A stretch of 61,345 nt of DNA from a virus, in the IMG/VR virus record IMGVR_UViG_3300036861_000887, positions 1 through 61,345 of that record; one strand, given 5' to 3'. Position 1 is the stretch's first letter. Every line of letters begins with the position of its first letter. The notes under the pieces are model-generated. The model searched no databases. It was not told where the DNA came from and saw nothing but the letters and a program-made list of their open reading frames with translations. This document shows, one piece after another, positions 1-61,345 of the stretch. Position numbers and translations under genes: made by a program.

Positions 1-1900
1 AGAGTTCCCCGACCAGATTCCCCAGCTGGACCGTTTGGAGTTTGGCCACGGGAATATTCGCGGTGGTGGCGGTGAGCACATCCAGCGTCTCGTAGCCGCC
101 CAGGTAGTCGTCAATGACCGCTCCCGTGGTATACACTTTGCGTTTAATGCCCCTTCTGGCAATAAAGCCGCTGCCGACCACGGTATGATACGTCCCTGAG
201 GCGGCCGATTTCTCCCAAAAGTAGCAGTTCGTCAACTCCACGTTCTCATGGCTGGCGCTGACGTCCCCCGAAAAGGACGAATCGTAGAAGTGCAGGGCTC
301 CCGTCCCCGTGCTCTTGATGCACAGACCGGCAGAATCCTTGATGTGCTTCGCCACGAAGAGATTGTGGAAGGTGGTGCTATAGTTCCCGCCGGTGCTCTC
401 AAAATCGAGCGTGCGGCATTTGAGTTCCGGGGTGAACTCATCGGTGTTGGTTCCCTCAATCCGGAGTTGCATCATCTCCAGGTGGCCGTCCTCCATCTTA
501 ATGATGCTGCCTTCATCGGGCATCCCGTCCGCCCGCAGAAACACGTTCCCAAACCGCCATCCGCCGCCCATGCGTTTGATATGAATGATGTGCTCCCGCA
601 AGTGGCCAGTATCCGCGAAGACCTTGGGCGGGCCATTGCGGAAGGTGTCAATGTAGTTGAGGTCGAGCCCGTCCGAATCAATGATCAGGGGATTTTGCAC
701 GCCCAGCATGTGGATGACCCCGAAATTGGTGTCTTCCGTATTGCTGTCATACCCATCCCCGGTATAATCCCCAATCTGCAGCCCAATGTAGAAGCCAAAG
801 ATCCCCAGCCGCTGGAAGATATTATTATTGGCCGTCCCCCCAGCAACGGTGCTATGCCAGAGGATCCCGGTCACCCCTTCAATGAGTGGTTGGGCGCCAT
901 TCGGCGGCACGCCCAGGTTGTAGCACATCAAACTCCCAAACATGCAGCCCTTCACTTGCAGGATTTCCACCGCCACCGCTTCGGGCGGCCCATCATAAAA
1001 AAAGCCACTACAGGGCGTAGGCGCGAAGGTGGTAAACTCCGCATGGGAGAAGCCGTAGGTGCCCGTGGGGAAGACAATCGGCGCCGTATGTCGATACATC
1101 CCTGTCGCGAGCACGCCGTACTTATGGGCCGCCGCATACTCCAAGCAATCGTTGATCGGCCCCGTATCGTCGTTGATCCGGTCTCCCATTGCCCCAAACA
1201 TTTCCGGGCTGATAATCCGGTGGCCCACTGGCGCCCAGCCCGCCGTCAGTTTGATCCAGAGGCCCAAGTCCTCATCGGTCACCTGCCCCAGCGTGGCCAG
1301 GCTGGCCCCAGAGGGCAGCGCGGCACGGGCGCTGCGCGAGACCTGCGCAATGGCGTTCACCGGCGTGCTCGCGCCGTCGACCATCTCAATCAGTTCAATA
1401 CCGTCGTCCTCAGCGTTATACCCGAAGACTTTGCGCCCACCACTTAACAGGGTCAGGCTGTCCGGGGAGGGGAGTTCCAGGTTCCGCAGAGCGTTCTGCG
1501 TCGCAAAGCGGAGCGCAGGAATCCGCGAGAGACGTTCCATCACATGATTCTGGATCTGCAACGCTTGGCGATCCACCATGCGCTCAATGGCGGGCAGGTT
1601 GATATAGCCGGCCGCCGGGAGTTCCGTGGGTTGCTCGATGGCGGGCGCGGTCGAGAGCATGAGCGTTTCGCCCACGGCCGGGATACTGCCTGCCACCATG
1701 GTGACTGTGCCACCGTCGACCGCGTCCACACCCGCCACGGTGTAGTGGGTGGTTTCGGTCAGTGTGGTCATCCCGTCGTCGCTGAACAGGATGACGATAA
1801 GGTCGGCGCTGTCCAGGATGCGGAATGGGAAGGCGAAGATCGAACTCGATCCGTCTCCAGCGTGAAATTTCGGTGGTTGATCGGTTGCGGCAACAGTCAT
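1..1900 (-). CDS. Tail fibre / tailspike, N-terminal part (runs off the left edge)
   Basis: The frame is open from ATG at 1900 to base 1 (633 codons, no stop), so the C-terminus lies outside the window. Residues 1-110 resemble the adaptor domain at the start of T7 gp17-like fibres: FAFPFRILDSADLIVIL, then a TVAG/GGTVTM strand pattern, then LPAAGYINLPAIERMVDR. The rest alternates short hydrophobic strands with Gly/Asn turns, as in beta-helical spikes. Start: GGAGGTGGCCG precedes the ATG, inside the end of the preceding ejection-protein gene. In T7-like phages the fibre follows the internal virion proteins and binds the receptor, which fits here. Fibre versus depolymerase cannot be decided without the C-terminus. 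Confidence 0.8.
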   Translation of the reverse strand, partial: MTVAATDQPPKFHAGDGSSSIFAFPFRILDSADLIVILFSDDGMTTLTETTHYTVAGVDAVDGGTVTMVAGSIPAVGETLMLSTAPAIEQPTELPAAGYINLPAIERMVDRQALQIQNHVMERLSRIPALRFATQNALRNLELPSPDSLTLLSGGRKVFGYNAEDDGIELIEMVDGASTPVNAIAQVSRSARAALPSGASLATLGQVTDEDLGLWIKLTAGWAPVGHRIISPEMFGAMGDRINDDTGPINDCLEYAAAHKYGVLATGMYRHTAPIVFPTGTYGFSHAEFTTFAPTPCSGFFYDGPPEAVAVEILQVKGCMFGSLMCYNLGVPPNGAQPLIEGVTGILWHSTVAGGTANNNIFQRLGIFGFYIGLQIGDYTGDGYDSNTEDTNFGVIHMLGVQNPLIIDSDGLDLNYIDTFRNGPPKVFADTGHLREHIIHIKRMGGGWRFGNVFLRADGMPDEGSIIKMEDGHLEMMQLRIEGTNTDEFTPELKCRTLDFESTGGNYSTTFHNLFVAKHIKDSAGLCIKSTGTGALHFYDSSFSGDVSASHENVELTNCYFWEKSAASGTYHTVVGSGFIARRGIKRKVYTTGAVIDDYLGGYETLDVLTATTANIPVAKLQTVQLGNLVGEL

Positions 1901-4900
1901 CGGCCACCTCCAATACTCAGGGAGCGTAAGGCTTGTTCCAATGCGGGCTCTTGTGGACTGGGCTCGACGGTGCCACGTCGTTGCCCCATAGCAGTCTTGC
2001 GGGCATCCTGCACCCGCTCAAACAGTTCCTGCTGAAACTCAGGACGGCCAGGGGTGACCATGACGCGCCGAGCCAGGTCTTGATACTGATGGGCGAGGGC
2101 GCGAATGCGCAGCGACTGTTCCCCCTCTGGCCCCGGACTCAACTTGCGAAAGGCCGCGTTGTCATACCAGTCGGTGAGCCGATCCACGAAGGTTTTGCCC
2201 CCGAGTTTCAACCCATCCCGAGCCAGCACCTGATACGCATCATACTCGGCATTGGTCATACGGACGTCGTGCTCTAAGGTCCGGGAGGGTTTCGACAAGT
2301 CCAGCCCATTCTCTAGGAGGAGGTGATTCGCGGGCAGTTGCTCCGTCTTGCGGAGGGGGAACGGCATGGCAAACCGATAGGCTCCGTTCACCATCCCCTC
2401 AGCCGCGCCATGTGCATAGAGCACTGGTTGCGCCAGGGTATTGCGCGAGGGCGCCAAGGTCGCGGAGACGCCAGGGGTCACGGCCATCAGCCCTTCCAGG
2501 ACCGTTTCGGCTTCGCGCACTTCCGGGTCAATCGCCCGCGCGAGTTGGCGGAGGAGCGACGGCTCCAGGCCTTGCACGAAGCGCGTCAGGGCCTTCGTGG
2601 GGCCTTTCATGGCGTCCGTGGCGGTATCGCCCCGTCCAGACAGCAGATCGACAACATTCGAGAAGCCCGTCAGAAACGACTTATCTTTATAGGCCTTCAT
2701 AAAGCCTAAGAGTGTGCCTGCCACCGCTTCTTGGTGTTGCCCTTCCGGAGCAGCGCCGCTCGTTTGGGCAAGAATCGCCCCTTGGATGAGGAAGTTGGAG
2801 ACGGGATCCCCACGACTCAGGCCAATCGTCTGGTCTGTGCCGGGAATATGAAGCGCCCAGGGTTGGAAGCCTTCCCCTTTCAGCATGCCTTGCAAGACGG
2901 GATTTTGGGAGCCAGGCCCCGTAATATAGCCTTGGGAAGCCAGATACGCCGTTACGCCCATCATGGCGGCCCCCAACTCCATCTTCGCCATCGTCTCCGC
3001 CGCATCAATACCGCCTCGGCCGAGGGCCGCCCGGACTTCGCGACTAGCCAGCGCAAGCCCAGGGGTGCGCTCAAAGGTATAGCGCAAGATATTGGTAGGG
3101 GTGCGCACAAAGGGGACAATCATCTTGGCGAGGGGATGAGTGTTTGAAAACATTTGAATCCCCGAGGCTCCCTGGCCCAGCCTGGCAAAGGGCACGTCAG
3201 GCGCGGAGAGTTTTTGCTGCATGGTTTGGTAAAAGGCAAAGTCCCGCGCTTTCTCAATGACTTCAACAGGTGGGTCATTGAGAAACTGGGCCATAAAGGC
3301 GGCACGGTCCGCTTCGGGGATAGTCTGCGCCGCGCGGAGCGATTCTTTCCGCAACATCATGCGATAATTGACGCCTTTGAATATCTCATCCACGGCATCC
3401 AACGCTTTCGATGGAGTGCGGATCACAGACCCCAGCAACTCCACTGCCCGCCCCACGGGGGTATTCCTCGCCAAGTTAAACGTCTCGGCGGTCATCGCAG
3501 GCTTATGGAGTTCCGCCACGCGACCGGCCGCACTGCCAAACTGTCCCTCCCCGCGCCACGAGGCTGCCGCCATTTTGAAAGCGTCCATATACCCCTCCAG
3601 CATGCCGTAGAGCATCTGCACCGCTTCCCCAGCCTGGGCATCCTCCCGCATAATCTTGGCATTGGCGACGGTCAGAAGCTGCTCAGGAATCGCCATGAGG
3701 GTGGTGAGCGCATTGCCCGCCAACTGGGACACATGCGTCTGGGGACCACTGAGGAGCCCATTCACATACAGCTCCAGAAAGGCCTGGGTTTTGGTCGGGG
3801 TGGTGGCCTGGTCAATGAAGCGGTTCAGGGCTTGGGGTGTCTTGAGGGATTGCACCATCTCTGCCAGTCGCTCGGCACTGATCCCCTCACTCGACGCGGG
3901 AATACTCATCTTTTTGAGCGCCTGCTGAATGGTCTCGTAATACTCCAGTTCTCCCGTACGACTGGCGCGGAGGATTCCCAAGGTACGCCCCGCTTCGCTC
4001 CGAATCGCGCCAGCCGATTTCTGGATTTCGCCATGGAGCACGAACTGCTTGAGAAAGTCTTGCGTCGCGTCCACATTGCCGCTCTTGACCAGGGTAGCCA
4101 GCCGGTCCAACTCGTGCGCAGAGTCCAGCAGCATCACCTGACTGGCATAGGCGAGGCGGCTATCAATCGCGTGCCCATCCCCCCGCGCCATGAGCCCTTC
4201 GGCGGTGAGTCCCATCTGCTCTGCGAGCTTCTTGGTTTCCTCGAATGATGTGCCCAGGCGGCGGCCCGCCGTAATCTCTGGCTCGAGCGTCTCACTGATG
4301 GCAGAGAGCGTGCGCTTGATATCGTCCGTCGTCACCATTTTGTTGTAGTTGATATCCCGCGCAATCCCCGTCGGGACCTGCCCCGCGTCCTGCATGCCCG
4401 TGCGCATGGCCTGCATTTGCTTGGCCCGCCCCTCAATGGTCTCCGTGTCCATGGCGTGTACGTCGGCCGCGACTTTCCCCGCACGGGCCAAAATGTTCTT
4501 CGCCATGGTACGCGCGGTATCCTGAGCCCCCTGCATGAAGTCGCTGGCGCGTTGACCCAGCGTGCCTTCTAAGGCCTCTCGGCGGACGGCCTGGGTGGCG
4601 GTGGTAATCTCTTCTTCAATGGCCGTAGACGGAAGGCGCTGGGTTAAGCGACGGATCAAGGCTGGGGAGGCGAGTGCCCCGAGTCCTGCGCCAATCAGCG
4701 CGTTTCTAATTCGCTCTCCTGGCGTATCGCCAATCATGCCCCCGGCGACTCCGCCAATACCCGCACGCGCGAGGGCAATGATCACAGCGGCCTGGGTACT
4801 GCCTTCTTCGCCAAGATAGTGCAAGGACTCAGGCGGGGCTTCCCGACGTATTTCGTTGAGGATGTCTTTGAGCGCGTCCTTGCCGCCGGGAATATCGTCT

Positions 4901-6792
4901 GGGGTCGCACCGCGTAACAGCTGTTGTACGCGCGTCATGCCTTCTCCCATCAGCCGATGGGCTTCCTCTTCCGTGACCCCGGTTTCACGAACAAGTCGTT
5001 GCACCGCCATCTGAATCCCTTCCGGCTTGTTGAGGGACGCACCATGCCGTAACGCGAGCTGTGTCGCCAATTCCGGCGCCGCTGGCGTAGCAAAGTGTTC
5101 CGGCATTTGCGTGGTAGGCGCCGCGCGGACAGGCAACGTCGGGCGATAGTCCTGCAACAATTCCTCGGCCCGGCCCAACAAGCGGTCTGCTTCCGGGCGA
5201 CTGACACCAGCCTCGGCCACCAGTTGCCGCGCCATGCGCTCCCGGCCACCCCGTGATCCCAAGAGGTCAGTGTATTGGAGCGCGAGCGCCGTGGCTTCGC
5301 GTAAGCCCTCTTCCTGGGCGAACCGTTCTGGCAGCGGAATCGCCTGGGCTACAGGCGCGGCCGCAGCGGTGGGGGCTTCCGCTGTGGTTCCAGGGGGCAA
5401 CTGTAAGGGGGCCGCCTGGGTGGGACGCGCAATGCGGCCCTGGAAAAACCCTGGCGTCCCAAAGGCGTGCCCATACGTCTCCAGGAGAAGTATCCCCGCT
5501 TCCTGGCGTGAGACATTGGTCAGGGCTTGGAGCTGGGCCACGCTCGCATTAAAGGTCTCTGGCGTGAGTAACGTGCCTTGGTGCTGTTCCACGAGTCCCA
5601 GCGCCAACGCCCCTGGACTTTTGGCCGCCGTCATCACCAGCGTCCGCGCTTCCTCCTCCGGGATGCCATGCCGCGCGGCCACGTTTTGCCATGCCTGCTG
5701 TAACCCGGCCTCCGTCCGGGCCTCCTCTCCCATGCCCAGAATCGTTGCACGGGCAGTCATGGCGGGCGTTTCGGGTGGGGGCGGGACTGGAGGGCCTGCG
5801 CCCAACTGTTTCGGCCGTCCCCAATTGTTGCTATGCGCGGCGCGGATAATCGACACTGCACCAATCGCCCCTTCAATTGCCGCGCGAAAGCCCCCCTCGG
5901 TCACCGTCGTACCCAGGCGTTCCATGAGCCGATGTTTGGCGGTATCTTCCGTGCCAGGCGGCGGCGGTTCAGTCGCCAGAAAGTCTAAGATGGGACCACG
6001 CAGCGACGGCACCAAATCCTTGAGGAGATTCGCAATATTGGGGTTGTCTGGGGAGAAGGCCGAATAACTGGCGGCAAGGCTGGCCAGCCAATCGGCCGTC
6101 TTGGGCGCTGCCCCTGCAATCCCCGCTACGCCCGTGCCGGCATAGTACATCGTAAACGCCGTGAGGAATTGGGACAGGCTCTCCGTCGTATGGCCTACAA
6201 AGCGCGCAGCAGGTGACACGCCAGGCACCTCGAGTGTCCCGATCTTGCCGCTCGATGGCGGAATGGGGAGTTCCAAGGCCTTGGCGGCTGGCCCAAGGAT
6301 GCTCACCGGCTTATCGGTAAACAGGGACGCGAAGTCATCCACCGTCTGCCCCATGCTGGTCAGGGCCTGCTGCATGCCTCGGCTCGCATCCCGGAGTAAG
6401 GGCGATATGACCGGAATTTCGATCCCCAAGGGCTGCATGCCTTGCGCACCCCGCTCCCGCTTCTTGGCCTCTTGCTCTGACTGGATGGTCTCTGCGGGAA
6501 AGGCCAGCCGCTGACGCGCGGCGGCATCCCCGGCCACGGTGCTGGCCGGGGTGGTCGGAGTGGGGGTACTCGGCTCGCCCAGGGTGCCCGGATCCGGAGC
6601 ACCAGGCAACAGGGTGGGTGGGGGCAGCGGGTTGCCGTCGGCGTCGCGTCCCAAGTCCCGCAGCGTCCGCATGAGGAGGAGCGAGCCTGGGCTATTCTCG
6701 TTATAGTACTGGCGGTAGCTATCCGCAATGGTGTTTTGCTGGGGCGGAACAACCGTCAGACCTGGCGTAGGTTGTGTGAGCGGTTCACCCAT
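1897..6792 (-). CDS. Large internal virion (ejection) protein, gp16-like position
   Basis: 1631 residues; last and largest of three consecutive internal-virion-type genes. The N-terminal third is Pro/Ala-rich. Residues of roughly 350-650 contain several imperfect helical repeats of the form GVSRPEADRLL / GVTEEEAHRLM. A Gly/Ala-rich hydrophobic stretch (AGIGGVAGGMIGD) follows. The middle has VNGLLSGPQTHVSQLAGN and DEIFKGVNYRMML, wording I associate with very large podovirus ejection proteins. I saw no convincing lytic transglycosylase or protease motif. Start chosen at MGEPLTQ (GGAGAAG upstream, 4 nt after the previous stop); an upstream in-frame ATG would sit inside the previous gene. Probably ejected into the cell envelope with DNA (family knowledge). 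Confidence 0.75.
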   Translation of the reverse strand: MGEPLTQPTPGLTVVPPQQNTIADSYRQYYNENSPGSLLLMRTLRDLGRDADGNPLPPPTLLPGAPDPGTLGEPSTPTPTTPASTVAGDAAARQRLAFPAETIQSEQEAKKRERGAQGMQPLGIEIPVISPLLRDASRGMQQALTSMGQTVDDFASLFTDKPVSILGPAAKALELPIPPSSGKIGTLEVPGVSPAARFVGHTTESLSQFLTAFTMYYAGTGVAGIAGAAPKTADWLASLAASYSAFSPDNPNIANLLKDLVPSLRGPILDFLATEPPPPGTEDTAKHRLMERLGTTVTEGGFRAAIEGAIGAVSIIRAAHSNNWGRPKQLGAGPPVPPPPETPAMTARATILGMGEEARTEAGLQQAWQNVAARHGIPEEEARTLVMTAAKSPGALALGLVEQHQGTLLTPETFNASVAQLQALTNVSRQEAGILLLETYGHAFGTPGFFQGRIARPTQAAPLQLPPGTTAEAPTAAAAPVAQAIPLPERFAQEEGLREATALALQYTDLLGSRGGRERMARQLVAEAGVSRPEADRLLGRAEELLQDYRPTLPVRAAPTTQMPEHFATPAAPELATQLALRHGASLNKPEGIQMAVQRLVRETGVTEEEAHRLMGEGMTRVQQLLRGATPDDIPGGKDALKDILNEIRREAPPESLHYLGEEGSTQAAVIIALARAGIGGVAGGMIGDTPGERIRNALIGAGLGALASPALIRRLTQRLPSTAIEEEITTATQAVRREALEGTLGQRASDFMQGAQDTARTMAKNILARAGKVAADVHAMDTETIEGRAKQMQAMRTGMQDAGQVPTGIARDINYNKMVTTDDIKRTLSAISETLEPEITAGRRLGTSFEETKKLAEQMGLTAEGLMARGDGHAIDSRLAYASQVMLLDSAHELDRLATLVKSGNVDATQDFLKQFVLHGEIQKSAGAIRSEAGRTLGILRASRTGELEYYETIQQALKKMSIPASSEGISAERLAEMVQSLKTPQALNRFIDQATTPTKTQAFLELYVNGLLSGPQTHVSQLAGNALTTLMAIPEQLLTVANAKIMREDAQAGEAVQMLYGMLEGYMDAFKMAAASWRGEGQFGSAAGRVAELHKPAMTAETFNLARNTPVGRAVELLGSVIRTPSKALDAVDEIFKGVNYRMMLRKESLRAAQTIPEADRAAFMAQFLNDPPVEVIEKARDFAFYQTMQQKLSAPDVPFARLGQGASGIQMFSNTHPLAKMIVPFVRTPTNILRYTFERTPGLALASREVRAALGRGGIDAAETMAKMELGAAMMGVTAYLASQGYITGPGSQNPVLQGMLKGEGFQPWALHIPGTDQTIGLSRGDPVSNFLIQGAILAQTSGAAPEGQHQEAVAGTLLGFMKAYKDKSFLTGFSNVVDLLSGRGDTATDAMKGPTKALTRFVQGLEPSLLRQLARAIDPEVREAETVLEGLMAVTPGVSATLAPSRNTLAQPVLYAHGAAEGMVNGAYRFAMPFPLRKTEQLPANHLLLENGLDLSKPSRTLEHDVRMTNAEYDAYQVLARDGLKLGGKTFVDRLTDWYDNAAFRKLSPGPEGEQSLRIRALAHQYQDLARRVMVTPGRPEFQQELFERVQDARKTAMGQRRGTVEPSPQEPALEQALRSLSIGGGR

Positions 6793-6796
6793 GGTT

Positions 6797-8536
6797 TTAT
6801 TTCTTCTCCGCTTTATTCTTCGCGTCCTCGGCCGCCTTGCGGTCCTCTTTGGCTTTCTGGACTTGATACTTGGACCACGCCTCAAGGATCAACAGATCAC
6901 TCTCCGCCTGACTCTTACTGACCTTCTTCTGTTGGTAGGCATTGACCACCGCCTCCGGCGTCTCAAAGCCTGCCCGTGGTCGCGGCGGCTCAATCCCCTG
7001 TGCGCTAAACCGCGTGCCAAGTTCCCGTGCGACTCCTTCCCATTGCTGCCGGAACTGGGTAGTATTCAGCCCGTCCGCGCCGCTCATCTCACTGGCTTGC
7101 CGGAAGAGTTCGAGTTGCGCGAGGCCCAGATTCTCCTTCCGGCGCTTGGCCACTTGCTGCAGATCAGCCACCCCTGAGCTTTCCAGGGCGATAATGTCGG
7201 AGGCAGGCCCAAGGATGGTGTCATTGAGAAATTGCGTGGCCTGCTTAAACTCCGCCGTGTTACTCACATGGTCCGCCCGCTGGCGCTGGCGCACATGGGT
7301 GAGCGCCTCAATCTGATGCGTGAGGTCTAGGCCAGGGACCGCCAGGACATCTTCTGGCGTCATCTGCAGCGTTGAGCCGTACAGCTTGGGCAAAATAGCC
7401 TGCATGGCTTCTTGCCCCTTGAGCATTGCCGCTTGCCGGGATTCCATGCGGGCCTCGCGCGCTTCGGACCGCGCCGCGCGCGCATCCGCTTTCGCCTCTT
7501 GCTGTTCCCCATTGACCCGGCTCTCCAGGTAGCGCTTCCGGGCCTCCAGGGCATGCTCGGGGATATTCTGGGTGTTCTGGAGGGCGATCAGCCGTTGCCG
7601 GGTGGCTTGCAATTGGGGAATACTCGCGTTGGGATCCATCATTTCATTGTCCAGGCTCCGTAACGCGACTTCGTTATTCCGGAGCGCGTCCCGCTCGCGT
7701 TGCTGTTCCGCTGCTTCCTGCCGTCGCACATGGCTATCTAGCGTCTGCCCGGCTTCGGCAATCAGCCGATCAATTTTCACCCCGCCAATTTCTAGGATGC
7801 CCTTGGCGGCCTCTGCCCGAAGATCATCCAGCTTTTGCTGGGGGTCGAGTTGGATATCCCGTCGCACGGCACCCGACACCACATCATTGGTAATCTTTTT
7901 GACGAGCCCAGCAGTTTCGTCCGGCCCCAGGAGTAGCGCCGTCTTAAAGTCCTGTTGGATGCCCAGTAATGCCTGCTGGTGATACTGCCTCTCCGTCTCA
8001 TCCGTGGCGTTGATAATGCCCTGCGTATGGGTATCGACGGACTGGAGGAGCACCGTCTTGCGCTGCGCGTCCTGCTGCTTCATGCGCTCATCGCGGGCAC
8101 GCGGGAGCAACACATTCAGATACTGCATGCTCTTCATGCGAAAGGCTTGTGAGGCGCCAGGGGAGAGCCGTTGCCCCATTGTGGCAATGATATCCTTCGA
8201 CTGCTGCTCCAGGTCTTCGGGTAAGGTACGCGGATCCCCAGACTGCCGTAGCGTGTCATAAGCCGCCTGAATCTTCGACTGCCCGGCCAGCGCCTGCTCT
8301 TCCCCGTCCAGCACGTCCTGGGCATGCTTCCGCCGTTCTTCAATCGCCCGCCCTTGCAGGTACAGCTCCGCCCCTTGCTGCACCCCCTGCCCCACGGTGG
8401 CAATGCCCGCGCCAATGGCCCCCGCCGCCCGCGTGTCGTACTGCGGAGGGGCAATGACGGGCACGTCGACCACACTACGCGGTTCGCGCGCCACATTCAG
8501 ACTCGGGTCTACCAAGGGAATATTGAGCCTGGGCAT
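6797..8536 (-). CDS. Internal virion protein, gp15-like position
   Basis: 579 residues, strongly helical and charged. Early residues contain AAGAIGAGIATVGQGVQQGA, typical of the N-terminus of podovirus internal core proteins. A long coiled-coil-rich region follows (EAKADARAARSEAREARMES), then a Lys/Glu-rich tail. It sits between the gp14-like and gp16-like genes with 3-4 nt spacing, so the three are co-translated. The role, forming the ejectosome that carries DNA across the envelope, is inferred from position and composition; I recognise no catalytic motif. Confidence 0.72.
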   Translation of the reverse strand: MPRLNIPLVDPSLNVAREPRSVVDVPVIAPPQYDTRAAGAIGAGIATVGQGVQQGAELYLQGRAIEERRKHAQDVLDGEEQALAGQSKIQAAYDTLRQSGDPRTLPEDLEQQSKDIIATMGQRLSPGASQAFRMKSMQYLNVLLPRARDERMKQQDAQRKTVLLQSVDTHTQGIINATDETERQYHQQALLGIQQDFKTALLLGPDETAGLVKKITNDVVSGAVRRDIQLDPQQKLDDLRAEAAKGILEIGGVKIDRLIAEAGQTLDSHVRRQEAAEQQRERDALRNNEVALRSLDNEMMDPNASIPQLQATRQRLIALQNTQNIPEHALEARKRYLESRVNGEQQEAKADARAARSEAREARMESRQAAMLKGQEAMQAILPKLYGSTLQMTPEDVLAVPGLDLTHQIEALTHVRQRQRADHVSNTAEFKQATQFLNDTILGPASDIIALESSGVADLQQVAKRRKENLGLAQLELFRQASEMSGADGLNTTQFRQQWEGVARELGTRFSAQGIEPPRPRAGFETPEAVVNAYQQKKVSKSQAESDLLILEAWSKYQVQKAKEDRKAAEDAKNKAEKK

Positions 8537-8539
8537 CGC

Positions 8540-9217
8540 TTATCCTATGTCGCCATAGCCACCACGGCCATAACCATAGCCACCTTTGCCATACTGGTAG
8601 GTCTTATAGGCTTGTCCCGCCCCTTGGGCCACCTGGCCACCGACTTGCAGCAGCCCACCCGTAAACGCCTGATCCGCCTGGCTCGCACTGATGCCGGCCT
8701 GCATGCTGCCCAGCCGGAAGCGCTCACTCCCACCATACCGAATGACTGAGGCCCCGAACTCCCGCTGGCTGGCTTCGTCCAGCAGGGCCTTCTGCCGCCC
8801 TTGCGATTCCGTGCGCGAGGCCAGTAAGCCCAGCTCGGTCTGCCGCAACGTCTCGTGCAGGGCAAACAACGGGCTCCCTTCCATGAGAAGCCCTGCCGCC
8901 GCCGTATCCGCGCGCATCTGCCCCACGAGCCGCTGTTGCTGCTCGCGCTGCTGGCGTTCCCGGAGCTTCTGGTAGTCGGCTTCCCGGCTGGCCTCTTGCC
9001 TGGCGATGTCCGCGTTGCGTTCCTCCTGCAAGGCCTCCAGATTGGCCGCTGCCTGCTGCTGTTCCGCCGTGGCACGCTGCAATTGCTCATTCTTCTTGGC
9101 GGCCGCATTCGAAGCGAGGACGGAATAGGTCGTGCCCGCCGCCGCCACCGCCACGCCAACGATGCCGATAATGGCCGCAGCCCCTAACCCGTAAGCACTT
9201 GTTTCCGCGCACTCCAT
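8540..9217 (-). CDS. Internal virion protein, gp14-like position
   Basis: 225 residues. One hydrophobic segment near the N-terminus (LGAAAIIGIVGVAVAAAG) is followed by an Ala/Gln/Glu-rich coiled coil, then RADTAAAGLLMEGSP and QREFGASVIRYGG, and ends in a Gly/Tyr-rich tail. This build (one membrane helix, coiled coil, Gly-rich end) is usual for gp14-type ejection proteins. Start ATG at 9217 is chosen because AAGGAG lies six bases upstream; the ATG at 9223 touches the SD and upstream in-frame codons overlap the GNAT gene. Confidence 0.75.
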   Translation of the reverse strand: MECAETSAYGLGAAAIIGIVGVAVAAAGTTYSVLASNAAAKKNEQLQRATAEQQQAAANLEALQEERNADIARQEASREADYQKLRERQQREQQQRLVGQMRADTAAAGLLMEGSPLFALHETLRQTELGLLASRTESQGRQKALLDEASQREFGASVIRYGGSERFRLGSMQAGISASQADQAFTGGLLQVGGQVAQGAGQAYKTYQYGKGGYGYGRGGYGDIG

Positions 9218-9233
9218 AGCCATCTCCTTGGCA

Positions 9234-9707
9234 TTAAGGGTTGCGAAGCCAAAACCAAGAAATGAAAGTCTCCCCCCGAGGCCCATAGCAAGGCTTCCGG
9301 CATTCCAGCGTAAACCCCAGGTGCTCCACCACCCGGTGCGCGTCAGGGTCATACTCCAGCGTCAAGGTTTCGACGCGCAGCAACTCTGGGTAATCGTCCT
9401 GCATATCGCGCCACTGGTCGGTGAGCACCTTCCACAGCATGTACCGATGCGCAGGCGCGGTCGCACTAAAAAAGCTCCATAGTACCGCGAGGCCAGGCCA
9501 AGGCAAAATTAACCCGAAACACACCACGGGCACCTCATTCGCCAACAACGTCCGGGCGGGAGCAGGCTTACTTCTCCCCAGGTCGTAGAGATCCGTGCCG
9601 GCCCAGAAGACCCGTTCCCGGTCCCGTAATGGCAGCAGGAGGAGGTCATCGGCCGCAAAGTCCCGTAAGGTATAGGTGGCGCTGGGTGCGGCACGTGTGA
9701 TGAACAT
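9234..9707 (-). CDS. GNAT-like N-acetyltransferase-fold protein, gp13-like position
   Basis: 157 residues. The pattern TLRDFAADD ... VPVVCFGLILPW ... TLTLEYDPDAHRVVEHLGF ... is that of the GNAT-fold proteins many podoviruses carry between tail nozzle and internal virion protein genes (T7 gp13 slot). The VEHLGFT segment matches the usual C-terminal GNAT hairpin. The acetyl-CoA P-loop is not obvious, so it may be a structural or assembly factor rather than an active enzyme. GAGAGGATAACAC precedes the ATG. Confidence 0.65.
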   Translation of the reverse strand: MFITRAAPSATYTLRDFAADDLLLLPLRDRERVFWAGTDLYDLGRSKPAPARTLLANEVPVVCFGLILPWPGLAVLWSFFSATAPAHRYMLWKVLTDQWRDMQDDYPELLRVETLTLEYDPDAHRVVEHLGFTLECRKPCYGPRGETFISWFWLRNP

Positions 9708-9831
9708 GTGTTATCCTCTCCCTGGGGCGGTGGACACTGGCACCCTGGGGGCAACGTCTATAGCCCGACGTCGCGCCAGGAGAGGGCAGTATGCGGGTGG
9801 TATCCTCTCAACCGCTCCGCTGCGCATCTTG

Positions 9832-12705
9832 TTAGCCTTCAAGGTCAACATCAATAGACCCAATATATGCCAGCAAAACGGCCCCAAATGGGGCTGATGA
9901 TTCTATAACCACCTGTCCGTCCTTGTCCCACCCCATGGGTGTCACCTCCAGCCAACCGGAATAGGGCGCTTGCCCTTGTCCGGCGGGCATCCCGCTCTGG
10001 ACAGTGGGGAGGGATTGCCCCGCCACCGTCAGGCCCAGCGCGTCATGGACCAAGACGCTCGCCTGCACTACGCGCTTCTGGCGCGTCCTTATACTTCCGG
10101 CCTGTGGCAAATCGGGCGGGAGTGGCCTGGCCCGCGACGTAAACGGCAAGCCTGCCACCGCCGTAGACACGGCAACCGGCAGTGTCACTTCGCCATCCTC
10201 AACCGTAAATGTCCCAAGGTCCCCACCATCACCGACCACATTTATTTCCCTGCCCTGTAAGTGTTCCAAGCCTGTGAGCACGGCGGTTGGCGTCTCAAAG
10301 GTGAAAATCTTGGCACAGTCCAAGTAGCACCCCATCTGCCCAGTTAAGGGTTCCTCAGGGAGGAAAATTTCGAAATACTCCACATACCGCTTGGACTCCC
10401 CATCAATGAGCCGCCGCACAATCACCCACACCTGCGTGGCGTTGCGTGTCGGGTGGGGAATCGCGGCGACCGATTCAAACTGCCCCAGCGTGCTATGCCG
10501 GTGCCAGCCAATGACATTTTCCGTGAGGTCATACGTGAGCCCCAGCAGGATTCCATCGCTGCGTACCGCCCAGACAATGGGAATCGGCTCCGGGGCGTAG
10601 ATCATCTGATCCAAGACCTGCTGATTCTCCAGGAGATGCCCGCTCAAAATGGTGAGGTCGCGCGGGTCAAATTTCTCGGTCTGCGCATTGAACTGGAGTT
10701 CCCAGAGCTTCGACCCCCCGCGTTGCACCAGGAGAATGCTGCGCGCGGTGAGCAGCGGCGCAATGGCAGCAGAGCCCAGCATGCTCCCCTGCCGCACCTT
10801 AGGCGGGTTGATGGGGGTAATGGGGTCATCGTTCGTCCCGGTCAACCCATATTCGGCATGCGTGGTCCCCACAATCAGCCGATCGGAGGGGAGGATCCAG
10901 CGAATCTGATTCAGCGTGATATTGCCCCCGGCCTGGGTGATGGCCAGAATGACCGCGTCATCCGCATGTGTCCCCCGCGCGAAGTTGAACAAGCCATCCA
11001 CTTCACTTTCCCAGATGTGCTGCGGGAAGCCGCGGGTGCCCGCAAACACCAGCCGCCCTTCAAAGAGCATGGTGGTGACCGGATACCCGTTTGACCCAGT
11101 CCACACCCGGTCCTCCAAGGTCCAGGCCCCCGGGGCAGCGGCATCAGCGGTGGTCAGGGCAATCAGCAGTTGCCCCCGCGCTTTGGTCGCATCCTCCACG
11201 GCCAAAATCTTCACGAGCCCCCCGTTGAGATACACCCACTTGCCGACGTCGTCGCTACGCCACCCCTCGGCGCTGTACAGCTTGCAGGACACATCGTCCA
11301 CCACGGCCAGATAATCCTGATTGTTGCGCCATTGCAGGAATGTCGCGGTGGTTGTGGCGGTGAAAATGACCACATGCGGCTCCGCTTGCACAGGGTACGT
11401 TTGCTCCGCCTGAATATTGTCGTCCAGGCTGGTGGAGCCAATTTGCAGGCTGGAGGGGTTGAGCCGGTTGACCCAGGTCAGGCGGTAGCGCCGGCCCACC
11501 ACAGTCACAATGTCCTGCTCACGCCAGCCAATGCCCGCAGCACCCCCGTGTAGGCGTAACTCCCCGCCGGTAATCTGCGCCGTGCCGGTGCCATCGATGC
11601 TGTACACATCCCCATTCTGCCAGTCGTTACCCGCGCCACCGCCCAACGTCGGATCAAGGGTGATGGTATCGTTGGGGTTTGTCGTCGTCCCAATGGTATC
11701 GACCACCCCCTGGCTCCCATCGGTCACATTCCTGGCACGGTGCGTCTGCAGCACGCCTGCCCCGGTAAAGTCCGTCGTCGTGTCAATCAGCGTGGGCAGG
11801 CCGTTGCCGCCGTTGTGTGTGCCGGTCACAATGACGGGGCCGCTGCGGTCATCCCAGCCGGTCGCACTGGCGAACTTCCCATTCTGCACCAGCTCGGGCT
11901 CGTCCTCCTGGATCAGTTGCAAGTCCAGGTCGATGCGGGCACCCGCTGGCGTTGCGGCAGAGGGCTTCAGTTCCGCAGCGGGAGACGCTAAGAGCTGCCA
12001 GTCCCCCGCCGCAAGAGGCGTCAGGTCGTCAAAGGCATCCAACACCTGGGCATCGACGACTGTGGTAGAGGTGAAGGCGGTAATGATGACGCGCGCCGTC
12101 CCTGCGGTGAGTTGGCGCCCGACGTCGGTTTCCAGGAACACGGGGGCACTGGCCGTCAGGGTAATGTCCCCACTCACGCCATCCGGCGTCAGGGTAGCAG
12201 CGGGGAACAGGCCCGTCTCATAGGTTGGTGGGGGATCAAAGCGTATCGGGCGAAAGTCCCACTCCAGGCCGGTTTCTTCTATCCGGGTGAGGCGATAGGG
12301 TGGATTCCCTGCATGGACGAAAAACATCAGATCATTGGCCTGTACGGTCCGCAAGACCGCCAATTCCTCTGCCTGGTAGGGCGTGACCACTTCGACTGGG
12401 ACATTCGCCACCTCGACCCGCGCACTGTTGGTATAGAAGCGCAGATACTCTTCGCCCACCTCCAGGATGTATGCGTCGTCCACCGAGGCCTCAAAGGAGA
12501 GGAGCAGCGTGTCGTCTGCTGAGTCCTTCACCTCCGCGACAAACACCGTCCCCGAGCGCCGCATGAGCCCGCCCTGGAGCAGCACGAGCCAGTTGCTCAC
12601 CGTCTCCGCCCCGTTCTGGTAGCGCGGGTGCTCACTCCTGCCCCGCATCAGGGGCGACAGCTCCCCAGACGAGAAATTGTTTTTGAACGGGTAGAGTTTG
12701 GCCAT
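9832..12705 (-). CDS. Tail tubular protein B / tail nozzle (gp12-like)
   Basis: 957 residues. The N-terminus carries the family signature (FKNNFSSGELSPLMRGRS, then SNWLVLLQGGLMRRSGT), and later VTTMLFEGRLVFAGTRGFPQ and LNQIRWILPSDRLIVGTTHAEY. These are characteristic of the beta-propeller nozzle proteins of T7-like tails. It lies one small gene from the gatekeeper, the usual order. It would form the distal tail tube that holds the fibres. Spacing to the GNAT gene is 124 bp and contains only a weak inverted repeat (CCTCTCCCTGG / CCAGGAGAGG). Confidence 0.92.
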   Translation of the reverse strand: MAKLYPFKNNFSSGELSPLMRGRSEHPRYQNGAETVSNWLVLLQGGLMRRSGTVFVAEVKDSADDTLLLSFEASVDDAYILEVGEEYLRFYTNSARVEVANVPVEVVTPYQAEELAVLRTVQANDLMFFVHAGNPPYRLTRIEETGLEWDFRPIRFDPPPTYETGLFPAATLTPDGVSGDITLTASAPVFLETDVGRQLTAGTARVIITAFTSTTVVDAQVLDAFDDLTPLAAGDWQLLASPAAELKPSAATPAGARIDLDLQLIQEDEPELVQNGKFASATGWDDRSGPVIVTGTHNGGNGLPTLIDTTTDFTGAGVLQTHRARNVTDGSQGVVDTIGTTTNPNDTITLDPTLGGGAGNDWQNGDVYSIDGTGTAQITGGELRLHGGAAGIGWREQDIVTVVGRRYRLTWVNRLNPSSLQIGSTSLDDNIQAEQTYPVQAEPHVVIFTATTTATFLQWRNNQDYLAVVDDVSCKLYSAEGWRSDDVGKWVYLNGGLVKILAVEDATKARGQLLIALTTADAAAPGAWTLEDRVWTGSNGYPVTTMLFEGRLVFAGTRGFPQHIWESEVDGLFNFARGTHADDAVILAITQAGGNITLNQIRWILPSDRLIVGTTHAEYGLTGTNDDPITPINPPKVRQGSMLGSAAIAPLLTARSILLVQRGGSKLWELQFNAQTEKFDPRDLTILSGHLLENQQVLDQMIYAPEPIPIVWAVRSDGILLGLTYDLTENVIGWHRHSTLGQFESVAAIPHPTRNATQVWVIVRRLIDGESKRYVEYFEIFLPEEPLTGQMGCYLDCAKIFTFETPTAVLTGLEHLQGREINVVGDGGDLGTFTVEDGEVTLPVAVSTAVAGLPFTSRARPLPPDLPQAGSIRTRQKRVVQASVLVHDALGLTVAGQSLPTVQSGMPAGQGQAPYSGWLEVTPMGWDKDGQVVIESSAPFGAVLLAYIGSIDVDLEG

Positions 12706-12784
12706 ATTGCGTGCTACCCTATCTACGACGCTGTTGTGCTCAAACGGGGACCTCCCGTACAGGAGTGAGTCCGTGGCAGCGTCC

Positions 12785-12818
12785 GGGCGGGCTGTCCTGT
12801 GTACGCAGGCGCCCGCCC
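12785..12818 (-). other. GC hairpin between two tail genes
   Basis: Perfect 8-bp arms GGGCGGGC / GCCCGCCC with an 18-nt loop that itself contains CCTG/CAGG pairing. It lies in the 120-bp gap between the small Pro-rich gene and the nozzle gene. No T-run follows on either strand, so an RNA-processing or stability element is likelier than a terminator. Confidence 0.5.
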
Positions 12819-12825
12819 ATCTCTG

Positions 12826-13035
12826 TTATGTCCCCAGGGGTCGATCATTGTTCACCCCTATCGGAAATCCCGTGACGCGTGTCTGCGACACAGAAAACCT
12901 CCGCCGCACCCGTTGATTCTCCGTCCCAATCGCCCGCTGCGCCTCTGTGTCCGTGGGTGGTGCGGGCGGGGGTGTGGCCGCTGGCGGCGGGGCAGGCGCC
13001 GGGGTCTTGGGGAGTATCGGGGATCCGCCTCCCAT
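12826..13035 (-). CDS. Small proline-rich tail/virion assembly protein
   Basis: 69 residues: MGGGSPILPKTPAPAPPPA at the N-terminus, a TEAQRAIGTENQRVRRRF helix, then a short Gly/Pro end. T7-like phages commonly have such a small Pro-rich protein next to gatekeeper and nozzle genes (T7 gp7.3-type role, tail assembly); the assignment rests on position and composition. AAAGGAG lies six bases before the ATG. It would be missed by a length cut-off but belongs to the structural operon. Confidence 0.65.
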   Translation of the reverse strand: MGGGSPILPKTPAPAPPPAATPPPAPPTDTEAQRAIGTENQRVRRRFSVSQTRVTGFPIGVNNDRPLGT

Positions 13036-13046
13036 GGGTGTCTCCT

Positions 13047-13664
13047 TTAGTCGCGCACGCGCACCAGGCCACTACTCAGGGGCACGGTGCGCGCACTCTG
13101 CTTACTATCTTTTTTTGTCGCTTCGTTGAGCCAGAACTGCATACTCTGCGTCATGGCCTGCCACTTTGCCCCCTGCCCGGTCACCGTCAACGCGAGATCG
13201 GCGGCGAGTTTGTAGGCCAACGCCTGGACGGCAATTTCGTTCCACTCGCCTGTGTTTTCCCGGCGGAATGTGCAGCGAGCCACGAGGCGCGGGGCGGTGT
13301 CACCCGTGGAGATAAGGCCGGGAGCGTGGGTATAGATGACTGTCTGGTTTCCGACCGGATCAAAGCCCAGCTCCCATTCGTCCTCGCCCTGATCCAGGCT
13401 CCAGACCATGAGCGCTTTCGGGAGATTCGGGGGGAAGTTGTACATCTTCGTCCATGGCCCCGGAGGCGGATCGGCCAGTAAGGTCAAACGGACATAGCCT
13501 GTGGCAAACGACCAGGCATACAGGGAGAGAACGGTATCCAGCGCGGAAGGGAAGAGGCGTTGACACGTGACGGCAAGCGGCGTAGTCGGGGTGTCCATGT
13601 CCACTATGGGCGATTGCCCAAGGAATCCCAGGGCCAGATTCACGATGCCAATGGGTGCAGTCAT
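13047..13664 (-). CDS. Tail tubular protein A / gatekeeper (gp11-like)
   Basis: 205 residues. The N-terminal MTAPIGIVNLALGFLGQSPI followed by a helix ending in LDTVLSLYAWSFA matches the gatekeeper (tail tubular A) family, as do the late EIAVQALAYKLAADLA and FWLNEATKKDSKQ segments. The protein forms the ring below the portal that closes the channel. Order portal-scaffold-capsid-gatekeeper-nozzle agrees with T7. The SD is GAGGCGCT before the ATG. Confidence 0.9.
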   Translation of the reverse strand: MTAPIGIVNLALGFLGQSPIVDMDTPTTPLAVTCQRLFPSALDTVLSLYAWSFATGYVRLTLLADPPPGPWTKMYNFPPNLPKALMVWSLDQGEDEWELGFDPVGNQTVIYTHAPGLISTGDTAPRLVARCTFRRENTGEWNEIAVQALAYKLAADLALTVTGQGAKWQAMTQSMQFWLNEATKKDSKQSARTVPLSSGLVRVRD

Positions 13665-13703
13665 AGCGCCTCAGTGGGGAGGGAGGGCCCTCCCCCGTCT
13701 GCC

Positions 13704-14225
13704 TTAGGCCATATAGGCGATAAACCCGTCAATGGTGGCCGCTGCCAAGGGCGCAGCGCCCGCAATGGTTGCGGTGATCTCGACATCCGACCGGCTATTA
13801 AACTCCCGATGAATCAGGGCCGCCGGAATCTGAATCAACGTATTGGTCGTGCCCACCGTGGTCACCTGCCCAAAATAGAGCATCACGGCGGCATTACTGA
13901 TGTCCAGGCCGTCAATGAGCCCGTCCGGATCGGCAACCACGGCCGCCCCAGTCGGGTCCACGTAGGCCGCCCACCCGACGTCAAGCACCGTGCTCGCCGA
14001 CCAGGCGGACACGTAGATATAAGACAGCGGCAGCAAGATGCGCGAGCCCGCAGGGAGCCGACACAGATAGACCAGATCGCCGTCCGTGCCCGTTGCAGCC
14101 TGCGTGTAGGAGAAAATTTTCCCCCGCACATTGCTTTGCTTATTCCGATGCACCGCCACATCGGGCGGGACTGTCCGGTAATTGAGGGTGTATTCCGTGC
14201 TGTAGTACGGTCCAACGGTTGCCAT
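13704..14225 (-). CDS. Head decoration / minor capsid-type protein
   Basis: 173 residues, beta-rich, no signal peptide. It follows the capsid gene by 14 bp. Segments such as LPAGSRILLPLSYIYVSAW and VGWAAYVDPTGAAVVADPDG are of a type I associate with uncharacterised head proteins encoded just after the major capsid gene in environmental podoviruses. Likely decorates or stabilises the capsid; this is inference from place and fold pattern. The SD GGGAGGGGAG is strong, consistent with high expression. Confidence 0.6.
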   Translation of the reverse strand: MATVGPYYSTEYTLNYRTVPPDVAVHRNKQSNVRGKIFSYTQAATGTDGDLVYLCRLPAGSRILLPLSYIYVSAWSASTVLDVGWAAYVDPTGAAVVADPDGLIDGLDISNAAVMLYFGQVTTVGTTNTLIQIPAALIHREFNSRSDVEITATIAGAAPLAAATIDGFIAYMA

Positions 14226-14239
14226 ATATCTCCCCTCCC

Positions 14240-15172
14240 TTACACTTCGGTGATATCGACAGCGAACACTGCCGATTCCCGCAAGCGGACCGCGTTACAG
14301 CTATAATTGACCGTCACTTGCCAGGGCAACCCGACCATGTCCTTGCGCTGGCTGATGTCAATGGCCATCTCCTTCCACACGCTCATGCCAATGGCCGATT
14401 TGTGCCAGAACAGGCACCGCCGGGTGGTACTGGTCAGCGTGAGCAGGTTGGTGACCCGAATCCGGAAGCCCATAAAGTACGGGATGTAGCCCTTCACCAG
14501 GGGCATGCGGCCGTCAATCGGGTCAATGTAGTAGTCGCTATTGGTGGTTTGCGCCATGCCCAGGAGCTGTTCATGGGCCTGGGGGGAAATCGCGGCGACA
14601 AAGCTATCAATGCCCTGCCCGCCTTCCATATCCTCAATCATTTCCTCGGTTTCATTGAAGATCCGGCGCATCTGCCGGAAGACGCCTTCCGTCATGCCCG
14701 TCGCCGTCGCATCAATGACTCGTCCCGCCCCGCCCGTGGTATAGGCGCTAGTGTTAAACGCCAGCTCCGTGTTGCCGTTCTTCCCGGTGTACGCAGTCCC
14801 GGTCACCGCTGCGAGGACCACCCGATCCCGGCGGCGGACGGCCGCATAGGCGGCACTGCGGATATAGTTCCGCTGCGGATCAATCAGCATCGCCAGTTCG
14901 TCCTGGGTGCGGAAGCCTTTCCGCCATTCCCAGTCGCGCTTCCAGACGCTGCGCCGTTGGTGGTCCGCATCTTCCAGGCTGGCGGGCGTAAACCGCTCGC
15001 CGGTAATTTCACGGTCTTCCGTCTGCGACATCTGTTCAAAGGTGTCGCGCTCTCCAACAATCCCCGACTGCACCAGGGTATGCGCCGCAAACCGAGGTGC
15101 GGTTTGCTGCGCGAGGTGCGTGACCAACGTCGAAAACGAGGTCACAAAGGCATTATTAATTGTTTCCGCCAT
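14240..15172 (-). CDS. Major capsid protein
   Basis: 310 residues, right after the scaffold gene and before head/tail genes. It has features of HK97-fold coat proteins of small phages: an N-terminal region rich in charged helices, the central EEMIEDMEGGQGIDSFVAAI, YFMGFRIRVTNLL, then the C-terminal WKEMAIDISQRKDM... pattern in which the coat reports on ligand/strand packing. Not obviously similar to T7 gp10 itself. Its ribosome binding site AAAGGGC is the 3' arm of a small hairpin (15180-15197). Confidence 0.85.
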   Translation of the reverse strand: MAETINNAFVTSFSTLVTHLAQQTAPRFAAHTLVQSGIVGERDTFEQMSQTEDREITGERFTPASLEDADHQRRSVWKRDWEWRKGFRTQDELAMLIDPQRNYIRSAAYAAVRRRDRVVLAAVTGTAYTGKNGNTELAFNTSAYTTGGAGRVIDATATGMTEGVFRQMRRIFNETEEMIEDMEGGQGIDSFVAAISPQAHEQLLGMAQTTNSDYYIDPIDGRMPLVKGYIPYFMGFRIRVTNLLTLTSTTRRCLFWHKSAIGMSVWKEMAIDISQRKDMVGLPWQVTVNYSCNAVRLRESAVFAVDITEV

Positions 15173-15179
15173 CTCGTCT

Positions 15180-15197
15180 GCCCTTTACCGAAAGGGC
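15180..15197 (-). promoter_or_regulatory. Hairpin covering the capsid gene ribosome binding site
   Basis: GCCCTTT / AAAGGGC with a 4-nt loop, ending 7 bases before the capsid ATG. On the mRNA the arm AAAGGGC is also the only good SD match, so folding would hide it. Could tune capsid translation; untested. Confidence 0.45.
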
Positions 15198-15329
15198 CTC
15201 GTCCATCACGACAGACGCGCGGGTGCCCGGTCTGTCTTGCACGTGTCGTGTGCTCTCCGCCGTGTCTTTCCACGGGGTCAGCCGGGACACTCTTGCAGGC
15301 GTGTCGCTCCAGCAGTGCCATGGCCCTCG

Positions 15330-16313
15330 TTAGCGGGTGAGGGCGCCCCGGTCGCCACTCAAGGCGAGCATTTTGCGGACGGCCGCCTGGCGCGCATCCG
15401 GCGATTGTTTCTCGTCCAGTGCCACTCCGGCCCACTTATCCAGTTCGCCCTGCAGTTCCTCCGCCGTCGGCAAGGGGCTAAACTGGCTCTCCAGCCCCAG
15501 CATCTCGGGCTCACTGCCCCACCGCTGCGTGGCCAGGGCAAAGAACTGCACAATGTCGGCGTCGTTCAGCACCTTCCCGCCATCGGGTAACCGGGCCTCC
15601 CGCAGCTTCTCTGCCACAGACTTGCCCAACTCGGTGTCTTGCGTCAGGCGCTGGAAGAACGCGGTCGCCCGCCCTTCCTCGGTGCGCGTACTGGCGCCGA
15701 AGCGGGTATAGCGCTCGCGCTGCTGCCCCTGTTCCACCTCGGCCATCTGGGCATCCAGCACATTGCGGGCATTGGCTTCCATCCTGGCATACAGCCCCAG
15801 CACGGATTCCACTTGTTTCGCAGTCATCCCCTCGACATAGGCTTGCTCGTAGAGTTGCTGGATCAGGCTGTCATCCCAGGCGGCGGCTGGTTCCCCCTCA
15901 GGACCTTTCGGCAACTCGGGCAGCTTCACGAGGTCCTTATAGCCCACAGGCTTTTCCGGGTAGCCAGGCAACTGCTTGTAGTACGCCTGCCATTCCTCCG
16001 CCTTCGCATCCTGAGCCGGTAACCGCACTCGGCGTGTCATCTCCCCCCGCCACCCCAGTGCATCCCGCACAAAATGGTTGGGGTCTTTGTAGACGTTCAG
16101 CGTTTTGGTCAGGTCGGGATTGCCACGGATTTCATCACTCAACCCCTGGCGCCAGTCCATCGCGTCATACGTCTGCACACCAAACCGGCCGCTCGCATCT
16201 CGTGCGGTGCCCGGCGTCTCTCCGGCAGCGGGTGGGGTCTCGCCAGCGCCCGCGCCGGCCCCGGCATCCGTCCCAGCTTCTTCGGCCATAAGTGGCCACC
16301 GTCGTAAGAACAT
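15330..16313 (-). CDS. Scaffolding protein
   Basis: 327 residues, acidic, Ala/Gly/Thr-rich N-terminus, then charged helices (DAMDWRQGLSDEIRGNPDL, NVYKDPNHFVRDALGWRGEM). The phrase with EKPVGYKDLVKLPELP and an Asp/Glu-rich helical C-terminus is typical of podovirus scaffold (capsid assembly) proteins located immediately before the major capsid gene. It would nucleate procapsid assembly and leave before packaging. Start ATG 16313 has GAGGAG eight bases upstream; a second in-frame ATG eight codons later lacks an SD. Confidence 0.8.
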   Translation of the reverse strand: MFLRRWPLMAEEAGTDAGAGAGAGETPPAAGETPGTARDASGRFGVQTYDAMDWRQGLSDEIRGNPDLTKTLNVYKDPNHFVRDALGWRGEMTRRVRLPAQDAKAEEWQAYYKQLPGYPEKPVGYKDLVKLPELPKGPEGEPAAAWDDSLIQQLYEQAYVEGMTAKQVESVLGLYARMEANARNVLDAQMAEVEQGQQRERYTRFGASTRTEEGRATAFFQRLTQDTELGKSVAEKLREARLPDGGKVLNDADIVQFFALATQRWGSEPEMLGLESQFSPLPTAEELQGELDKWAGVALDEKQSPDARQAAVRKMLALSGDRGALTR

Positions 16314-16333
16314 GTGCTATGCTCCTCAGAAAG

Positions 16334-16443
16334 ACTCTTGGTGTTCTACCTGAGCACAAAAAAAAGGGCCGTGGCGGCACGTGCCACGGCCCTTTCGCTG
16401 GCGGCGCTCAACTCAACTAGCTAGGCTGAGGAACACCAAGAGT
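16334..16443. repeat. 13-bp inverted repeats bracketing a terminator
   Basis: ACTCTTGGTGTTC at 16334-16346 and its exact reverse complement at 16431-16443, about 84 bp apart, with near-matches continuing inward. The pair encloses the terminator at 16358-16395 and a CTAGCTAG palindrome. It could form an outer stem, or be the ends of a tiny inserted element; no flanking target duplication is evident. Confidence 0.6.
16358..16395 (-). terminator. Rho-independent terminator, leftward
   Basis: Read on the minus strand: 13-bp perfect stem AAAGGGCCGTGGC / GCCACGGCCCTTT, 7-nt loop, followed directly by eight T. It closes the terminase-portal-small-gene transcript before the scaffold gene, so capsid genes need read-through or a separate promoter. 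Confidence 0.85.
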
Positions 16444-16456
16444 TGTTTCAACCGTC

Positions 16457-16624
16457 TTACTCGATATACTCCTCAATCGTCACTTGCTGCGCCTTCTCAG
16501 TCGGATGCACCACGACAATCACCAGTGTCTTAGTCGTTGTCGCCGTAATCCGCATCACCTCCCAGTCCTCGGCAAGTGCTATAATGGGATAGAGGTCTTT
16601 CTGTAACGCCTCGTCCGGTGTCAT
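16457..16624 (-). CDS. Small hypothetical protein
   Basis: 55 residues starting MTPDEALQKDLYPIIALAEDW, with a beta-rich ITATTTKTLVIVVVH core. Last gene before the terminator. ATG overlaps the preceding stop as ATGA and has GGAGGAGGGG just upstream. No recognisable family. Confidence 0.6.
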   Translation of the reverse strand: MTPDEALQKDLYPIIALAEDWEVMRITATTTKTLVIVVVHPTEKAQQVTIEEYIE

Positions 16625-16851
16625 ACCCCTCCTCCAAACCACTTGGGTTCCACCCGCCGCAGGACATACAGCGGGTCAGGCACTTCCCACCCAATCCCGA
16701 CGGGCGTGTCCTCGCGCACATACTGCACCTGGATCGGCTCCCCAAACAACGGGTACTCCGTCTCAGGATGCTCCAAGACGATCTCCGCATCCCCATACAG
16801 GGCAATCAGGCCTTGGAGTTGTGTCACGAGTTGGCTGGCACGCATCCTCAT
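16621..16851 (-). CDS. Small hypothetical protein
   Basis: 76 residues: an N-terminal helix (ASQLVTQLQGLIALYGDAEI) and beta segments including EYPLFGEPIQVQYV. Looks like a compact alpha/beta fold. Coupled to its neighbours through ATGA overlaps at both ends; the second ATG (16845) has the better SD spacing (GGAG, 7 nt). Function unknown. Confidence 0.62.
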   Translation of the reverse strand: MRMRASQLVTQLQGLIALYGDAEIVLEHPETEYPLFGEPIQVQYVREDTPVGIGWEVPDPLYVLRRVEPKWFGGGV

Positions 16852-17066
16852 ACTCCACCGGCTTCCGACTCGGGTTCCGCGTCTTCTTCGTCGCCACGAT
16901 ATTGCTCCCAGTGCAGTGTCAGGGGGGTCTGTGCGGCAAAGTTCGTTATCACAATCTCCCCTGTCGTCGTCAGAACAATGGTGCCATCGAATAATACCGT
17001 CGCCGCACTCCCAGGGGGAATATCGGCCACATGCACCGCCCCAGGAAGACGCCTCGGTCTCCTCAT
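16848..17066 (-). CDS. Small hypothetical protein
   Basis: 72 residues, start MRRPRRLPGAVHVADIPPG, beta-rich middle (TIVLTTTGEIVITNF) and acidic end. The ATG overlaps the previous stop (ATGA), and longer in-frame starts would run through the previous gene. Unknown function. Confidence 0.6.
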   Translation of the reverse strand: MRRPRRLPGAVHVADIPPGSAATVLFDGTIVLTTTGEIVITNFAAQTPLTLHWEQYRGDEEDAEPESEAGGV

Positions 17067-17323
17067 CCCTGCAACTCCTTCGGCAGCCGGGGCACGATCT
17101 CTACCGGGTGCGTCTCCTTCCACTGCGCCCATTGGTCCTTCAACGTCTCCTTGCAGGCAATGTGCACGCCATTTAGGAGCAAGCGGTGGACCTCCGACCA
17201 ATGGGGCACGCCTTGAAAGGAGAGTTGCCGGACATAGAGCTGCCCGTGCGCATCCACCGCCAAGGACAGGGTGATGAAGCCCTGCGGCGCGGCCACCTGG
17301 TCGATACCGTTTACGTCAGGCAT
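17063..17323 (-). CDS. Small hypothetical protein
   Basis: 86 residues with alternating strands (GFITLSLAVDAHGQLYVRQL) and a Trp-rich helix (KDQWAQWKETHPVEI). Start ATG follows GGAGGCGTAA, where TAA is the previous stop. Part of the coupled small-gene chain between portal and scaffold. No family recognised. Confidence 0.6.
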   Translation of the reverse strand: MPDVNGIDQVAAPQGFITLSLAVDAHGQLYVRQLSFQGVPHWSEVHRLLLNGVHIACKETLKDQWAQWKETHPVEIVPRLPKELQG

Positions 17324-17554
17324 TTACGCCTCCGGGACTGCTGGCAAGGCCGAAACAGGTAGCCACCAGCGAAAGTTCATAGTATTGCCATCAACCATAT
17401 CGAGCCACGTGTCATAATCATACCGGCAACTGACGATACGCCCTATCAACGTGGTCCAGTCAAAGCCCTCCGCGACCACCACAAGGATATACGGCGTGGC
17501 AGTTGGGTCAGGCTCCTGCACCTGTCGATCAATCCACCTCAACTCGTCCGCCAT
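17324..17554 (-). CDS. Small hypothetical protein
   Basis: 76 residues, acidic and aromatic-rich (YDYDTWLDMVDGNTMNFRWW). The ATG lies inside the end of the upstream gene (16-nt overlap). No signal peptide, metal site or known motif seen. Confidence 0.6.
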   Translation of the reverse strand: MADELRWIDRQVQEPDPTATPYILVVVAEGFDWTTLIGRIVSCRYDYDTWLDMVDGNTMNFRWWLPVSALPAVPEA

Positions 17555-17808
17555 TCCTGCAAGTCCTTCAGCAGGTTGATAATTTCCATGTGCCCCACCC
17601 GCCGGTACGTATCATATGGGGTGTCACTGTAGATCGACGTGCGCGCCACTCGCTGTAGCGTCCCCGCTGGTGTTTGTTCCGTCACAATCTCCCGCCGTTC
17701 CACATATCGCGCCTCCAGCCACTCCAGCAGCATCTGCCCATCTCCCGTGTTGAGCAGCCGCGCCATGTGGCCGTAGAACGTTGCCAGGTCCTCGGAGGGC
17801 TCAGACAT
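17539..17808 (-). CDS. Small hypothetical protein
   Basis: 89 residues, helical, start MSEPSEDLATFYGHMARLL. ATG 17808 has GAGG six bases upstream; a TTG four codons earlier is less likely. The stretch LLEWLEARYVERREIV resembles LRDWLEARYV near the start of the plus-strand gene at 58130, a possible distant paralogue. Function unknown. Confidence 0.62.
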   Translation of the reverse strand: MSEPSEDLATFYGHMARLLNTGDGQMLLEWLEARYVERREIVTEQTPAGTLQRVARTSIYSDTPYDTYRRVGHMEIINLLKDLQEWRTS

Positions 17809-17816
17809 CGCAATCC

Positions 17817-18023
17817 TCAAAATGTGGAGGCCAGCTCATCTTTCCACATCCCCTGTTCATGCAGGTGCGGCGCCTCACACGGCCCAAACCATGCGGCCAG
17901 AATCGCTCCTGGCTCTACCGGTGGCTGCCAGTGCAGGTAGTACTCCACGCAGGTACAGCCGCACACAAAATGCCACACATACGCGGGCCGCGACTCGTCC
18001 CAGGCCGCCTGCGGCACACTCAT
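17817..18023 (-). CDS. Small Cys/Trp-rich hypothetical protein
   Basis: 68 residues with CGCTCVEYYLHW and AAWFGPCEAPHLHEQG; the Cys and His residues could bind a metal. ATGA overlap with the upstream gene. No family assigned. Confidence 0.58.
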   Translation of the reverse strand: MSVPQAAWDESRPAYVWHFVCGCTCVEYYLHWQPPVEPGAILAAWFGPCEAPHLHEQGMWKDELASTF

Positions 18024-18508
18024 CGCGCCTCCCGGCGGGCTTTCGCCCGGGCCATGGCTGCCAGGGACTCCTCCAGCGTGGGATCATTCGCCACCTCGGT
18101 GGCATAGTCCACTTCGAGCGGCTCCGCCTCCCGTGTAAACAGGTGAGGAGGGAGCGTCCAGAGCCGCACGCCAAAGAGCCGCCGCAACTCCTGAAATCGT
18201 TCAACCGTCATGCTCGGCAGGGCCGGAGCAGGGGTGGAGGCACTGGAAGCCTCACGCGCTGGCAGCGCAACGCCCCACATCGCCGCCAGCGCCTGTTCTT
18301 GGGCCGCACGGACGTCGTAGCCATAGCTATAGCCACTCGGAGGGAGTCCCAGACGCGCCGAGATCTCGGCGTCCTGCAACTGGGCTGCGGCCCGGGCGAT
18401 CTCCGCGACTATCCGCTGTTCCCACGCGCGGATCCGCTCCGACTGGGCCAGATCTTCGGCGCTGCGATGGAGAGTGGACAACGCACACATCCTGGGCCGT
18501 TCGCTCAT
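18020..18508 (-). CDS. Hypothetical helical protein
   Basis: 162 residues from MSERPRMCALSTLHRSAEDL. Mostly helical with a central GYSYGYDVRAAQEQALAAMWG and a Glu/Ala/Arg-rich C-terminal helix. ATG 18508 overlaps the previous stop (ATGA); the longer in-frame start would sit inside the upstream gene. Its place between portal and scaffold suggests, but does not prove, a packaging or assembly accessory role. Confidence 0.6.
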   Translation of the reverse strand: MSERPRMCALSTLHRSAEDLAQSERIRAWEQRIVAEIARAAAQLQDAEISARLGLPPSGYSYGYDVRAAQEQALAAMWGVALPAREASSASTPAPALPSMTVERFQELRRLFGVRLWTLPPHLFTREAEPLEVDYATEVANDPTLEESLAAMARAKARREAR

Positions 18509-18711
18509 AGCCCCTCCTTCGGCACACACTCGATATGCTCGTAGATATACCGCAGCACCTGACACCGCGACAGCAGCGCTACCTCCCCGTCCGTGTCAGC
18601 GGGCAGCGCGTCCAGCACGGCGTTGAGTACCGCCAGCGTCTCGGTAATGAGCTGCGGCAGCGGGATCTGGCGCGTGGCGTGTAAGGTGTCCAGGGCAGTG
18701 TCTAGACTCAT
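18505..18711 (-). CDS. Small hypothetical helical protein
   Basis: 68 residues from MSLDTALDTLHATRQIPLP. Start ATG 18711 overlaps the stop of the upstream 52-codon gene as ATGA; longer in-frame versions read through other genes. Function unknown. Confidence 0.55.
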   Translation of the reverse strand: MSLDTALDTLHATRQIPLPQLITETLAVLNAVLDALPADTDGEVALLSRCQVLRYIYEHIECVPKEGL

Positions 18712-18866
18712 ATCATAGAGACCTTCATGAAAAAGCCAATGGCGTGAGACCCACTTTCCAGATGGCGGATCCAGGCGGCCGTGTGGGCCGCCTGCCCCCT
18801 CCGCAGCGTCCCCCTCCGCAGCGTCCACCGCTTGGCTTTCTGCGTCCGGCGTTGGTGTGGACTCAT
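18708..18866 (-). CDS. Very small basic protein with a tandem TLRRG repeat
   Basis: 52 residues from MSPHQRRTQKAKRW, strongly basic. It contains TLRRG twice in tandem, encoded by a 15-bp direct repeat (near 18787-18816). Supported mainly by perfect ATGA coupling at both ends, like every gene in this chain. Could bind nucleic acid; speculative. Confidence 0.45.
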   Translation of the reverse strand: MSPHQRRTQKAKRWTLRRGTLRRGQAAHTAAWIRHLESGSHAIGFFMKVSMI

Positions 18867-19090
18867 GCTGCCTGTGCCTCCTGTGTCGCCAGCCACTTGT
18901 TCCACTTGTTCCACGCATGTTCCCGGGCGGCCGGGGTATACGCCTGGCGGGGTGGCCAGACAGATCGAAACCACCAGCGCGTGGCGCCTGCCGTGACCGT
19001 AACAGCATAGACCCACGCATCCTCGGGATAGGTGGGATACAGAGGGGCAAGGGGTGCAATCGGTTCCCACGACTCCTGCCACTGTATCAT
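18863..19090 (-). CDS. Small Trp-rich hypothetical protein
   Basis: 75 residues with several Trp (MIQWQESWEP, RWWFRSVWPP, HAWNKWNKW). First of the small genes after the portal, with ATGA overlap to the portal stop. The KWNKW repeat is encoded by a short direct repeat. No family recognised. Confidence 0.58.
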   Translation of the reverse strand: MIQWQESWEPIAPLAPLYPTYPEDAWVYAVTVTAGATRWWFRSVWPPRQAYTPAAREHAWNKWNKWLATQEAQAA

Positions 19091-20820
19091 GCTGCCTGTG
19101 CCTCCTGTAAGTTGACGAGTCCAGCGGTGCCCTGCTGGAACGCCGCCGCCCCCTCGCGGAGCACCTGGGCTTGTTGTGCCTGTGCCGCCTCCTGCACCCG
19201 TGTCGCCCGAATCTTGTCCCGTTGACGCGTATCCCGCAGCAGGTCACGCCGGTTCCCCAGTGCCAAGGCGGAATCCCTCAAACCCTTGTCCATGTCGAAG
19301 TTATCGACCCAATCCGTGCGGGCCGTCACCTGGGCCGCCTTCCCCAGTAAGTTTAACAGATCGTCCAGCGCGCGTACATGGGACGCCTTTTGACTGCGCG
19401 CCAGCGGGCCTTCATACCGCACCCCAATCTGTCCGCCATGCTGCTGCGCCGCCAGGAGCACTTCGCGCGGGACCAGAGGCAGCACACCATCCCGGCCACG
19501 CGCCCAGGCCTGCTCACTGGCCCGACTCATGAGCCCGAAGGTGCGGTCCATGAGGGGATCCAAGAAATCGGCCAACAACATCACGAAGACCGGCCCCATG
19601 AACCGCGCCATCAGTTCAATGCGTTGGCCCACCTCGTAGGCAGTCATCTTCCCCGTGGCATCCGGCGGCGGAATGGCCAGCAGGTCATCCACGTGGTAGG
19701 CATCCCGAATCTCTTTCTGGAGCCGCGCAATTTCCGAGACGACCTTATCGGGTTGCCCCTGGATATTGAGCGGGAACAGCGCGTCCTTCTGCTCCAGGAT
19801 GTTCACCGCCAATGGCGCAAACCGGAGTGCTCCGGTGAGGGCGCCATTGAGCAGCCCCAGCGCCGGTTGGGCATGCAATTCAACCATTTGCAGCCACATC
19901 ATAATCAATTTATTGAGTGTCTTGGCGGCGGGCAGCGCCTCATGCCCTGGCCCATACCCCCAGGCACTCTGGCCTTCGCGGTCGTAGCGACTCACCAAGA
20001 AGGGAAACTCCTCCCACCCCAGTTCCGTCACGACTTTCTTATCCGTGAGATCAATGATCACATCAGCAAACGGCAGGTTGCGACTGTCCCGGCGGCTGGG
20101 GTCTTGCACTGCGCGCGGGCAGACCACATGCAGATACGGCTCCTTTTCGTCCATTTTGCTATCGTAGTGGGTGCTCCGCATAATCCTCTTCGCCCGCTCT
20201 GGCGCTTGCTCCCGCCACTGCTCCACCGCCTGAATGGGGGTGAAGTAGAGCTTGCGCATGACGGTATCCACCCGCCCACTGGCCCCCTCGGCAATCACGT
20301 AGGAGCCGGGGTAGAGCGTCTGGAACCGCAGCGCAAACACCTGGCTTTCGTACCACAGGTCCTGCCGCTGGCCGACATACGTACAGGCCGTACCAAACAC
20401 CCCCAACTGCGCGTAGTGCTGGAAACTCTCCTGGTAGAAGTTGCTGGTGTTGTAGGCAAAGAGCATGCGGTCAGAGACCGTGCCCATCCAGGGAATCACC
20501 TCGGCGTCATCGTTGAGTTCCTCGTCTTCAAAGCCCAACTCAAACCACGGCAGCGCCGGGTTAGTCGCCGCCGCCTGCAAGTTCCCCGCAAACAGGCGCC
20601 GGGAGCGCAAGCCGGTCGCGTCAAAGAGGTCGAGGGTGCGCGTGCGGGCCAGGCCATCTGGTGTCTCGCCCCGGAAGATGTCACTCTTCGCGGGCCAAAA
20701 CAGATCCGCTTGTTGCCGCCAGGCGTCCAGGTGCGTCTGGTGCTGCCCAAAAAGATGCTCCGAGCGCGCAATGTGGCGCTCGGCCAGCGGACGGCGGTAG
20801 GGGATTACGGTGGCAGGCAT
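19087..20820 (-). CDS. Portal protein (head-to-tail connector)
   Basis: 577 residues, usual length for T7-like connectors. The signature regions include SEHLFGQHQTHLDAWRQQADLFWP near the N-terminus, the FAGNLQAA segment, WMGTVSDRMLFAYNTSNFY, then a C-terminal half with MTAYEVGQRIELMARFMGP, the conserved crown/stem helix. Twelve copies form the DNA channel at the capsid vertex and dock the terminase. Start ATG 20820 overlaps the preceding TGA (TGATG). Confidence 0.92.
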   Translation of the reverse strand: MPATVIPYRRPLAERHIARSEHLFGQHQTHLDAWRQQADLFWPAKSDIFRGETPDGLARTRTLDLFDATGLRSRRLFAGNLQAAATNPALPWFELGFEDEELNDDAEVIPWMGTVSDRMLFAYNTSNFYQESFQHYAQLGVFGTACTYVGQRQDLWYESQVFALRFQTLYPGSYVIAEGASGRVDTVMRKLYFTPIQAVEQWREQAPERAKRIMRSTHYDSKMDEKEPYLHVVCPRAVQDPSRRDSRNLPFADVIIDLTDKKVVTELGWEEFPFLVSRYDREGQSAWGYGPGHEALPAAKTLNKLIMMWLQMVELHAQPALGLLNGALTGALRFAPLAVNILEQKDALFPLNIQGQPDKVVSEIARLQKEIRDAYHVDDLLAIPPPDATGKMTAYEVGQRIELMARFMGPVFVMLLADFLDPLMDRTFGLMSRASEQAWARGRDGVLPLVPREVLLAAQQHGGQIGVRYEGPLARSQKASHVRALDDLLNLLGKAAQVTARTDWVDNFDMDKGLRDSALALGNRRDLLRDTRQRDKIRATRVQEAAQAQQAQVLREGAAAFQQGTAGLVNLQEAQAA

Positions 20821-21092
20821 CAGTCCATCCGCTCTTTCTCCGGCACCGTGTACCGGGCAATTAACAGCTCAAGCACTTGGGCGGGCGTCAAGCTTTCATG
20901 GCGCCAGAGCCCCACGGTTCCCTCCGGGGTCCGCACATGCATGATGTCGTAGCGGCTCTGAGAAAACGTCTGACGCGCCTCGAACGCCTCTACATAGAAG
21001 GAGGGAAGTTCTATCTCCTCTGCATAGAAGGAGGGACGTGCTATCGAAAAATACCGTCCATCATAGGGTCCCCCCACACATAAAGCGCGCAT
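20820..21092 (-). CDS. Small hypothetical protein with internal duplication
   Basis: 90 residues; ends RYTVPEKERMD just at the portal start. A short duplication gives PSFYAEEIEL / PSFYVEAFEA, encoded by a near-identical direct repeat around 20990-21040. SD GGGAGGG precedes the ATG, which directly follows the terminase nuclease TAG stop. Function unknown. Confidence 0.6.
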   Translation of the reverse strand: MRALCVGGPYDGRYFSIARPSFYAEEIELPSFYVEAFEARQTFSQSRYDIMHVRTPEGTVGLWRHESLTPAQVLELLIARYTVPEKERMD

Positions 21093-21863
21093 CTACCGCC
21101 CTCCCACGGGAAAAACGGTGAACGGATTCGCGGGCTGCGGCGGTTCGCGCTCCCCCATCCGGTCCAGGGGATTGCCCGCGCCCGCGGCAAAGCCTGCGTT
21201 GGCAGAGGACTGGCGCCGTACCCCGGTGTGCTGTTCCCCAAACCAGACACACAGCCCCACGGCAAAGAGCAGATCATCATGCTGCCCAGAGCGCCAGGCC
21301 CCATATTGGTCATTCGCGTCTTTGGTAATCCGGTACTGGAAATTCTGCATTTCTTTGAGCAGCGTCGTGGCATCCGCCAGTTGATTCGACACCAGGATGC
21401 GTCGCGACTGCATGGCCACTTGCAGGCACCCCACCAGCGTCTTTTTGGGCAGCGTGTACTGCAACCAGTCATGTTGTACCGTCTGTTCCCCATGTCCCAT
21501 AGTCACCGCCACCGCAGGCACCCCTTCATGGCGAAAGAGTTCCACCACTGGGCGTCCGCACCCCGTCGCGTCAATGAGTAGGCGATAGGGCCTGGTCCCC
21601 GGATGCGCCGTCCAGTCACGCGGCATTGGCAACTTGTCGATATAGGTCAGCGTCCGCTCTAGCATCCCACCCCCAGACACCCCACCACACGGTCCGCACG
21701 GCTGCCCCGTGGGGACGGAATGCGCGCAGAGATGGGAATAGCCTGTGAGCAGCGGGAAGCGCTCCAGGTGCCGGACAGCGTACCGGGGCTCCACCTCCCC
21801 ACCAAAGTCCACCAGCGTGCGTTCGACAATGGCAATGGCAGCAGGGTCGCTTACTTGACCCAC
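21093..21863 (-). CDS. terL: Terminase large subunit, nuclease part (separate gene)
   Basis: The RNase H-fold nuclease half of a phage large terminase: VGQVSDPAAIAIVERT (strand 1 region), YRLLIDATGCGRPVVELFR, then AWRSGQHDDLLFAVGLCVWF with the final catalytic Asp pair. The GTG at 21863 is the first start in this frame after a TAG. Just before it the frame reads WWVFD, supplying the first catalytic Asp, so GTG initiation would lose it. In the same frame an ATG at 21929 has a good SD (AAGGA) but is separated by an in-frame TAG at 21888-21890. Thus the gene is either read through, recoded, or inactivated; see findings. Confidence 0.75.
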   Translation of the reverse strand: MGQVSDPAAIAIVERTLVDFGGEVEPRYAVRHLERFPLLTGYSHLCAHSVPTGQPCGPCGGVSGGGMLERTLTYIDKLPMPRDWTAHPGTRPYRLLIDATGCGRPVVELFRHEGVPAVAVTMGHGEQTVQHDWLQYTLPKKTLVGCLQVAMQSRRILVSNQLADATTLLKEMQNFQYRITKDANDQYGAWRSGQHDDLLFAVGLCVWFGEQHTGVRRQSSANAGFAAGAGNPLDRMGEREPPQPANPFTVFPVGGR

Positions 21864-21887
21864 GTCAAAGACCCACCAACCAAGGCG

Positions 21888-21890
21888 CTA
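21888..21890 (-). other. In-frame amber codon between a good start and the terminase nuclease domain
   Basis: The frame from ATG 21929 encodes 13 residues (MTQRIEKQGVICI), then TAG, then RLGWWVFDVGQ and the rest of the nuclease. The ATG follows the previous gene's stop by one codon with AAGGA six bases upstream. The base after TAG is C. The same triplet TAG also serves as a real stop for neighbouring genes. Confidence 0.6.
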
Positions 21891-21929
21891 TATGCATATT
21901 ACACCTTGCTTTTCAATGCGTTGAGTCAT

Positions 21930-22346
21930 CTAATCCTTCCCTCTGCGCCGCGTGGGGGTCACTTCTGGCGCCTTCTCCACCGGCTCATGCCACGGTTGTT
22001 GCTTGGGCACGAACGGCGCACTCACCTGTTCCCGCATCGTCCCCTCCGCCATGTCTCGCGCCGCACGGGCCTGCATCTCGCGCGTCATCCCCACGCCTGG
22101 CTTCGTCGCCGGGTCATAGGCCGCGTAGCTCTGATTCATGGCATCCTTCAGTTGCTGCATGGGGAACAGCGGGGAGGGCGTGCCCAACTCCGCCCACTCC
22201 AGGCCCTTGGTCCGCCGCCGCATCGACAACACCGGGACCTCCTCGAACGTGACCACCACCTTCCCATCTTCGGTATGCAGATGGTCCCACAGCGCCGCCC
22301 AGTCCATAGTCCCCATCTCCGGCCATGCCACATGCAAGTCAGACAT
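21930..22346 (-). CDS. Hypothetical protein between the two terminase halves
   Basis: 138 residues from MSDLHVAWPEMGTMDW. The N-terminal half is alpha/beta (GKVVVTFEEVPVLSMRRR); the C-terminal half is charged and disordered-looking, ending EVTPTRRRGKD. The ATG at 22346 lies 7 nt from GGGGAG and overlaps the ATPase stop. No homing endonuclease, HNH or GIY motif. A linker or regulator of the split terminase is possible but unproven. Confidence 0.6.
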   Translation of the reverse strand: MSDLHVAWPEMGTMDWAALWDHLHTEDGKVVVTFEEVPVLSMRRRTKGLEWAELGTPSPLFPMQQLKDAMNQSYAAYDPATKPGVGMTREMQARAARDMAEGTMREQVSAPFVPKQQPWHEPVEKAPEVTPTRRRGKD

Positions 22347-23217
22347 TTGCATTCTCCCCAAAAAGTCGTTGCACCTTGGAACTCAGGATCGTGTCGAGCA
22401 CCTCTCGATGATGTCCCGTGGGAAACAATGGGAGGACATCAGAGGTGAGCATATTTTGTACGTCTTCCCAGCGAAAAACCTGATCCATCGTATCCACAAA
22501 CTCACACAACCACTCCTGCCGAAACACCAAATCGGGTACCTGCCGCCGCTCATTTGCCAGGAACCGCTTGGACAGCCGAGGGCTCTCCGGCGCCGGGAGA
22601 AACGTCTTACTCCAAGTGAGCGGGCGGGTATCGGCCGCCCATTCCTCCTCGGTAATGTACGCAATCCCGAGATCGGCCAACAACGCTTCCGCCGTCGCCT
22701 TATCCATCTCTTGCGCCGTCAAATCGTCAGCTCCCGTCCAGGCCTCAAAGAACCAGCCCCGTTTCCCATACGGCGTCGTCGCCGCAATGAGGCGCCCTTG
22801 CGACATGGCCAGCATGGGGCGAATCGCATAATAGACCGCATCAGGAATCCGCGCCGCTTCGTCCAGCACCAGTAAGTCCACGCTCGAAAACCCCACAATG
22901 GTAAGGGCCGTTCCTGGAAGGCTGATAATCCGGCTACGGTTCGGCAACTCCAAACTGAGCGCCGTATCCCGCAGCAGCGGCATTGGCTGCGTTACATCGT
23001 AAAAGTGCTTGACTTTCCGAAATAACTCCCCACTTTGCCGCAAACTGGGCGAAATCAGCAGGACCAGGGCGCCGGCTTTGTTACACGCGGTCTCCAAGCT
23101 CAAGTCGGCCAGGTCCGTCGTCTTCCCCGACTGCCGATGACACACCCAGAGCTGATTCCCAGGAATGCCCGCGACCTGCGTTTGCCAGGCATCCGGCTCC
23201 AGGCCCGCGGCCCGCAT
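22339..23217 (-). CDS. terL: Terminase large subunit, ATPase part (separate gene)
   Basis: 292 residues. Walker A-type CHRQSGKTT, Walker B LLVLDEAARI and coupling motif AATTPYGKRGWF define the packaging ATPase. It ends shortly after FRQEWLCEFVD, where other large terminases pass into the nuclease domain, so this is a genuine ATPase-only gene. ATG 23217 is 4 nt after the small-subunit stop and lacks a clear SD (probably re-initiation); a start further upstream would overlap the small subunit by about 150 nt. Drives ATP-dependent DNA translocation into the prohead. Confidence 0.85.
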   Translation of the reverse strand: MRAAGLEPDAWQTQVAGIPGNQLWVCHRQSGKTTDLADLSLETACNKAGALVLLISPSLRQSGELFRKVKHFYDVTQPMPLLRDTALSLELPNRSRIISLPGTALTIVGFSSVDLLVLDEAARIPDAVYYAIRPMLAMSQGRLIAATTPYGKRGWFFEAWTGADDLTAQEMDKATAEALLADLGIAYITEEEWAADTRPLTWSKTFLPAPESPRLSKRFLANERRQVPDLVFRQEWLCEFVDTMDQVFRWEDVQNMLTSDVLPLFPTGHHREVLDTILSSKVQRLFGENANV

Positions 23218-23221
23218 TAAC

Positions 23222-23878
23222 TCAAGCGCGGTGACCGTTCTGGCCGGGGCCTGACTCGACAGCGGTATACGTTGCTCGAAGCGCTGGAGCAGCCCCTGGC
23301 TCAGTGTGCTGTTGGAGGAACGCGCGAATCGCCTGTTGCCCTTCCGGATCTCCCACATAGCGCAATACCAATTCCACAAAGGCGTCTAGGAACGCTTCAT
23401 CTTGGCGAAAGATTTCAAAATACCGGCCCAGCAACTCCAGCGCCTTCACCTTCGGATGCAGGGTCAACTCAATCTGCGTATGGCGGTGCGTCGCCTTATC
23501 CGGCCCCGTGGTCACCCGCGACCGCACTTTGACAGACTGCACCGTCGCCGTGATATGCCGTGGCAGTTTGGCCGACGGCACCAGGGCCACCTCCCCCGCC
23601 TCGTCCCAACTCATCAGCTGACTCACATCGGCAAACGCCAAGGCCGCCAACTCTTGCAAGACCGCTTCGGGCGTAATGTGAATCGTCTCCCGGAGCTGCT
23701 TGAGTCGCGTCGTGAGGGCGACTTGCATCAGCGGCTGACTGAGAATCTGTTGCGCCCGCTGCTTCGCCGAGCTGGGCGTATACCCTGCGCGCACCGCCGC
23801 CGCCGCCGCGTTGAAATCAACCAGGTACTCTTCAAGTAACCGCGCCTTTTTTGGCGTCATCTGGCTCGGATGTGGCAT
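23222..23878 (-). CDS. terS: Terminase small subunit
   Basis: 218 residues. N-terminal MTPKKARLLEEYLVDFNAAA, AVRAGYTPSSAKQRAQQIL matches the Terminase_2-type small subunits, whose helix-turn-helix binds the packaging site. LQELAALAFADVSQLMSW continues the family pattern. Immediately precedes the ATPase gene as expected. Weak SD; the gene starts 3 nt after the upstream stop. Confidence 0.85.
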   Translation of the reverse strand: MPHPSQMTPKKARLLEEYLVDFNAAAAAVRAGYTPSSAKQRAQQILSQPLMQVALTTRLKQLRETIHITPEAVLQELAALAFADVSQLMSWDEAGEVALVPSAKLPRHITATVQSVKVRSRVTTGPDKATHRHTQIELTLHPKVKALELLGRYFEIFRQDEAFLDAFVELVLRYVGDPEGQQAIRAFLQQHTEPGAAPALRATYTAVESGPGQNGHRA

Positions 23879-23881
23879 CGC

Positions 23882-24367
23882 TTATAGCCCAAACCAGTAC
23901 TTGACCAGATCGGTGCACGGCCCGTCATGCTGCCCCTGGAGCTTCTCGGCCAGCAACAGCAGCCCCTGACAGGAGCGCTTATGTTGCGCAATGGCCGCCA
24001 GCTTCGCCTGCACCAGCACTGCAAACTGCTCCAGCGTGGGCGCATGGACATCAATGAGCGGCAGGCTCTCCAAGGGAATGCCTGCCGCCAGCGCGTCTAC
24101 CTTGGCCGACAGGGCCTCCACCTCGCTCCGCATCTCTTTATAGAGGTCCTCAAAGGCGCGCACGGCATCGTGCACCGGGGTATCTGACGCCCCCGTCACC
24201 GAGGCGACACCACCCGCCGCCTTATTCTGCCGCTTCGCTGCCAGCACCATTCGCGCTACCTGGGCATCCTCGCTCCCCGGCCCCACGTCATCCGGGTCCG
24301 GCTCAATTCGGTCACTGAAGTCCAAGGTGTCCTCGGGCTCTTGGATGAAGGGATTTCCTTTGGGCAT
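23882..24367 (-). CDS. Hypothetical helical protein upstream of the terminase genes
   Basis: 161 residues: acidic disordered N-terminus (EPDPDDVGPGSED), then long helices with coiled-coil character (YKEMRSEVEALSAKVDALAA). AAGGAG precedes the ATG. The position suggests a packaging accessory; no family recognised. Confidence 0.6.
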   Translation of the reverse strand: MPKGNPFIQEPEDTLDFSDRIEPDPDDVGPGSEDAQVARMVLAAKRQNKAAGGVASVTGASDTPVHDAVRAFEDLYKEMRSEVEALSAKVDALAAGIPLESLPLIDVHAPTLEQFAVLVQAKLAAIAQHKRSCQGLLLLAEKLQGQHDGPCTDLVKYWFGL

Positions 24368-24369
24368 GC

Positions 24370-24540
24370 TTACTCCTTCTTTGCCATATGCATAAAATCG
24401 CCCAATTTCTTCGCCCCCATCTGGGCCATGGCTTTAACGGCCTTGCGCGCCCCTGCGGGAAACCGCGTGATCGGTGCGCCGAGGGCATAGGCCTTGGCCA
24501 TGCGGGCCGTATGCATCTGGGCTGTCGAGACAGCTGGCAC
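24370..24540 (-). CDS. Very small basic protein, GTG start
   Basis: 56 residues, Ala/Lys/Met-rich (ARKAVKAMAQMGAKKLGDF). The GTG at 24540 has a perfect AGGAGG four bases upstream, better than the internal ATGs, and starts 9 nt after the upstream stop. Unknown function. Confidence 0.5.
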   Translation of the reverse strand: MPAVSTAQMHTARMAKAYALGAPITRFPAGARKAVKAMAQMGAKKLGDFMHMAKKE

Positions 24541-24548
24541 AGGTCCTC

Positions 24549-25019
24549 CTAATTCGCCACCAAGCTTCCTGAGGAGCGCCACGTCAAACCATCCGAAATC
24601 ACACGGGTGCAATCATTGGCGGTGAGGACGATATCCGCCGCACCGATAGACAAGAAGGCCGCGTTGTTGTCAAGAGTGATGGAATTCGTGACCCCTACGT
24701 TACAGACGACCATTTCGCAAGCCGCGCCACCCATAGTGGTCGCCGCTGTGAACGTCGCAGAAGTAGAAGTCGTCACTGCTCCCGCAGCCGTGATCCGCTT
24801 AAGCCCTCCACATGCATCGCCGCGTATGGTATCCCCCGACGCAATGGTTTGAATCGCGGGCAGTGGCCCCATGCTCCCATCCACAAACTGATAGATCTGT
24901 CCTCGAATAGGATACCGCGCCACCGCCGCCCAGGCCACCACCGCCCAGACCAGGCCCACGACCAGGCACAGCGCCAGGCCCTTGCCCACCCCCGTCAACC
25001 TATTCCAGAGTCGTCGCAT
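24549..25019 (-). CDS. Exported or membrane-anchored beta protein
   Basis: 156 residues. Basic N-terminus MRRLWNRLTGVGKG, then a hydrophobic segment ALCLVVGLVWAVVAWAAVA, typical of a signal peptide or anchor. The rest is Thr/Ala/Gly-rich and beta-like with NNAAFLSIGAADIVLTANDC. The second of two adjacent ATGs (25019) has the better spacing (six) to AGGAGG. Begins a block of exported proteins. Could be a small carbohydrate-binding or fibre-associated protein; unproven. Confidence 0.62.
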   Translation of the reverse strand: MRRLWNRLTGVGKGLALCLVVGLVWAVVAWAAVARYPIRGQIYQFVDGSMGPLPAIQTIASGDTIRGDACGGLKRITAAGAVTTSTSATFTAATTMGGAACEMVVCNVGVTNSITLDNNAAFLSIGAADIVLTANDCTRVISDGLTWRSSGSLVAN

Positions 25020-25029
25020 CATATTCCTC

Positions 25030-25383
25030 CTATGGCAAGGACCAAATGTGAACCGTCGCAGAAAGACCCGTGTCGCATATGACACTTACGCTGCGTATCG
25101 GCCGCTTCTCCCAATGCACCGTTTCCCCAGCTGCCAGCGGAACCGTCGTGGAATCCACCGTGGCCGCCCCATTAAACTGATAATACACCGGGTCCCCGCT
25201 CACATTGCGGATATACCCTTCCATCCCCGGCTGCGGCGTCCCGCCACCCGCCGTAAAGGTAATCGTCGTGGTGCTTACTGTGGCTGTGGCCGCCACCACC
25301 TTGGAGAACGGCATCAGGCCCCAGGCCACTCCCCCCAGCAGCACCACCGCCAGACTCCCCACCAGGCCCCACCGCCACTGCAT
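25030..25383 (-). CDS. Exported small beta protein
   Basis: 117 residues. Signal-like N-terminus MQWRWGLVGSLAVVLLGG, cleavage plausible after the AWG/AAATA region. The mature part has beta strands and GDPVYYQFNGAATVDS, reminding of small phage surface proteins. AGGAGG eight bases upstream. Similar design to its neighbour at 24549, perhaps a divergent paralogue. Confidence 0.62.
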   Translation of the reverse strand: MQWRWGLVGSLAVVLLGGVAWGLMPFSKVVAATATVSTTTITFTAGGGTPQPGMEGYIRNVSGDPVYYQFNGAATVDSTTVPLAAGETVHWEKRPIRSVSVICDTGLSATVHIWSLP

Positions 25384-25395
25384 TGCGTTGTCCTC

Positions 25396-25671
25396 CTACG
25401 GGACCATGCCAGCCACGGCCGCGTTCAGTGCGTCCAAGCGCGCAACCGCCTGGTCAATTTTCTCTTGATCGACCATATCCGCCTCAAGAATCGCTTTAAT
25501 CGCGGCCGTTTCATCGGCCACGGTCTGCGTTAAGGTGGTAATCATAGTCTCTAACCGTTCAGTGGATGCCATAAGCTTCGTCTCCAAGGCGTGGAGCGCC
25601 TGTAAAATATGTGTCGTCTCGTGTCCGTCCATCCCATGCCAATACAGATGCACATGCAGGGTTAAATCAAT
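25396..25671 (-). CDS. Small coiled-coil protein with probable ATT start
   Basis: 91 residues: IDLTLHVHLYWHG then a helix (HILQALHALETKLMASTERL) continuing as coiled coil. A perfect AGGAGG lies right after the upstream stop and 7 nt before ATT at 25671; no ATG or TTG has comparable spacing, and the upstream GTG at 25701 would start inside the previous gene with no SD. Domain plan (beta strand then long coiled coil) is common in small phage proteins near holin or tail genes. Function unknown. Confidence 0.5.
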   Translation of the reverse strand: MDLTLHVHLYWHGMDGHETTHILQALHALETKLMASTERLETMITTLTQTVADETAAIKAILEADMVDQEKIDQAVARLDALNAAVAGMVP

Positions 25672-25687
25672 GGGCGTTCCTCCTCTG

Positions 25688-25837
25688 TTACAACCGACCA
25701 CTCAGCAGCAGGATCACCAGAATAATCACCAGCACAAAGCCCAGGCCCGAGGGACCGTATCCCATTTGGTGATAGCCCCATGTCGGGAGACCACCCAGGC
25801 TGAAAATGATGAGGATGACCAACAAAACCAGCAACAT
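25688..25837 (-). CDS. Tiny membrane protein, DUF3309-like
   Basis: 49 residues: MLLVLLVILIIFSLGGLPTW, then GYGPSGLG, then a second hydrophobic helix. The helix-LPTW-GYGPSGLG-helix plan is that of DUF3309, small proteins usually found in proteobacterial chromosomes. SD GGAGGG about 9 nt upstream. Role unknown; a holin-like role is possible from size and topology but not shown. Confidence 0.65.
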   Translation of the reverse strand: MLLVLLVILIIFSLGGLPTWGYHQMGYGPSGLGFVLVIILVILLLSGRL

Positions 25838-25841
25838 ACGT

Positions 25842-26051
25842 TTATGCCCTCCCCTCTGCGCCCCTCCGAAACTGCTCCACCAGTTCTTCGTATGTCGGAA
25901 TCAGTGCCAGGACATCATCTTTTGGCGCACCAGGCGGAAGCGTGGCACGCTTCCGATGCCCACACATGCAGCACACGACATGCGCCTTGCTGAGGACTGT
26001 CTTGTCCTGGCAGTAGCAGTGGTCCGCCGGGTTGCAATGGCTCCATATCAC
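25842..26051 (-). CDS. Small Cys/His-rich (zinc-ribbon-like) protein
   Basis: 69 residues with SHCNPADHCYC and CCMCGHRKR, enough ligands for a zinc site, then a helix EELVEQFRRGAEG. The GTG start overlaps the preceding TGA (GTGA). No family assigned. Confidence 0.55.
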   Translation of the reverse strand: MIWSHCNPADHCYCQDKTVLSKAHVVCCMCGHRKRATLPPGAPKDDVLALIPTYEELVEQFRRGAEGRA

Positions 26052-26383
26052 GGCCTCAGCACGAGTGGTGGTTTGTGTAAATCATTGACAATCTTGGAAA
26101 TGCATCGAAAGTTCACCCCGGCCAATTCCGTGATATCGGCCTGGTCCACGACGGCCGCCGTCGGGTACAGCGCCACAAAGGCCGCAAACGCCCGTTGGAC
26201 CGCCTCTTCCATGTTCTGCTGGGTCAGCCCGCCACTCTCCACCAGGTCATCCACTTCATCAATGAGGGGAGCCAGCGTGGGCAGAAACCGGAGGAGGACC
26301 GGGCTTTTCCCTACGCCCGGAATCCACCCCCAGATCATCGGGAGAAACAACAGCAAGGCTTTCAGTTGCAAGGCGAAACTCAT
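26048..26383 (-). CDS. Small protein with N-terminal membrane helix
   Basis: 111 residues. N-terminal LKALLLFLPMIWGWIPG is hydrophobic; the rest is helical and acidic (LIDEVDDLVESGGL). Could be a membrane-associated lysis or envelope accessory; no catalytic residues recognised. Precedes the zinc-like protein with GTGA overlap. Confidence 0.55.
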   Translation of the reverse strand: MSFALQLKALLLFLPMIWGWIPGVGKSPVLLRFLPTLAPLIDEVDDLVESGGLTQQNMEEAVQRAFAAFVALYPTAAVVDQADITELAGVNFRCISKIVNDLHKPPLVLRP

Positions 26384-26393
26384 ACCCCCCTCC

Positions 26394-26759
26394 CTACGGC
26401 AAGGTTAGTTGCAAAATGACTTTGAGATTACTTGGGCTCAATACTTGTGTGACAAAAACTTCATTACTTTTATCAGACTCAAGGTTCCCAGGCGCCGTCG
26501 CGGTTAAGGCGTAATACTCACCGGCCGCACACTGCGTGGTATACGTTGGTTTCGTCGCATCTGGCAGGGACGACACAGGAATGATCACATAGCTGGTATA
26601 GGTTTTACTCACCACCCCTTTGTACAGGCGATAGGCATCAAAGGCTGGCCCTCCAGGCCCTGGCGGGGTCCAGGCCCAGGTACACGGCGCTGCGTGCGCC
26701 AGTCCCATGGTCAGCACACTGAGGAGCAGCAAGACACTCCCGGTCAAGACGCGTCTCAT
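26394..26759 (-). CDS. Exported fibronectin type III-like protein
   Basis: 121 residues. Clear signal peptide MRRVLTGSVLLLLSVLTMGL with cleavage after AHA. The mature part is one fibronectin III-like domain: FDAYRLYKG, then GEYYALTATAPGNLESDKSNEV, the usual strand F-G wording. Such domains occur on phage virion surfaces, but here with a Sec signal. Likely acts outside the cytoplasm. Confidence 0.68.
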   Translation of the reverse strand: MRRVLTGSVLLLLSVLTMGLAHAAPCTWAWTPPGPGGPAFDAYRLYKGVVSKTYTSYVIIPVSSLPDATKPTYTTQCAAGEYYALTATAPGNLESDKSNEVFVTQVLSPSNLKVILQLTLP

Positions 26760-26769
26760 CGATAGACTC

Positions 26770-27408
26770 CTATCCCGGGAGCGGCGGGACAGGGGCCGCC
26801 ACCGGGGTCATAATGCCCTGAAACACATACGTGGCCCCCATGCCGATCACGGTGACCAACAGCTCCACCGGAATCTCCCGCCCATCCTTACACAGGGCCA
26901 TGGTGCGAAAGGGTTGCCCGATAATGCGGGAGGGCTCCCCGGCGCGGAACGCCTGCAAGCTCTCTCGATGCTTGGCCCGCAAGGCCGCGGGAACGGCGAG
27001 CGTGGCAAACTCCTTCCCCAGCACTTCCGCCGCGAGCCAGCCCAGGAGCTTCGTCGCCGCGGCATTCCAATCCTGGACATGGCCGGTGGCCGTGAGGACG
27101 ATACACACCGGCGCCCGCTGTTCCACTTCCTGGACGAGGAGCCGCCGCGTCGTGTCGGCCTCCATCGCCTCATGCTTGGCATGCGTAAATGCGCTCTCCA
27201 CCGCCAATAATTGCCGCTCCAAGCGCTCCATCCGCGAATTGGTGTTGTGATCGACCTTGTCGACCTTGGTATCCAACACCTCCTGGTTGGTGAGCACGCT
27301 CTCGGTCTTTTTGCGCAACGCCAGAATCTGCTGGCCAATCGCGCCAACAAGCAGCACGAGCACGCCGCCCACTGCCCCAATGATCGCTGTCATGTCCCCG
27401 ATCGTCAC
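26770..27408 (-). CDS. Membrane-anchored PAS-domain protein
   Basis: 212 residues. N-terminal helix IIGAVGGVLVLLVGAIG (membrane), then a coiled coil (KVDKVDHNTNSRMERLERQL), then a PAS domain: APVCIVLTATGHVQDWN, AAATKLLGWLAAEVLGK, with GREIPVELLVTVIG closing the fold. No kinase, GGDEF or HTH follows, so it would sense or scaffold rather than signal alone. GTG 27408 (AGAGGG upstream) or ATG 27393 may start it. The gene follows the beta-helix protein and may be co-expressed with it. A PAS sensor in a phage late operon is unusual. Confidence 0.7.
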   Translation of the reverse strand: MTIGDMTAIIGAVGGVLVLLVGAIGQQILALRKKTESVLTNQEVLDTKVDKVDHNTNSRMERLERQLLAVESAFTHAKHEAMEADTTRRLLVQEVEQRAPVCIVLTATGHVQDWNAAATKLLGWLAAEVLGKEFATLAVPAALRAKHRESLQAFRAGEPSRIIGQPFRTMALCKDGREIPVELLVTVIGMGATYVFQGIMTPVAAPVPPLPG

Positions 27409-27424
27409 GGCTTCCACCCTCTTA

Positions 27425-30400
27425 CTACCGCACTGCATAGGCCTGCACCGCCTGGATCCGCCCCAGGACGGTGTACGTGGTAAAGCGCGTCGTGTCACTC
27501 TTCACCAGCCGCAGATCGACATAATCCGTGCCCACCTCCGCTAGGGATGACAGCTTCACCACCGCCACGTATTTGCCACAGTGTGTCGCGGTCATGGCAA
27601 ACGGAGCACTGGGCATCCCGCCTACCTTGCGGAACGTGCCCCCATCCAGCGTACAGCCCGAGAGCGAGGCCGTCGTCGCCGCACCGTTCGTCACAGCCAC
27701 ATCCTGCCCATAGCACGCCAGATGCCCCGTGCAGTCGTCGGTCAGCGTGTACCAGTTGGCGTCCGCCGCGTTGCTACTCGTGCAGTTGGTGCTGTCACAG
27801 GCCTGAAAGATATGGCTCGCGGCCGGACAGTCGTTGGTACTGCATGAGAACTCCAGATGTTCCTGCGCGGTCGCCCCCGGGGGGAGGTAGCAGGGCGCAT
27901 CCAGCACCGCATCACGAATCGTCAGTCCCTGGGTAAACGTCTCCCCGGCCAGCGCACAGCGCGCATGGGTCTGCGCCAGCACGCCATCCCCAGCCGGAGG
28001 CGCCGGGGCGTTGTTGGTGATATTCTTGCACCCCGCCGCCAGTTCCGTCGTGCCATTGGTGATGGGAGACGCGGTGCCCTGGGTGTAGCAGAGTTGCCGC
28101 TGCGCCTCGCCGTAGACAAAGGGGGGCGTAATCGGGATGGCGTACTGGCTCACATTAATGCGGTCGATACTGGCAGACACCGTATGCCCCGCATCGACGG
28201 CCAGGCCCGTGGCACCGGTCGCTGGCACAATCGCCCCCCCGGCCGGGTCCAGGGTCGCGACAATCGTGGTGAGATCCTCCGCTGCCACCGTCGCCAGCAG
28301 CAGCGTGGGCGCCGCGGGCGGCGCCGCCACCTGGTTCACGCAGTTCGCGATGGCCCCGTAGGCAAAATCGGCTAATGCGACACCCGTGCTGCCCGTGATG
28401 TTGCTGGCCACTGCCTTGACTCGCACGGTATGCCCCGTGACGAACGCCGTTGTCGTGGTAAACTCAAACTCATTCACGCCAATCCGCGTCCCTGTGCCGC
28501 TCATGGTCTTGTCCACACCGTTGTCATCAAAGGTGATGCCCGTGGCGCCAGACGCCGGGAGCATGTTCCCTGCCACACCTGAGCTAAACGTAATGCGCGC
28601 GGTCACATCAGACGCGGTATCGGGAATCAGACACGAGATGGGCAGGGGCGGCGGATCGGTCCCCCCAGTGAGGGTGTTGGTGATTGACTGGCTGGTGACG
28701 GCCAGCCGCTCGCCCGCAACGCCATTCGTCCCCCCGACCTGCTTCCCCGACTTGATCGCACCAGCCACCGTATAGAGCTTCAATACATCGCTCGGCTGCA
28801 TGCTGGCGCCACTGACCGTCAAGAGGAGCGAGGCCCCGCCGGCTTCGACCGGGCAGGCCGTCACCGTCCGCGCCGTGCCCGTCGTCGTGGCATCGCAAAT
28901 GCCCCCCGCCGGGTTGACACAGACGTACATCAGCCCACACGTCACGGTGATGGGGGTCTCAATGGCGCAGACCGTCGCCCGGAGCGTATGGGTATCCACG
29001 GTCGTCACCGTCGGCACCGTGGGAATTTCGAGGGCGCCTGGGTCCCCTTGGGTATTGTTGGGACAGGCCGGGCTAAAGCTGAGACTGTTGACGGCCGGGC
29101 TCGTACTCGTCAAGTTCACATTCGTCGCCGAGACAAACAGCGGGTCGGCCACCTGGCTACTCGTGTCGGGCGTGCCACTCCGCGCCTGCCAGGTCCCCAG
29201 GGTTTTACTGACCCCGCCCTCAAAGAACGGCTTGCGCCCTGTCGTGTGATGCAAAAACACATTCTGAGTCGCCGCCGTCTTCCCGCCCGTCCAATTGGCG
29301 CTGGCATTGCCCCCGAGTTCGGCACTACTGGCCGTGGCGTCCGTGTTCACCCCGTTGTTGGCCACGATACTGCGAGAGAGATTGACGGTTGCGCCGGCGG
29401 TATTGGCCTCTATCCCCATCCGGCTATTCCCCACAATCGTGCAGTTCGTGGCATTTACGGTGAGCCCCGCATGTTGCGCGACGAGCCCATCATACGCCCG
29501 GACGAGCAGGCAGCGGTTCAGCGTCACCGTGCCCGGGCCATTCAGAAAGACGGCGGAGGCAGGCACGCCAGCGGCCGCACAGGCGGGAATCCGGGGATCA
29601 CTGAGGCTGGTGAGATGATCATGGCTATACAAGCCATTGAACGTGACCGGGACGGCGGTCGAATTGGCCCCGTTATTAGGCCCCCCGCCATTGTGCACGT
29701 TGAGGTTCGTGAGGACGATATTCGACCGCTGGCACGGCGTCCCATTATGGCAGGCCGCAAAGCCACCATGAGCAAAACTGTTATACATCTCGCCGTCTAC
29801 GTCCAGGTAATCCGCAATGCTCCCATTTTTACTCAGGTCCTCCTGATCGCGCCCGGAGTCATGCCGGACCACCCGCGTGAAGGTCACATCCTGAATCACG
29901 TCCGAAGCCACATTCGTGAGGAGATACACGAGCGGCTGGCCGTCACTCGTCCCACAGCCACTACAGGCATTCCCCACCACGGTCCGGGGCGCACTAAAGG
30001 ACAACTCGACGTCCGTGACGGTAATGTGCCGGGCGTTGAATCCAATGTAGAGGGCCTGTTTCGGCGCCCCGCGAATGACGAGATTACTCACGTCCCAGTA
30101 GTCACGATCAATCAGCAGCATGGGCTGTGTTGCGCCAGTCGTCGCGATGCTCAAGGCCTCGAACCCCGGATTGCTAAAGGTATCCGGGTCCGCATCGTTC
30201 CAGGTGTACAGCTTGGCCTCGGCCGTGTTGTAGCACCACTGGTTGTTACTGGCGAGGTGTGCCGGGCAGGAGACCGGCGTACAGGAATTCGTGGCGCAAC
30301 ATGGGGGGTTATTCCCGCTCCCCGGCGCAATGTAGGTCCAACTGGAACGATTCGGATGCCAGCCGTGATCCAGGTTCATATGGGTCGATGGATTGGCCGG

Positions 30401-30928
30401 ATCATAGTCACAGGTGTAGCCGCGATGCGTCACCCCCACCATGGCAGCGGTGCCACACTGCTTATCCGCGTCCTGGAGCACCGTGGCATAGGGATTGACC
30501 GACTGGCTCGCCCACCAGACTTTGGCTTTCTCCCCACTACTCAACACACTGCACTGGCCGACGTTGCCGGTACACGTTGTCCAGCCCGTCACGAGGCTCA
30601 GGGGCGTAATAATGGGACGCACCAGCGAATTGCGAATCGTGGTACAGTTGTAGTTGGTCAGGGTAATATGCTGACTCGCCGTCCCCGAGTTGACGGTATT
30701 CGCCAAGTCGTACATGCGATGGATGGCGCCGTTACACACCCGGATCGTATCGCCTGCCACAGACACATCGACGGCGCCTTTGAGCGTCTCCTTGGCCAGC
30801 GCTTCGGTGAGGCCCGAATCGGCATTGTTCCCTGTGGGTTGATCGACATACCGCACGGTGGCCCAGGCAGGCGCAGCGAGCCCGACACAGAGGCACAGCA
30901 GGCCCAGGAACACGCGCAGATGTCGCAT
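27425..30928 (-). CDS. Large exported parallel beta-helix protein
   Basis: 1167 residues. Signal peptide MRHLRVFLGLLCLCVGL, cleavage near PAWA. Residues about 25-640 read as a right-handed beta-helix: YVDQPTGNNADSGLTEALA, then repeated short strands with Asn turns (VNATNCTIVGNSRMG). From about 660 on come Ig-like beta repeats with many Cys, e.g. LPASGATGITFDDNG and IVPATGATGLAVDAG. ATG 30928 has GAGGAC upstream. Composition resembles a surface adhesin or polysaccharide lyase; no catalytic residues identified. Being exported rather than virion-assembled makes it unlike a normal tailspike. Confidence 0.7.
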   Translation of the reverse strand: MRHLRVFLGLLCLCVGLAAPAWATVRYVDQPTGNNADSGLTEALAKETLKGAVDVSVAGDTIRVCNGAIHRMYDLANTVNSGTASQHITLTNYNCTTIRNSLVRPIITPLSLVTGWTTCTGNVGQCSVLSSGEKAKVWWASQSVNPYATVLQDADKQCGTAAMVGVTHRGYTCDYDPANPSTHMNLDHGWHPNRSSWTYIAPGSGNNPPCCATNSCTPVSCPAHLASNNQWCYNTAEAKLYTWNDADPDTFSNPGFEALSIATTGATQPMLLIDRDYWDVSNLVIRGAPKQALYIGFNARHITVTDVELSFSAPRTVVGNACSGCGTSDGQPLVYLLTNVASDVIQDVTFTRVVRHDSGRDQEDLSKNGSIADYLDVDGEMYNSFAHGGFAACHNGTPCQRSNIVLTNLNVHNGGGPNNGANSTAVPVTFNGLYSHDHLTSLSDPRIPACAAAGVPASAVFLNGPGTVTLNRCLLVRAYDGLVAQHAGLTVNATNCTIVGNSRMGIEANTAGATVNLSRSIVANNGVNTDATASSAELGGNASANWTGGKTAATQNVFLHHTTGRKPFFEGGVSKTLGTWQARSGTPDTSSQVADPLFVSATNVNLTSTSPAVNSLSFSPACPNNTQGDPGALEIPTVPTVTTVDTHTLRATVCAIETPITVTCGLMYVCVNPAGGICDATTTGTARTVTACPVEAGGASLLLTVSGASMQPSDVLKLYTVAGAIKSGKQVGGTNGVAGERLAVTSQSITNTLTGGTDPPPLPISCLIPDTASDVTARITFSSGVAGNMLPASGATGITFDDNGVDKTMSGTGTRIGVNEFEFTTTTAFVTGHTVRVKAVASNITGSTGVALADFAYGAIANCVNQVAAPPAAPTLLLATVAAEDLTTIVATLDPAGGAIVPATGATGLAVDAGHTVSASIDRINVSQYAIPITPPFVYGEAQRQLCYTQGTASPITNGTTELAAGCKNITNNAPAPPAGDGVLAQTHARCALAGETFTQGLTIRDAVLDAPCYLPPGATAQEHLEFSCSTNDCPAASHIFQACDSTNCTSSNAADANWYTLTDDCTGHLACYGQDVAVTNGAATTASLSGCTLDGGTFRKVGGMPSAPFAMTATHCGKYVAVVKLSSLAEVGTDYVDLRLVKSDTTRFTTYTVLGRIQAVQAYAVR

Positions 30929-30951
30929 TATGTGATGGTCCTCACAATCGC

Positions 30952-30980
30952 TTGCATTGGGCCACAACGGCGGATATAAC
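30952..30980 (+). promoter_or_regulatory. Sigma70-type promoter for the lone plus-strand gene
   Basis: TTGCAT, 17 bp, TATAAC. It lies between divergent genes, 56 bp before the ATG at 31036. A CTGCACTGTGCAG palindrome just downstream could be an operator. Confidence 0.5.
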
Positions 30981-31035
30981 TCTTGCTGCACTGTGCAGAG
31001 TTCCACGGACCCACACCCAGAAAGGATGGACGCCG

Positions 31036-31533
31036 ATGCATCGACAGCTCATGGTTTTGGCACTGCTCCTGACCGCGACCCAAACCTTCGCCGCCAATGG
31101 GTGCCCCTCGGTAATTCCCAACGTGGCAGGCCGCACCTTTTTTGACTTGACCGCGACGCAGACCACCCGGTTGCTCGCAGCCACCGACACCACCAGCCGC
31201 CTCGCAGCCGAACAGACCACCACGGGCGAAATGGCCGCGTTGGTGGACTGTGCCGACTACGCCGACTGCTGGCAGTTTTTGCCGGGTGATACCCAGGTGG
31301 CCCACTGCTGTAGCGATATTGCGCCTACCCCCGAACCGCCGCCCCCCACGATGTCTCCTGCCTGTTTGCAGACCTTTACGAACCAGGTGGTCATGACGCG
31401 CAACAGTACAGGCGCGTACCTCTATCGCACGGCCACGGAACGCGAAGCCATGCGCCGACTGCTCAAAGCCCAGGTCCGCACGGGGATCGGCTTTGATCAA
31501 CCCACCTGGGACACCCTGTGTGTGCATCAATAA
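31036..31533 (+). CDS. Exported Cys-rich protein, isolated plus-strand gene
   Basis: 165 residues. Signal peptide MHRQLMVLALLLTATQTFA; mature part with Cys residues (DCADYADCWQF, AHCC) and a proline linker PTPEPPPP. Opposite in strand to the surrounding 34-kb operon and with its own promoter-like signals (30952-30980), which is the layout of a moron. SD AAGGA. The helical repeats TATQTTRLLAATDTTSRL resemble LTANQETVLLAATNAQNAA of the exported protein at 32813, suggesting a shared family. Function unknown. Confidence 0.65.
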   Translation: MHRQLMVLALLLTATQTFAANGCPSVIPNVAGRTFFDLTATQTTRLLAATDTTSRLAAEQTTTGEMAALVDCADYADCWQFLPGDTQVAHCCSDIAPTPEPPPPTMSPACLQTFTNQVVMTRNSTGAYLYRTATEREAMRRLLKAQVRTGIGFDQPTWDTLCVHQ

Positions 31534-31548
31534 CCGCATCGCCAGTCC

Positions 31549-31872
31549 CTACTTGCTACAGGCGTGATAGAGTTGCGTCCAGTCGGCTGCCCACTCGACA
31601 CAATCCGTGTCCGTGGGCAGCGGGCCACAGTCAAAGCCCGGCCGGTACCGCGCCCAAATCACATTCTGCGCATTCCCAATGGCCGCCGGGTCCGTGCTGG
31701 CAGCGGCGGCGCGGAGTTGGGCCACCTCCTCAGGGAGCAGGACCACTTTGGTGAGGCCGTGCGTCTCCCAGATCTTGACGGTGCGACAGGCCGGTTGCAC
31801 CGCGACGGCACTCCCGGCGATGCACCACCCCACCAGCACCCCAATGACCAGTCCGGTTAGTTTCCCAGCCAT
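31549..31872 (-). CDS. Small exported protein
   Basis: 107 residues. N-terminal MAGKLTGLVIGVLVGWCIAG signal, cleavage near AVAVQ. The mature part is helical with VVLLPEEVAQLRAAAAS and four Cys at the end (FDCGPL, DCVEW, HACSK). Related in style to the exported proteins at 31036 and 32813. Start ATG 31872 has GGAGG six bases upstream. Function unknown. Confidence 0.6.
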   Translation of the reverse strand: MAGKLTGLVIGVLVGWCIAGSAVAVQPACRTVKIWETHGLTKVVLLPEEVAQLRAAAASTDPAAIGNAQNVIWARYRPGFDCGPLPTDTDCVEWAADWTQLYHACSK

Positions 31873-32816
31873 AAGAGTCCTCCACCGGGGCGCATCCGGT
31901 CCGCAATCGCCCACCAGTAGTGCAGCACCCCCGTGGTGTTACAGTTCACCACCGTGCCAATTTGGAACCCCGTCGTACTCATGGACTGAATGCAGTCCGC
32001 GGCGGCCACGGCGCTATCCTGAAAACTCAGATCGCCCACTTGCACCCCAAAGCGGTAGCCAATATGCACCGTTGACGCCACCTTGGTCAGTAGGAACAGC
32101 GGCACTTTGGTCCAGACGCTGGTGATATCGCGGTTATCCGCCGCATCCCCGGTATAGCTGCCGGTCCATTCCGCCCCCGGACTCGCGGCCACCGCCACGT
32201 AGGCAAAGGACGAGCCGCTATTATTGACCGCCGCGTTGGTCCCCAGTTGAAACCCATCACTGTTGAGGGCCTGAATAAAGTCGGCGGCACAATTCAGGTT
32301 GCCCCACCGGCAGGACAGATCCCCGGCGGTCGCCGCCGACCGCCAGCTCCCCGTGCTACTGTTGTTACGCACAATCGTCACAAAGGCCGGGGCAAACGCT
32401 GGGCTGATGGTGAGGTTCCGCCCATCGGCCGCATCCCCGGTATACGTGCCCGTGGTGACCCCACTGCCGCCCAGCGCCACGTAGTCATAAGTAACGGCGT
32501 TGACATTGTCGCCGGTCCCAACCTGAAACGTGCCCGTGCCGAGGGATTGCACGAGGTCCGCCGCCCACACGCCAGCCGCCATCAGGCCCGCCGTGAGGTC
32601 CGCGCCCATGGTGTCCGTGGTAAAGTGCATTTGGGTCGCACCACTGCCCTTGAGGAACAGTGCCTTGATGGGAAACACCGGGGTGACGGCGATATCCCGG
32701 TTGTCCGCCGCATTGCCCACGAAGCTTCCGACCGCCACGCGGACCTCCGCCACCGCCAGTCCCGATACCAGCAGGAGTGCACAGAGCACAGAGAGGGCAC
32801 GGCGGAGTCGCATCAT
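31857..32816 (-). CDS. Exported protein with three tail-fibre-type repeats
   Basis: 319 residues. Signal peptide MMRLRRALSVLCALLLVSGL. Three repeats of about 95 residues each begin with GSFVGNAADNRDI, GTYTGDAADGRNL and GSYTGDAADNRDI, and end with a GFQLGT-type turn and YVA strand. I know this repeat from phage tail-fibre and bacterial surface proteins, where it makes a small beta domain. Here a Sec signal precedes it, so the protein should leave the cytoplasm alone. Overlaps the next gene by 16 nt. Confidence 0.68.
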   Translation of the reverse strand: MMRLRRALSVLCALLLVSGLAVAEVRVAVGSFVGNAADNRDIAVTPVFPIKALFLKGSGATQMHFTTDTMGADLTAGLMAAGVWAADLVQSLGTGTFQVGTGDNVNAVTYDYVALGGSGVTTGTYTGDAADGRNLTISPAFAPAFVTIVRNNSSTGSWRSAATAGDLSCRWGNLNCAADFIQALNSDGFQLGTNAAVNNSGSSFAYVAVAASPGAEWTGSYTGDAADNRDITSVWTKVPLFLLTKVASTVHIGYRFGVQVGDLSFQDSAVAAADCIQSMSTTGFQIGTVVNCNTTGVLHYWWAIADRMRPGGGLLWLGN

Positions 32817-33160
32817 GGCACAAGGGCTCCCAGGTCAATACACCGCTGGTCCGTGGGAGTCAGCTCACAGTATTGCCCGATCTTCAGCGAAATATTGCGC
32901 TGTTTGTTGGCCGCAAAGTTCAGGAGATGGTCCCGTAAGACACTCACCAGATAGGCGTGTGCGTCAGGAGTCCCGCAGACAAGCGGGTCATCGGTGCAAT
33001 ACCGTTTCTCTGGGGTCCCATTCGCGACATAGGCCGCGTTCTGCGCGTTCGTCGCGGCCAGGAGGACGGTTTCCTGGTTGGCGGTCAGGGTGAGGGAATG
33101 ATTCCCCGCCTGGGCCGCCAGGGGCAGGACAAGGAGTACGAGCACCAGCAGGTATTTCAT
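32813..33160 (-). CDS. Small exported protein
   Basis: 115 residues. Signal peptide MKYLLVLVLLVLPLAAQA, cleavage before GNHS. Mature part helical with LTANQETVLLAATNAQ and paired Cys (YCTDDPLVC, YCELTPTDQRC). TGATG overlap with the following gene. Shares the motif wording with the exported gene at 31036. Unknown function. Confidence 0.6.
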   Translation of the reverse strand: MKYLLVLVLLVLPLAAQAGNHSLTLTANQETVLLAATNAQNAAYVANGTPEKRYCTDDPLVCGTPDAHAYLVSVLRDHLLNFAANKQRNISLKIGQYCELTPTDQRCIDLGALVP

Positions 33161-33172
33161 GCGCCATCCTTC

Positions 33173-34468
33173 TTAGTTCGACGTCGTCTTCAGCCAGGTC
33201 ATTAACCCACCTGTCCACATGCCGGTGGTAATGGATTGCGTAGCCGTGCCGCTATCTTCGTTGTCAATAATGAGCCGGAGCGACTCCCCGGCACTACAGC
33301 CCGAGGTGGTAATGGCCACGGTATTGGAATGGTTGATCGTGTTGGTTTGATTGGAGAAGGTAATGGTCGCGGTGTTGGTGGTCCCCGTCGCCGGCGCCGT
33401 CGCCAACTGCTCGGTGGTCGCCGTGCACACCACTTGCATGTCAGCAATCATCGTCAACCCGCTCTGGTTCGTCAGGGAAAAGCCCGTGAGGGTGACACTG
33501 AGCACCCCGGCATCCCACGTGCTCGGCATTTTGGGAATCCGCAGCACCATCCGGCCGTTATCGTTGTCCAGACAGGAGATGGTGGTCTCAGCCGGATAGC
33601 TGCTCTGCGCCACGTCGCTTTGCACACAATTCACGCCGTCCACGACCAGGTTCGCCGCCGTAAACGCGATATCACTGGTGAACTTCCCGCTCCCCGTCAT
33701 GGTCAGCGTGCCTGTGAGCGTCCCTCCCGCCGCCGGGAGCAGTCCCGCTTCCGCCACGGTCCCCGGCACGAGCTTTTTACTACTGTCGAAGACCGCAATC
33801 TTGGAGGCCGTCGCATCGGTGACAATCGGCCCCACCGCCAGGGTCGTCGCGCCGGTGACGGTCAGCTTGTTCTGCGAGCCACAACTCTCCACCGCCGCAT
33901 AGGTCGTGAGCCCCGTATCGTCCATCGTCCGGCAGGTCACCTGGGTGCCCGCGCCGTTATCGATGCTGGTGGTTTCCGATTTCCCCGCCTCAATCGTATT
34001 GTTAAACGGCAGCCGGACCCCCGCCGCATCGTAGCACCGGAGGCCTGGCGCTCCAGCAACAATGCCTTGCTCACAGCGCAGATCGGGATCCCCCGCATCC
34101 GTGGTAATGAGCGCCGTCGTGGTACTGTTGCCCACGGTGGACACCGCTTGCAGGCTGGGCGTACTGGCAGATCCCGCCGCCTGGGTGTAGACAGTATCCG
34201 CGCCAAAAAAGACCGCGAGTGGACTGCGCTGGACACACACAATGTAGGGATAGGCGGCCGCCTCACTGGCGCAGTCGGTGGCAAGTTTGACGTAGGTGAG
34301 CGTGATGCCTACGGCCCCCACGCAACAGAGCGCCAGGGTGGTGAGAAGCCAGGGACGGAGACGGCGCCATGGGAGCAGCCAGCGACGCTGAGGAGTCAGC
34401 AGGCGCTGCGCCTGCCGGAGGAGACGAGCCAACCGCCATTCCGCGATGCACCGCTGCCACCAGGACAT
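33173..34468 (-). CDS. Membrane-anchored fibre-like protein, first gene of the late operon
   Basis: 431 residues. Highly basic Trp-rich N-terminus (QRRWLLPWRRLRPWL) followed by one membrane helix LTTLALCCVGAVGITLTYV. The outside part is Thr/Ser/Gly/Ala-rich beta sequence (GGTLTGTLTMTGSGKFTSD), like collagen-free phage fibre shafts, with a C-terminal domain rich in short strands. Weak SD. First gene behind the strong promoter at 34614-34642. May display a fibre-like domain on the cell surface. Confidence 0.6.
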   Translation of the reverse strand: MSWWQRCIAEWRLARLLRQAQRLLTPQRRWLLPWRRLRPWLLTTLALCCVGAVGITLTYVKLATDCASEAAAYPYIVCVQRSPLAVFFGADTVYTQAAGSASTPSLQAVSTVGNSTTTALITTDAGDPDLRCEQGIVAGAPGLRCYDAAGVRLPFNNTIEAGKSETTSIDNGAGTQVTCRTMDDTGLTTYAAVESCGSQNKLTVTGATTLAVGPIVTDATASKIAVFDSSKKLVPGTVAEAGLLPAAGGTLTGTLTMTGSGKFTSDIAFTAANLVVDGVNCVQSDVAQSSYPAETTISCLDNDNGRMVLRIPKMPSTWDAGVLSVTLTGFSLTNQSGLTMIADMQVVCTATTEQLATAPATGTTNTATITFSNQTNTINHSNTVAITTSGCSAGESLRLIIDNEDSGTATQSITTGMWTGGLMTWLKTTSN

Positions 34469-34689
34469 AGCGAGGTATCCATATGGATGAGGGCTGAGCT
34501 GCCTGAGGGTACCTCCTCAAGCAACCCTATAGAATTGTGGTGCGGGAAAGCTCTGGTGAGGACGGCAAGTAAGGACAATGGGCACCCCACGCAGAGGTAC
34601 CCACGATATCAAGAGGATAGGTAAAAAATATCGGGAAGTCAAGACATATAGGACAGATAGAACGACTGGGTGTCCTATTTCCGAGGAGC
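34469..34689 (-). other. Intergenic control region of the leftward operon
   Basis: About 220 bp without a convincing gene. Contains the promoter at 34614-34642, a GAGGTACCCTC-like dyad at about 34506-34520 and CCATATGG. An uncoded 5' leader of about 130 nt is implied. Confidence 0.55.
34614..34642 (-). promoter_or_regulatory. Strong sigma70-type promoter, leftward
   Basis: On the minus strand: TTGACT, 17 bp, TATCCT. Best promoter match for the minus strand seen by eye; it faces the 34-kb block of exported, packaging and virion genes. Confidence 0.65.
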
Positions 34690-34938
34690 CTAGGTCATAC
34701 TGGGGTCCACCCACAGCACAAATGTCGCACCATCCCAGAGGTAGTGAATACACCCGCCAATGATCAGAGACGTTCCCGGCAGCAGGCGCAGCGGAGTCCC
34801 CGGCACCTTGACCACGTGCGGCGCGTCGATCACCATGCGCTGGCGTCCCACGACCCGGCCCTGCGCATCCAGAATGACGCGCTCATCGACCAGGGGCGGC
34901 AGGTCGTAGCCATCCGAGTCCAGCCCGTGCCAGGGCAT
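34690..34938 (-). CDS. Small hypothetical protein downstream of the HTH regulator
   Basis: 82 residues from MPWHGLDSDGYDLPPLVDER; beta-rich (LRLLPGTSLIIGGCIHYLW). GGGGAG lies 8 nt upstream and the gene follows the regulator by 5 nt, so they are co-transcribed. No family recognised. Confidence 0.55.
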   Translation of the reverse strand: MPWHGLDSDGYDLPPLVDERVILDAQGRVVGRQRMVIDAPHVVKVPGTPLRLLPGTSLIIGGCIHYLWDGATFVLWVDPSMT

Positions 34939-34943
34939 ACGCA

Positions 34944-35174
34944 CTACTCCCCATGCACCAAAGAGTCGATACACACCCCCAGCACCTCCGCAATAGCCGC
35001 AATCGTCCAGACACTGGGATTGACCGCTTTTCCCGCGCAAATACGCTGTAAGGCACTCTCCGCAATATGGCTACGTTTCGCTAACTCATAGACCGTCACG
35101 TGTTCGCGCTGAAGTAGCGTCAGAATCCGCACAGCCAGCAGGGCGTTGTCCTTTTCGATGATGGCCACCTCCAT
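34944..35174 (-). CDS. HTH regulator (Cro/CI-like, XRE type)
   Basis: 76 residues. Contains an XRE helix-turn-helix: VTVYELAKRSHIAESALQRI then PSVWTIAAIAEVLGV. Cro-sized, with no dimerisation or protease-sensitive C-terminal domain. Start ATG 35174 lies six bases after AAGGAG. It is divergent from the early operon promoter and surrounded by palindromes sharing CACCTCAA (35182-35291), its probable operators. Likely a lysis/lysogeny or early/late switch protein. Confidence 0.8.
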   Translation of the reverse strand: MEVAIIEKDNALLAVRILTLLQREHVTVYELAKRSHIAESALQRICAGKAVNPSVWTIAAIAEVLGVCIDSLVHGE

Positions 35175-35181
35175 ATGCATC

Positions 35182-35291
35182 TCCTTTGAGGTGTTCAAAG
35201 AGAACATACGTACTAATATATATAGGAATAATAATTTATGCCACCTCAAAATTTATTTTGAATACCACTTGACGACACCTCAATTGAGGGG
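35182..35291. promoter_or_regulatory. Three operator-like palindromes sharing CACCTCAA
   Basis: CTTTGA-GGTGT-TCAAAG (35183 region), TCAAAAT-TT-ATTTTGA (about 35245-35262) and CCTCAATTGAGG (35278-35289). The last lies between -35 and -10 of the early promoter; the first is next to the regulator SD. All contain CACCTCAA on one strand. Confidence 0.6.
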
Positions 35292-35297
35292 TATATT
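35269..35297 (+). promoter_or_regulatory. Strong early rightward promoter
   Basis: TTGACG, 17 bp, TATATT. The spacer holds the palindrome CCTCAATTGAGG, so a repressor bound there would block polymerase. Confidence 0.75.
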
Positions 35298-35462
35298 ATC
35301 ACTGGTAACAGGATGGCACAACGGAAGAGCCGAAGCGGAGAGTAAAGCTGGAACGTTACCAGCGGTACGCGAGGCAGGGACGCAATAACCCCGCAACCTG
35401 AGCAGAGGGGGTAAGAAGCGAAAGACCCACTCTGGTGCTCGCGCCTCACACGGGGAGGTTCA
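35298..35462 (+). other. Structured 5' leader of the early operon
   Basis: No gene of note in about 165 nt. Pairing arms: CTGGTAAC (35302-35309) with GTTACCAG (35355-35362), and CGCGAG (35368-35373) with CTCGCG (35438-35443), plus smaller GGG/CCC helices. Purine-rich GNRA-like loops. A short frame from ATG 35463 (GGGGAGG nearby) runs in phase into the first gene. Confidence 0.5.
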
Positions 35463-35516
35463 ATGAAAGACAACCAATTGAAGCGTATGAACACCGCCCC
35501 ACAAGGAGACACGACC

Positions 35517-35639
35517 ATGTACCGCATGCAGGCCCGACGACAGCAGCAGGAGCGCCTCAGCTATGTGCTCCTCACCGCCGCACTGATCATTCCGTTGGGA
35601 ATCATTGGATGGGTCATTATGATGGCATTACAGGGCTAA
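35517..35639 (+). CDS. Tiny membrane protein, first early gene
   Basis: 40 residues from MYRMQARRQQQERLSYVLL with one membrane helix (LTAALIIPLGIIGWVIMMAL). AAGGAG eight bases upstream at 35517; an in-phase ATG at 35463 would add 18 residues and has a close SD too. Could act at the host membrane early in infection; unproven. Confidence 0.5.
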   Translation: MYRMQARRQQQERLSYVLLTAALIIPLGIIGWVIMMALQG

Positions 35640-35663
35640 CACACCCCACACAGGAGCACGACC

Positions 35664-35879
35664 ATGGCAAAGCGCATTCTCACCAAAGGCAGCCGCGTGG
35701 CGATCATTGGCCAACTCTCCGGCCGCTGGACGGTGTATGTTGGCTATCAGGGCTCGCAGCACATTCCTGGGGAAGAAACGATCCCCGGCCGCTGGTTCAA
35801 GGGCTACAAGGATTGTAGCGCCACGTTTGCGACGGAAAAGACCGCGCTGAAGAAAGCGCAGGAGTTTCTGACCCACTGA
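35664..35879 (+). CDS. Small early protein
   Basis: 71 residues, basic, beta-rich start RVAIIGQLSGRWTVYVGYQG then Lys-rich helix. AGGAG before the ATG. Compact SH3-like pattern possible; no family assigned. Confidence 0.6.
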   Translation: MAKRILTKGSRVAIIGQLSGRWTVYVGYQGSQHIPGEETIPGRWFKGYKDCSATFATEKTALKKAQEFLTH

Positions 35880-35890
35880 GGGAGCCGTAC

Positions 35891-36067
35891 ATGAAGTATC
35901 GCGACCAGGCCATCAATGTCGTCTACGGCTGGGAGACCAACTACAAGAAATCCCTAACCGACGTGGACAGGGAGGGATTGGTGAGTATGATTGCGTACGC
36001 CCTGCGCAAAGCGGCATACTTTGCCCAAAAACCACAGGCGGAACCCGTTATCCACCCGGATGCCTAG
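35891..36067 (+). CDS. Very small early protein
   Basis: 58 residues from MKYRDQAINVVYGWETNYKK, helical. Starts 11 nt after the upstream stop with GGAG. No recognised motif. Confidence 0.5.
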   Translation: MKYRDQAINVVYGWETNYKKSLTDVDREGLVSMIAYALRKAAYFAQKPQAEPVIHPDA

Positions 36068-36088
36068 CCGCACGCACAGGAGCACAGG

Positions 36089-36244
36089 ATGTGGCAATTG
36101 TGGATCGTCTGTCACAATGGGCGGTACATTGCCAATATCGCCCCCACGCTCCAGCCACTGCTTCAGGAGGGGCAGGAGATGCTGGTCAAGTTTAGTGGAG
36201 GATATTCCAGCCTACAGTACGTCTGTATCGAAAAACTCTGGTAG
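36089..36244 (+). CDS. Very small early protein
   Basis: 51 residues from MWQLWIVCHNGRYIANIAP; alpha/beta. AGGAG about 5-10 nt upstream. Unknown. Confidence 0.48.
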   Translation: MWQLWIVCHNGRYIANIAPTLQPLLQEGQEMLVKFSGGYSSLQYVCIEKLW

Positions 36245-36254
36245 GGAGAGTCTC

Positions 36255-36518
36255 ATGGACCGCAACTTCAATGCACACCTCGCACTACAGGCGCACCGCG
36301 AGACATTACGACTCTACCGCGCCCTCTATGCGGCCGCTGAAATCGCCTGGAAACACTGGTATGAGTTTGGGCCAGAGCATGGGTTTGGCGAATGTATGGA
36401 CCGAATCGAGCGGGAATTAGCGGCGCTCGGAGCATTGACCGAGCAGAAGTTTGACAAAAAACAGGTCTTTGACATGCTTGGGCGCATGTTTGACGAGGAG
36501 AGGAAGCCCAGAAAGTGA
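36255..36518 (+). CDS. Small helical early protein
   Basis: 87 residues, long helices with an acidic surface (ECMDRIERELAALGALTEQK). Start ATG 36255 with GGGAGAG upstream. Could bind a host protein; no family recognised. Confidence 0.55.
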   Translation: MDRNFNAHLALQAHRETLRLYRALYAAAEIAWKHWYEFGPEHGFGECMDRIERELAALGALTEQKFDKKQVFDMLGRMFDEERKPRK

Positions 36519-36524
36519 GGGGAT

Positions 36525-36743
36525 ATGTCCAACACCATCAAGCTCATGGCCCGCGTCAATGGCGAGGAGTATACGCAAATTGTGGAGGTGGAGGAATCAA
36601 CCACAGAGAGTGATTGCGACGATCTGGCCGAAGAGTTTTACTGGCACATTGCGCACATGGAAAATAACGATGGGTATCAATGGGAGGAAGTCCCCGATGG
36701 CGCAGCAGCGGTATCACCCCTGCGAGAACCGCCACGGCTGTGA
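36525..36743 (+). CDS. Small acidic early protein
   Basis: 72 residues, first half beta (IKLMARVNGEEYTQIVEVEE), strongly acidic; small acidic early proteins often mimic DNA or bind host factors, but nothing specific supports that here. Overlaps the next gene by 47 nt. Confidence 0.55.
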   Translation: MSNTIKLMARVNGEEYTQIVEVEESTTESDCDDLAEEFYWHIAHMENNDGYQWEEVPDGAAAVSPLREPPRL

Positions 36744-36885
36744 GCGCCTGGTCGCGCAGGGCACGGAGTACTGCTGTCTGCCCTGTCGCTTGGCGGCAGA
36801 AGGCGGCTACGAGATCCACGAGGGCGGGATCCTTGGGCATTCTGAGGGATGTGACACACGGCAAAAGCTGAGAAGGATGGAGTAA
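36697..36885 (+). CDS. Small Cys-rich early protein
   Basis: 62 residues with HPCENRHGCERL, EYCCLPC and HSEGCDTR, consistent with a zinc site. Start 36697 has GGAGG upstream inside the previous gene. Unknown family. Confidence 0.55.
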   Translation: MAQQRYHPCENRHGCERLVAQGTEYCCLPCRLAAEGGYEIHEGGILGHSEGCDTRQKLRRME

Positions 36886-37074
36886 ATGGCCACACTGAAC
36901 ATGGACGAAAACGACATCGTTGCCACCTTGGCCGACCTCGGACTGACCGGACAGGCCAGGTTGCACGGCATCATCCTGTCTACACGGCAAGAGAACGATG
37001 CCGAGTGGATGTTTGCTGGCTCCGTTGCCGATGAGCAAGAAGCGCAACGGACAATTGATGCCTACTTTGCCTAA
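36886..37074 (+). CDS. Small early protein
   Basis: 62 residues, helix-strand-helix (NDIVATLADLGLTGQARLHG ...). Abuts the previous stop. Good AAGGATGG upstream. Unknown. Confidence 0.52.
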   Translation: MATLNMDENDIVATLADLGLTGQARLHGIILSTRQENDAEWMFAGSVADEQEAQRTIDAYFA

Positions 37075-37081
37075 ACGACAC

Positions 37082-37120
37082 CCCGCGCCGCCGATTCCTG
37101 CCACAGAGTGACGGCGCGGG
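37082..37120 (+). repeat. GC hairpin before a ribosome binding site
   Basis: CCCGCGCCG / CGGCGCGGG, 9-bp perfect arms, 21-nt loop, ahead of the SD of the gene at 37157. One of several such elements in this operon. Confidence 0.6.
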
Positions 37121-37156
37121 AGGAATCCCTTTCCCCACACAAGGAATGGAGCGCAC

Positions 37157-37381
37157 ATGACTGTACCACAGACCGAGCCACACGACAAGCACCGCGTGCG
37201 GCGTCCTGGGATGTCCAGAGGCTGGAGAGCGCGGCAGATGAGTCCTGAGGCGTTGGCGAAAGACATCGCAGAGTCCATCATGTTGGACAGCGTGTATGGC
37301 CAGCCGGTACGCACACCGGACGCATTTACCACCTGTCCCGAAACGGTAGCCCTCGTCGCGGCCCTGCTGGCTGCGGCCTAA
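37157..37381 (+). CDS. Small basic early protein
   Basis: 74 residues. Arg/Lys-rich N-terminus (KHRVRRPGMSRGWRARQM) and a helical C-terminus (SPEALAKDIAESIMLDSVYG). Possible nucleic-acid binder. Separate SD after the hairpin. Confidence 0.55.
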   Translation: MTVPQTEPHDKHRVRRPGMSRGWRARQMSPEALAKDIAESIMLDSVYGQPVRTPDAFTTCPETVALVAALLAAA

Positions 37382-37388
37382 CCCCCAC

Positions 37389-37408
37389 GGGGCGGGACAT
37401 CCCGCCCC
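37389..37408 (+). repeat. Intercistronic hairpin-SD element, copy 1
   Basis: GGGGCGGG-ACAT-CCCGCCCC, followed 4 nt later by AAGGAG and the next gene's GTG. Confidence 0.65.
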
Positions 37409-37424
37409 ACAAGGAGACCTAACC

Positions 37425-37604
37425 GTGGCACACGACACAGACGCCTATGCGTACCACGGCTACATGGTGCGCGAGGCAGACACCGCTCCCGACGAGATCC
37501 GTCTCTGGTACGCCACCCCACTGGATCGCGACGAAGAGCTCTATGGGCCATGTGAAAGCCCCGCAGACGTCGAGACATGGATTGACGAGAAGCAGACTGA
37601 GTAA
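37425..37604 (+). CDS. Very small acidic early protein, GTG start
   Basis: 59 residues (MAHDTDAYAYHGYMVREADT), acidic. GTG at 37425 is placed 8-9 nt after AAGGAG; no ATG nearby fits. Unknown. Confidence 0.52.
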   Translation: MAHDTDAYAYHGYMVREADTAPDEIRLWYATPLDRDEELYGPCESPADVETWIDEKQTE

Positions 37605-37614
37605 TCACCAGACC

Positions 37615-37632
37615 GGGCGGGCCATCCCGCCC
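37615..37632 (+). repeat. Intercistronic hairpin-SD element, copy 2
   Basis: GGGCGGG-CCAT-CCCGCCC, then AAGGAG and the ATG at 37650. Confidence 0.65.
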
Positions 37633-37649
37633 TCAGAAGGAGCACACAC

Positions 37650-37904
37650 ATGGACGCAGCAGCACGGCAGCAGATACGACAGGCCCAAGACGAACACGAA
37701 GCGCTCTACGATGCCCTCCAGGCCACGCTGTCCGCCGCCGAGTGGCAGGCCCTCATCGCCTTCAACACCTATTGCGCACACAAATGCGGCCTCCGCCTCG
37801 ACCTGTATCGACGCGACACAGGCACCCCAGCCTATCGATTTCGCCCAATGACCCCGGCAGAAATCCAGGACTGGGCGGAAGGTCGCGTCGAGGATCAACT
37901 CTAA
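37650..37904 (+). CDS. Small early helical protein
   Basis: 84 residues, helical (ARQQIRQAQDEHEALYDALQ) with YCAHKCGLRLDLY in the middle. AAGGAG upstream. No family recognised. Confidence 0.55.
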   Translation: MDAAARQQIRQAQDEHEALYDALQATLSAAEWQALIAFNTYCAHKCGLRLDLYRRDTGTPAYRFRPMTPAEIQDWAEGRVEDQL

Positions 37905-37916
37905 CCACCCCGCACC

Positions 37917-37934
37917 GGGCGGGCCGCCCCGCCC
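37917..37934 (+). repeat. Intercistronic hairpin-SD element, copy 3
   Basis: GGGCGGG-CCGC-CCCGCCC, then AAGGAG and ATG at 37952. Confidence 0.65.
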
Positions 37935-37951
37935 CACAAGGAGCCCTGACC

Positions 37952-38155
37952 ATGTCCCCTGAGACGGTGTACCGCACGGCCACCCGCCACTTCACCGTGG
38001 TGGAGGCCCATCCCTATCATCAGCGGCTGGCGCCCCCGACCCGGGGCCTCACCAATCCGACCCTACCGCCCGACGACAGCGGGGTGTACCGGCGCGCCTA
38101 TGACCCGCAGTGCCCACGGTGTCGCGCCGAGAGGAGCCACAACCATGGCCACTGA
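37952..38155 (+). CDS. Small early protein with CPRC motif
   Basis: 67 residues; beta/loop-rich, ending with CPRCRAERSHNHGH, a possible metal ligand cluster. Overlaps the next gene by 11 nt. Confidence 0.52.
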   Translation: MSPETVYRTATRHFTVVEAHPYHQRLAPPTRGLTNPTLPPDDSGVYRRAYDPQCPRCRAERSHNHGH

Positions 38156-38444
38156 CGTGATCAAGGAAGTCTATTGGGACGTGATAGCCACCAACCGCGA
38201 CCGTTGTTTTACCGGCGGCGACTATGACTATGGACGGACCTTGTACCGGAACATTGAGACCGGACTGATTGAAGCAGAGCGGCACTGGACAAGTGCGGAC
38301 TTCGAGTACTGCCCTGTCTACGGCGGGTTTGGCTGTTCCCATGGCTACCTGGATGCCGAATGCCATGTGGCCCTGTGGGAGACAATCGACAGTCTCCACG
38401 TGCTCTTTACCGTCGAGATGCTCCCGACCACCAGAAAGGACTAA
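38145..38444 (+). CDS. Small early protein
   Basis: 99 residues from MATDVIKEVYWDVIATNRDR. Acidic, several Cys/His (ADFEYCPVYGGFGCSHGY). GAGGAG 6-10 nt upstream. Unknown. Confidence 0.55.
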   Translation: MATDVIKEVYWDVIATNRDRCFTGGDYDYGRTLYRNIETGLIEAERHWTSADFEYCPVYGGFGCSHGYLDAECHVALWETIDSLHVLFTVEMLPTTRKD

Positions 38445-38447
38445 CCC

Positions 38448-38687
38448 ATGACCACGCTCACGACCGACGATCCAGAGTCCCTCCTGTTACGCGCCCTGCA
38501 CGTCACGCAGCAAGCGCACATCAACGCCCTTCTGGTCCTGAATATGCGCTACTACGCCGCCCTACAACGCCTCGCGGTGGTGCACACGCCCCGGGGCTGG
38601 CGGTGTAGCCTATGTCACAGGACCGGCCTGACGGCGGCCCTGCTCACGCATTGCGGGAGCTGCCTGCTGGTCGCCCCATCCGCCTAA
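38448..38687 (+). CDS. Small zinc-ribbon-like early protein, last gene of the operon
   Basis: 79 residues. Helical N-terminal half, then CSLCHRTG and CGSCLLV, two Cys pairs typical of a zinc ribbon. Precedes a convergent hairpin terminator. Confidence 0.58.
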   Translation: MTTLTTDDPESLLLRALHVTQQAHINALLVLNMRYYAALQRLAVVHTPRGWRCSLCHRTGLTAALLTHCGSCLLVAPSA

Positions 38688-38695
38688 CCGCCTCT

Positions 38696-38717
38696 GGGCA
38701 CTCCCCACAGAGTGCCC
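38696..38717. terminator. Convergent hairpin between opposing operons
   Basis: GGGCACTC-CCCACA-GAGTGCCC, 8-bp perfect stem, between the plus gene ending 38687 and the minus gene ending 38717. No long T-run, so strength is uncertain. Confidence 0.55.
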
Positions 38718-38944
38718 TAGAAATACCAGCAGTCTTTCAGCTGCCCCGACCCCCGGCAGTTGGGACACTGCTGGATGTCCCCATCATACGGCCCATTGAT
38801 ATAATCATCACTGTCCCAATTGACCCCTACAATCCCCCAGCCCTCGCCCCCGCAGGTCCAGCAGGACGTGTCGCAGAGCGGACACCCTTCCTGTTGACAC
38901 CCACAGCGGTCCTCCTCCTCGCGCTCGTCCACTGGCTCAGCCAT
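38717..38944 (-). CDS. Small DnaJ-type zinc finger protein
   Basis: 75 residues, acidic start then CGCQQEGCPLCDTSCWTCGG and CPNCRGSGQL: CxxC/CxxCxG-like knuckles as in DnaJ central domains and phage zinc proteins. GGAGGG six nt before ATG 38944. Likely binds a protein or nucleic acid partner. Confidence 0.6.
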   Translation of the reverse strand: MAEPVDEREEEDRCGCQQEGCPLCDTSCWTCGGEGWGIVGVNWDSDDYINGPYDGDIQQCPNCRGSGQLKDCWYF

Positions 38945-39158
38945 CTTGGTCCCTCCGCGTACCCGCCTCCACGGCCACGCGCGGGAGGAACGGGTCGCCC
39001 TCCCGCTGCCGCCGCATCCCCCCACACCACTCCGGACTGGCACAGTGCCAATAATCCGCAGACCGGCAGTCCGGACAATACAGCCCCGCCGGACAGTCGC
39101 GGACTGGCGCATCCGCCGCCGGCACCGGCTCCAAATAGTCCCAGGGTTCCCGTGTCAT
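38937..39158 (-). CDS. Small Cys-rich protein
   Basis: 73 residues with CPAGLYCPDCRSADYWHC and WCGG, a likely zinc ribbon. Overlaps the next gene by 8 nt. GGAGG upstream. The 118 bp upstream (39159-39276) hold no feature I can support. Confidence 0.58.
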   Translation of the reverse strand: MTREPWDYLEPVPAADAPVRDCPAGLYCPDCRSADYWHCASPEWCGGMRRQREGDPFLPRVAVEAGTRRDQDG

Positions 39159-39276
39159 GTCAAAACCTCCAGTGTGCCATTCTACCCACCCAGCAGCCTC
39201 ACCAAGCCACGCTGCCTATATCCCCACGCTTTTCACCCGTTCTCGCAGCCGTGGCCCCCTCTCGTTCGCCGTTGCG

Positions 39277-39492
39277 CTATTCCTGTGGCTCTTCTCGCAC
39301 CACCCCCGCACAATGCGGCAAACTGGGATGCGGATGCAGCATGTCATGCACACGCACCCAGAACCCACAGTACCCGCACTCCCGCTCCAGGACACGCTTG
39401 AGCAGCCGCGTGGCTGCCGGGAGCGGCAGGCCCACGACGCGCGCCAGCACCTCGCAGACCGGGCAGCCGAGGGGTGGGTAGGTGGCGAGCAT
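39277..39492 (-). CDS. Small zinc-binding-type protein
   Basis: 71 residues from MLATYPPLGCPVCEVLARVV, with CPVC and ECGYCGFW knuckles. ATG 39492 overlaps the previous TGA (TGATG) and has GGAGGG upstream. Family unknown. Confidence 0.58.
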   Translation of the reverse strand: MLATYPPLGCPVCEVLARVVGLPLPAATRLLKRVLERECGYCGFWVRVHDMLHPHPSLPHCAGVVREEPQE

Positions 39493-39665
39493 CAGCGCAC
39501 CCTCCCCTTCTTCTTCCGCACCGGCGCCTCCCCGGCGGGCAGTGCTGGCACCACGAGCACGGGTTGCTCCTCTTCCAGTCCACACACGGTACAGCGAGCC
39601 GCGTACAGGCTGCGCGAAAAGTACGCGGTAATGAGGTGCCAGTCGCAGACATGGGGCTCGCTCAT
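39492..39665 (-). CDS. Very small zinc-binding-type protein
   Basis: 57 residues from MSEPHVCDWHLITAYFSRSL, with CDWH and CTVCGLEEE and a basic tail KKKGRVR. CxxH/CxxC ligands. Chain-coupled with neighbours (TGATG after, ATGA before). Confidence 0.55.
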   Translation of the reverse strand: MSEPHVCDWHLITAYFSRSLYAARCTVCGLEEEQPVLVVPALPAGEAPVRKKKGRVR

Positions 39666-40006
39666 GGCTGCTGCCCCTCCAGTGGCTCATACGTCGCATA
39701 CAGCCGCCGCACCTCCGCGAGCACCTCGGGCAACATGTCATGGCACAGGCAGTAGAACACCGCATTGGCCTGACTCGTGCGCCCATTGCCCGTGATCGCC
39801 ACCCACACGGCTTCCTCAGCGGGGTCTTTGCCTTCCTCGAGTTGAATGACCCCATGCACGGTCGCCCCCGGGGACCTGCGGACACAATCGGCAAAGTACT
39901 GCACCGGGTCCTGATCGTCGGGGAACGCCGCCCAGGCGACCGGGGCGGACGTGGCCGCGGCCGTCAGGCCCTCCAGGGAGGCTAGCAGATCACGGGAGAG
40001 CGGCAT
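39662..40006 (-). CDS. Hypothetical protein in the replication operon
   Basis: 114 residues from MPLSRDLLASLEGLTAAATS. Alpha/beta with AVWVAITGNGRTSQANAV. ATG 40006 has GGAGG six nt upstream. No known family. Confidence 0.55.
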   Translation of the reverse strand: MPLSRDLLASLEGLTAAATSAPVAWAAFPDDQDPVQYFADCVRRSPGATVHGVIQLEEGKDPAEEAVWVAITGNGRTSQANAVFYCLCHDMLPEVLAEVRRLYATYEPLEGQQP

Positions 40007-40208
40007 GAGAGTCCTCCGTCGGAAAGAGCCCTGGCGCGTCCGCGAGCGCCACCGCCTGGAGCGTCGTGACAATGTCCTGTTGCAGGCTGATGCGCGCGTC
40101 CGCATCCCGTTGCAGGAGTACGCCCTGGCGAACGTAGTGGGCATACACCCGCTCCATCCGCTCCAACTGATTCTGGGCTTCGGTAATCTGTTGGGCAATG
40201 GTGCTCAT
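39990..40208 (-). CDS. Small coiled-coil protein
   Basis: 72 residues from MSTIAQQITEAQNQLERMER; a coiled coil with QRDADARISLQQDI. GGGAGG five nt before ATG 40208. The same frame is open further up to 40328 and holds CVGCG, so a longer form with a Cys-rich N-terminus is possible but has no SD. Upstream 40209-40373 otherwise shows nothing clear. Confidence 0.55.
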   Translation of the reverse strand: MSTIAQQITEAQNQLERMERVYAHYVRQGVLLQRDADARISLQQDIVTTLQAVALADAPGLFPTEDSHAALP

Positions 40209-40373
40209 ACGAACCTCCCTTGGGTTATTGCTGCCGGAATCCTGGCCACAGCCAACACACCACACGACTGAGCCGTGCTGCAAGACTGGGCGCCCATGCA
40301 AACACTTCCGCAAGAAACCACACCACAACTCGTTTTGTCCGCACGCCCCAGCCCATTGGTGGCAATAGATGCA

Positions 40374-42107
40374 TTAGTCGGCAACTCCTTCAGCCCCTTC
40401 TGGGCCAAATTCGTTGTACCGTCCACAGCTTTTCTCTAGCCATAAATCAATCTTCCCCGGATGACCAATCTCTCGATACCGCACTTTTTGCACATGCAAC
40501 TCAACGTGACCGTCTCCCGCCTCAACATCCCGCCAGAGGGTTAAGCAGTTATCCGCTTTATTCCGCCAATGGGAACTACCAGAAATGTCATAGGGGCTTG
40601 GTGGAGGGTATTGCCCTGCATACGCACCGGAGACCGCCTTTGTCATCTTGGTCGGATGCACCACAATCCAGACATGCACCCCGTGAATACGGGCAAACCG
40701 CCGAATCTGTGTCAGGGTTTGGGAGATGTATTCTGTTTCGGTCATATGCGAGGGACGACTGTGCTCAATCTCATTCCACGGATCAATAATGAGCCCCTTA
40801 ATGCCCATGCGATAGACCTGGACCTTGGCAAGATCGAGCAACGCGCCAATGGTCGGGGCTTCGTCCTCTGGAAGCAGAAAGCAGAAGCTCGCGTTGAGCC
40901 AGTCCATAGCCTGTTCCATCTGCTGGGGAGGCATCCGGACCGCCGCACCATCAAATGGTTGGCCAGTCTGTTGCTCCATCAGGAGCGCCGCATAGCGTTC
41001 GAGCGGATATTGTTCCGGGGTAAACACCGCAAAACGCCAGCCGTGCGAGGCCGCGAGATTGATCATCATGGCACTCACAAACTGACTCTTCCCGTGCGAC
41101 GGAATCCCTGTGACAATGGTAAACTCTCCCGCTCGCACGGTGTAATGCTGCGCCACTTTGTGCCATCCTGGAGACGTGCCACGCTGTATCCCCTGATGGT
41201 AGAGTTGGGTAATGCCATTGCGAATCATGTCAATGGTGACAATCCCCTGGACAGGCCAGGGCTCCGCATGCTCGATACATTCCCGCACGATATGTGCGCC
41301 CTGATGCATCAGCACATCGTTGGCATCTTTACATTCACTGGACCACTGCACGGTATAGCAGCGTTCCGGGCCAAGCCTTCGCGCCAGCTCTTGCGCCAGG
41401 CGCTGCCCAGGGAGGTCATTGTCTACGGCCAGGATAATGCGCTTGAGCGGTTTCAGGAGCGCTTCTGCGGAGAGGAGAAAGTCAAATTTGTGCTCATAAT
41501 GCTTTGTGTCTGGCGCTGGCGCACCATCGGGCACTGAGACGACACTCGTATAGCCCGCCACTTCGAGCGACAGCTTGTCGATTTCCCCTTCGCAGATCAG
41601 TACGGTGCTTCCCGCGATATCATCCAACCCGTACAAGATGCGCTCGGCACCGCCAGACATCCGGAAGAACTTGCGCCCATCGCGGTATTTGACATTGACC
41701 ACTTCGCCGTTCCGAAAATAGGGGAACTGGATGGCGGGAACCTCTTGTTCAACCTGAGGCATGTATACCGGGCCGTAGCTGATGCGATTCCGGGCCAGAA
41801 TCTTTTCAGGAATCTCCCGTGTAGCAAACCAGTCAACCACGCGCTGGGGAAGCGCCGTCTGTCGGTAGACTGGTTTGCGAAAAATGAGCGGGGTGGCATA
41901 CGGGTTGGACCGTCGGTCTTCCCCTTTCCCGAGGGTGCCAGACCACTCACAATGCCAGCAATGCCACACGCCTTTATCAAGATTGAGGTTGAGACACGGG
42001 TAGTGTTTTTTCTTGCGGTGAGCCGAACACGCCGGACACACCGTTTTGAATTCGCCCGTGGTATGTCCTTTGGTATCGATGCCAAAATCTGTCCACGTCC
42101 GTTGCAT
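40374..42107 (-). CDS. Primase-helicase (T7 gp4-like)
   Basis: 577 residues. N-terminal zinc-binding region CPAC ... CWHCEWSG; TOPRIM core with LICEGEID and the DND-type ILAVDNDLPG; C-terminal RecA-type helicase with Walker A GIPSHGKS and Walker B GLIIDPWNEIEH, then WIVVHPTKM and GSSHWRNKADNCLT. This order (zinc, TOPRIM, DnaB-like helicase) is that of T7 gp4. Unwinds the fork and makes primers. SD AGGAG six nt upstream; follows the initiator by 12 nt. Confidence 0.92.
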   Translation of the reverse strand: MQRTWTDFGIDTKGHTTGEFKTVCPACSAHRKKKHYPCLNLNLDKGVWHCWHCEWSGTLGKGEDRRSNPYATPLIFRKPVYRQTALPQRVVDWFATREIPEKILARNRISYGPVYMPQVEQEVPAIQFPYFRNGEVVNVKYRDGRKFFRMSGGAERILYGLDDIAGSTVLICEGEIDKLSLEVAGYTSVVSVPDGAPAPDTKHYEHKFDFLLSAEALLKPLKRIILAVDNDLPGQRLAQELARRLGPERCYTVQWSSECKDANDVLMHQGAHIVRECIEHAEPWPVQGIVTIDMIRNGITQLYHQGIQRGTSPGWHKVAQHYTVRAGEFTIVTGIPSHGKSQFVSAMMINLAASHGWRFAVFTPEQYPLERYAALLMEQQTGQPFDGAAVRMPPQQMEQAMDWLNASFCFLLPEDEAPTIGALLDLAKVQVYRMGIKGLIIDPWNEIEHSRPSHMTETEYISQTLTQIRRFARIHGVHVWIVVHPTKMTKAVSGAYAGQYPPPSPYDISGSSHWRNKADNCLTLWRDVEAGDGHVELHVQKVRYREIGHPGKIDLWLEKSCGRYNEFGPEGAEGVAD

Positions 42108-42119
42108 ATCATGCTCCTG

Positions 42120-42917
42120 TTAGAGAACTAACCCGCTGCGGGTAGACTGTCCCCCACGTGGGGAGAGACGCGCAGCAGCATTGCGCATCCATTTGCGCCA
42201 CGCTTTGGCCCAATCGCTATGCGGGTCTTTGTACTCGTGGTCGCGCATCTGCGCCGTTTCCCAGTCAATATCGACGGCTGGGACTTCACGCGCAGCCCAT
42301 AATCGGAGCGCCTCAGTGACGACAAAGGTGTCTGGCACAAATTTCGAAATGGGCGATAGGTTTGACCTGGGGGAGACTCTAGAGAGGGGGTCTTTCTTAC
42401 TCTTCTTCAATCCTAGCTTCTTCTCAATCCTAGAAGACAAATCAGGTTGACCGAAATTCGGTTGAACGGATTTCTGTACAGGTTCACCGAAATCAGGTTT
42501 GGTGACTTCGGATGAAGCGCTTGATTTTTCTACACATTCACCGAAATCAGGTTTGGCGACTTCGGCTCCGAAATTATGTTTCGTGACTTCGGTACCGATA
42601 TCAGGTTTAATGATTTCGGTTGGGCATTCGTACACAATCGTTTCCCAGCCGGTAAACTTTCCTCCGTGTCCCTTGACACGTTCCCGCTTCGCATAGCCGA
42701 TGGCTTCGAGTTCATGAAATGCCGAAGCAATAGAAATCCGGCCCTCGCTTGGACTTTGGGCCACAAGATCTTCATAGCGGATTTCCCAATTGTCTGGCTT
42801 AGTGAGGAGGTAGGTGAGCAGCCCGCGTGCCCTGAAGCTCAGGCGCGTATCATTCAGGCCGGTTTTATCCAGAATGACATAGTTATGCTCATGTCTGAGC
42901 ACACGAACTATCGGCAT
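42120..42917 (-). CDS. Replication initiator / helicase-loader-type winged-helix protein
   Basis: 265 residues. N-terminal winged helix: ILDKTGLNDTRLSFRARGLL ... then GRISIASAFHELEAIGYAKR, as in phage replisome organisers. The middle is a series of 9-residue repeats (EVAKPDFGE, EVTKPDFGE) encoded by 27-bp DNA repeats, then Lys-rich linkers and a C-terminal DnaD-like helical domain (WAKAWRKWMRNAAAR). Lambda O and similar initiators also carry their own origin inside the gene. ATG 42917 has AGAGGGG upstream; first gene of the leftward replication operon. Confidence 0.75.
   Translation of the reverse strand: MPIVRVLRHEHNYVILDKTGLNDTRLSFRARGLLTYLLTKPDNWEIRYEDLVAQSPSEGRISIASAFHELEAIGYAKRERVKGHGGKFTGWETIVYECPTEIIKPDIGTEVTKHNFGAEVAKPDFGECVEKSSASSEVTKPDFGEPVQKSVQPNFGQPDLSSRIEKKLGLKKSKKDPLSRVSPRSNLSPISKFVPDTFVVTEALRLWAAREVPAVDIDWETAQMRDHEYKDPHSDWAKAWRKWMRNAAARLSPRGGQSTRSGLVL
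42487..42619. repeat. 27-bp iteron-like repeats inside the initiator gene (candidate origin)
   Basis: Copies start at 42487, 42541, 42568 and 42595 (27-bp register), with degenerate ones at 42451 and 42514. Each holds the dyad CCGAAATCA ... TGACTTCGG. A T/A-rich stretch (tttttct, 42525-42531) lies in one degenerate copy. Confidence 0.65.
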
Positions 42918-42975
42918 AACATCCCCTCTGCCCATTTGTTCCCTCTGGCACGGACGTGATACATGGTGTATATTC

Positions 42976-43023
42976 CCAGTAACGTACTGGCTTCATGATA
43001 CATTACCAGCAACTTACTGGCAA
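42976..43023. promoter_or_regulatory. Two operator-like palindromes in the replication promoter
   Basis: CCAGTA-ACG-TACTGG (42976-42990) and CCAGCAACTTACTGG (about 43006-43020). They overlap the promoter at 42995-43023 and precede the small plus-strand regulator. Confidence 0.6.
42995..43023 (-). promoter_or_regulatory. Leftward promoter of the replication operon
   Basis: Minus strand TTGCCA, 17 bp, TATCAT, 78 bp upstream of the initiator ATG and inside the operator pair. Confidence 0.6.
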
Positions 43024-43030
43024 TAGAATA

Positions 43031-43216
43031 ATGGATAAACCAAAGCGGCGAAAATCCCCAAAAAGTGCGATGGCGACCAAGAAAGTCACCATCGTGATCC
43101 CCGAGGCCCTAGACGCGCACATCTACGCGCTCGCGGAACAGGAGTACGTCGGGATAAGTGAGATGTACGCCTGCCTCCTCCAAGAAGCGCTCGACCACCG
43201 CGCGCGCCAGGGCTAG
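43031..43216 (+). CDS. Ribbon-helix-helix-type regulator
   Basis: 61 residues from MDKPKRRKSPKSAMATKKVT; then KKVTIVIPEALDAHIYALAE and a second helix, the strand-helix-helix plan of CopG/Arc proteins. Basic N-terminal tail. Starts just right of two palindromes, its probable operators, so it likely controls the replication promoter and itself. An in-frame ATG at 42995 would place the start inside the operator. No strong SD. Confidence 0.65.
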   Translation: MDKPKRRKSPKSAMATKKVTIVIPEALDAHIYALAEQEYVGISEMYACLLQEALDHRARQG

Positions 43217-43220
43217 CCCA

Positions 43221-43553
43221 TCACCACCGCACACGGGACCGCCGCCCCGGCCGCCGACTCCGGCGCCGCACCTCCGCCCGTGGCAGGGCCGCGACTTCCG
43301 CTGCCGCGCGCGCATTGTTACACCGCAGACACGCCAGCACCGTCCGCTCCTCGCCATCGGGGCCTCTCTCCCGTCGCCCCGGATCGAGTCGGCTCCGGAG
43401 GTGGTCGACCGTCGCCATCTCGGGCGGCAGGTGTTTGAGATGCGCCGACGGATACCCCGGCATCTCCTCCGGGGGAATCGTCTTGACCCCACAATAGACA
43501 CAGTGCGGATTCTGCGCCCAGAGCCGCCGCCGCCGGTATTTCAGCTTCGCCAT
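43221..43553 (-). CDS. HNH endonuclease
   Basis: 110 residues. HCVYCGVK with a following CLRCNN make the zinc knuckles; ATVDHLRSRLDPGR supplies the HNH core. GGGGAGGAGG precedes ATG 43553. It starts inside the 3' part of the sigma-like gene in another frame (236-nt overlap). Free-standing HNH enzymes in phages are homing or packaging nucleases; here it is far from the terminase, so homing or host-DNA attack is likelier (inference). Confidence 0.82.
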   Translation of the reverse strand: MAKLKYRRRRLWAQNPHCVYCGVKTIPPEEMPGYPSAHLKHLPPEMATVDHLRSRLDPGRRERGPDGEERTVLACLRCNNARAAAEVAALPRAEVRRRSRRPGRRSRVRW

Positions 43554-44187
43554 GGCGCTCCTCCTCCCCGCACCGCCGACACTGCGCCACCCATGGAGCA
43601 AAGCAGCGGCGACACACCGGGCACTGCCACCCCTTCGGCGCCTGCTGCACCTCCAATGCGCGCAGCGTCTTCGCCTCATTCCGCGTGAGCGGCCGGAGAT
43701 ACCGCAGCATCTTGAGGCGGCTCGCTTCCTTGAGGGCCACCCGCTTCCCCTCGCGCATCCGCCCAATCGTGGAGAACGAGAGCCCACAGGCCTGTGCCAC
43801 GATGCGGAGCGGCTGCCCCGCGCCTTTCGTCACAAAGGCCGTAATGAGTGCGTCGTCTGCCTCGCGCATAGCCTCCACTTCTCCCACACTGGTGTCCGCA
43901 GGCTGCCGCGCCAGCATCTCGTCCGGCACGAGCACCAACGCAGGCCCCGCCACGTTCAAGACGTTACGCATGGCGCTATCGAGCTTGACGCGGAGCCAGG
44001 TGGCGATGCTGGTCCCTTTGGCCGGATCGTAACTGGCATGCGCCAGGGTGATGGCGAGGTTGCCCACCTCCTGGTAGTCCGACCGATCCGTCCGCTTCCC
44101 CTGGGCACGCCACCAGAAATCCGCCCGCTGCGCGCATAGGACAAGCACCTGCGACCAGGGCAGGCCATGGCAGGTGGCGTCGTCCAT
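43318..44187 (-). CDS. Sigma-70-like factor with C-terminal zinc ribbon
   Basis: 289 residues from MDDATCHGLPWSQVLVLCAQ. Region-2-like: YQEVGNLAITLAHASYDPAK and TSIATWLRVKLDSAMRNVL. Region-4-like HTH: LRIVAQACGLSFSTIGRMRE. Then CPVCRRCFAPWVAQCRRCG. The last 80 residues overlap the HNH gene out of frame and look low-complexity, so a shorter functional product is possible. AGGGGGAAGG precedes the ATG. One of three sigma-like genes in the window. Confidence 0.68.
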   Translation of the reverse strand: MDDATCHGLPWSQVLVLCAQRADFWWRAQGKRTDRSDYQEVGNLAITLAHASYDPAKGTSIATWLRVKLDSAMRNVLNVAGPALVLVPDEMLARQPADTSVGEVEAMREADDALITAFVTKGAGQPLRIVAQACGLSFSTIGRMREGKRVALKEASRLKMLRYLRPLTRNEAKTLRALEVQQAPKGWQCPVCRRCFAPWVAQCRRCGEEERHGEAEIPAAAALGAESALCLLWGQDDSPGGDAGVSVGASQTPAARDGDGRPPPEPTRSGATGERPRWRGADGAGVSAV

Positions 44188-44195
44188 CCTTCCCC

Positions 44196-44402
44196 CTAGC
44201 GCGGCGCCTCCACCCGCACATCGGTGAGCTGCCGCGCTACCTCCGGGTCCATCTTGTACCGCAGGTGGCGATCCATCGTCCGGCAGCCGAGGCGATACCC
44301 CTGCACACACACCCAGCACTCACAGGCCTTCAGGTCCCAATGCTGCGACATAATTTGGAGCACAATATCCCTCGGCGTCTGTAACAGGTCCTCAATCGTC
44401 AT
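44196..44402 (-). CDS. Small Cys-rich protein
   Basis: 68 residues from MTIEDLLQTPRDIVLQIMSQ, with ACECWVCVQGYRLGCR, a likely metal site. AGGAGG nine nt upstream at 44402. Sits between the sigma-like gene and the next small ORFs. Confidence 0.57.
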   Translation of the reverse strand: MTIEDLLQTPRDIVLQIMSQHWDLKACECWVCVQGYRLGCRTMDRHLRYKMDPEVARQLTDVRVEAPR

Positions 44403-44406
44403 AGCG

Positions 44407-44580
44407 TCATGCCTCCTCTCTCGCTTCTCGTGACATCTCCTCCGCCACCGCCAACCCGTGCTCAAACTGCCGCAATGCCTCCGGCGTCAGGCTCGCCCGA
44501 AACGCCGCGATGTGGTCCAGGTACTCCTGCGCCGAGGGCACCTGCGGGAATAGCTTGAGCCTGGTCCCGCAGGTGCCCAC
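44407..44580 (-). CDS. Small helical ORF, start uncertain
   Basis: The frame reads SAQEYLDHIAAFRASLTPEA then EHGLAVAEEMSREAREEA, a convincing helical protein, ending at 44407. Upstream it is open only to a TGA near 44581; GTG 44580 or an internal GTG may start it but neither has an SD. It could be the C-terminal half of the overlapping gene at 44462 via a frameshift. Confidence 0.45.
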   Translation of the reverse strand: MGTCGTRLKLFPQVPSAQEYLDHIAAFRASLTPEALRQFEHGLAVAEEMSREAREEA

Positions 44581-44680
44581 AGGTCAGGGGCGTATGCTGC
44601 CCACAGGTGCGGCAGGTCGGCAGGCTGGGCACGGTGGTCCAGCGGCGACAGGTGGGGCAAAAGGTCTGGTCAGCGGGCAT
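44462..44680 (-). CDS. Small zinc-ribbon protein (possibly frameshifted)
   Basis: 72 residues from MPADQTFCPTCRRWTTVPSL, with CPTC and CRTCGQH knuckles. The C-terminal third (GAGVPGPHRGVSGEPDAGG) looks like out-of-frame sequence, whereas the alternative frame there codes a natural-looking helix. TAATG overlap with the methyltransferase stop; GAGGAG upstream. Confidence 0.52.
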   Translation of the reverse strand: MPADQTFCPTCRRWTTVPSLPTCRTCGQHTPLTCGHLRDQAQAIPAGALGAGVPGPHRGVSGEPDAGGIAAV

Positions 44681-45342
44681 TAGGTCACTCCTCTGAGTAG
44701 TTGCAAACCGATCCATTTTGTATAGGCTGGGGGAATGGCTTGCGACAGTTCCTCGCGACTCATCCAATCAATCCCCATGGCTTTCTGGGCGTCTGCATGC
44801 GAGATAGACGGCCGACGAATCCGGCTGCCGCCCTTCGCGGTTTTGCCAATGGTGTGGCCCCGCCCTTTCGCCACGCCCCCAAAGACGATGGCGTAGTCTG
44901 CCGTATGATCGCCGCAGTCGGTGCCAAAGAGGAGGCGGGAGGATTCAAACAGGCGGTGACGTTTCACCCGGATCCCGAGCGCTAAGCCACAAATCTGTAT
45001 GGGGAATCGGAGCGGAGCTCTCACGACATTCTCTAGGACATAGGGCACCTGCAACTGAAGGAGCATCTCCCGGAGCGGCGCAATGAGACGAGGGTGGTCG
45101 GTGCGGCCGTGGATGTTATTCGCGACGGTATAGGCCTGGCAGGGCGGGGAGGCGTGTATCAGATCATATTCCTGGCCATGTGCCGCAACGTATTCCAGCG
45201 CATCCGCCTGGATAAATGTCTCACCGCAATATCGTGCTTGAGGCTTGATATCGACACCGGTGACGCGGAATCCAGCATCCTGGTATCCTTTTGTTGCGCC
45301 ACCAGCCCCGCAGAAGAGATCAAGAAGGTGTGGTTTGCTCAT
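44680..45342 (-). CDS. DNA (cytosine-5) methyltransferase
   Basis: 220 residues. Motif I LLDLFCGAGGATKGY, motif IV ASPPCQAY (catalytic Cys), motif VI VLENV, motif VIII-like RVKRHRLFES, and a motif X-like AIPPAYTKWIG end. Shorter than cellular C5 enzymes, with little room for a target recognition domain, like other compact phage Dcm-type proteins. Modifies phage DNA, probably against restriction. ATG 45342 overlaps the preceding TGA. Confidence 0.9.
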   Translation of the reverse strand: MSKPHLLDLFCGAGGATKGYQDAGFRVTGVDIKPQARYCGETFIQADALEYVAAHGQEYDLIHASPPCQAYTVANNIHGRTDHPRLIAPLREMLLQLQVPYVLENVVRAPLRFPIQICGLALGIRVKRHRLFESSRLLFGTDCGDHTADYAIVFGGVAKGRGHTIGKTAKGGSRIRRPSISHADAQKAMGIDWMSREELSQAIPPAYTKWIGLQLLRGVT

Positions 45343-45557
45343 GACACGCCTCGTATGCTGCAAGGCGTGCTCGCAATATTGGATGTCTCCTCTGCTGGCG
45401 TCGTGTCCGATTGGTGTCCGGGACTGGGAGGGACACAGGGGGAATTGTCCGGCATTTTGGTGGGACTGGTAGAGCGAAGCAGTAGGAGTTTTCCCAAGGT
45501 TTTCCCCAAGAAAGACGCCATATGTTGCCCATCATGCGCAACCGGTTTCCCCGTCAT
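45339..45557 (-). CDS. Small hypothetical protein
   Basis: 72 residues; N-terminal MTGKPVAHDGQHMASFLGKT, then Pro/Ser/Thr-rich, probably disordered. GAGGAGG four nt upstream and ATGA overlaps at both ends. No motif. Confidence 0.5.
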   Translation of the reverse strand: MTGKPVAHDGQHMASFLGKTLGKLLLLRSTSPTKMPDNSPCVPPSPGHQSDTTPAEETSNIASTPCSIRGVS

Positions 45558-46126
45558 AGAACCTCCTCGTCTGACAGTGTCCGCTCAGTGTCCGAGTTCA
45601 GAAAAAACGTAAAAGGATTCGGGGCATCCTCGGGAGGGGTGAATCCTCTGCCAAAGATATTCAATTGGGGTTGTAGCAGGGCGATACACCATCTTTCAAA
45701 CAGCTTGGCCTCTTCTTCAGAGCATTCAAGGTAGGCGAAATCCGTAAAGGCCTTCTCCTCGCTGCGATGTCGGGCAATCCGAGTCATGATATCGGTCGAT
45801 CGTCCAACGTAGACGATGGTCGTGAACGAGAGGAGAAAATAGAGCCCGCAGAGGGGCTTAAAGGGTTGCGCATGGCGACGGATTAACCATTCGACATGCT
45901 CCCGATCAATCGTCTTCAGCGTCAGTGGTCCATAGAGGGCTTCGAGGGGTTTTTTCCCAATACTGTGTAGATCGAGGACGTGGGAGAGCCGTTTTTTGAG
46001 CAAGAGCTGCGCAACAAACTCTGACGTGGAGCCAGAGGACTCCCGATGTTCCTTCCCATTCCGTGAGTAGGCAATCCACCAGATGTTCTTCCGCTGAAAC
46101 ACGCGTCCCTCACCCCGCATCTTCAT
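45554..46126 (-). CDS. GIY-YIG nuclease fused to an integrase-type DNA-binding N-terminus
   Basis: 190 residues. Residues 1-45 (GEGRVFQRKNIWWIAYSRNG ...) closely copy the N-terminus of the adjacent integrase (GDGRVFKRGPVWWIAYSSNG ...), the arm-site-binding type domain. After a linker comes GIY-YIG: GLYFLLSFTTIVYVGRSTDI, Arg in TRIARH, Glu in FERWCIALL, then QPQLN. ATG 46126 has AAAGGAG four nt upstream and overlaps the integrase end by 17 nt. A nuclease aimed at the integrase sites is plausible; see findings. Confidence 0.72.
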   Translation of the reverse strand: MKMRGEGRVFQRKNIWWIAYSRNGKEHRESSGSTSEFVAQLLLKKRLSHVLDLHSIGKKPLEALYGPLTLKTIDREHVEWLIRRHAQPFKPLCGLYFLLSFTTIVYVGRSTDIMTRIARHRSEEKAFTDFAYLECSEEEAKLFERWCIALLQPQLNIFGRGFTPPEDAPNPFTFFLNSDTERTLSDEEVL

Positions 46127-47177
46127 CACTCTCCTTTTGCATATATAGTAACTGTCCCGAAGCGAATGCTTCGAGCCGCCGCATGGCCTCCCGCAAATCC
46201 GCATCACTGACAATATGATACCGATCAAACATACTCCGCGTGGCATGCCCACTGATGGCCATGGCGACTCGCTCCGGAATCCCCGCCTGCACCATGTTCC
46301 GGACGGCCGTCCGGCGCAGATCGTGGAACAGCCGGTAGGGAATGCCCGCCTTGCGTGTGGCCGTCTTCCAGGCGGTGTCAATGTCCCGTACCCGGCGCCC
46401 CTCCCGATGAAAGACGTACGGCACCAGCCGATCCCCAACGGTCCGCTGCGTGGCGCGGTGGTCGATCACTCGGCGCAGGGGGCCATGGAGCGGAATCTGT
46501 CGTCCGCGCCGTGTTTTACTCTGCGCGCTTCGCAGTCGCACCGTCCCTGCCTTGAGATCCACATCCCGCCATTCGAGCGAGAGGATTTCGCCCTTCCGCC
46601 ACCCGGTATAGTACCCAAAGCGCGTGATATCCTGGAGATACGGGGGGAGGTGCGGCAAGAGCCGGTCCAGGTCCGCCGCCTCAAAGAAGCCCTCCCGCAC
46701 ATTGTCCACCGGCAAGCGGCGGATGTGGGGCACACGCAGCACCTGTTGCCGCCGATAGCCGAGCTTCAGGGCTTGTCCCAGGAGTCCGGTGCGCCGGTTC
46801 ACGCTGGCTGGTGCGGCCCCAGCCGCGCGCTGCGCCTGCACGAAGCGGTCAATGACTGTTTCCGTGACGTCCTGGGCGCGCATGGTGCCACAGAACGCCG
46901 TCACATGGGCCAGGTGGGACTGGATATGCCGGAGACTGGCGACATTGCGGAGCGCCAGGTCGGTGACCAGGGCCTCCAGCAGGGTGCTGAGGCGCACCGT
47001 CCGGCTGCCCGCACTGGGCAACGTCCCCTGGTCGCGTTGGGCTAATCGCTGGGTGAGGAGCATCCGGGCCTCACTGCGCCGGGGCGACCGGCTGCTTTCT
47101 CGGGATTCCTGGCCATTCGAGGAATACGCAATCCACCAGACGGGACCGCGCTTGAAGACACGACCATCGCCGCGCAT
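46110..47177 (-). CDS. int: Tyrosine-family integrase
   Basis: 355 residues. N-terminal arm-binding domain (RGDGRVFKRGPVWWIAYSSN), SAM-like core-binding domain, and catalytic domain with Arg in GYYTGWRKGEIL, HDLRR (His-x-x-Arg), then SGHATRSMFDRYHI with the His and the nucleophilic Tyr. Integrates or excises the phage at attP/attB; no att site could be identified here. SD AGGAAGA region before ATG 47177. Downstream of an excisionase-like gene, the usual order. Confidence 0.9.
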   Translation of the reverse strand: MRGDGRVFKRGPVWWIAYSSNGQESRESSRSPRRSEARMLLTQRLAQRDQGTLPSAGSRTVRLSTLLEALVTDLALRNVASLRHIQSHLAHVTAFCGTMRAQDVTETVIDRFVQAQRAAGAAPASVNRRTGLLGQALKLGYRRQQVLRVPHIRRLPVDNVREGFFEAADLDRLLPHLPPYLQDITRFGYYTGWRKGEILSLEWRDVDLKAGTVRLRSAQSKTRRGRQIPLHGPLRRVIDHRATQRTVGDRLVPYVFHREGRRVRDIDTAWKTATRKAGIPYRLFHDLRRTAVRNMVQAGIPERVAMAISGHATRSMFDRYHIVSDADLREAMRRLEAFASGQLLYMQKESDEDAG

Positions 47178-47204
47178 AGGGTCTTCCTTTCGGGTTTGGG
47201 GAGG

Positions 47205-47540
47205 TTATGCGCGCGCATTATGGGGATCTCCGTTGCGGGAGGCAAGCCACTGCCGCATCCCGGCCTCGGAACAGTACCACCGGTGGCCATCGTGGATGGT
47301 AAACGGCAGCGTGGCCACCCGCTTGTAGAGCCATTTCTGTGTGACACCCAGGTGCCGTGCCGCGTCCGTGACCGTCAAGAGCGTCAGGCTGGCGGGCAGC
47401 GCGTGCGGGAGGAGCAGGAGTTGCACGCCCAGCGCACTCTGGAGCGCTGCAACCAGCGGGACGAGCGCGACCACCTCCTCTCGACTCAGTTCGGGCACGA
47501 GCGTGAGGAGCCGGTGCACCTGCTGCTGGGGCGTGTCCAT
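47205..47540 (-). CDS. Excisionase-like HTH protein
   Basis: 111 residues from MDTPQQQVHRLLTLVPELSR. The C-terminal half is a MerR/HTH_17-type winged helix (LTVTDAARHLGVTQKWLYKR, then WYCSEAGMRQWLASR) as in excisionases. Directly before the integrase gene. Probably directs excision; alternatively a DNA-binding adaptor. TAATG overlap with the upstream stop. Confidence 0.65.
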   Translation of the reverse strand: MDTPQQQVHRLLTLVPELSREEVVALVPLVAALQSALGVQLLLLPHALPASLTLLTVTDAARHLGVTQKWLYKRVATLPFTIHDGHRWYCSEAGMRQWLASRNGDPHNARA

Positions 47541-47815
47541 TAGTCGTTGGTCCTTCCAAGGTGGCCCGCCAGGACGATGGAGATGCTGCTCGCCCAGCCG
47601 AAACAGCACCCCGCCAGCAGGAGCACCGGGCTACACTCGGTCTCAAAGAGCGACGTCACGTAGCACAGGCCAGCGACGCCATAGAGGCCCCATCCGAGCC
47701 GTCGCAGATTGCGCCAATGCACCGCGCTACATGCCGTACAGGCGCGGGCACCATCGGGCGGCATATGCGGGAGCCCTCCGTGCGGGCAGGGCACCTGCTG
47801 TTGGGGCGTGTCCAT
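47540..47815 (-). CDS. Small membrane protein with Cys-rich N-terminus
   Basis: 91 residues from MDTPQQQVPCPHGGLPHMPP. Cys pairs (ARACTACSAVHW) then two hydrophobic helices (GWGLYGVAGLCYVTSLF and VLLLAGCCFGWASSIS). Shares an almost identical 25-bp start region with the excisionase-like gene. Unknown role. Confidence 0.57.
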   Translation of the reverse strand: MDTPQQQVPCPHGGLPHMPPDGARACTACSAVHWRNLRRLGWGLYGVAGLCYVTSLFETECSPVLLLAGCCFGWASSISIVLAGHLGRTND

Positions 47816-48012
47816 CATTGCTCCCCGCGGGCGAGGAATCCCGCCAACCGGCTGGACTCCGCGACCCAGCCGACATTGGTCAGCACCAGCACTACTGTCT
47901 CCCCAACCACCCGGTGCCCGCATACCTCGTAGACGTCGATTCCGTGCCGGGGCGGGGTAAGCCAGCGGATGGCGTAGCGGACCTGACTGCCGACCTGCTG
48001 TGGTGTTTCCAC
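47815..48012 (-). CDS. Small hypothetical protein, GTG start
   Basis: 65 residues METPQQVGSQVRYAIRWLTP, beta-rich (YEVCGHRVVGETVVLVLTN), resembling small SH3-like proteins. GTG at 48012. Third gene in a row starting M(D/E)TPQQ. Confidence 0.52.
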   Translation of the reverse strand: METPQQVGSQVRYAIRWLTPPRHGIDVYEVCGHRVVGETVVLVLTNVGWVAESSRLAGFLARGEQ

Positions 48013-48015
48013 GCG

Positions 48016-48240
48016 CTACCCCTCCATCTCTCGCCACGTGGCAGGAATGTGGGGTGCGTGCCTCGTCTTGGCATAGACCCAGTCAAACTCGGCGCAGAAG
48101 AGGACGGCCATGGCATTCATCTCCCAGATATTGTGGTAGGCTGTGCGCCGCAGCGCCTGCTCCAGGTAGGCAGCGCGCGCCTCCAGGGGATCCCTGTAGG
48201 CAATCGTGAGGCAGCAGGGCTCCTGGGGCGGGTCAGGCAT
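48016..48240 (-). CDS. Small hypothetical protein
   Basis: 74 residues from MPDPPQEPCCLTIAYRDPLE, helical, ending PHIPATWREMEG. Overlaps the previous gene stop (TGATG-type), AAGGAGG upstream. Unknown. Confidence 0.52.
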   Translation of the reverse strand: MPDPPQEPCCLTIAYRDPLEARAAYLEQALRRTAYHNIWEMNAMAVLFCAEFDWVYAKTRHAPHIPATWREMEG

Positions 48241-48407
48241 CATTCCTCCTTGCGGGCGATGACGGCGGCCACCCGTAATGTCTCCAAATCGTCGGCAGTG
48301 AGCCGGTCCCTGCCATAGAGCACCATGACGAGGGTTTGTACGTAGCGCGTGAGTTGTGCGACCTCCACCGCGATCCTCGCCAGGCGTTCCCGCGTCTCTG
48401 TGTCCAT
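48240..48407 (-). CDS. Very small helical protein
   Basis: 55 residues from MDTETRERLARIAVEVAQLT, a single long helical region (VQTLVMVLYGRDRLTADDLE). TGAGGA upstream. Coupled to the next gene. The 88 bp upstream (48408-48495) show nothing clear. Confidence 0.5.
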   Translation of the reverse strand: MDTETRERLARIAVEVAQLTRYVQTLVMVLYGRDRLTADDLETLRVAAVIARKEE

Positions 48408-48495
48408 TCCTCAGTCCCCTCTCACGGGCCTGGCCGGGTTCCTCTCCAGGTGGTGCCATGCACTGTCACGCCCCGGCACGACCAGGCCCGCTCGC

Positions 48496-48699
48496 TTACT
48501 CCGGATTGATGAAGATCCCGTCATACTCCACGTCGGCCCCCTCGCCGTGTACCGCCAACGACCGCCCGGCGGGAAACGTGAGCGGGGAGCAGCGCCAGCG
48601 GCCGGGTGGAATAACCACCGCGTCACTTTCCCCATCCCAGACCAGCGGCTGCGTGGCGCCAGTGTCTAGATTTGTTAAGGTGGCGAGCACGTGTTCCAT
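48496..48699 (-). CDS. Small beta-rich protein
   Basis: 67 residues from MEHVLATLTNLDTGATQPLV, short strands with a Gly/Pro turn (PPGRWRCSPLTFPAGRS). The ATG follows AGGAGGGACGAGGG and a CCCCC-AC-GGGGG hairpin (48714-48725). Unknown. Confidence 0.52.
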   Translation of the reverse strand: MEHVLATLTNLDTGATQPLVWDGESDAVVIPPGRWRCSPLTFPAGRSLAVHGEGADVEYDGIFINPE

Positions 48700-48725
48700 C
48701 CCTCGTCCCTCCTCCCCCGTGGGGG

Positions 48726-49112
48726 TTAGTCCTGTGGCCGGATCGATGCCGGCCAGCATTGCAGTTTGGTATGCTCCGTCTTCTCATTAAGCTCCATAGC
48801 ATATTCTGTCGTATTGTTGTACGTATATGAACGTGCGGGGATCATTCTTCCAGGGAGTTGCGACTTGATGAGTAACTCTTTCGTGACATCGTAGGCATGC
48901 TGCATATAGGTCATGCACTCTGGTAACGTATTGAACGCATACCAGGGTCTCCAGGTGCGAGCAGCCCAGTCTTGTTGCTTCGAATACTTCCCAGGGACGT
49001 TCATATCTTTCCCCCACAACACCCACCCGCAGTCTACCGGTACGGGCTGCTGCGCCTGCACCACTGTACCGAGAAGCACCAGCCCTACCACCATGCCAAT
49101 GTATCGCCGCAT
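48726..49112 (-). CDS. Exported small protein
   Basis: 128 residues. Signal peptide MRRYIGMVVGLVLLGTVVQA, mature part with Trp-rich WAARTWRPWYAFNTLPECMTY, paired Cys possible. GAGGAGG seven nt upstream. One of several exported proteins outside the 24-34 kb block; function unknown. Confidence 0.58.
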   Translation of the reverse strand: MRRYIGMVVGLVLLGTVVQAQQPVPVDCGWVLWGKDMNVPGKYSKQQDWAARTWRPWYAFNTLPECMTYMQHAYDVTKELLIKSQLPGRMIPARSYTYNNTTEYAMELNEKTEHTKLQCWPASIRPQD

Positions 49113-49114
49113 GG

Positions 49115-49681
49115 CTATGCCTCCTCGTCTTGAGGAGTGCCATTCCCGTCTTCAGCATCTTTCTTGAGCCAGTCCAGACGCTTTGCTGCGCCTTTGACCG
49201 GGTCATGCCATACCGTTGAGCGGCAGTCATCATAGTTGCACTTCGCTGGACGCTTGTAGGAGTCCATGGGTTTCGTCACCCCAACGGCAACAATCCATTC
49301 GCGATGGCAGACAAAGCAGAAATGCTTCAAGTACCGCCAAGGGGATTTAAGGATGAGTAAGTCCGTGGCGTCTGACACTTTTTCGAGGCCTATCATTTTT
49401 CCTGTCTCTCCCTCTTGACTATCCATAATGGGGATACTATACTCCCCTTCAGGGTTAGTTGTCAAGCGGTCGATTTCTCGTTGCAACGCATGGAGCATAC
49501 GCGTGCCTTCTTCTGTCAGTTGGAGTGGTTCTCTCTCAGGATTTGTGCGCCGCCTGGCAAACCGCCCTTCGCCTGAGAGCTTGAGTGTTTCGCCCAGCAT
49601 GATTTGCAACTGGGCGAGATGCAGTTCAATGGGTCGGGTGTCTTGGGACGGATCATGGAGCCGTCGTTTGCGCTCGGCCAT
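49115..49681 (-). CDS. Hypothetical protein with C-terminal zinc ribbon
   Basis: 188 residues. N-terminal coiled-coil (IELHLAQLQIMLGETLKLSG), then FCFVCHREW and KCNYDDCRSTVW, Cys/His ligands. GGAG before ATG. Could be a transcription or recombination accessory; not recognised. Confidence 0.58.
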   Translation of the reverse strand: MAERKRRLHDPSQDTRPIELHLAQLQIMLGETLKLSGEGRFARRRTNPEREPLQLTEEGTRMLHALQREIDRLTTNPEGEYSIPIMDSQEGETGKMIGLEKVSDATDLLILKSPWRYLKHFCFVCHREWIVAVGVTKPMDSYKRPAKCNYDDCRSTVWHDPVKGAAKRLDWLKKDAEDGNGTPQDEEA

Positions 49682-49748
49682 AGAGATCTCCGGTAGCCCG
49701 CACCCGGGACACTTCCCCTGCAGGACGGGTACGGAAAGCTGGGGGAGC

Positions 49749-49786
49749 GGCTGGGCTGTTTCCTTTGGCGAGTTGGCAGCCCAGCC
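49749..49786 (-). terminator. Strong hairpin after the 49.8-kb regulator
   Basis: GGCTGGGCTG / CAGCCCAGCC, 10-bp perfect arms, 18-nt loop, directly after the stop of the RHH-like gene. No T-run; attenuator or stabiliser rather than a canonical terminator. Confidence 0.5.
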
Positions 49787-49791
49787 GACGA

Positions 49792-49974
49792 TTACACGTG
49801 GGGATCATGGGTCCGACAGCAGGATAAGAACCGCTCAACGGCCTCTTCGATTAATGCCTGCAAGGTTTTGTCGTGTTGGGCTAAGCGCACCCGGAGTTCC
49901 TGGTGCGTTGGTCGGTCAACCCAGGCCTGGATATGGGCACGCGCTGGCTTCGGGGGCCGTTCTTGCTCTGTCAC
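49792..49974 (-). CDS. Ribbon-helix-helix-like regulator
   Basis: 60 residues, GTG start at 49974 after GGAGG (seven nt). Contains HIQAWVDRPTHQELRVRLAQ then KTLQALIEEAVERFL, a strand-helix-helix arrangement as in Arc/MetJ/CopG types. Divergent from the right operon and next to three TCATG direct repeats, its likely operator. Confidence 0.58.
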   Translation of the reverse strand: MTEQERPPKPARAHIQAWVDRPTHQELRVRLAQHDKTLQALIEEAVERFLSCCRTHDPHV

Positions 49975-49988
49975 CTTGGGTCCTCCTC

Positions 49989-50012
49989 TCATGGACTCAT
50001 GACTTCATGATG
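49989..50012. promoter_or_regulatory. Three 8-bp-spaced TCATG repeats (operator)
   Basis: TCATGGAC, TCATGACT and TCATGATG follow head to tail (49989-49996, 49997-50004, 50005-50012). Helical-face repeats of this kind suit ribbon-helix-helix repressors. They lie between divergent genes. Confidence 0.6.
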
Positions 50013-50067
50013 CAACAAGTATACCCCGCACCGCCTGAGCGGGCTAGGGGTAGGAAAGGGGTCGGGT

Positions 50068-50172
50068 ATGCGGATCAATTGGGCTTTTCTGTTCGGTGTG
50101 CCGGTGTGTCTGGTGTTATCGGTGGCCAGCTATGTGGGATTGGTCGTGATTGCGCGCTGGATCTTCAGCTAG
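50068..50172 (+). CDS. Tiny membrane protein, first gene of the right operon
   Basis: 34 residues, MRINWAFLFGVPVCLVLSVA, single membrane helix. AAGGGG seven nt upstream. Starts the plus-strand operon; precedes the Bro-N gene. Confidence 0.42.
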   Translation: MRINWAFLFGVPVCLVLSVASYVGLVVIARWIFS

Positions 50173-50182
50173 GAGCCATGGT

Positions 50183-50935
50183 GTGTCCAATCTGATCCCG
50201 TTCGAGTTCCATGGGCAAGAAGTTCCTGTACATATGGATGACTCGGGGAACCCTTGGTGGAATGCGTCAGAAATTGGGAAGGTGCTGGAGCATAGCAACC
50301 TTGCGATGCTGGTCAAGCGGCTGGACGAAGATGAGAAGGTCCTAAATTCAATTTATACCCCTGGTGGGCCGCAAGATACGTGGTTTGTCAACGAGTCTGG
50401 CCTGTACAACCTCATCATGGGGAGCCGCAAGAAAGAAGCCAAAGCCTTCAAGCGGTGGGTCACCCATGAAGTACTCCCCGCCATCCGGAAGACAGGGAAG
50501 TATGAAGTACCCAAGGTCCATGACCCGGCGCTACAAGCGCTCATCACCATGTCTGAACAGGTGAAAACGCTGGTCGTGGAACTCGATGCCACCCGGCAGG
50601 TTGCGCATGCTGCAGAGGAAAAAGCCGTCCGGGCCGAGACGAAAGCTGATCTGGCCTTGGAAGATGCGCACTATATGACCGTCAAAGAGTTTATTGGCAA
50701 GAACGGGCTGCTGCGGCAATTCCCGGTCCCGCAGCACAGTCGGATCGGCGCGTGGCTGAAGCGGTACTGCCTGCAATACGGCATTCCTATCCGCAGCAGC
50801 CCGGTCCATGGGGAGTCATGGGAGGAGGAGAACAGCTACAAGGTTGATGTGTTTTATGTCTGGCTGAAGTGGGAACAGACAAAGCCGCAGCAGCAGACGT
50901 TGCGGGCGGTGGCACCAGAACGGAAGACGACATGA
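50183..50935 (+). CDS. Bro-N domain protein (antirepressor type)
   Basis: 250 residues, GTG start at 50183 with AGGAG. Bro-N core: WWNASEIGKVLEHSNLAMLV, TWFVNESGLYNLIMGSRKKE, AFKRWVTHEVLPAIRKTGKY. The C-terminal part has a coiled coil (DATRQVAHAAEEKAV) and a helical domain with GRHIGAWLK-like HSRIGAWLKRYCLQYG. Bro-N proteins act as DNA-binding antirepressors in phages. Encoded right of the RHH-like regulator; may relieve repression of the HTH or RHH proteins. Confidence 0.82.
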   Translation: MSNLIPFEFHGQEVPVHMDDSGNPWWNASEIGKVLEHSNLAMLVKRLDEDEKVLNSIYTPGGPQDTWFVNESGLYNLIMGSRKKEAKAFKRWVTHEVLPAIRKTGKYEVPKVHDPALQALITMSEQVKTLVVELDATRQVAHAAEEKAVRAETKADLALEDAHYMTVKEFIGKNGLLRQFPVPQHSRIGAWLKRYCLQYGIPIRSSPVHGESWEEENSYKVDVFYVWLKWEQTKPQQQTLRAVAPERKTT

Positions 50936-50944
50936 GGAGCACTA

Positions 50945-51529
50945 ATGACCACTGAGGCGCTACACGGGACGACCTGGACCGAACTCTACCGAAAACGCGA
51001 CACGCTGGCCGCCTACTGGTATACGCGGCAAGGCACCCGCATTCCCTTGGAAGAGTACCAGAGCATGGGCAATGAGGCGCTCGCAGAAGGCCTCGCCACC
51101 TTTGACCCCACGAAAAGTCTGTCGCTGCTGCCCTACGTGACCATCCTGCTGCACAACCGACTGCGCCAGGTGCGGCTGCGGCAGGCGGGGGCAGGCAACC
51201 TCCAGCGCACCAACGGCGCGACGCGGGGCTTGCAGAAGTATCAGACGGACACGCAGGACGCGGCGTGGTGGCCGGTGCATGCCGGCATCACCCGTCCGGT
51301 GGGCGAGGCGCGGGTGTACCTCACCCAGATTCTCGCCTACCTGAAGGCCACCCTCGCCGACGACACCTGGCAGATGTTCGAGCAGCATGTGCACGGCGAC
51401 ACCCTGCGGGAGATCGGGGACGCGCATGGCGTGAGCCTGCGCCGCGTGGATTATCTGTTACGACACGCCCGGCAGGCGCTGTACGCCTGGCAGGGGCAGA
51501 AGGAGCGACGATGTCTGGAGAACTATTAA
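50945..51529 (+). CDS. Sigma-70-like factor
   Basis: 194 residues. Region 2-like: YQSMGNEALAEGLATFDPTK then LPYVTILLHNRLRQVRLRQ; region 4-like: DDTWQMFEQHVHGDTLREIG then VSLRRVDYLLRHARQAL. Length and two-region plan match ECF-size sigma factors. Likely redirects host RNA polymerase to phage promoters. AGGAG before ATG; the stop overlaps the next gene. Confidence 0.7.
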   Translation: MTTEALHGTTWTELYRKRDTLAAYWYTRQGTRIPLEEYQSMGNEALAEGLATFDPTKSLSLLPYVTILLHNRLRQVRLRQAGAGNLQRTNGATRGLQKYQTDTQDAAWWPVHAGITRPVGEARVYLTQILAYLKATLADDTWQMFEQHVHGDTLREIGDAHGVSLRRVDYLLRHARQALYAWQGQKERRCLENY

Positions 51530-51867
51530 CCGTGCGGGAGGCGATGGCGCGGATGGGCGTCACGAAACAGTGCGTGTACCAACGCATCGCGGAGGGGAGC
51601 CTCCCCGCCGTCCGGGTTCGCACTGCGAACCGGCGCTTGCAGGGGCAGCTGATGGTGCCTGCGGCGGCGGTTGAGCGGTTTCGCCAGTGTCCCGAGGACC
51701 TGAGCATTCCGACGGTGGCGCAGCAATGGGGGTGCAGTCACCAGGTTGTGTACCTCCGGGTGATGAGTGGGCGGTTGCCATCGCATCTGCACGGGACGCG
51801 CATGCTGGTGCGGCAGGCGGATGCCGAGCGGCTGGGGCAGGAGTATGCGCGCGGGAAAGGAGCATAA
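51511..51867 (+). CDS. Tandem HTH_17 (excisionase-like) DNA-binding protein
   Basis: 118 residues with two MerR-like units in one chain: LLTVREAMARMGVTKQCVYQ ... RLQGQLMVPAAAVERF and LSIPTVAQQWGCSHQVVYLR ... MLVRQADAERL. Two winged helices could bind a repeated site. AAGGAG upstream; overlaps the sigma-like stop by 19 nt. Confidence 0.65.
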   Translation: MSGELLTVREAMARMGVTKQCVYQRIAEGSLPAVRVRTANRRLQGQLMVPAAAVERFRQCPEDLSIPTVAQQWGCSHQVVYLRVMSGRLPSHLHGTRMLVRQADAERLGQEYARGKGA

Positions 51868-51871
51868 CGCG

Positions 51872-52126
51872 ATGCCAACACCGGCAGAGGTGGGCTTTCA
51901 GATTGCCAATGTCCTCCGGGAGGCGCTGGCCACGGCAGGCGTTGAGGCGACGATGGATGAGTATATCACGGGGTTTATAGGGTACTTTGGCGCCCTGATT
52001 CAGGCGAATGAGCCACCAGAGCGGCAGCAGCTGGCTGCGGGGCGGGCGATCTGTGCCCTGGCGCACCTCTTCGACATGGAGCTGTTGCCAGTGACGGACG
52101 TGCCGGAAGATGCGTCGCAGAACTAA
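51872..52126 (+). CDS. Small hypothetical protein
   Basis: 84 residues, helical (FQIANVLREALATAGVEATM ...). GGAG upstream. No motif recognised. Confidence 0.55.
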   Translation: MPTPAEVGFQIANVLREALATAGVEATMDEYITGFIGYFGALIQANEPPERQQLAAGRAICALAHLFDMELLPVTDVPEDASQN

Positions 52127-52139
52127 GAGGAGTCAGGCA

Positions 52140-52475
52140 ATGAGCCAGTGGGAGTTGATTGACCGACGGGTGCCAGGGTCGACAGACACGATTGCCGGGA
52201 ATTCGGTGGACAGGGACATGTTCCCCTACGCCCTCCAAGTGCCCGCCCCACCATTTATGCTGGGCAAACTGGGGGCACTGATTCCGCACGACGGCAAGGA
52301 GGAGGCACGGCTGATGCAGTATGCCCCGGAGCTGCTGGCGGTGTGTAAAGCATTCTATGTGGCCTGGCGAAGCCACCGGCGTGAGAAATCGCCTATGACA
52401 GACAACGAATTGACCGAGATTGCCCGGCACTGCGGCCTGGCGATTGTGAAGGCGACAGGGCAATTACCCGACTAA
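52140..52475 (+). CDS. Hypothetical protein
   Basis: 111 residues from MSQWELIDRRVPGSTDTIAG. Short beta/alpha with Pro-rich start (FPYALQVPAPPFMLGKLG) and helices (MQYAPELLAVCKAFYVAW). AGAGGAG about eight nt upstream. Unknown. Confidence 0.55.
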   Translation: MSQWELIDRRVPGSTDTIAGNSVDRDMFPYALQVPAPPFMLGKLGALIPHDGKEEARLMQYAPELLAVCKAFYVAWRSHRREKSPMTDNELTEIARHCGLAIVKATGQLPD

Positions 52476-52477
52476 CC

Positions 52478-52522
52478 ACCCTGCATCCTGACTGGCTTGG
52501 CGGCAGAGGCAGGATGCAGGGT
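52478..52522. repeat. 13-bp inverted repeat hairpin after a gene
   Basis: ACCCTGCATCCTG (52478-52490) / CAGGATGCAGGGT (52510-52522), 19-nt loop, one more C-G pair outward. Between two plus-strand genes; no T-run. Attenuator or terminator candidate. Confidence 0.55.
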
Positions 52523-52555
52523 GATCACACACTCACGAGACATACGGAGCATGTA

Positions 52556-53194
52556 ATGCACACACGTACCACACCACGACGACTGACACAATCTGCCCAC
52601 CTGGGCACCGCGTTGACCCTGGCCTTGACGCTGCTGGCGACCACCGCCAGTGCGGCCCCGCATTGCCCCCTCGGCATGAAGATTGGGCAGAGCCTCTGGC
52701 ATGCCAGCCATTTCTACCGGACCGAGGTGCTCGATACCAAGTACGGGGATGGCCTGTCCTTATATGTGTACACCAAAAATGTCGGGCCAGGACCCAGCAC
52801 CTGTTCCACCTCGATTGGCGCCTGTGGCTGGACGGGACGGTTACGCCAAGGTCGCATGCACAGCACCCGCTGCCTGCTGTACGAGCAACGGGAGACCGGA
52901 CGCTATACCGTCTGGCAAGTGGGGCAGGGGCCGCACTGCTTCTATCGCTTTGAGTTGTGCCAGTTGCCGAAAGGGGCGGTCCTGCCGGTCAGCACGCGCG
53001 ATGGTGCCGAAGAGGCTGGCGAGGGCAATGAACTCGCGGACGATAGCAACAACCCGGCTGGCCCGGGCGGTATCGATTTTTCCGGCGCCCTGGACCAGGA
53101 GGACCGCAGCAACGCGGACGAGGACGACGTAGCGGGCGAGGAGCAAAGTGAGTCGGCGGATGATGGCGTGGGGAACCCGGGGGGAGAACACTAA
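52556..53194 (+). CDS. Exported protein, acidic C-terminal tail
   Basis: 212 residues from MHTRTTPRRLTQSAHLGTAL with a signal peptide (LTLALTLLATTASA). Globular Cys-rich part (CPLGMKIG, CSTSIGACGWTGRL), then an acidic low-complexity tail. Extracellular; function unknown. GGAG before ATG 52556. Confidence 0.6.
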   Translation: MHTRTTPRRLTQSAHLGTALTLALTLLATTASAAPHCPLGMKIGQSLWHASHFYRTEVLDTKYGDGLSLYVYTKNVGPGPSTCSTSIGACGWTGRLRQGRMHSTRCLLYEQRETGRYTVWQVGQGPHCFYRFELCQLPKGAVLPVSTRDGAEEAGEGNELADDSNNPAGPGGIDFSGALDQEDRSNADEDDVAGEEQSESADDGVGNPGGEH

Positions 53195-53204
53195 GGAGAT
53201 GCGT

Positions 53205-53519
53205 GTGGAACAACTCACGAAAGAGCAGGCGATTCGCTTTGCCGCGAGCGGCGCATGGGAAAGCATGTCCCTCATGGACCGCGCCCGCTTCCAACTAGAG
53301 CAAGGCAAGCTCTGTATGCCGTTCGAGGTCTTTCATGCTGCCGTAGAGCATGCTCTTGGGCGCCCGGTCTGGACCCATGAGTTTGCGGACCCGCAGACGT
53401 TGCGCGATGAACTGTATGAGCGCAGTCCAAAAGCGACCATGGCGGAGGTGGTGGCAAAGATTCCCCAGGGCAAGCAGGTCATCATTGCGAAAGTACGCGA
53501 GACAGGCAGCGAACACTAG
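53205..53519 (+). CDS. DUF7736-like hypothetical protein, GTG start
   Basis: 104 residues from MEQLTKEQAIRFAASGAWES. The pattern MSLMDRARFQLEQGKLCMPF, FHAAVEHALGRPVWTHEFAD is one I recall from a widespread phage family of unknown function (I believe DUF7736). GTG 53205 lies six nt after AAGGAG; the adjacent ATG 53199 touches the SD. Confidence 0.6.
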   Translation: MEQLTKEQAIRFAASGAWESMSLMDRARFQLEQGKLCMPFEVFHAAVEHALGRPVWTHEFADPQTLRDELYERSPKATMAEVVAKIPQGKQVIIAKVRETGSEH

Positions 53520-53539
53520 CTGAGAGGAGGAATGCCCAC

Positions 53540-53806
53540 ATGCCACATCTGATCTACCAAGTTGCCTGTGGGGACAAGCATCGATTTGACACAAAGGATG
53601 AGGGGACACGGGTTTTGTTGATCATGCGCAAATACGGACACACCAGATTGTGTGTGGATAAGTGCAACTTCTGTCCTGGCTATCACATCGCCCATAGAGA
53701 CCACTCACCAAGTACCCGTCTCAGAAAAAAGCGATGGCGGGCACGCAAGCGGCTGGCAGCACAGCAGGGGCAGGACGGGAGAGGCGTACACACCCATGAC
53801 GAATAA
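53540..53806 (+). CDS. Small basic Cys/His protein
   Basis: 88 residues, LCVDKCNFCPGYHIAHRDHS gives a plausible zinc site; strongly basic C-terminus (RLRKKRWRARKRLA). Likely nucleic-acid binding. GGAGG upstream. Confidence 0.58.
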   Translation: MPHLIYQVACGDKHRFDTKDEGTRVLLIMRKYGHTRLCVDKCNFCPGYHIAHRDHSPSTRLRKKRWRARKRLAAQQGQDGRGVHTHDE

Positions 53807-53981
53807 AATTCGGATCACGCAAAATGACGAGCAATTGTGCGCATATTCAGGCGAGGTGAAAGGTGTCGTCCTTCTGGGCATTGGGGCAAATACCATAGCG
53901 CTCTGCCCAGAATGCGCAGCGGCTGTTGCCCAAGAACTCCTCCGGAAAGCCAGAGGAGGGAACGGGAGTAGCGAACACTAA
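53796..53981 (+). CDS. Very small CPEC protein
   Basis: 61 residues from MTNKIRITQNDEQLCAYSGE. One CPEC pair and LGIGANTIALC. Overlaps the previous gene. Unknown. Confidence 0.52.
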   Translation: MTNKIRITQNDEQLCAYSGEVKGVVLLGIGANTIALCPECAAAVAQELLRKARGGNGSSEH

Positions 53982-54010
53982 TCGCCCCCGTGGGGGCAAG
54001 GAGGGAGCCA

Positions 54011-54253
54011 GTGGAGCGACCGACGACGCTCGAGCAGTTACAAGCCCAGCCGGGGATGACCGCGGTGTTTGCCGCACACGAGTTGCGGGTGTCCTGTGAC
54101 GAATGCGGGGCGCAGAACCTGGACGCGACGGCGGGCTTTTACGTGCTGCAAGCCCGCAGCATCTTTCCCGACAGAAACCGGAGGAACCTCCTGCTGACCT
54201 GGGCGATCTGCGAATTGTGTGCGCAGGGCGTGCTGCACGGTGAGGGGGAATAG
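54011..54253 (+). CDS. Small zinc-ribbon-like protein, GTG start
   Basis: 80 residues. GTG 54011 after AAGGAGG and a GCCCCC-GT-GGGGGC hairpin (53984-53997). RVSCDECGAQ and WAICELCAQG look like zinc knuckles. Coupled to the next gene. Confidence 0.55.
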   Translation: MERPTTLEQLQAQPGMTAVFAAHELRVSCDECGAQNLDATAGFYVLQARSIFPDRNRRNLLLTWAICELCAQGVLHGEGE

Positions 54254-54255
54254 CG

Positions 54256-54519
54256 ATGCCCACCATCCCTTCCCACTTACCACCGGGCTGGTCCTGGGAG
54301 CCAATGGCGCCAGGGCTTGAGCCAGTCTTGACCTACTATCCGCCTGCTGCGCCACCGGGGACACGGGGCCGCAAGCTGACCGCCGAGCAGGTGTTGGATA
54401 TTCGGCGCAGCAGGCTCCCAGCGGGAGTCTTGGCAGGAGTGTACCGCGTGACTCCCTTCCATATTTGGAGAATTCAGCAGCGGCTCCAGTGGGCGCAGCT
54501 GCGAGGGGAGGGCGAATAG
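54256..54519 (+). CDS. Small HTH-like protein
   Basis: 87 residues; disordered Pro-rich half, then a resolvase-like helix-turn-helix (KLTAEQVLDIRRSRLPAGVL then YRVTPFHIWRIQQ). DNA binding likely. No SD mismatch noted. Confidence 0.55.
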   Translation: MPTIPSHLPPGWSWEPMAPGLEPVLTYYPPAAPPGTRGRKLTAEQVLDIRRSRLPAGVLAGVYRVTPFHIWRIQQRLQWAQLRGEGE

Positions 54520-54522
54520 GCC

Positions 54523-54720
54523 ATGTTCTCCTTTGCTGAACCGTTTTGCTACGACCCGACGGAACCGGAATCGCAGCAGTGGGATACCGTGTATCTCCTG
54601 CTGCTCGAGCGCGAGACGAAGCAGCACTTTATGCGGCTCCTGTTGGCCCTGCCCCAGCACGGGGCCACGGGACCATGCTGGCTGTCGCCGCAAGGGGCGG
54701 TGACGCTGATGTTCAACTGA
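54523..54720 (+). CDS. Small hypothetical protein
   Basis: 65 residues MFSFAEPFCYDPTEPESQQW, helical acidic middle. Starts 3 nt after the previous stop. Unknown. Confidence 0.5.
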   Translation: MFSFAEPFCYDPTEPESQQWDTVYLLLLERETKQHFMRLLLALPQHGATGPCWLSPQGAVTLMFN

Positions 54721-54738
54721 CGAAAGGACGCGGACAGT

Positions 54739-55014
54739 ATGTCTGAAGACCCAATCCGGTATTACACCTCCTGGCATGCATCAGGCAGGACACCCCTCAT
54801 GGTGCAGTTTACGAAAGATATTGACACCCAAAACATGCAAGGGCACGACTACCATCTGATGCGGCGCCGCTATAGTGCGGAAGGTCAGGACCTCTGTGAC
54901 CATCTCATCCGCCACCTGCCCGGTGGCCTGATTGACGCACTCTTTGGGGCGTTGTGTGCCTATAAAGCGAGTGTCTTTGTTGTCTCCCATGTGGAACCAG
55001 AAGAAGGAAAATAG
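54739..55014 (+). CDS. Hypothetical protein before the annealing protein
   Basis: 91 residues, alpha/beta (TPLMVQFTKDIDTQN, GGLIDALFGALCAYK). AAGGACGCGG upstream; ends two nt before the next gene, so probably co-expressed. No family recognised. Confidence 0.55.
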   Translation: MSEDPIRYYTSWHASGRTPLMVQFTKDIDTQNMQGHDYHLMRRRYSAEGQDLCDHLIRHLPGGLIDALFGALCAYKASVFVVSHVEPEEGK

Positions 55015-55016
55015 TC

Positions 55017-57074
55017 ATGGCTGAGAACGGCAGTAGCTTGATTGTAGCGACGTCAACCGCCCTGCAGGAACATCAGCAGGTCGATACCGCCATCATTGAG
55101 AAAGCGCTGATGTATGGGGATGTGGCGAAGCTGGACCCTGCGCAGCGGGTGCAGTTCTACCGCGCCATCTGTGCCAGTGTCGGTCTTAACCCTTTAACAC
55201 AACCATTTACTTTTTTAAAGCGCCAGGATGGTACGCTGTGGCCCTACGCCAACGCCTCCTGTGGCGAGCAATTGCGGAAGCTACACCGAGTCAGCACGCG
55301 GATTGTCAAGCGGGAGCACGAGGACATCTTTGGGGAGCGCATCTACCGAGTGGAGGCAGAGGCCTCAACGCCGGATGGGCGCACCTATCCGACGCAAGCC
55401 GTCGTGCCCCTCATGAAGGCGAAGCTGGAGCCCACCGGACAGAAATGGCCCGATGGCAATCCGAAGATGCGAGAGAAGCGGGATGCCGAGGGCGAAGTCA
55501 TCATGGCGCCGTTGCGTGGCGTGGAGTTGGCCAACGCCCTTATGCGGGCCGACTGTGTGCCGCTGGAGAGCGAAATTCTGACGCGGAAGGGCTGGAAAAC
55601 CTACGACGCGGTGAAGATTGGTGACGAAGTACTCGCCTACGATTGCGCAGATGATACCTGCCACTGGACACCGCTGGAAAACATTACCGTCTTTCCAGAG
55701 GCACTGACGATGGTGTTTGGTACGGAACTCCATAGCTTTCGATGCACCCCTGACCACTCCTGGGCTATTCGTGCAGAGGGGTACAAGCAGCGTGGCGCGA
55801 CCGCGCGAGGGCCATATACCAATCGGCAAGCCTCTCGACGCTTAGAAAAAGCGCATGCAGTCAAGGCTGGGCACCGGGTGATACTGTCAGCACCCGCCGA
55901 AGAAGGCAGCAGCACTCTTACGCCGGCAGAAGCAGCAATTCTTGGCTGGGTGATGACTGATGGCACGATACAGCAGCGTAAAGCCTCCTTTCGAGTGGGT
56001 ATTTGCCAGAGCAAGGAAGAAAACTTTGAGGCGATTGAGACCGCCCTGACCGGTACAGGCTATGCCGTATCGAAGGTGGTAGGGAAGCCCACAACGCGAG
56101 ACTTTGGGACGTATGTCTCCGAGTGTAAGCCACAAGTCTGGTGGTATCTCTCCGCCCATGATTCCCGGGCCTTATTCGCAAAAGCGGGGATTGCAGGTCC
56201 TCAGGATTTATCCCGTGTCGTAACGCAACTCTCACGGGCAGCTCGTCAGGCAATGTTTGCCGCCATGATGGCTGCTGATGGAGACGCCCGGCTCAATTTC
56301 GGGAAGATACGGAAACCCGGAGTGATGGATGCGTGGCAAATTCTCGCTACGCTAGAAGGCTATGCCCTTGGAAAGCTCGCGACTGAGCGGAATGTCCCCA
56401 CCCAGCGAGCCAGGAAGCAGCGCTATATGGCAGGCAGTAACGTGGAACTACGCGAGGCCTTTGTTGAAGCGGTTTGGTGTCCTACGACAAAATACGGAAC
56501 ATGGGTGATGCGGCAGCACGGGAATGTCACCATTACCGGCAACACGAAAGCCTCCCGCCGGGCGACTATGGGGTTGATTGGATTGGGGTGGATGGATCAG
56601 GAGGAGTATGGGGCGTACAAGGTGGGCTTCAATCCGCAGACGGGGGACGTGATTGAGGGACATGCTGAGCCTGTGGTGCCGAAGCCTCTCGAAACGCCGT
56701 CACCGGAAAAAGCCCAGCGCAACATCGAAGAGATGTTTGGGGATCGCCAACCAGCGTATAATCCTCCCAGTACCGCGACCACAGCGCAGGGGACGGTGAA
56801 CACAGAGACAGGCGAGGTGCTGGACGGGGAGACGACAGCGGACACGCGAGAGCCCGCCACCCAGCAAGAGTGGCTGGATCGCTGCTATCGTCTCTGCCAC
56901 GAGCGCGGCATCCCCCAGTTCGATTTCCGAGAGGATGTGCAACGCTATTGGACAGCACCCCTAGGCGTGCTGCCAGCGCGCCAGTTGTCCGAGGTCGCAG
57001 AGTGGTTGTTGAGTGGCGAACTCCCGGCGCGGTTGCAGGTGGTGGGGAGCGAGGCAGGGGAGACACAGCCATGA
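55017..57074 (+). CDS. RecT-like single-strand annealing protein containing an intein
   Basis: 685 residues. The extein is a phage recombination protein of the RecT/Bet-like type: ALMYGDVAKLDPAQRVQFYR, ICASVGLNPLTQPFTFLKRQ, SCGEQLRKLHRVSTRIVKRE, then LANALMRAD joined to TKASRRATMGLIGLGWMDQE, the usual (K/R)A(E/D)TKA(K/S)RR block. A 330-residue intein (residues 180-509) splits that block. After splicing about 355 residues remain, a normal size plus an extended C-terminus. It would anneal single strands in phage recombination or replication. AAGGAAAA before ATG. Confidence 0.85.
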   Translation: MAENGSSLIVATSTALQEHQQVDTAIIEKALMYGDVAKLDPAQRVQFYRAICASVGLNPLTQPFTFLKRQDGTLWPYANASCGEQLRKLHRVSTRIVKREHEDIFGERIYRVEAEASTPDGRTYPTQAVVPLMKAKLEPTGQKWPDGNPKMREKRDAEGEVIMAPLRGVELANALMRADCVPLESEILTRKGWKTYDAVKIGDEVLAYDCADDTCHWTPLENITVFPEALTMVFGTELHSFRCTPDHSWAIRAEGYKQRGATARGPYTNRQASRRLEKAHAVKAGHRVILSAPAEEGSSTLTPAEAAILGWVMTDGTIQQRKASFRVGICQSKEENFEAIETALTGTGYAVSKVVGKPTTRDFGTYVSECKPQVWWYLSAHDSRALFAKAGIAGPQDLSRVVTQLSRAARQAMFAAMMAADGDARLNFGKIRKPGVMDAWQILATLEGYALGKLATERNVPTQRARKQRYMAGSNVELREAFVEAVWCPTTKYGTWVMRQHGNVTITGNTKASRRATMGLIGLGWMDQEEYGAYKVGFNPQTGDVIEGHAEPVVPKPLETPSPEKAQRNIEEMFGDRQPAYNPPSTATTAQGTVNTETGEVLDGETTADTREPATQQEWLDRCYRLCHERGIPQFDFREDVQRYWTAPLGVLPARQLSEVAEWLLSGELPARLQVVGSEAGETQP
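55554..56543 (+). other. Intein with LAGLIDADG homing endonuclease
   Basis: 330 residues, Cys1 to Asn330, followed by Thr (+1). Block A CVPLESEILTRKGW, block B TPDHSW (65-70), two DOD motifs AILGWVMTDG (128-137) and FAAMMAADGD (235-244), C-terminal block GTWVMRQHGNVTITGN. The penultimate residue is Gly rather than the usual His, an accepted variation in some inteins. Confidence 0.92.
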
Positions 57075-57235
57075 CCGATGACACCGGCACGGCGTTACTC
57101 TGCCCACAGTGTGGGCACCCCCGCGTCAGCGATGCGAGCGCCTACAACGCCGCAGTGGTGTGGGTGTGCCTGGGCTGTGGATGGCAGAAAGGGGAAATTG
57201 CAGAGGAGGAAACCGCTCCATGCCCCGAGGCATAA
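57071..57235 (+). CDS. Very small zinc-ribbon protein
   Basis: 54 residues from MTDDTGTALLCPQCGHPRVS with a second CLGCGW knuckle. ATGA overlap with the annealing protein stop; TAATG with the next. Zinc ribbon. Confidence 0.6.
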   Translation: MTDDTGTALLCPQCGHPRVSDASAYNAAVVWVCLGCGWQKGEIAEEETAPCPEA

Positions 57236-57429
57236 TGCAGGATCTCGACCAATACCTCGCCGCTGTCCATTCTCATTTAGCCGCCTGCCAGGTCCACTGT
57301 GGCATCACGCACGACCGGGCAGTTGACTCGCCATTGTGGCATGAGGCGGTGGCAGCAACATTGGAGGACGTGCGGCGGACGTGGCAGGTTGTGCAACGAC
57401 TGGCAGGTGAGGAGAAAGACACGCGATGA
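57235..57429 (+). CDS. Small helical protein
   Basis: 64 residues from MQDLDQYLAAVHSHLAACQV, helical, Cys/His-containing (AACQVHCGITH). ATG 57235 overlaps the prior TAA. A start at 57220 has AGGAGG ten nt away; less likely. Confidence 0.52.
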   Translation: MQDLDQYLAAVHSHLAACQVHCGITHDRAVDSPLWHEAVAATLEDVRRTWQVVQRLAGEEKDTR

Positions 57430-57863
57430 CTCTACATCTCACCCCGGCCCAAGCACGCACGTTACAACTCGCCCCCTCGTCGCAGCGGAAGATCCCCGTG
57501 GCCCCAAAGGAGGAGCGCACATATCACGGAATCCTGTATGATTCCAAGGGGGAATCCGACTTCGCCGCGCAATGTGATCTCCGCAAGGCGGACGGGGAAT
57601 TGGTGGACTGGGCCTATCACCCACCTCCCTACGCGCTGGACATCCGTGGCTACGAGGTGGGCCGCTACACCATGGACTTTGCGCTGTATTACGCCGATGG
57701 ACGCAAAAAATTGATCGAAGTGAAAGGTGCGTATTGGACGCCACGGGACCGGCTGCGGTGGAAGGTGTTTCTGGCGTGCTGGCAGGACCAGTTGCGGGAG
57801 ATGGGGTGGACGATTACGCTGGTGCAGAAGCCGCAGACACCGAGGAGGAGACGCCATGTCTGA
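57426..57863 (+). CDS. DUF1064-type nuclease (PD-(D/E)xK)
   Basis: 145 residues. DSKGESDFAAQCDLRKADGE, then MDFALYYADGRKKLIEVKGAY gives Asp ... Glu-x-Lys, the active site of PD-(D/E)xK nucleases and of DUF1064 / Holliday-junction resolvase-like phage proteins. Basic C-terminus. Near the annealing protein, so a resolvase/recombination role fits. ATGA overlap. Confidence 0.78.
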   Translation: MTLHLTPAQARTLQLAPSSQRKIPVAPKEERTYHGILYDSKGESDFAAQCDLRKADGELVDWAYHPPPYALDIRGYEVGRYTMDFALYYADGRKKLIEVKGAYWTPRDRLRWKVFLACWQDQLREMGWTITLVQKPQTPRRRRHV

Positions 57864-58137
57864 GCCCCAGTACTTACTCTATGAAAACTCCCAGGGGACC
57901 CACCTGGCCGAAATACAGATTGTCCGGGAAATTGCCCTGACCTGGCAGACAGAAGTGGATACGGCAGCCACTCTGGAGGCCGACGGCTATCAATGCCTCG
58001 GGGACCTGCTGCCAGAGACGGTCATTGTTGCGGAAGACTGCTGGTGGGGGGACTGGTCGGCAGAATTGTGGATCTACGCCACCGACTGGGCGCAGTGGCA
58101 GGCAGCAGCCCAGCAGAAAGGCACGGACCATGCCTGA
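57856..58137 (+). CDS. Small acidic protein
   Basis: 93 residues from MSEPQYLLYENSQGTHLAEI, acidic with Trp clusters (CWWGDWSAELWIYATDW). GAGGAGGAG upstream. Unknown. Confidence 0.55.
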   Translation: MSEPQYLLYENSQGTHLAEIQIVREIALTWQTEVDTAATLEADGYQCLGDLLPETVIVAEDCWWGDWSAELWIYATDWAQWQAAAQQKGTDHA

Positions 58138-58507
58138 GCCCCAGATGTTACGCGACTGGCTAGAGGCGCGGTACGTGCGTGCGGGTGGAGGGGTGTACCA
58201 AGTGTTGCTCACCTTGGAACGGCTCCACGCTCCCGCCTTAGACGCGCCAGTCCAAACCATCTGGCCTCCCGAGACGGAAGCCGCTGCGCGTGCCGCTGGC
58301 TGGCGTCCGGTGACTCTGTCGGCGCATCAGGTGGCGCTGCTGGCACAGGACCTGCGGGAGTGGAAGACTATGATAGATGCGTCCATAGAGTCTCCCGTAG
58401 ATCGTGGCGTCCATTGGGGACTGAAGCACTGTATAGACACCCTGAAATGGATTATTGGTCGTGACGTGATCCGCGACTGGATTGCCCGCGCGCCGACGAA
58501 GAAATAA
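58130..58507 (+). CDS. Hypothetical protein
   Basis: 125 residues from MPEPQMLRDWLEARYVRAGG; helical, with TLSAHQVALLAQDLREWKTM in the middle. The DWLEARYV start recalls the gene at 17539. Small overlap with the previous gene. Confidence 0.58.
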   Translation: MPEPQMLRDWLEARYVRAGGGVYQVLLTLERLHAPALDAPVQTIWPPETEAAARAAGWRPVTLSAHQVALLAQDLREWKTMIDASIESPVDRGVHWGLKHCIDTLKWIIGRDVIRDWIARAPTKK

Positions 58508-58671
58508 GAAGGCCCCACCGGGGGAGAATGTGTGTACGTTTTGTCATAAGTCATTTCTGAGCGCTGACAGCGCGCACTCTACGCGCTAGCGCGCAAAGTG
58601 GTTTCATGACCTGGCGCTGCATGCAATTCTTTGAACACCCCCGGTGGGGAGATTTGAGTATAGAGGTTCCA
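58508..58671 (+). other. Intergenic region with nested palindromes
   Basis: About 160 bp. Holds CCCC-ACC-GGGG after the stop (58514-58524), then GCGCT-GAC-AGCGC (about 58561-58573) and GCGCTAGCGC (58583-58592). No clear promoter. An in-frame ATG at 58606 could add 22 residues to the next gene. Confidence 0.45.
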
Positions 58672-59142
58672 ATGACCGATGACCCGCCCCTCACCGCACG
58701 CTACGTCGCCTTGGTGACGCGCTTGCGCCAGCCGATGCTGGCTTGGTGCGCGCGGCAGTGCCCGCAGGATGCCGAAGACGTGTACCAAACGGCGGTGCTG
58801 GCGGCCTGGGAAGGGTGGCCCCCTCGGCACCTGGATGCCGCCGAGGCCTGGCTGTGGAGCTACATGTATCACAAAGCCTTGCACGCCAGACGGTGGCATG
58901 CCCGGCGCCGGCGGGATGCGCACTTGCTCCGGCATCTGCCCGAATATACGCCCCGGCAGCAACCCATGAGTCGTCCGTTGGAAATCCGGGAGGCTTTTGC
59001 CGCCGTGGCCCCCTCCGCGCGGGAGATGGTGCTGCGGTATGCGATGGGGGAGAGCGTGCAGACCCTGGCCATGCAGGAGGGGCGGACGGTCAAGGCGGAA
59101 CAAAATCACTTGTCGCGGGCACGGCGGGTGTTGGCGCGATGA
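58672..59142 (+). CDS. ECF-type sigma-like factor
   Basis: 156 residues. Region 2: QCPQDAEDVYQTAVLAAWEG then WLWSYMYHKALHARRWHARR; region 4: FAAVAPSAREMVLRYAMGES, VQTLAMQEGRTVKAEQNHLS. Clear ECF plan; third sigma-like gene of the window. AGAGG five nt before ATG 58672. Confidence 0.72.
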   Translation: MTDDPPLTARYVALVTRLRQPMLAWCARQCPQDAEDVYQTAVLAAWEGWPPRHLDAAEAWLWSYMYHKALHARRWHARRRRDAHLLRHLPEYTPRQQPMSRPLEIREAFAAVAPSAREMVLRYAMGESVQTLAMQEGRTVKAEQNHLSRARRVLAR

Positions 59143-59153
59143 GAGGAGACGCA

Positions 59154-59441
59154 ATGCAGGTAGGGGTGTTCCTGAATATCACGGCCACTCTGCTACTGTT
59201 CTGGCTGGCGATGATACAGGGGGACCGGATTGCGCAGCAGCGCCAACGGCTCCTGACCATGGAATGGCAGCTGCGCGAGGTGGAACGGCGCACCATGGCC
59301 CCCCCCGTGTGTATCTTCAACAACACGCAGCAGACGAAAGCCTGTTACTACACGCTGGCTGAGGCCTTGCAGTCACTGGAGCAGGAGGGCTTACACATTT
59401 ATTCTGAGAAGGAGACACGCCATGCGACGCATCCTGAGTAG
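59154..59441 (+). CDS. Membrane-anchored coiled-coil protein
   Basis: 95 residues. N-terminal helix VGVFLNITATLLLFWLAMI, then a coiled coil (RIAQQRQRLLTMEWQLREVE), then Cys-containing tail. Inner-membrane spanin-like layout, but no companion lysozyme is seen. GAGGAG five nt upstream. Confidence 0.58.
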   Translation: MQVGVFLNITATLLLFWLAMIQGDRIAQQRQRLLTMEWQLREVERRTMAPPVCIFNNTQQTKACYYTLAEALQSLEQEGLHIYSEKETRHATHPE

Positions 59442-59943
59442 CGCCTTGCTCCTGCTGGGCCTGGTGGCGCCAAGCTGGGCAGGCGAACCCTTGCGCGTCA
59501 TTGATGGCGATACCGTCGCAAACTCCGTAGGACGTATGCGCCTGTACGGCATTGATGCGCCAGAGTGGTCGCCGACTGGCAAGCACCCGCAGCCATGGGG
59601 GAAGGAGTCCACAGCGTGTTTACAGGAGCTGCTCGACACCTACCCAAATAATCAAGGCATTACCGGACTGCAATTTGACTGCCGGACGAACCGCGAACTG
59701 GTACGGATCGCGCTGGAATATCTCACTGCATGTGCTGGAGTAGACGGCACTGGACGCTGTGTAGGGCATCTCGACGTGAGCACCGAGCTGGTGCGCCGAG
59801 GCTGTGCGCATTGGTATAGGGCTTACGCCACGCATGACGACGCCTTGCGCCAGGCTGAAGCGGAAGCACAGGCGGCGAAGCGCGGGCTGTGGGCACAGGA
59901 ACACATTGTGGCGCCATGGGACTGGCGAAGGGGACGGCGATGA
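59422..59943 (+). CDS. Exported SNase-like nuclease (thermonuclease family)
   Basis: 173 residues. Signal peptide MRRILSSALLLLGLVAPSWA. SNase motifs: RVIDGDTVANSVGRMRLYGI then DAPEW (Asp21-, Arg35-, Asp40-, Glu43-type positions), LVRIALEY and the late AEAEAQAAKRGLW. Extended loops with extra Cys compared with Staphylococcus nuclease. Would degrade DNA/RNA in the periplasm or outside. Overlaps the previous gene by 20 nt. Confidence 0.85.
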   Translation: MRRILSSALLLLGLVAPSWAGEPLRVIDGDTVANSVGRMRLYGIDAPEWSPTGKHPQPWGKESTACLQELLDTYPNNQGITGLQFDCRTNRELVRIALEYLTACAGVDGTGRCVGHLDVSTELVRRGCAHWYRAYATHDDALRQAEAEAQAAKRGLWAQEHIVAPWDWRRGRR

Positions 59944-60389
59944 CAAGACTGCTGACGACTGCCCTGCTCCTGCTGGGCCTGGTGGTGCCGGGGTGGGCAG
60001 GACTGACGTCGTGTGAACGGAATACCAGTGGCTATGTCATCTGTACAGATGACTTGCTCCTACCCTTCTTGCCCAATGGGAAGGTCGTCTCCAGCTGTGT
60101 GACACCGCCCTGTGACTCCTGGCGCCTTGTCCCGCTGGAGGAGCCCACACCACGCGCCTGCCCGACGTGGTACTTTGGGGAGTCGATCACCGTGAAAGTG
60201 GCCAATATCCTGGCACTCTCAACGGACTATACGGTGTGGGACACTCCAGACAAGGCATATCGCCTCTTTATCACGGTGCGGCATGTGGACCATACTATCG
60301 TGTCAACGTTACACTACCCCACCGCTGCCGCACGGGACACCGAATATGCCACGCTACAAGAGGCCCTGCGCTGCCAGGGGAAGGAGTAG
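59940..60389 (+). CDS. Exported protein after the SNase
   Basis: 149 residues from MTRLLTTALLLLGLVVPGWA, a signal nearly identical in wording to the SNase signal, so a duplicated leader is likely. Mature part beta-rich with Cys (SSCVTPPCDSW, RACPTWYFGE). ATGA overlap. Function unknown; could be a partner or inhibitor of the nuclease. Confidence 0.6.
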   Translation: MTRLLTTALLLLGLVVPGWAGLTSCERNTSGYVICTDDLLLPFLPNGKVVSSCVTPPCDSWRLVPLEEPTPRACPTWYFGESITVKVANILALSTDYTVWDTPDKAYRLFITVRHVDHTIVSTLHYPTAAARDTEYATLQEALRCQGKE

Positions 60390-60392
60390 CGT

Positions 60393-60602
60393 ATGTGGAT
60401 CCTCACCGACTATTGGCCCCACTGGCTCTTACTGGGCGTGCTCCTGGGCGGGTGTCTCGTGTGGCACCCGGAGGAGGCTCCACGCACGCACTGTTATTAT
60501 GAGAGCGACACGGGCACGCAGTGTTTTGCCACCGACGCGGAACGGGGGAAGGCCTTCGATGCCGCGATCACGCGCTACCAGGCGACCCGGTCACGCAAGT
60601 AG
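60393..60602 (+). CDS. Small lipoprotein-like protein
   Basis: 69 residues. Hydrophobic LLLGVLLGGC may be a lipobox (Cys20), then HCYYESDTGTQCFATDAERG. Last plus-strand gene. GGAG before ATG. Spanin-like outer lipoprotein is possible, not shown. Confidence 0.52.
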   Translation: MWILTDYWPHWLLLGVLLGGCLVWHPEEAPRTHCYYESDTGTQCFATDAERGKAFDAAITRYQATRSRK

Positions 60603-60605
60603 GGG

Positions 60606-60899
60606 CTAGCCCTTCCCGCCGGCCTCGGCCACCTTGCCCTTGTCCTCAATGGCCTGTACGTCGTCCAGGATCTTCTGCCGGTCGGTAAAGGAGGCCTCCT
60701 GGAGCGTTTTCATGGCCGGCTGGAGTTGCTGGGCCAAGCGGGTGCGTTTTTCCTGGCCCAGGCGAGCGCGGAGTTCCCCCAGCGCAGCATCGGTGAGCAC
60801 CTGGGGGTCCGCCGTCAGGTCGGCCAGGAGGAGGACGTCGTCGTCCGAGAGCATCAGGGCACTGCTGCCCGTCAAAAAGGTAATCGTAATCAGGGGCAT
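60606..60899 (-). CDS. Small structural-region protein (fibre-associated?)
   Basis: 97 residues from MPLITITFLTGSSALMLSDD, then helices (ELRARLGQEKRTRLAQQLQP). AAGGAG five nt before ATG 60899. It follows, on the minus strand, the partial gene at 60910, so probably translated with a virion gene. Unknown. Confidence 0.52.
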   Translation of the reverse strand: MPLITITFLTGSSALMLSDDDVLLLADLTADPQVLTDAALGELRARLGQEKRTRLAQQLQPAMKTLQEASFTDRQKILDDVQAIEDKGKVAEAGGKG

Positions 60900-60909
60900 A
60901 TGTGCTCCT

Positions 60910-61345
60910 TTAAACCACAATGGGGAAGCTATTGGTAAAGTCTGCCGTGTTAAGCAACGCGCCAATGCCGTTGCTATTCATGTACGTCACCTTATACCCC
61001 AGGCGGGCATTGGTATGTTGCACCGCGTCGTGGGTGTTGAACTGGGTCAGCTTGAAACTGACGGTATACGGCCCGCTCCCCGCCACGGTAATGGTTGGCG
61101 TGACAATCAGCGCCGAATAGTCGGCGCCACTGTACGCCACAGCGGTCCGCAGCAACGTGGCCGCATCCGTAATGTCGAAGCCTCCCGCGACGCCAGTAAG
61201 CACTGTCCCGGCATTATTCAGGCAGGCGCTATACCGCACCTCCCCCCAGGCATCAAAGTTCTGCGGCCCAGGCCCCCGGTAGAGGTGGTAGTCAAAGGTC
61301 ACCGCAATACTATCGCCGTCACTCGTCAGGACGTACGTTGCTAGC
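60910..61345 (-). CDS. Partial structural protein (runs off the right edge)
   Basis: The frame is open from base 61345 to the stop at 60910; there is no credible start in view (GTG 61302 exists but upstream frame reads ATYVLTSDGDSIA with no stop). Beta-rich, with GPGPQNFDAWGEVRY and TITVAGSGPYTVSFKLTQFN, like tail-fibre C-termini or decoration domains. On a circular genome it would directly follow the fibre gene at position 1. Confidence 0.5.
   Translation of the reverse strand, partial: LATYVLTSDGDSIAVTFDYHLYRGPGPQNFDAWGEVRYSACLNNAGTVLTGVAGGFDITDAATLLRTAVAYSGADYSALIVTPTITVAGSGPYTVSFKLTQFNTHDAVQHTNARLGYKVTYMNSNGIGALLNTADFTNSFPIVV

Follow-up and report, generated by a model that had tools for sequence, protein, structure and literature searches.

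Recombination in phages is driven by annealing proteins, which also serve as tools in recombineering. In a survey of mycobacteriophage inteins (Kelley et al. 2016; PMC5050341), the inteins lie next to invariant motifs; the host genes named in its table and figure legend (terminase, RDF, RecB-like, nucleotidyltransferase, portal, helicase, methylase, and others) include no annealing protein. In the same survey, the Bethlehem RDF intein with its native penultimate Gly splices completely, while its Gly-to-His change requires more than 5 h for about 50% splicing. Class 3 inteins are defined by a triplet of Trp (B:12), Cys (F:4), and Thr (G:5) (PMC3196547, PMC5050341, PMC7664689), described in one published definition as found only in this class; the nucleophile of class 3 is the Cys of this triplet (PMC4031507, PMC5222942). 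The triplet is shared by the Msm and Mch DnaB1, Bethlehem DnaB, and Catera Gp206 inteins, and class 3 inteins generally have no Cys1 or Ser1. The insert described here is of a well-known kind, but the literature searched, the coverage of which was partial, contained no description of an annealing protein (RecT, Rad52, or any other) with an intein.

In the window, which is the whole stretch analysed (IMG/VR virus record IMGVR_UViG_3300036861_000887, 61,345 bases), a 685-aa annealing-protein precursor was encoded in one open frame (Table 1). The insert consisted of 330 aa (residues 180–509), and the exteins joined without it made up 355 residues. The initial annotation had reported a LAGLIDADG intein in a phage annealing protein at this place, with a joined extein of about 355 residues. 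Its coordinates were exact to the base, each motif that it quoted (Cys1, TPDH, two DOD motifs, and ITGN followed by Thr) was found in the insert, and its assignment was backed by homologous inteins, by the predicted structure, by relatives that have no intein, and by two alleles at the same site. Taken as a whole, the gene very probably represents a full-length LAGLIDADG intein inside a single-strand annealing protein of the RAD52/RecT/ERF fold, for which splicing and homing are proposed.

Table 1. Features of the intein-bearing gene and other genes of the window
Feature	Position	Strand	Evidence or remarks
Annealing-protein precursor, 685 aa, single open frame	55017..57074	+	
N-extein, residues 1–179, ends ...LANALMRAD	55017..55553	+	Aligns to intein-free homologues; GC3 0.726
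Intein, 330 aa, Cys1 to Asn330: splicing domain and LAGLIDADG endonuclease domain	55554..56543	+	Phage polymerase inteins align to exactly these boundaries; alleles at the same site in L002 and L119; AF2 and Foldseek; GC3 0.579
Block A, CVPLESEILTRKG, Cys1 nucleophile	55554..55592	+	Cys1 in 29/29
Block B, LHSFRCTPDHSWAI, T65 (B:7), H68 (B:10), W70 (B:12)	55728..55769	+	T65 and H68 in 29/29; W70 in 23/29
First LAGLIDADG motif, ILGWVMTDGTI, acidic D136	55938..55970	+	D/E in all alignment rows; I-DmoI-like predicted fold
Second LAGLIDADG motif, AMFAAMMAADGD (AMMAADGD), acidic D242	56250..56285	+	D in 20/29, E in 8/29
Block F, AVWCPTTKYGTWVMRQHG, Cys309 at F:4	56469..56522	+	C309 in 29/29
Block G, VTITGN: T328 (G:5), penultimate Gly329, Asn330, then Thr+1	56526..56543	+	T328 in 27/29, G329 in 27/29, N330 in 29/29
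C-extein with stop codon, starts TKASRRATMGLIGLGWMDQEE	56544..57074	+	Homologues uninterrupted, MKAETKAKRR; GC3 0.712
DUF1064/Holliday-junction-resolvase-like nuclease, recombination context, after annealing gene	57426..57863	+	PHROG 190, E 1.4e-15; Pfam DUF1064, 3e-8
Sigma-70 region 2 protein (phage-encoded sigma-like factor)	58606..59139	+	Pfam, 5e-6
Staphylococcal-nuclease-like (SNase) protein	59422..59940	+	Pfam, 2e-15
Primase/helicase	40377..42107	-	PHROG 239, 8e-93
Head-tail connector	19090..20820	-	PHROG 332, 6e-96
1193-residue frame	27428..31006	-	No PHROG match

Tblastn analysis of the whole frame against phage genomes revealed matches of residues 176/180–509 to phage DNA-polymerase inteins, with E-values down to 1e-14. 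In pairwise alignments, the inteins of Pseudomonas phage KIL1 (E 5e-29) and Escherichia phage AV126 (E 3e-24) aligned from Cys1 to Asn330. These phage DNA polymerase I inteins, from the KIL1 group and from Escherichia Phapecoctavirus (e.g., AV126), were thus homologous to the window intein across all 330 residues and shared its block layout and its TITGN-type end without a penultimate His; however, they had only about 25% identity to it and occupied another host gene and site, and the +1 residue was Cys in KIL1 and Thr in the window. The joined extein (residues 10–205) matched, with E 8e-19, a Campylobacter phage protein that has no interruption at the junction, and other insert-free host homologues also aligned through it. 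The AlphaFold (AF2) model of the window intein had a pLDDT of 93.2 and a pTM of 0.90. Its best solved matches in Foldseek were TliVMA (1.9e-13), PhoVMA, and PI-SceI (5e-10), within a range of 1.9e-13 to 1e-9, and it also matched the LAGLIDADG endonuclease I-DmoI (1e-5); the predicted fold is that of a HINT splicing domain.

The insert was in frame, started with Cys, and ended with Asn330 followed by Thr, and it contained the block B Thr-x-x-His as well as blocks F and G. The Thr+1 nucleophile was the Thr native to the host-family motif MKAETKAKRR. The conservation counts in Table 1 came from an alignment of 29 related phage inteins, in nearly all of which both LAGLIDADG positions held an acidic residue; in the window intein, these were D136 and D242. 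On this evidence, the insert is a real and apparently intact phage intein of known kind. Two related inteins of 235 and 243 residues (L129:4001-4705 and L135:4001-4729) were without much of the endonuclease region and were not reliably aligned at the LAGLIDADG positions; they are natural steps towards mini-inteins. Two inteins of the group (L127 and L130) were present in different genes of one 90.8-kb record, IMGVR_UViG_3300037258_000549; no second intein of this group was found in the window record.

A search with the host-protein alignment detected relatives in viral contigs (413) and in the genomes of bacteria and archaea (31). The insertion was noted initially as splitting MRAD|TKASRR, and this agreed with the relatives: the insertion point was uninterrupted in 112 of the 114 host-protein matches examined, the exceptions being L002, which has an insert, and L117, a partial match. 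The exact sequence MKAETKAKRR was present in 69 of the 114, and most of the others were one or two residues off. When the full precursor was aligned with homologues that have no intein, MAFFT placed the C-termini of the homologues in columns of the intein, and this alignment was discarded.

Searches of Pfam, PHROGs, and NCBIfam with the precursor, the joined extein, and 70 homologues gave no family over the cut-off for the host, known annealing families included. The strongest single-member matches had E 0.019 (RecT) and 0.0062 (bet_lambda), these weak matches being limited to one or two of the 70 members, and the RAD52 family profile gave E 0.0095 at best. By hhalign, the host matched lambda Bet at E 0.015 across 33 columns only and did not match the phage ul36 annealing-protein family. 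A weak Pfam hit of the host to RCR (0.02) was taken as chance. The model of an intein-free homologue, L007 (pLDDT 86.8), had human RAD52 as its best PDB match in Foldseek (1.2e-4, probability 1.00), followed by yeast Mgm101 (E 0.03), and its matches in the viral library, after its own unnamed family, were proteins named RecT, Rad52, ERF, and Sak3. The host is therefore placed, by its predicted fold, in the RAD52/RecT/ERF annealing-protein superfamily. Since whole-chain TM-scores of the host model to RAD52 were low (about 0.3), the claim is one of shared fold and not of close kinship. The earlier description of the host as RecT-like thus holds at the level of the fold superfamily but not by sequence, and the best solved fold match was RAD52. 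The family, present in more than 400 viral contigs and unnamed in Pfam, PHROGs, and NCBIfam, is an unannotated family of putative phage annealing proteins. In the L007 model, the insertion point was located in a long helix (150–172) in which Lys and Arg residues are invariant; in RAD52, the inner DNA-binding groove is lined by the equivalent helix.

Two further phage contigs carried an intein at the same insertion point, L002 (AE|C...N|TKAKRR), found by the host-protein search, and L119 (VE|C...N|TKAKRR), found by its intein. Intein identity was 49% between the window and L002, 54% between the window and L119, and 48% between L002 and L119; the corresponding extein identities were 34, 27, and 37%, and the nearest relatives of each of the three exteins were intein-free. 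Blastn similarity between the window and L119 was seen in the intein only (segments 55941-55974 and 56250-56552), apart from 9 bases of the C-extein at the end of the second segment, and blastn found no nucleotide similarity between the window and L002. In the compared flanks of the insert-bearing loci, no shared genes were found beyond the intein-bearing gene. Third-position GC was lower in the window intein than in its exteins (Table 1), and the same dip was seen in L002 (0.658/0.432/0.662) and L119 (0.690/0.585/0.748). In the phylogenetic trees, the three inteins formed a group with a support of 94/96, and the three exteins fell in three places and came together in 0% of 200 bootstrap trees. 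The terminal branches of the window and L119 exteins (3.17 and 3.09) were about six times the family median of 0.5, and that of L002 was 1.18; the window and L119 annealing proteins were unusually diverged within the host family.

Vertical descent with a slower-evolving intein is compatible with the tree alone, and a single extein clade was not rejected by the AU test (p 0.47), owing to the long branches of the window and L119 exteins. Same-site inteins that are 49–54% identical to that of the window, in host proteins only 27–37% identical, and DNA similarity to the window that is confined to the intein point to homing; movement of the intein by homing from one phage to another, unrelated phage is the better interpretation, short of proof. 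A reading of the 330 residues as an ordinary domain that belongs to the host-protein family, one of the cases named initially as overturning the intein, agrees with three members of the family carrying the insert at the same place; the probability of this reading is negligible, and it is refuted because the homologues are uninterrupted, while related inserts occur in unrelated proteins (polymerases, portal, and tape-measure). Sparse occurrence (L002 alone among the 114 relatives from the host search, plus L119 and the window) and the Gly in place of the penultimate His would fit a decaying copy that has lost splicing or homing. However, the frame was open, and all splicing positions and both acidic endonuclease residues were kept in three alleles that had diverged by about 50%, so that we regard decay as quite improbable. 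The penultimate Gly had been suspected of slowing splicing. This concern is unsupported, because Gly is the rule of the group (27 of 29) and the Gly-type Bethlehem RDF intein, which shares this residue, splices completely and is slowed by His (PMC5050341); that intein is the one tested phage case found, and it is compared with the window intein by analogy.

The apparently intact intein leaves two routes for the first chemical step, the only point at which a class 3 reading differs from a plain class 1 reading. The class 3 triplet, overlooked in the initial annotation, is present alongside the class 1 Cys1: W70, C309, and T328 are located exactly at B:12, F:4, and G:5. The first nucleophile may thus be Cys1 or Cys309, because the triplet and Cys1 coexist. 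On the class 3 route, Cys309 and not Cys1 would attack the junction with the N-extein, and W70 and T328 would be the other two members of the triplet. The published class definitions rest on this triplet, which was complete in 23 of the 29 related inteins, with C309 in all of them; against this, Cys1 was also kept in all 29, although class 3 inteins generally have no N-terminal nucleophile, Trp was lost in six, and none of the class 3 DnaB inteins was recovered in a profile search of solved structures at E 0.001. We consider the class 3 route a serious possibility, with a probability slightly under one half. A few inteins of mixed signature were reportedly tested by Tori and Perler in 2011, and class 3 is said to have been widened to take in some. 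A broader and rather unlikely proposal is that this phage clade, with Cys1, penultimate Gly, and the full triplet, follows the class 3 route of splicing or can start from either cysteine, and that it is a present-day relative of the phage ancestor proposed for class 3, which would have arisen by loss of Cys1; in the annealing protein, the intein would also act as a switch, the DNA-binding helix being broken until splicing. With this signature, the proposed phage origin of class 3 can be tested on natural sequences.

In the proposed mechanism, the intein would consist of a HINT domain that catalyses its own splicing and, nested within this domain, a LAGLIDADG homing endonuclease with two motifs. 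After translation the intein would excise itself by Cys-initiated acyl transfer, movement of the N-extein to Thr+1, and cyclisation of Asn330, and the two exteins would be left as one continuous single-strand annealing protein of 355 residues with a RAD52/RecT/ERF-type fold. The unspliced protein should not anneal DNA, because the intein breaks the conserved MKAE|TKAKRR helix, and the precursor would stay inactive in annealing as long as this helix is interrupted. The endonuclease is expected to target the conserved DNA encoding the helix in intein-free copies, so that homing would carry the intein between unrelated phages. The known intein hosts are extended by a recombination protein of the strand-annealing type, in which the site is defined and repeatedly occupied, and an intein at the probable DNA-binding helix of such a protein offers a natural on-switch for study.

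The surroundings of the gene were compared among the homologue loci. A YqaJ-type exonuclease gene was located just downstream in 13 loci and an SSB gene near 6, an association that several relatives share with RAD52, RecT/Red beta, ERF, and Sak3 proteins; the YqaJ exonuclease was not found in the window or in the two other intein-bearing records. The gene preceding the annealing gene of L002 weakly resembled Gam (E 0.006, below the cut-off). The primase/helicase and the head-tail connector, on the opposite strand to the annealing gene, mark the record as that of a tailed phage, and a long frame of 1193 residues was also present on that strand. The sigma-like factor and the SNase-like protein were encoded downstream of the annealing gene. 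An HNH endonuclease frame (L007:2331-2945) was located upstream of the intein-free annealing gene of L007, and related frames occurred in 8 loci near the family; these are possibly free-standing homing endonucleases of the same region.
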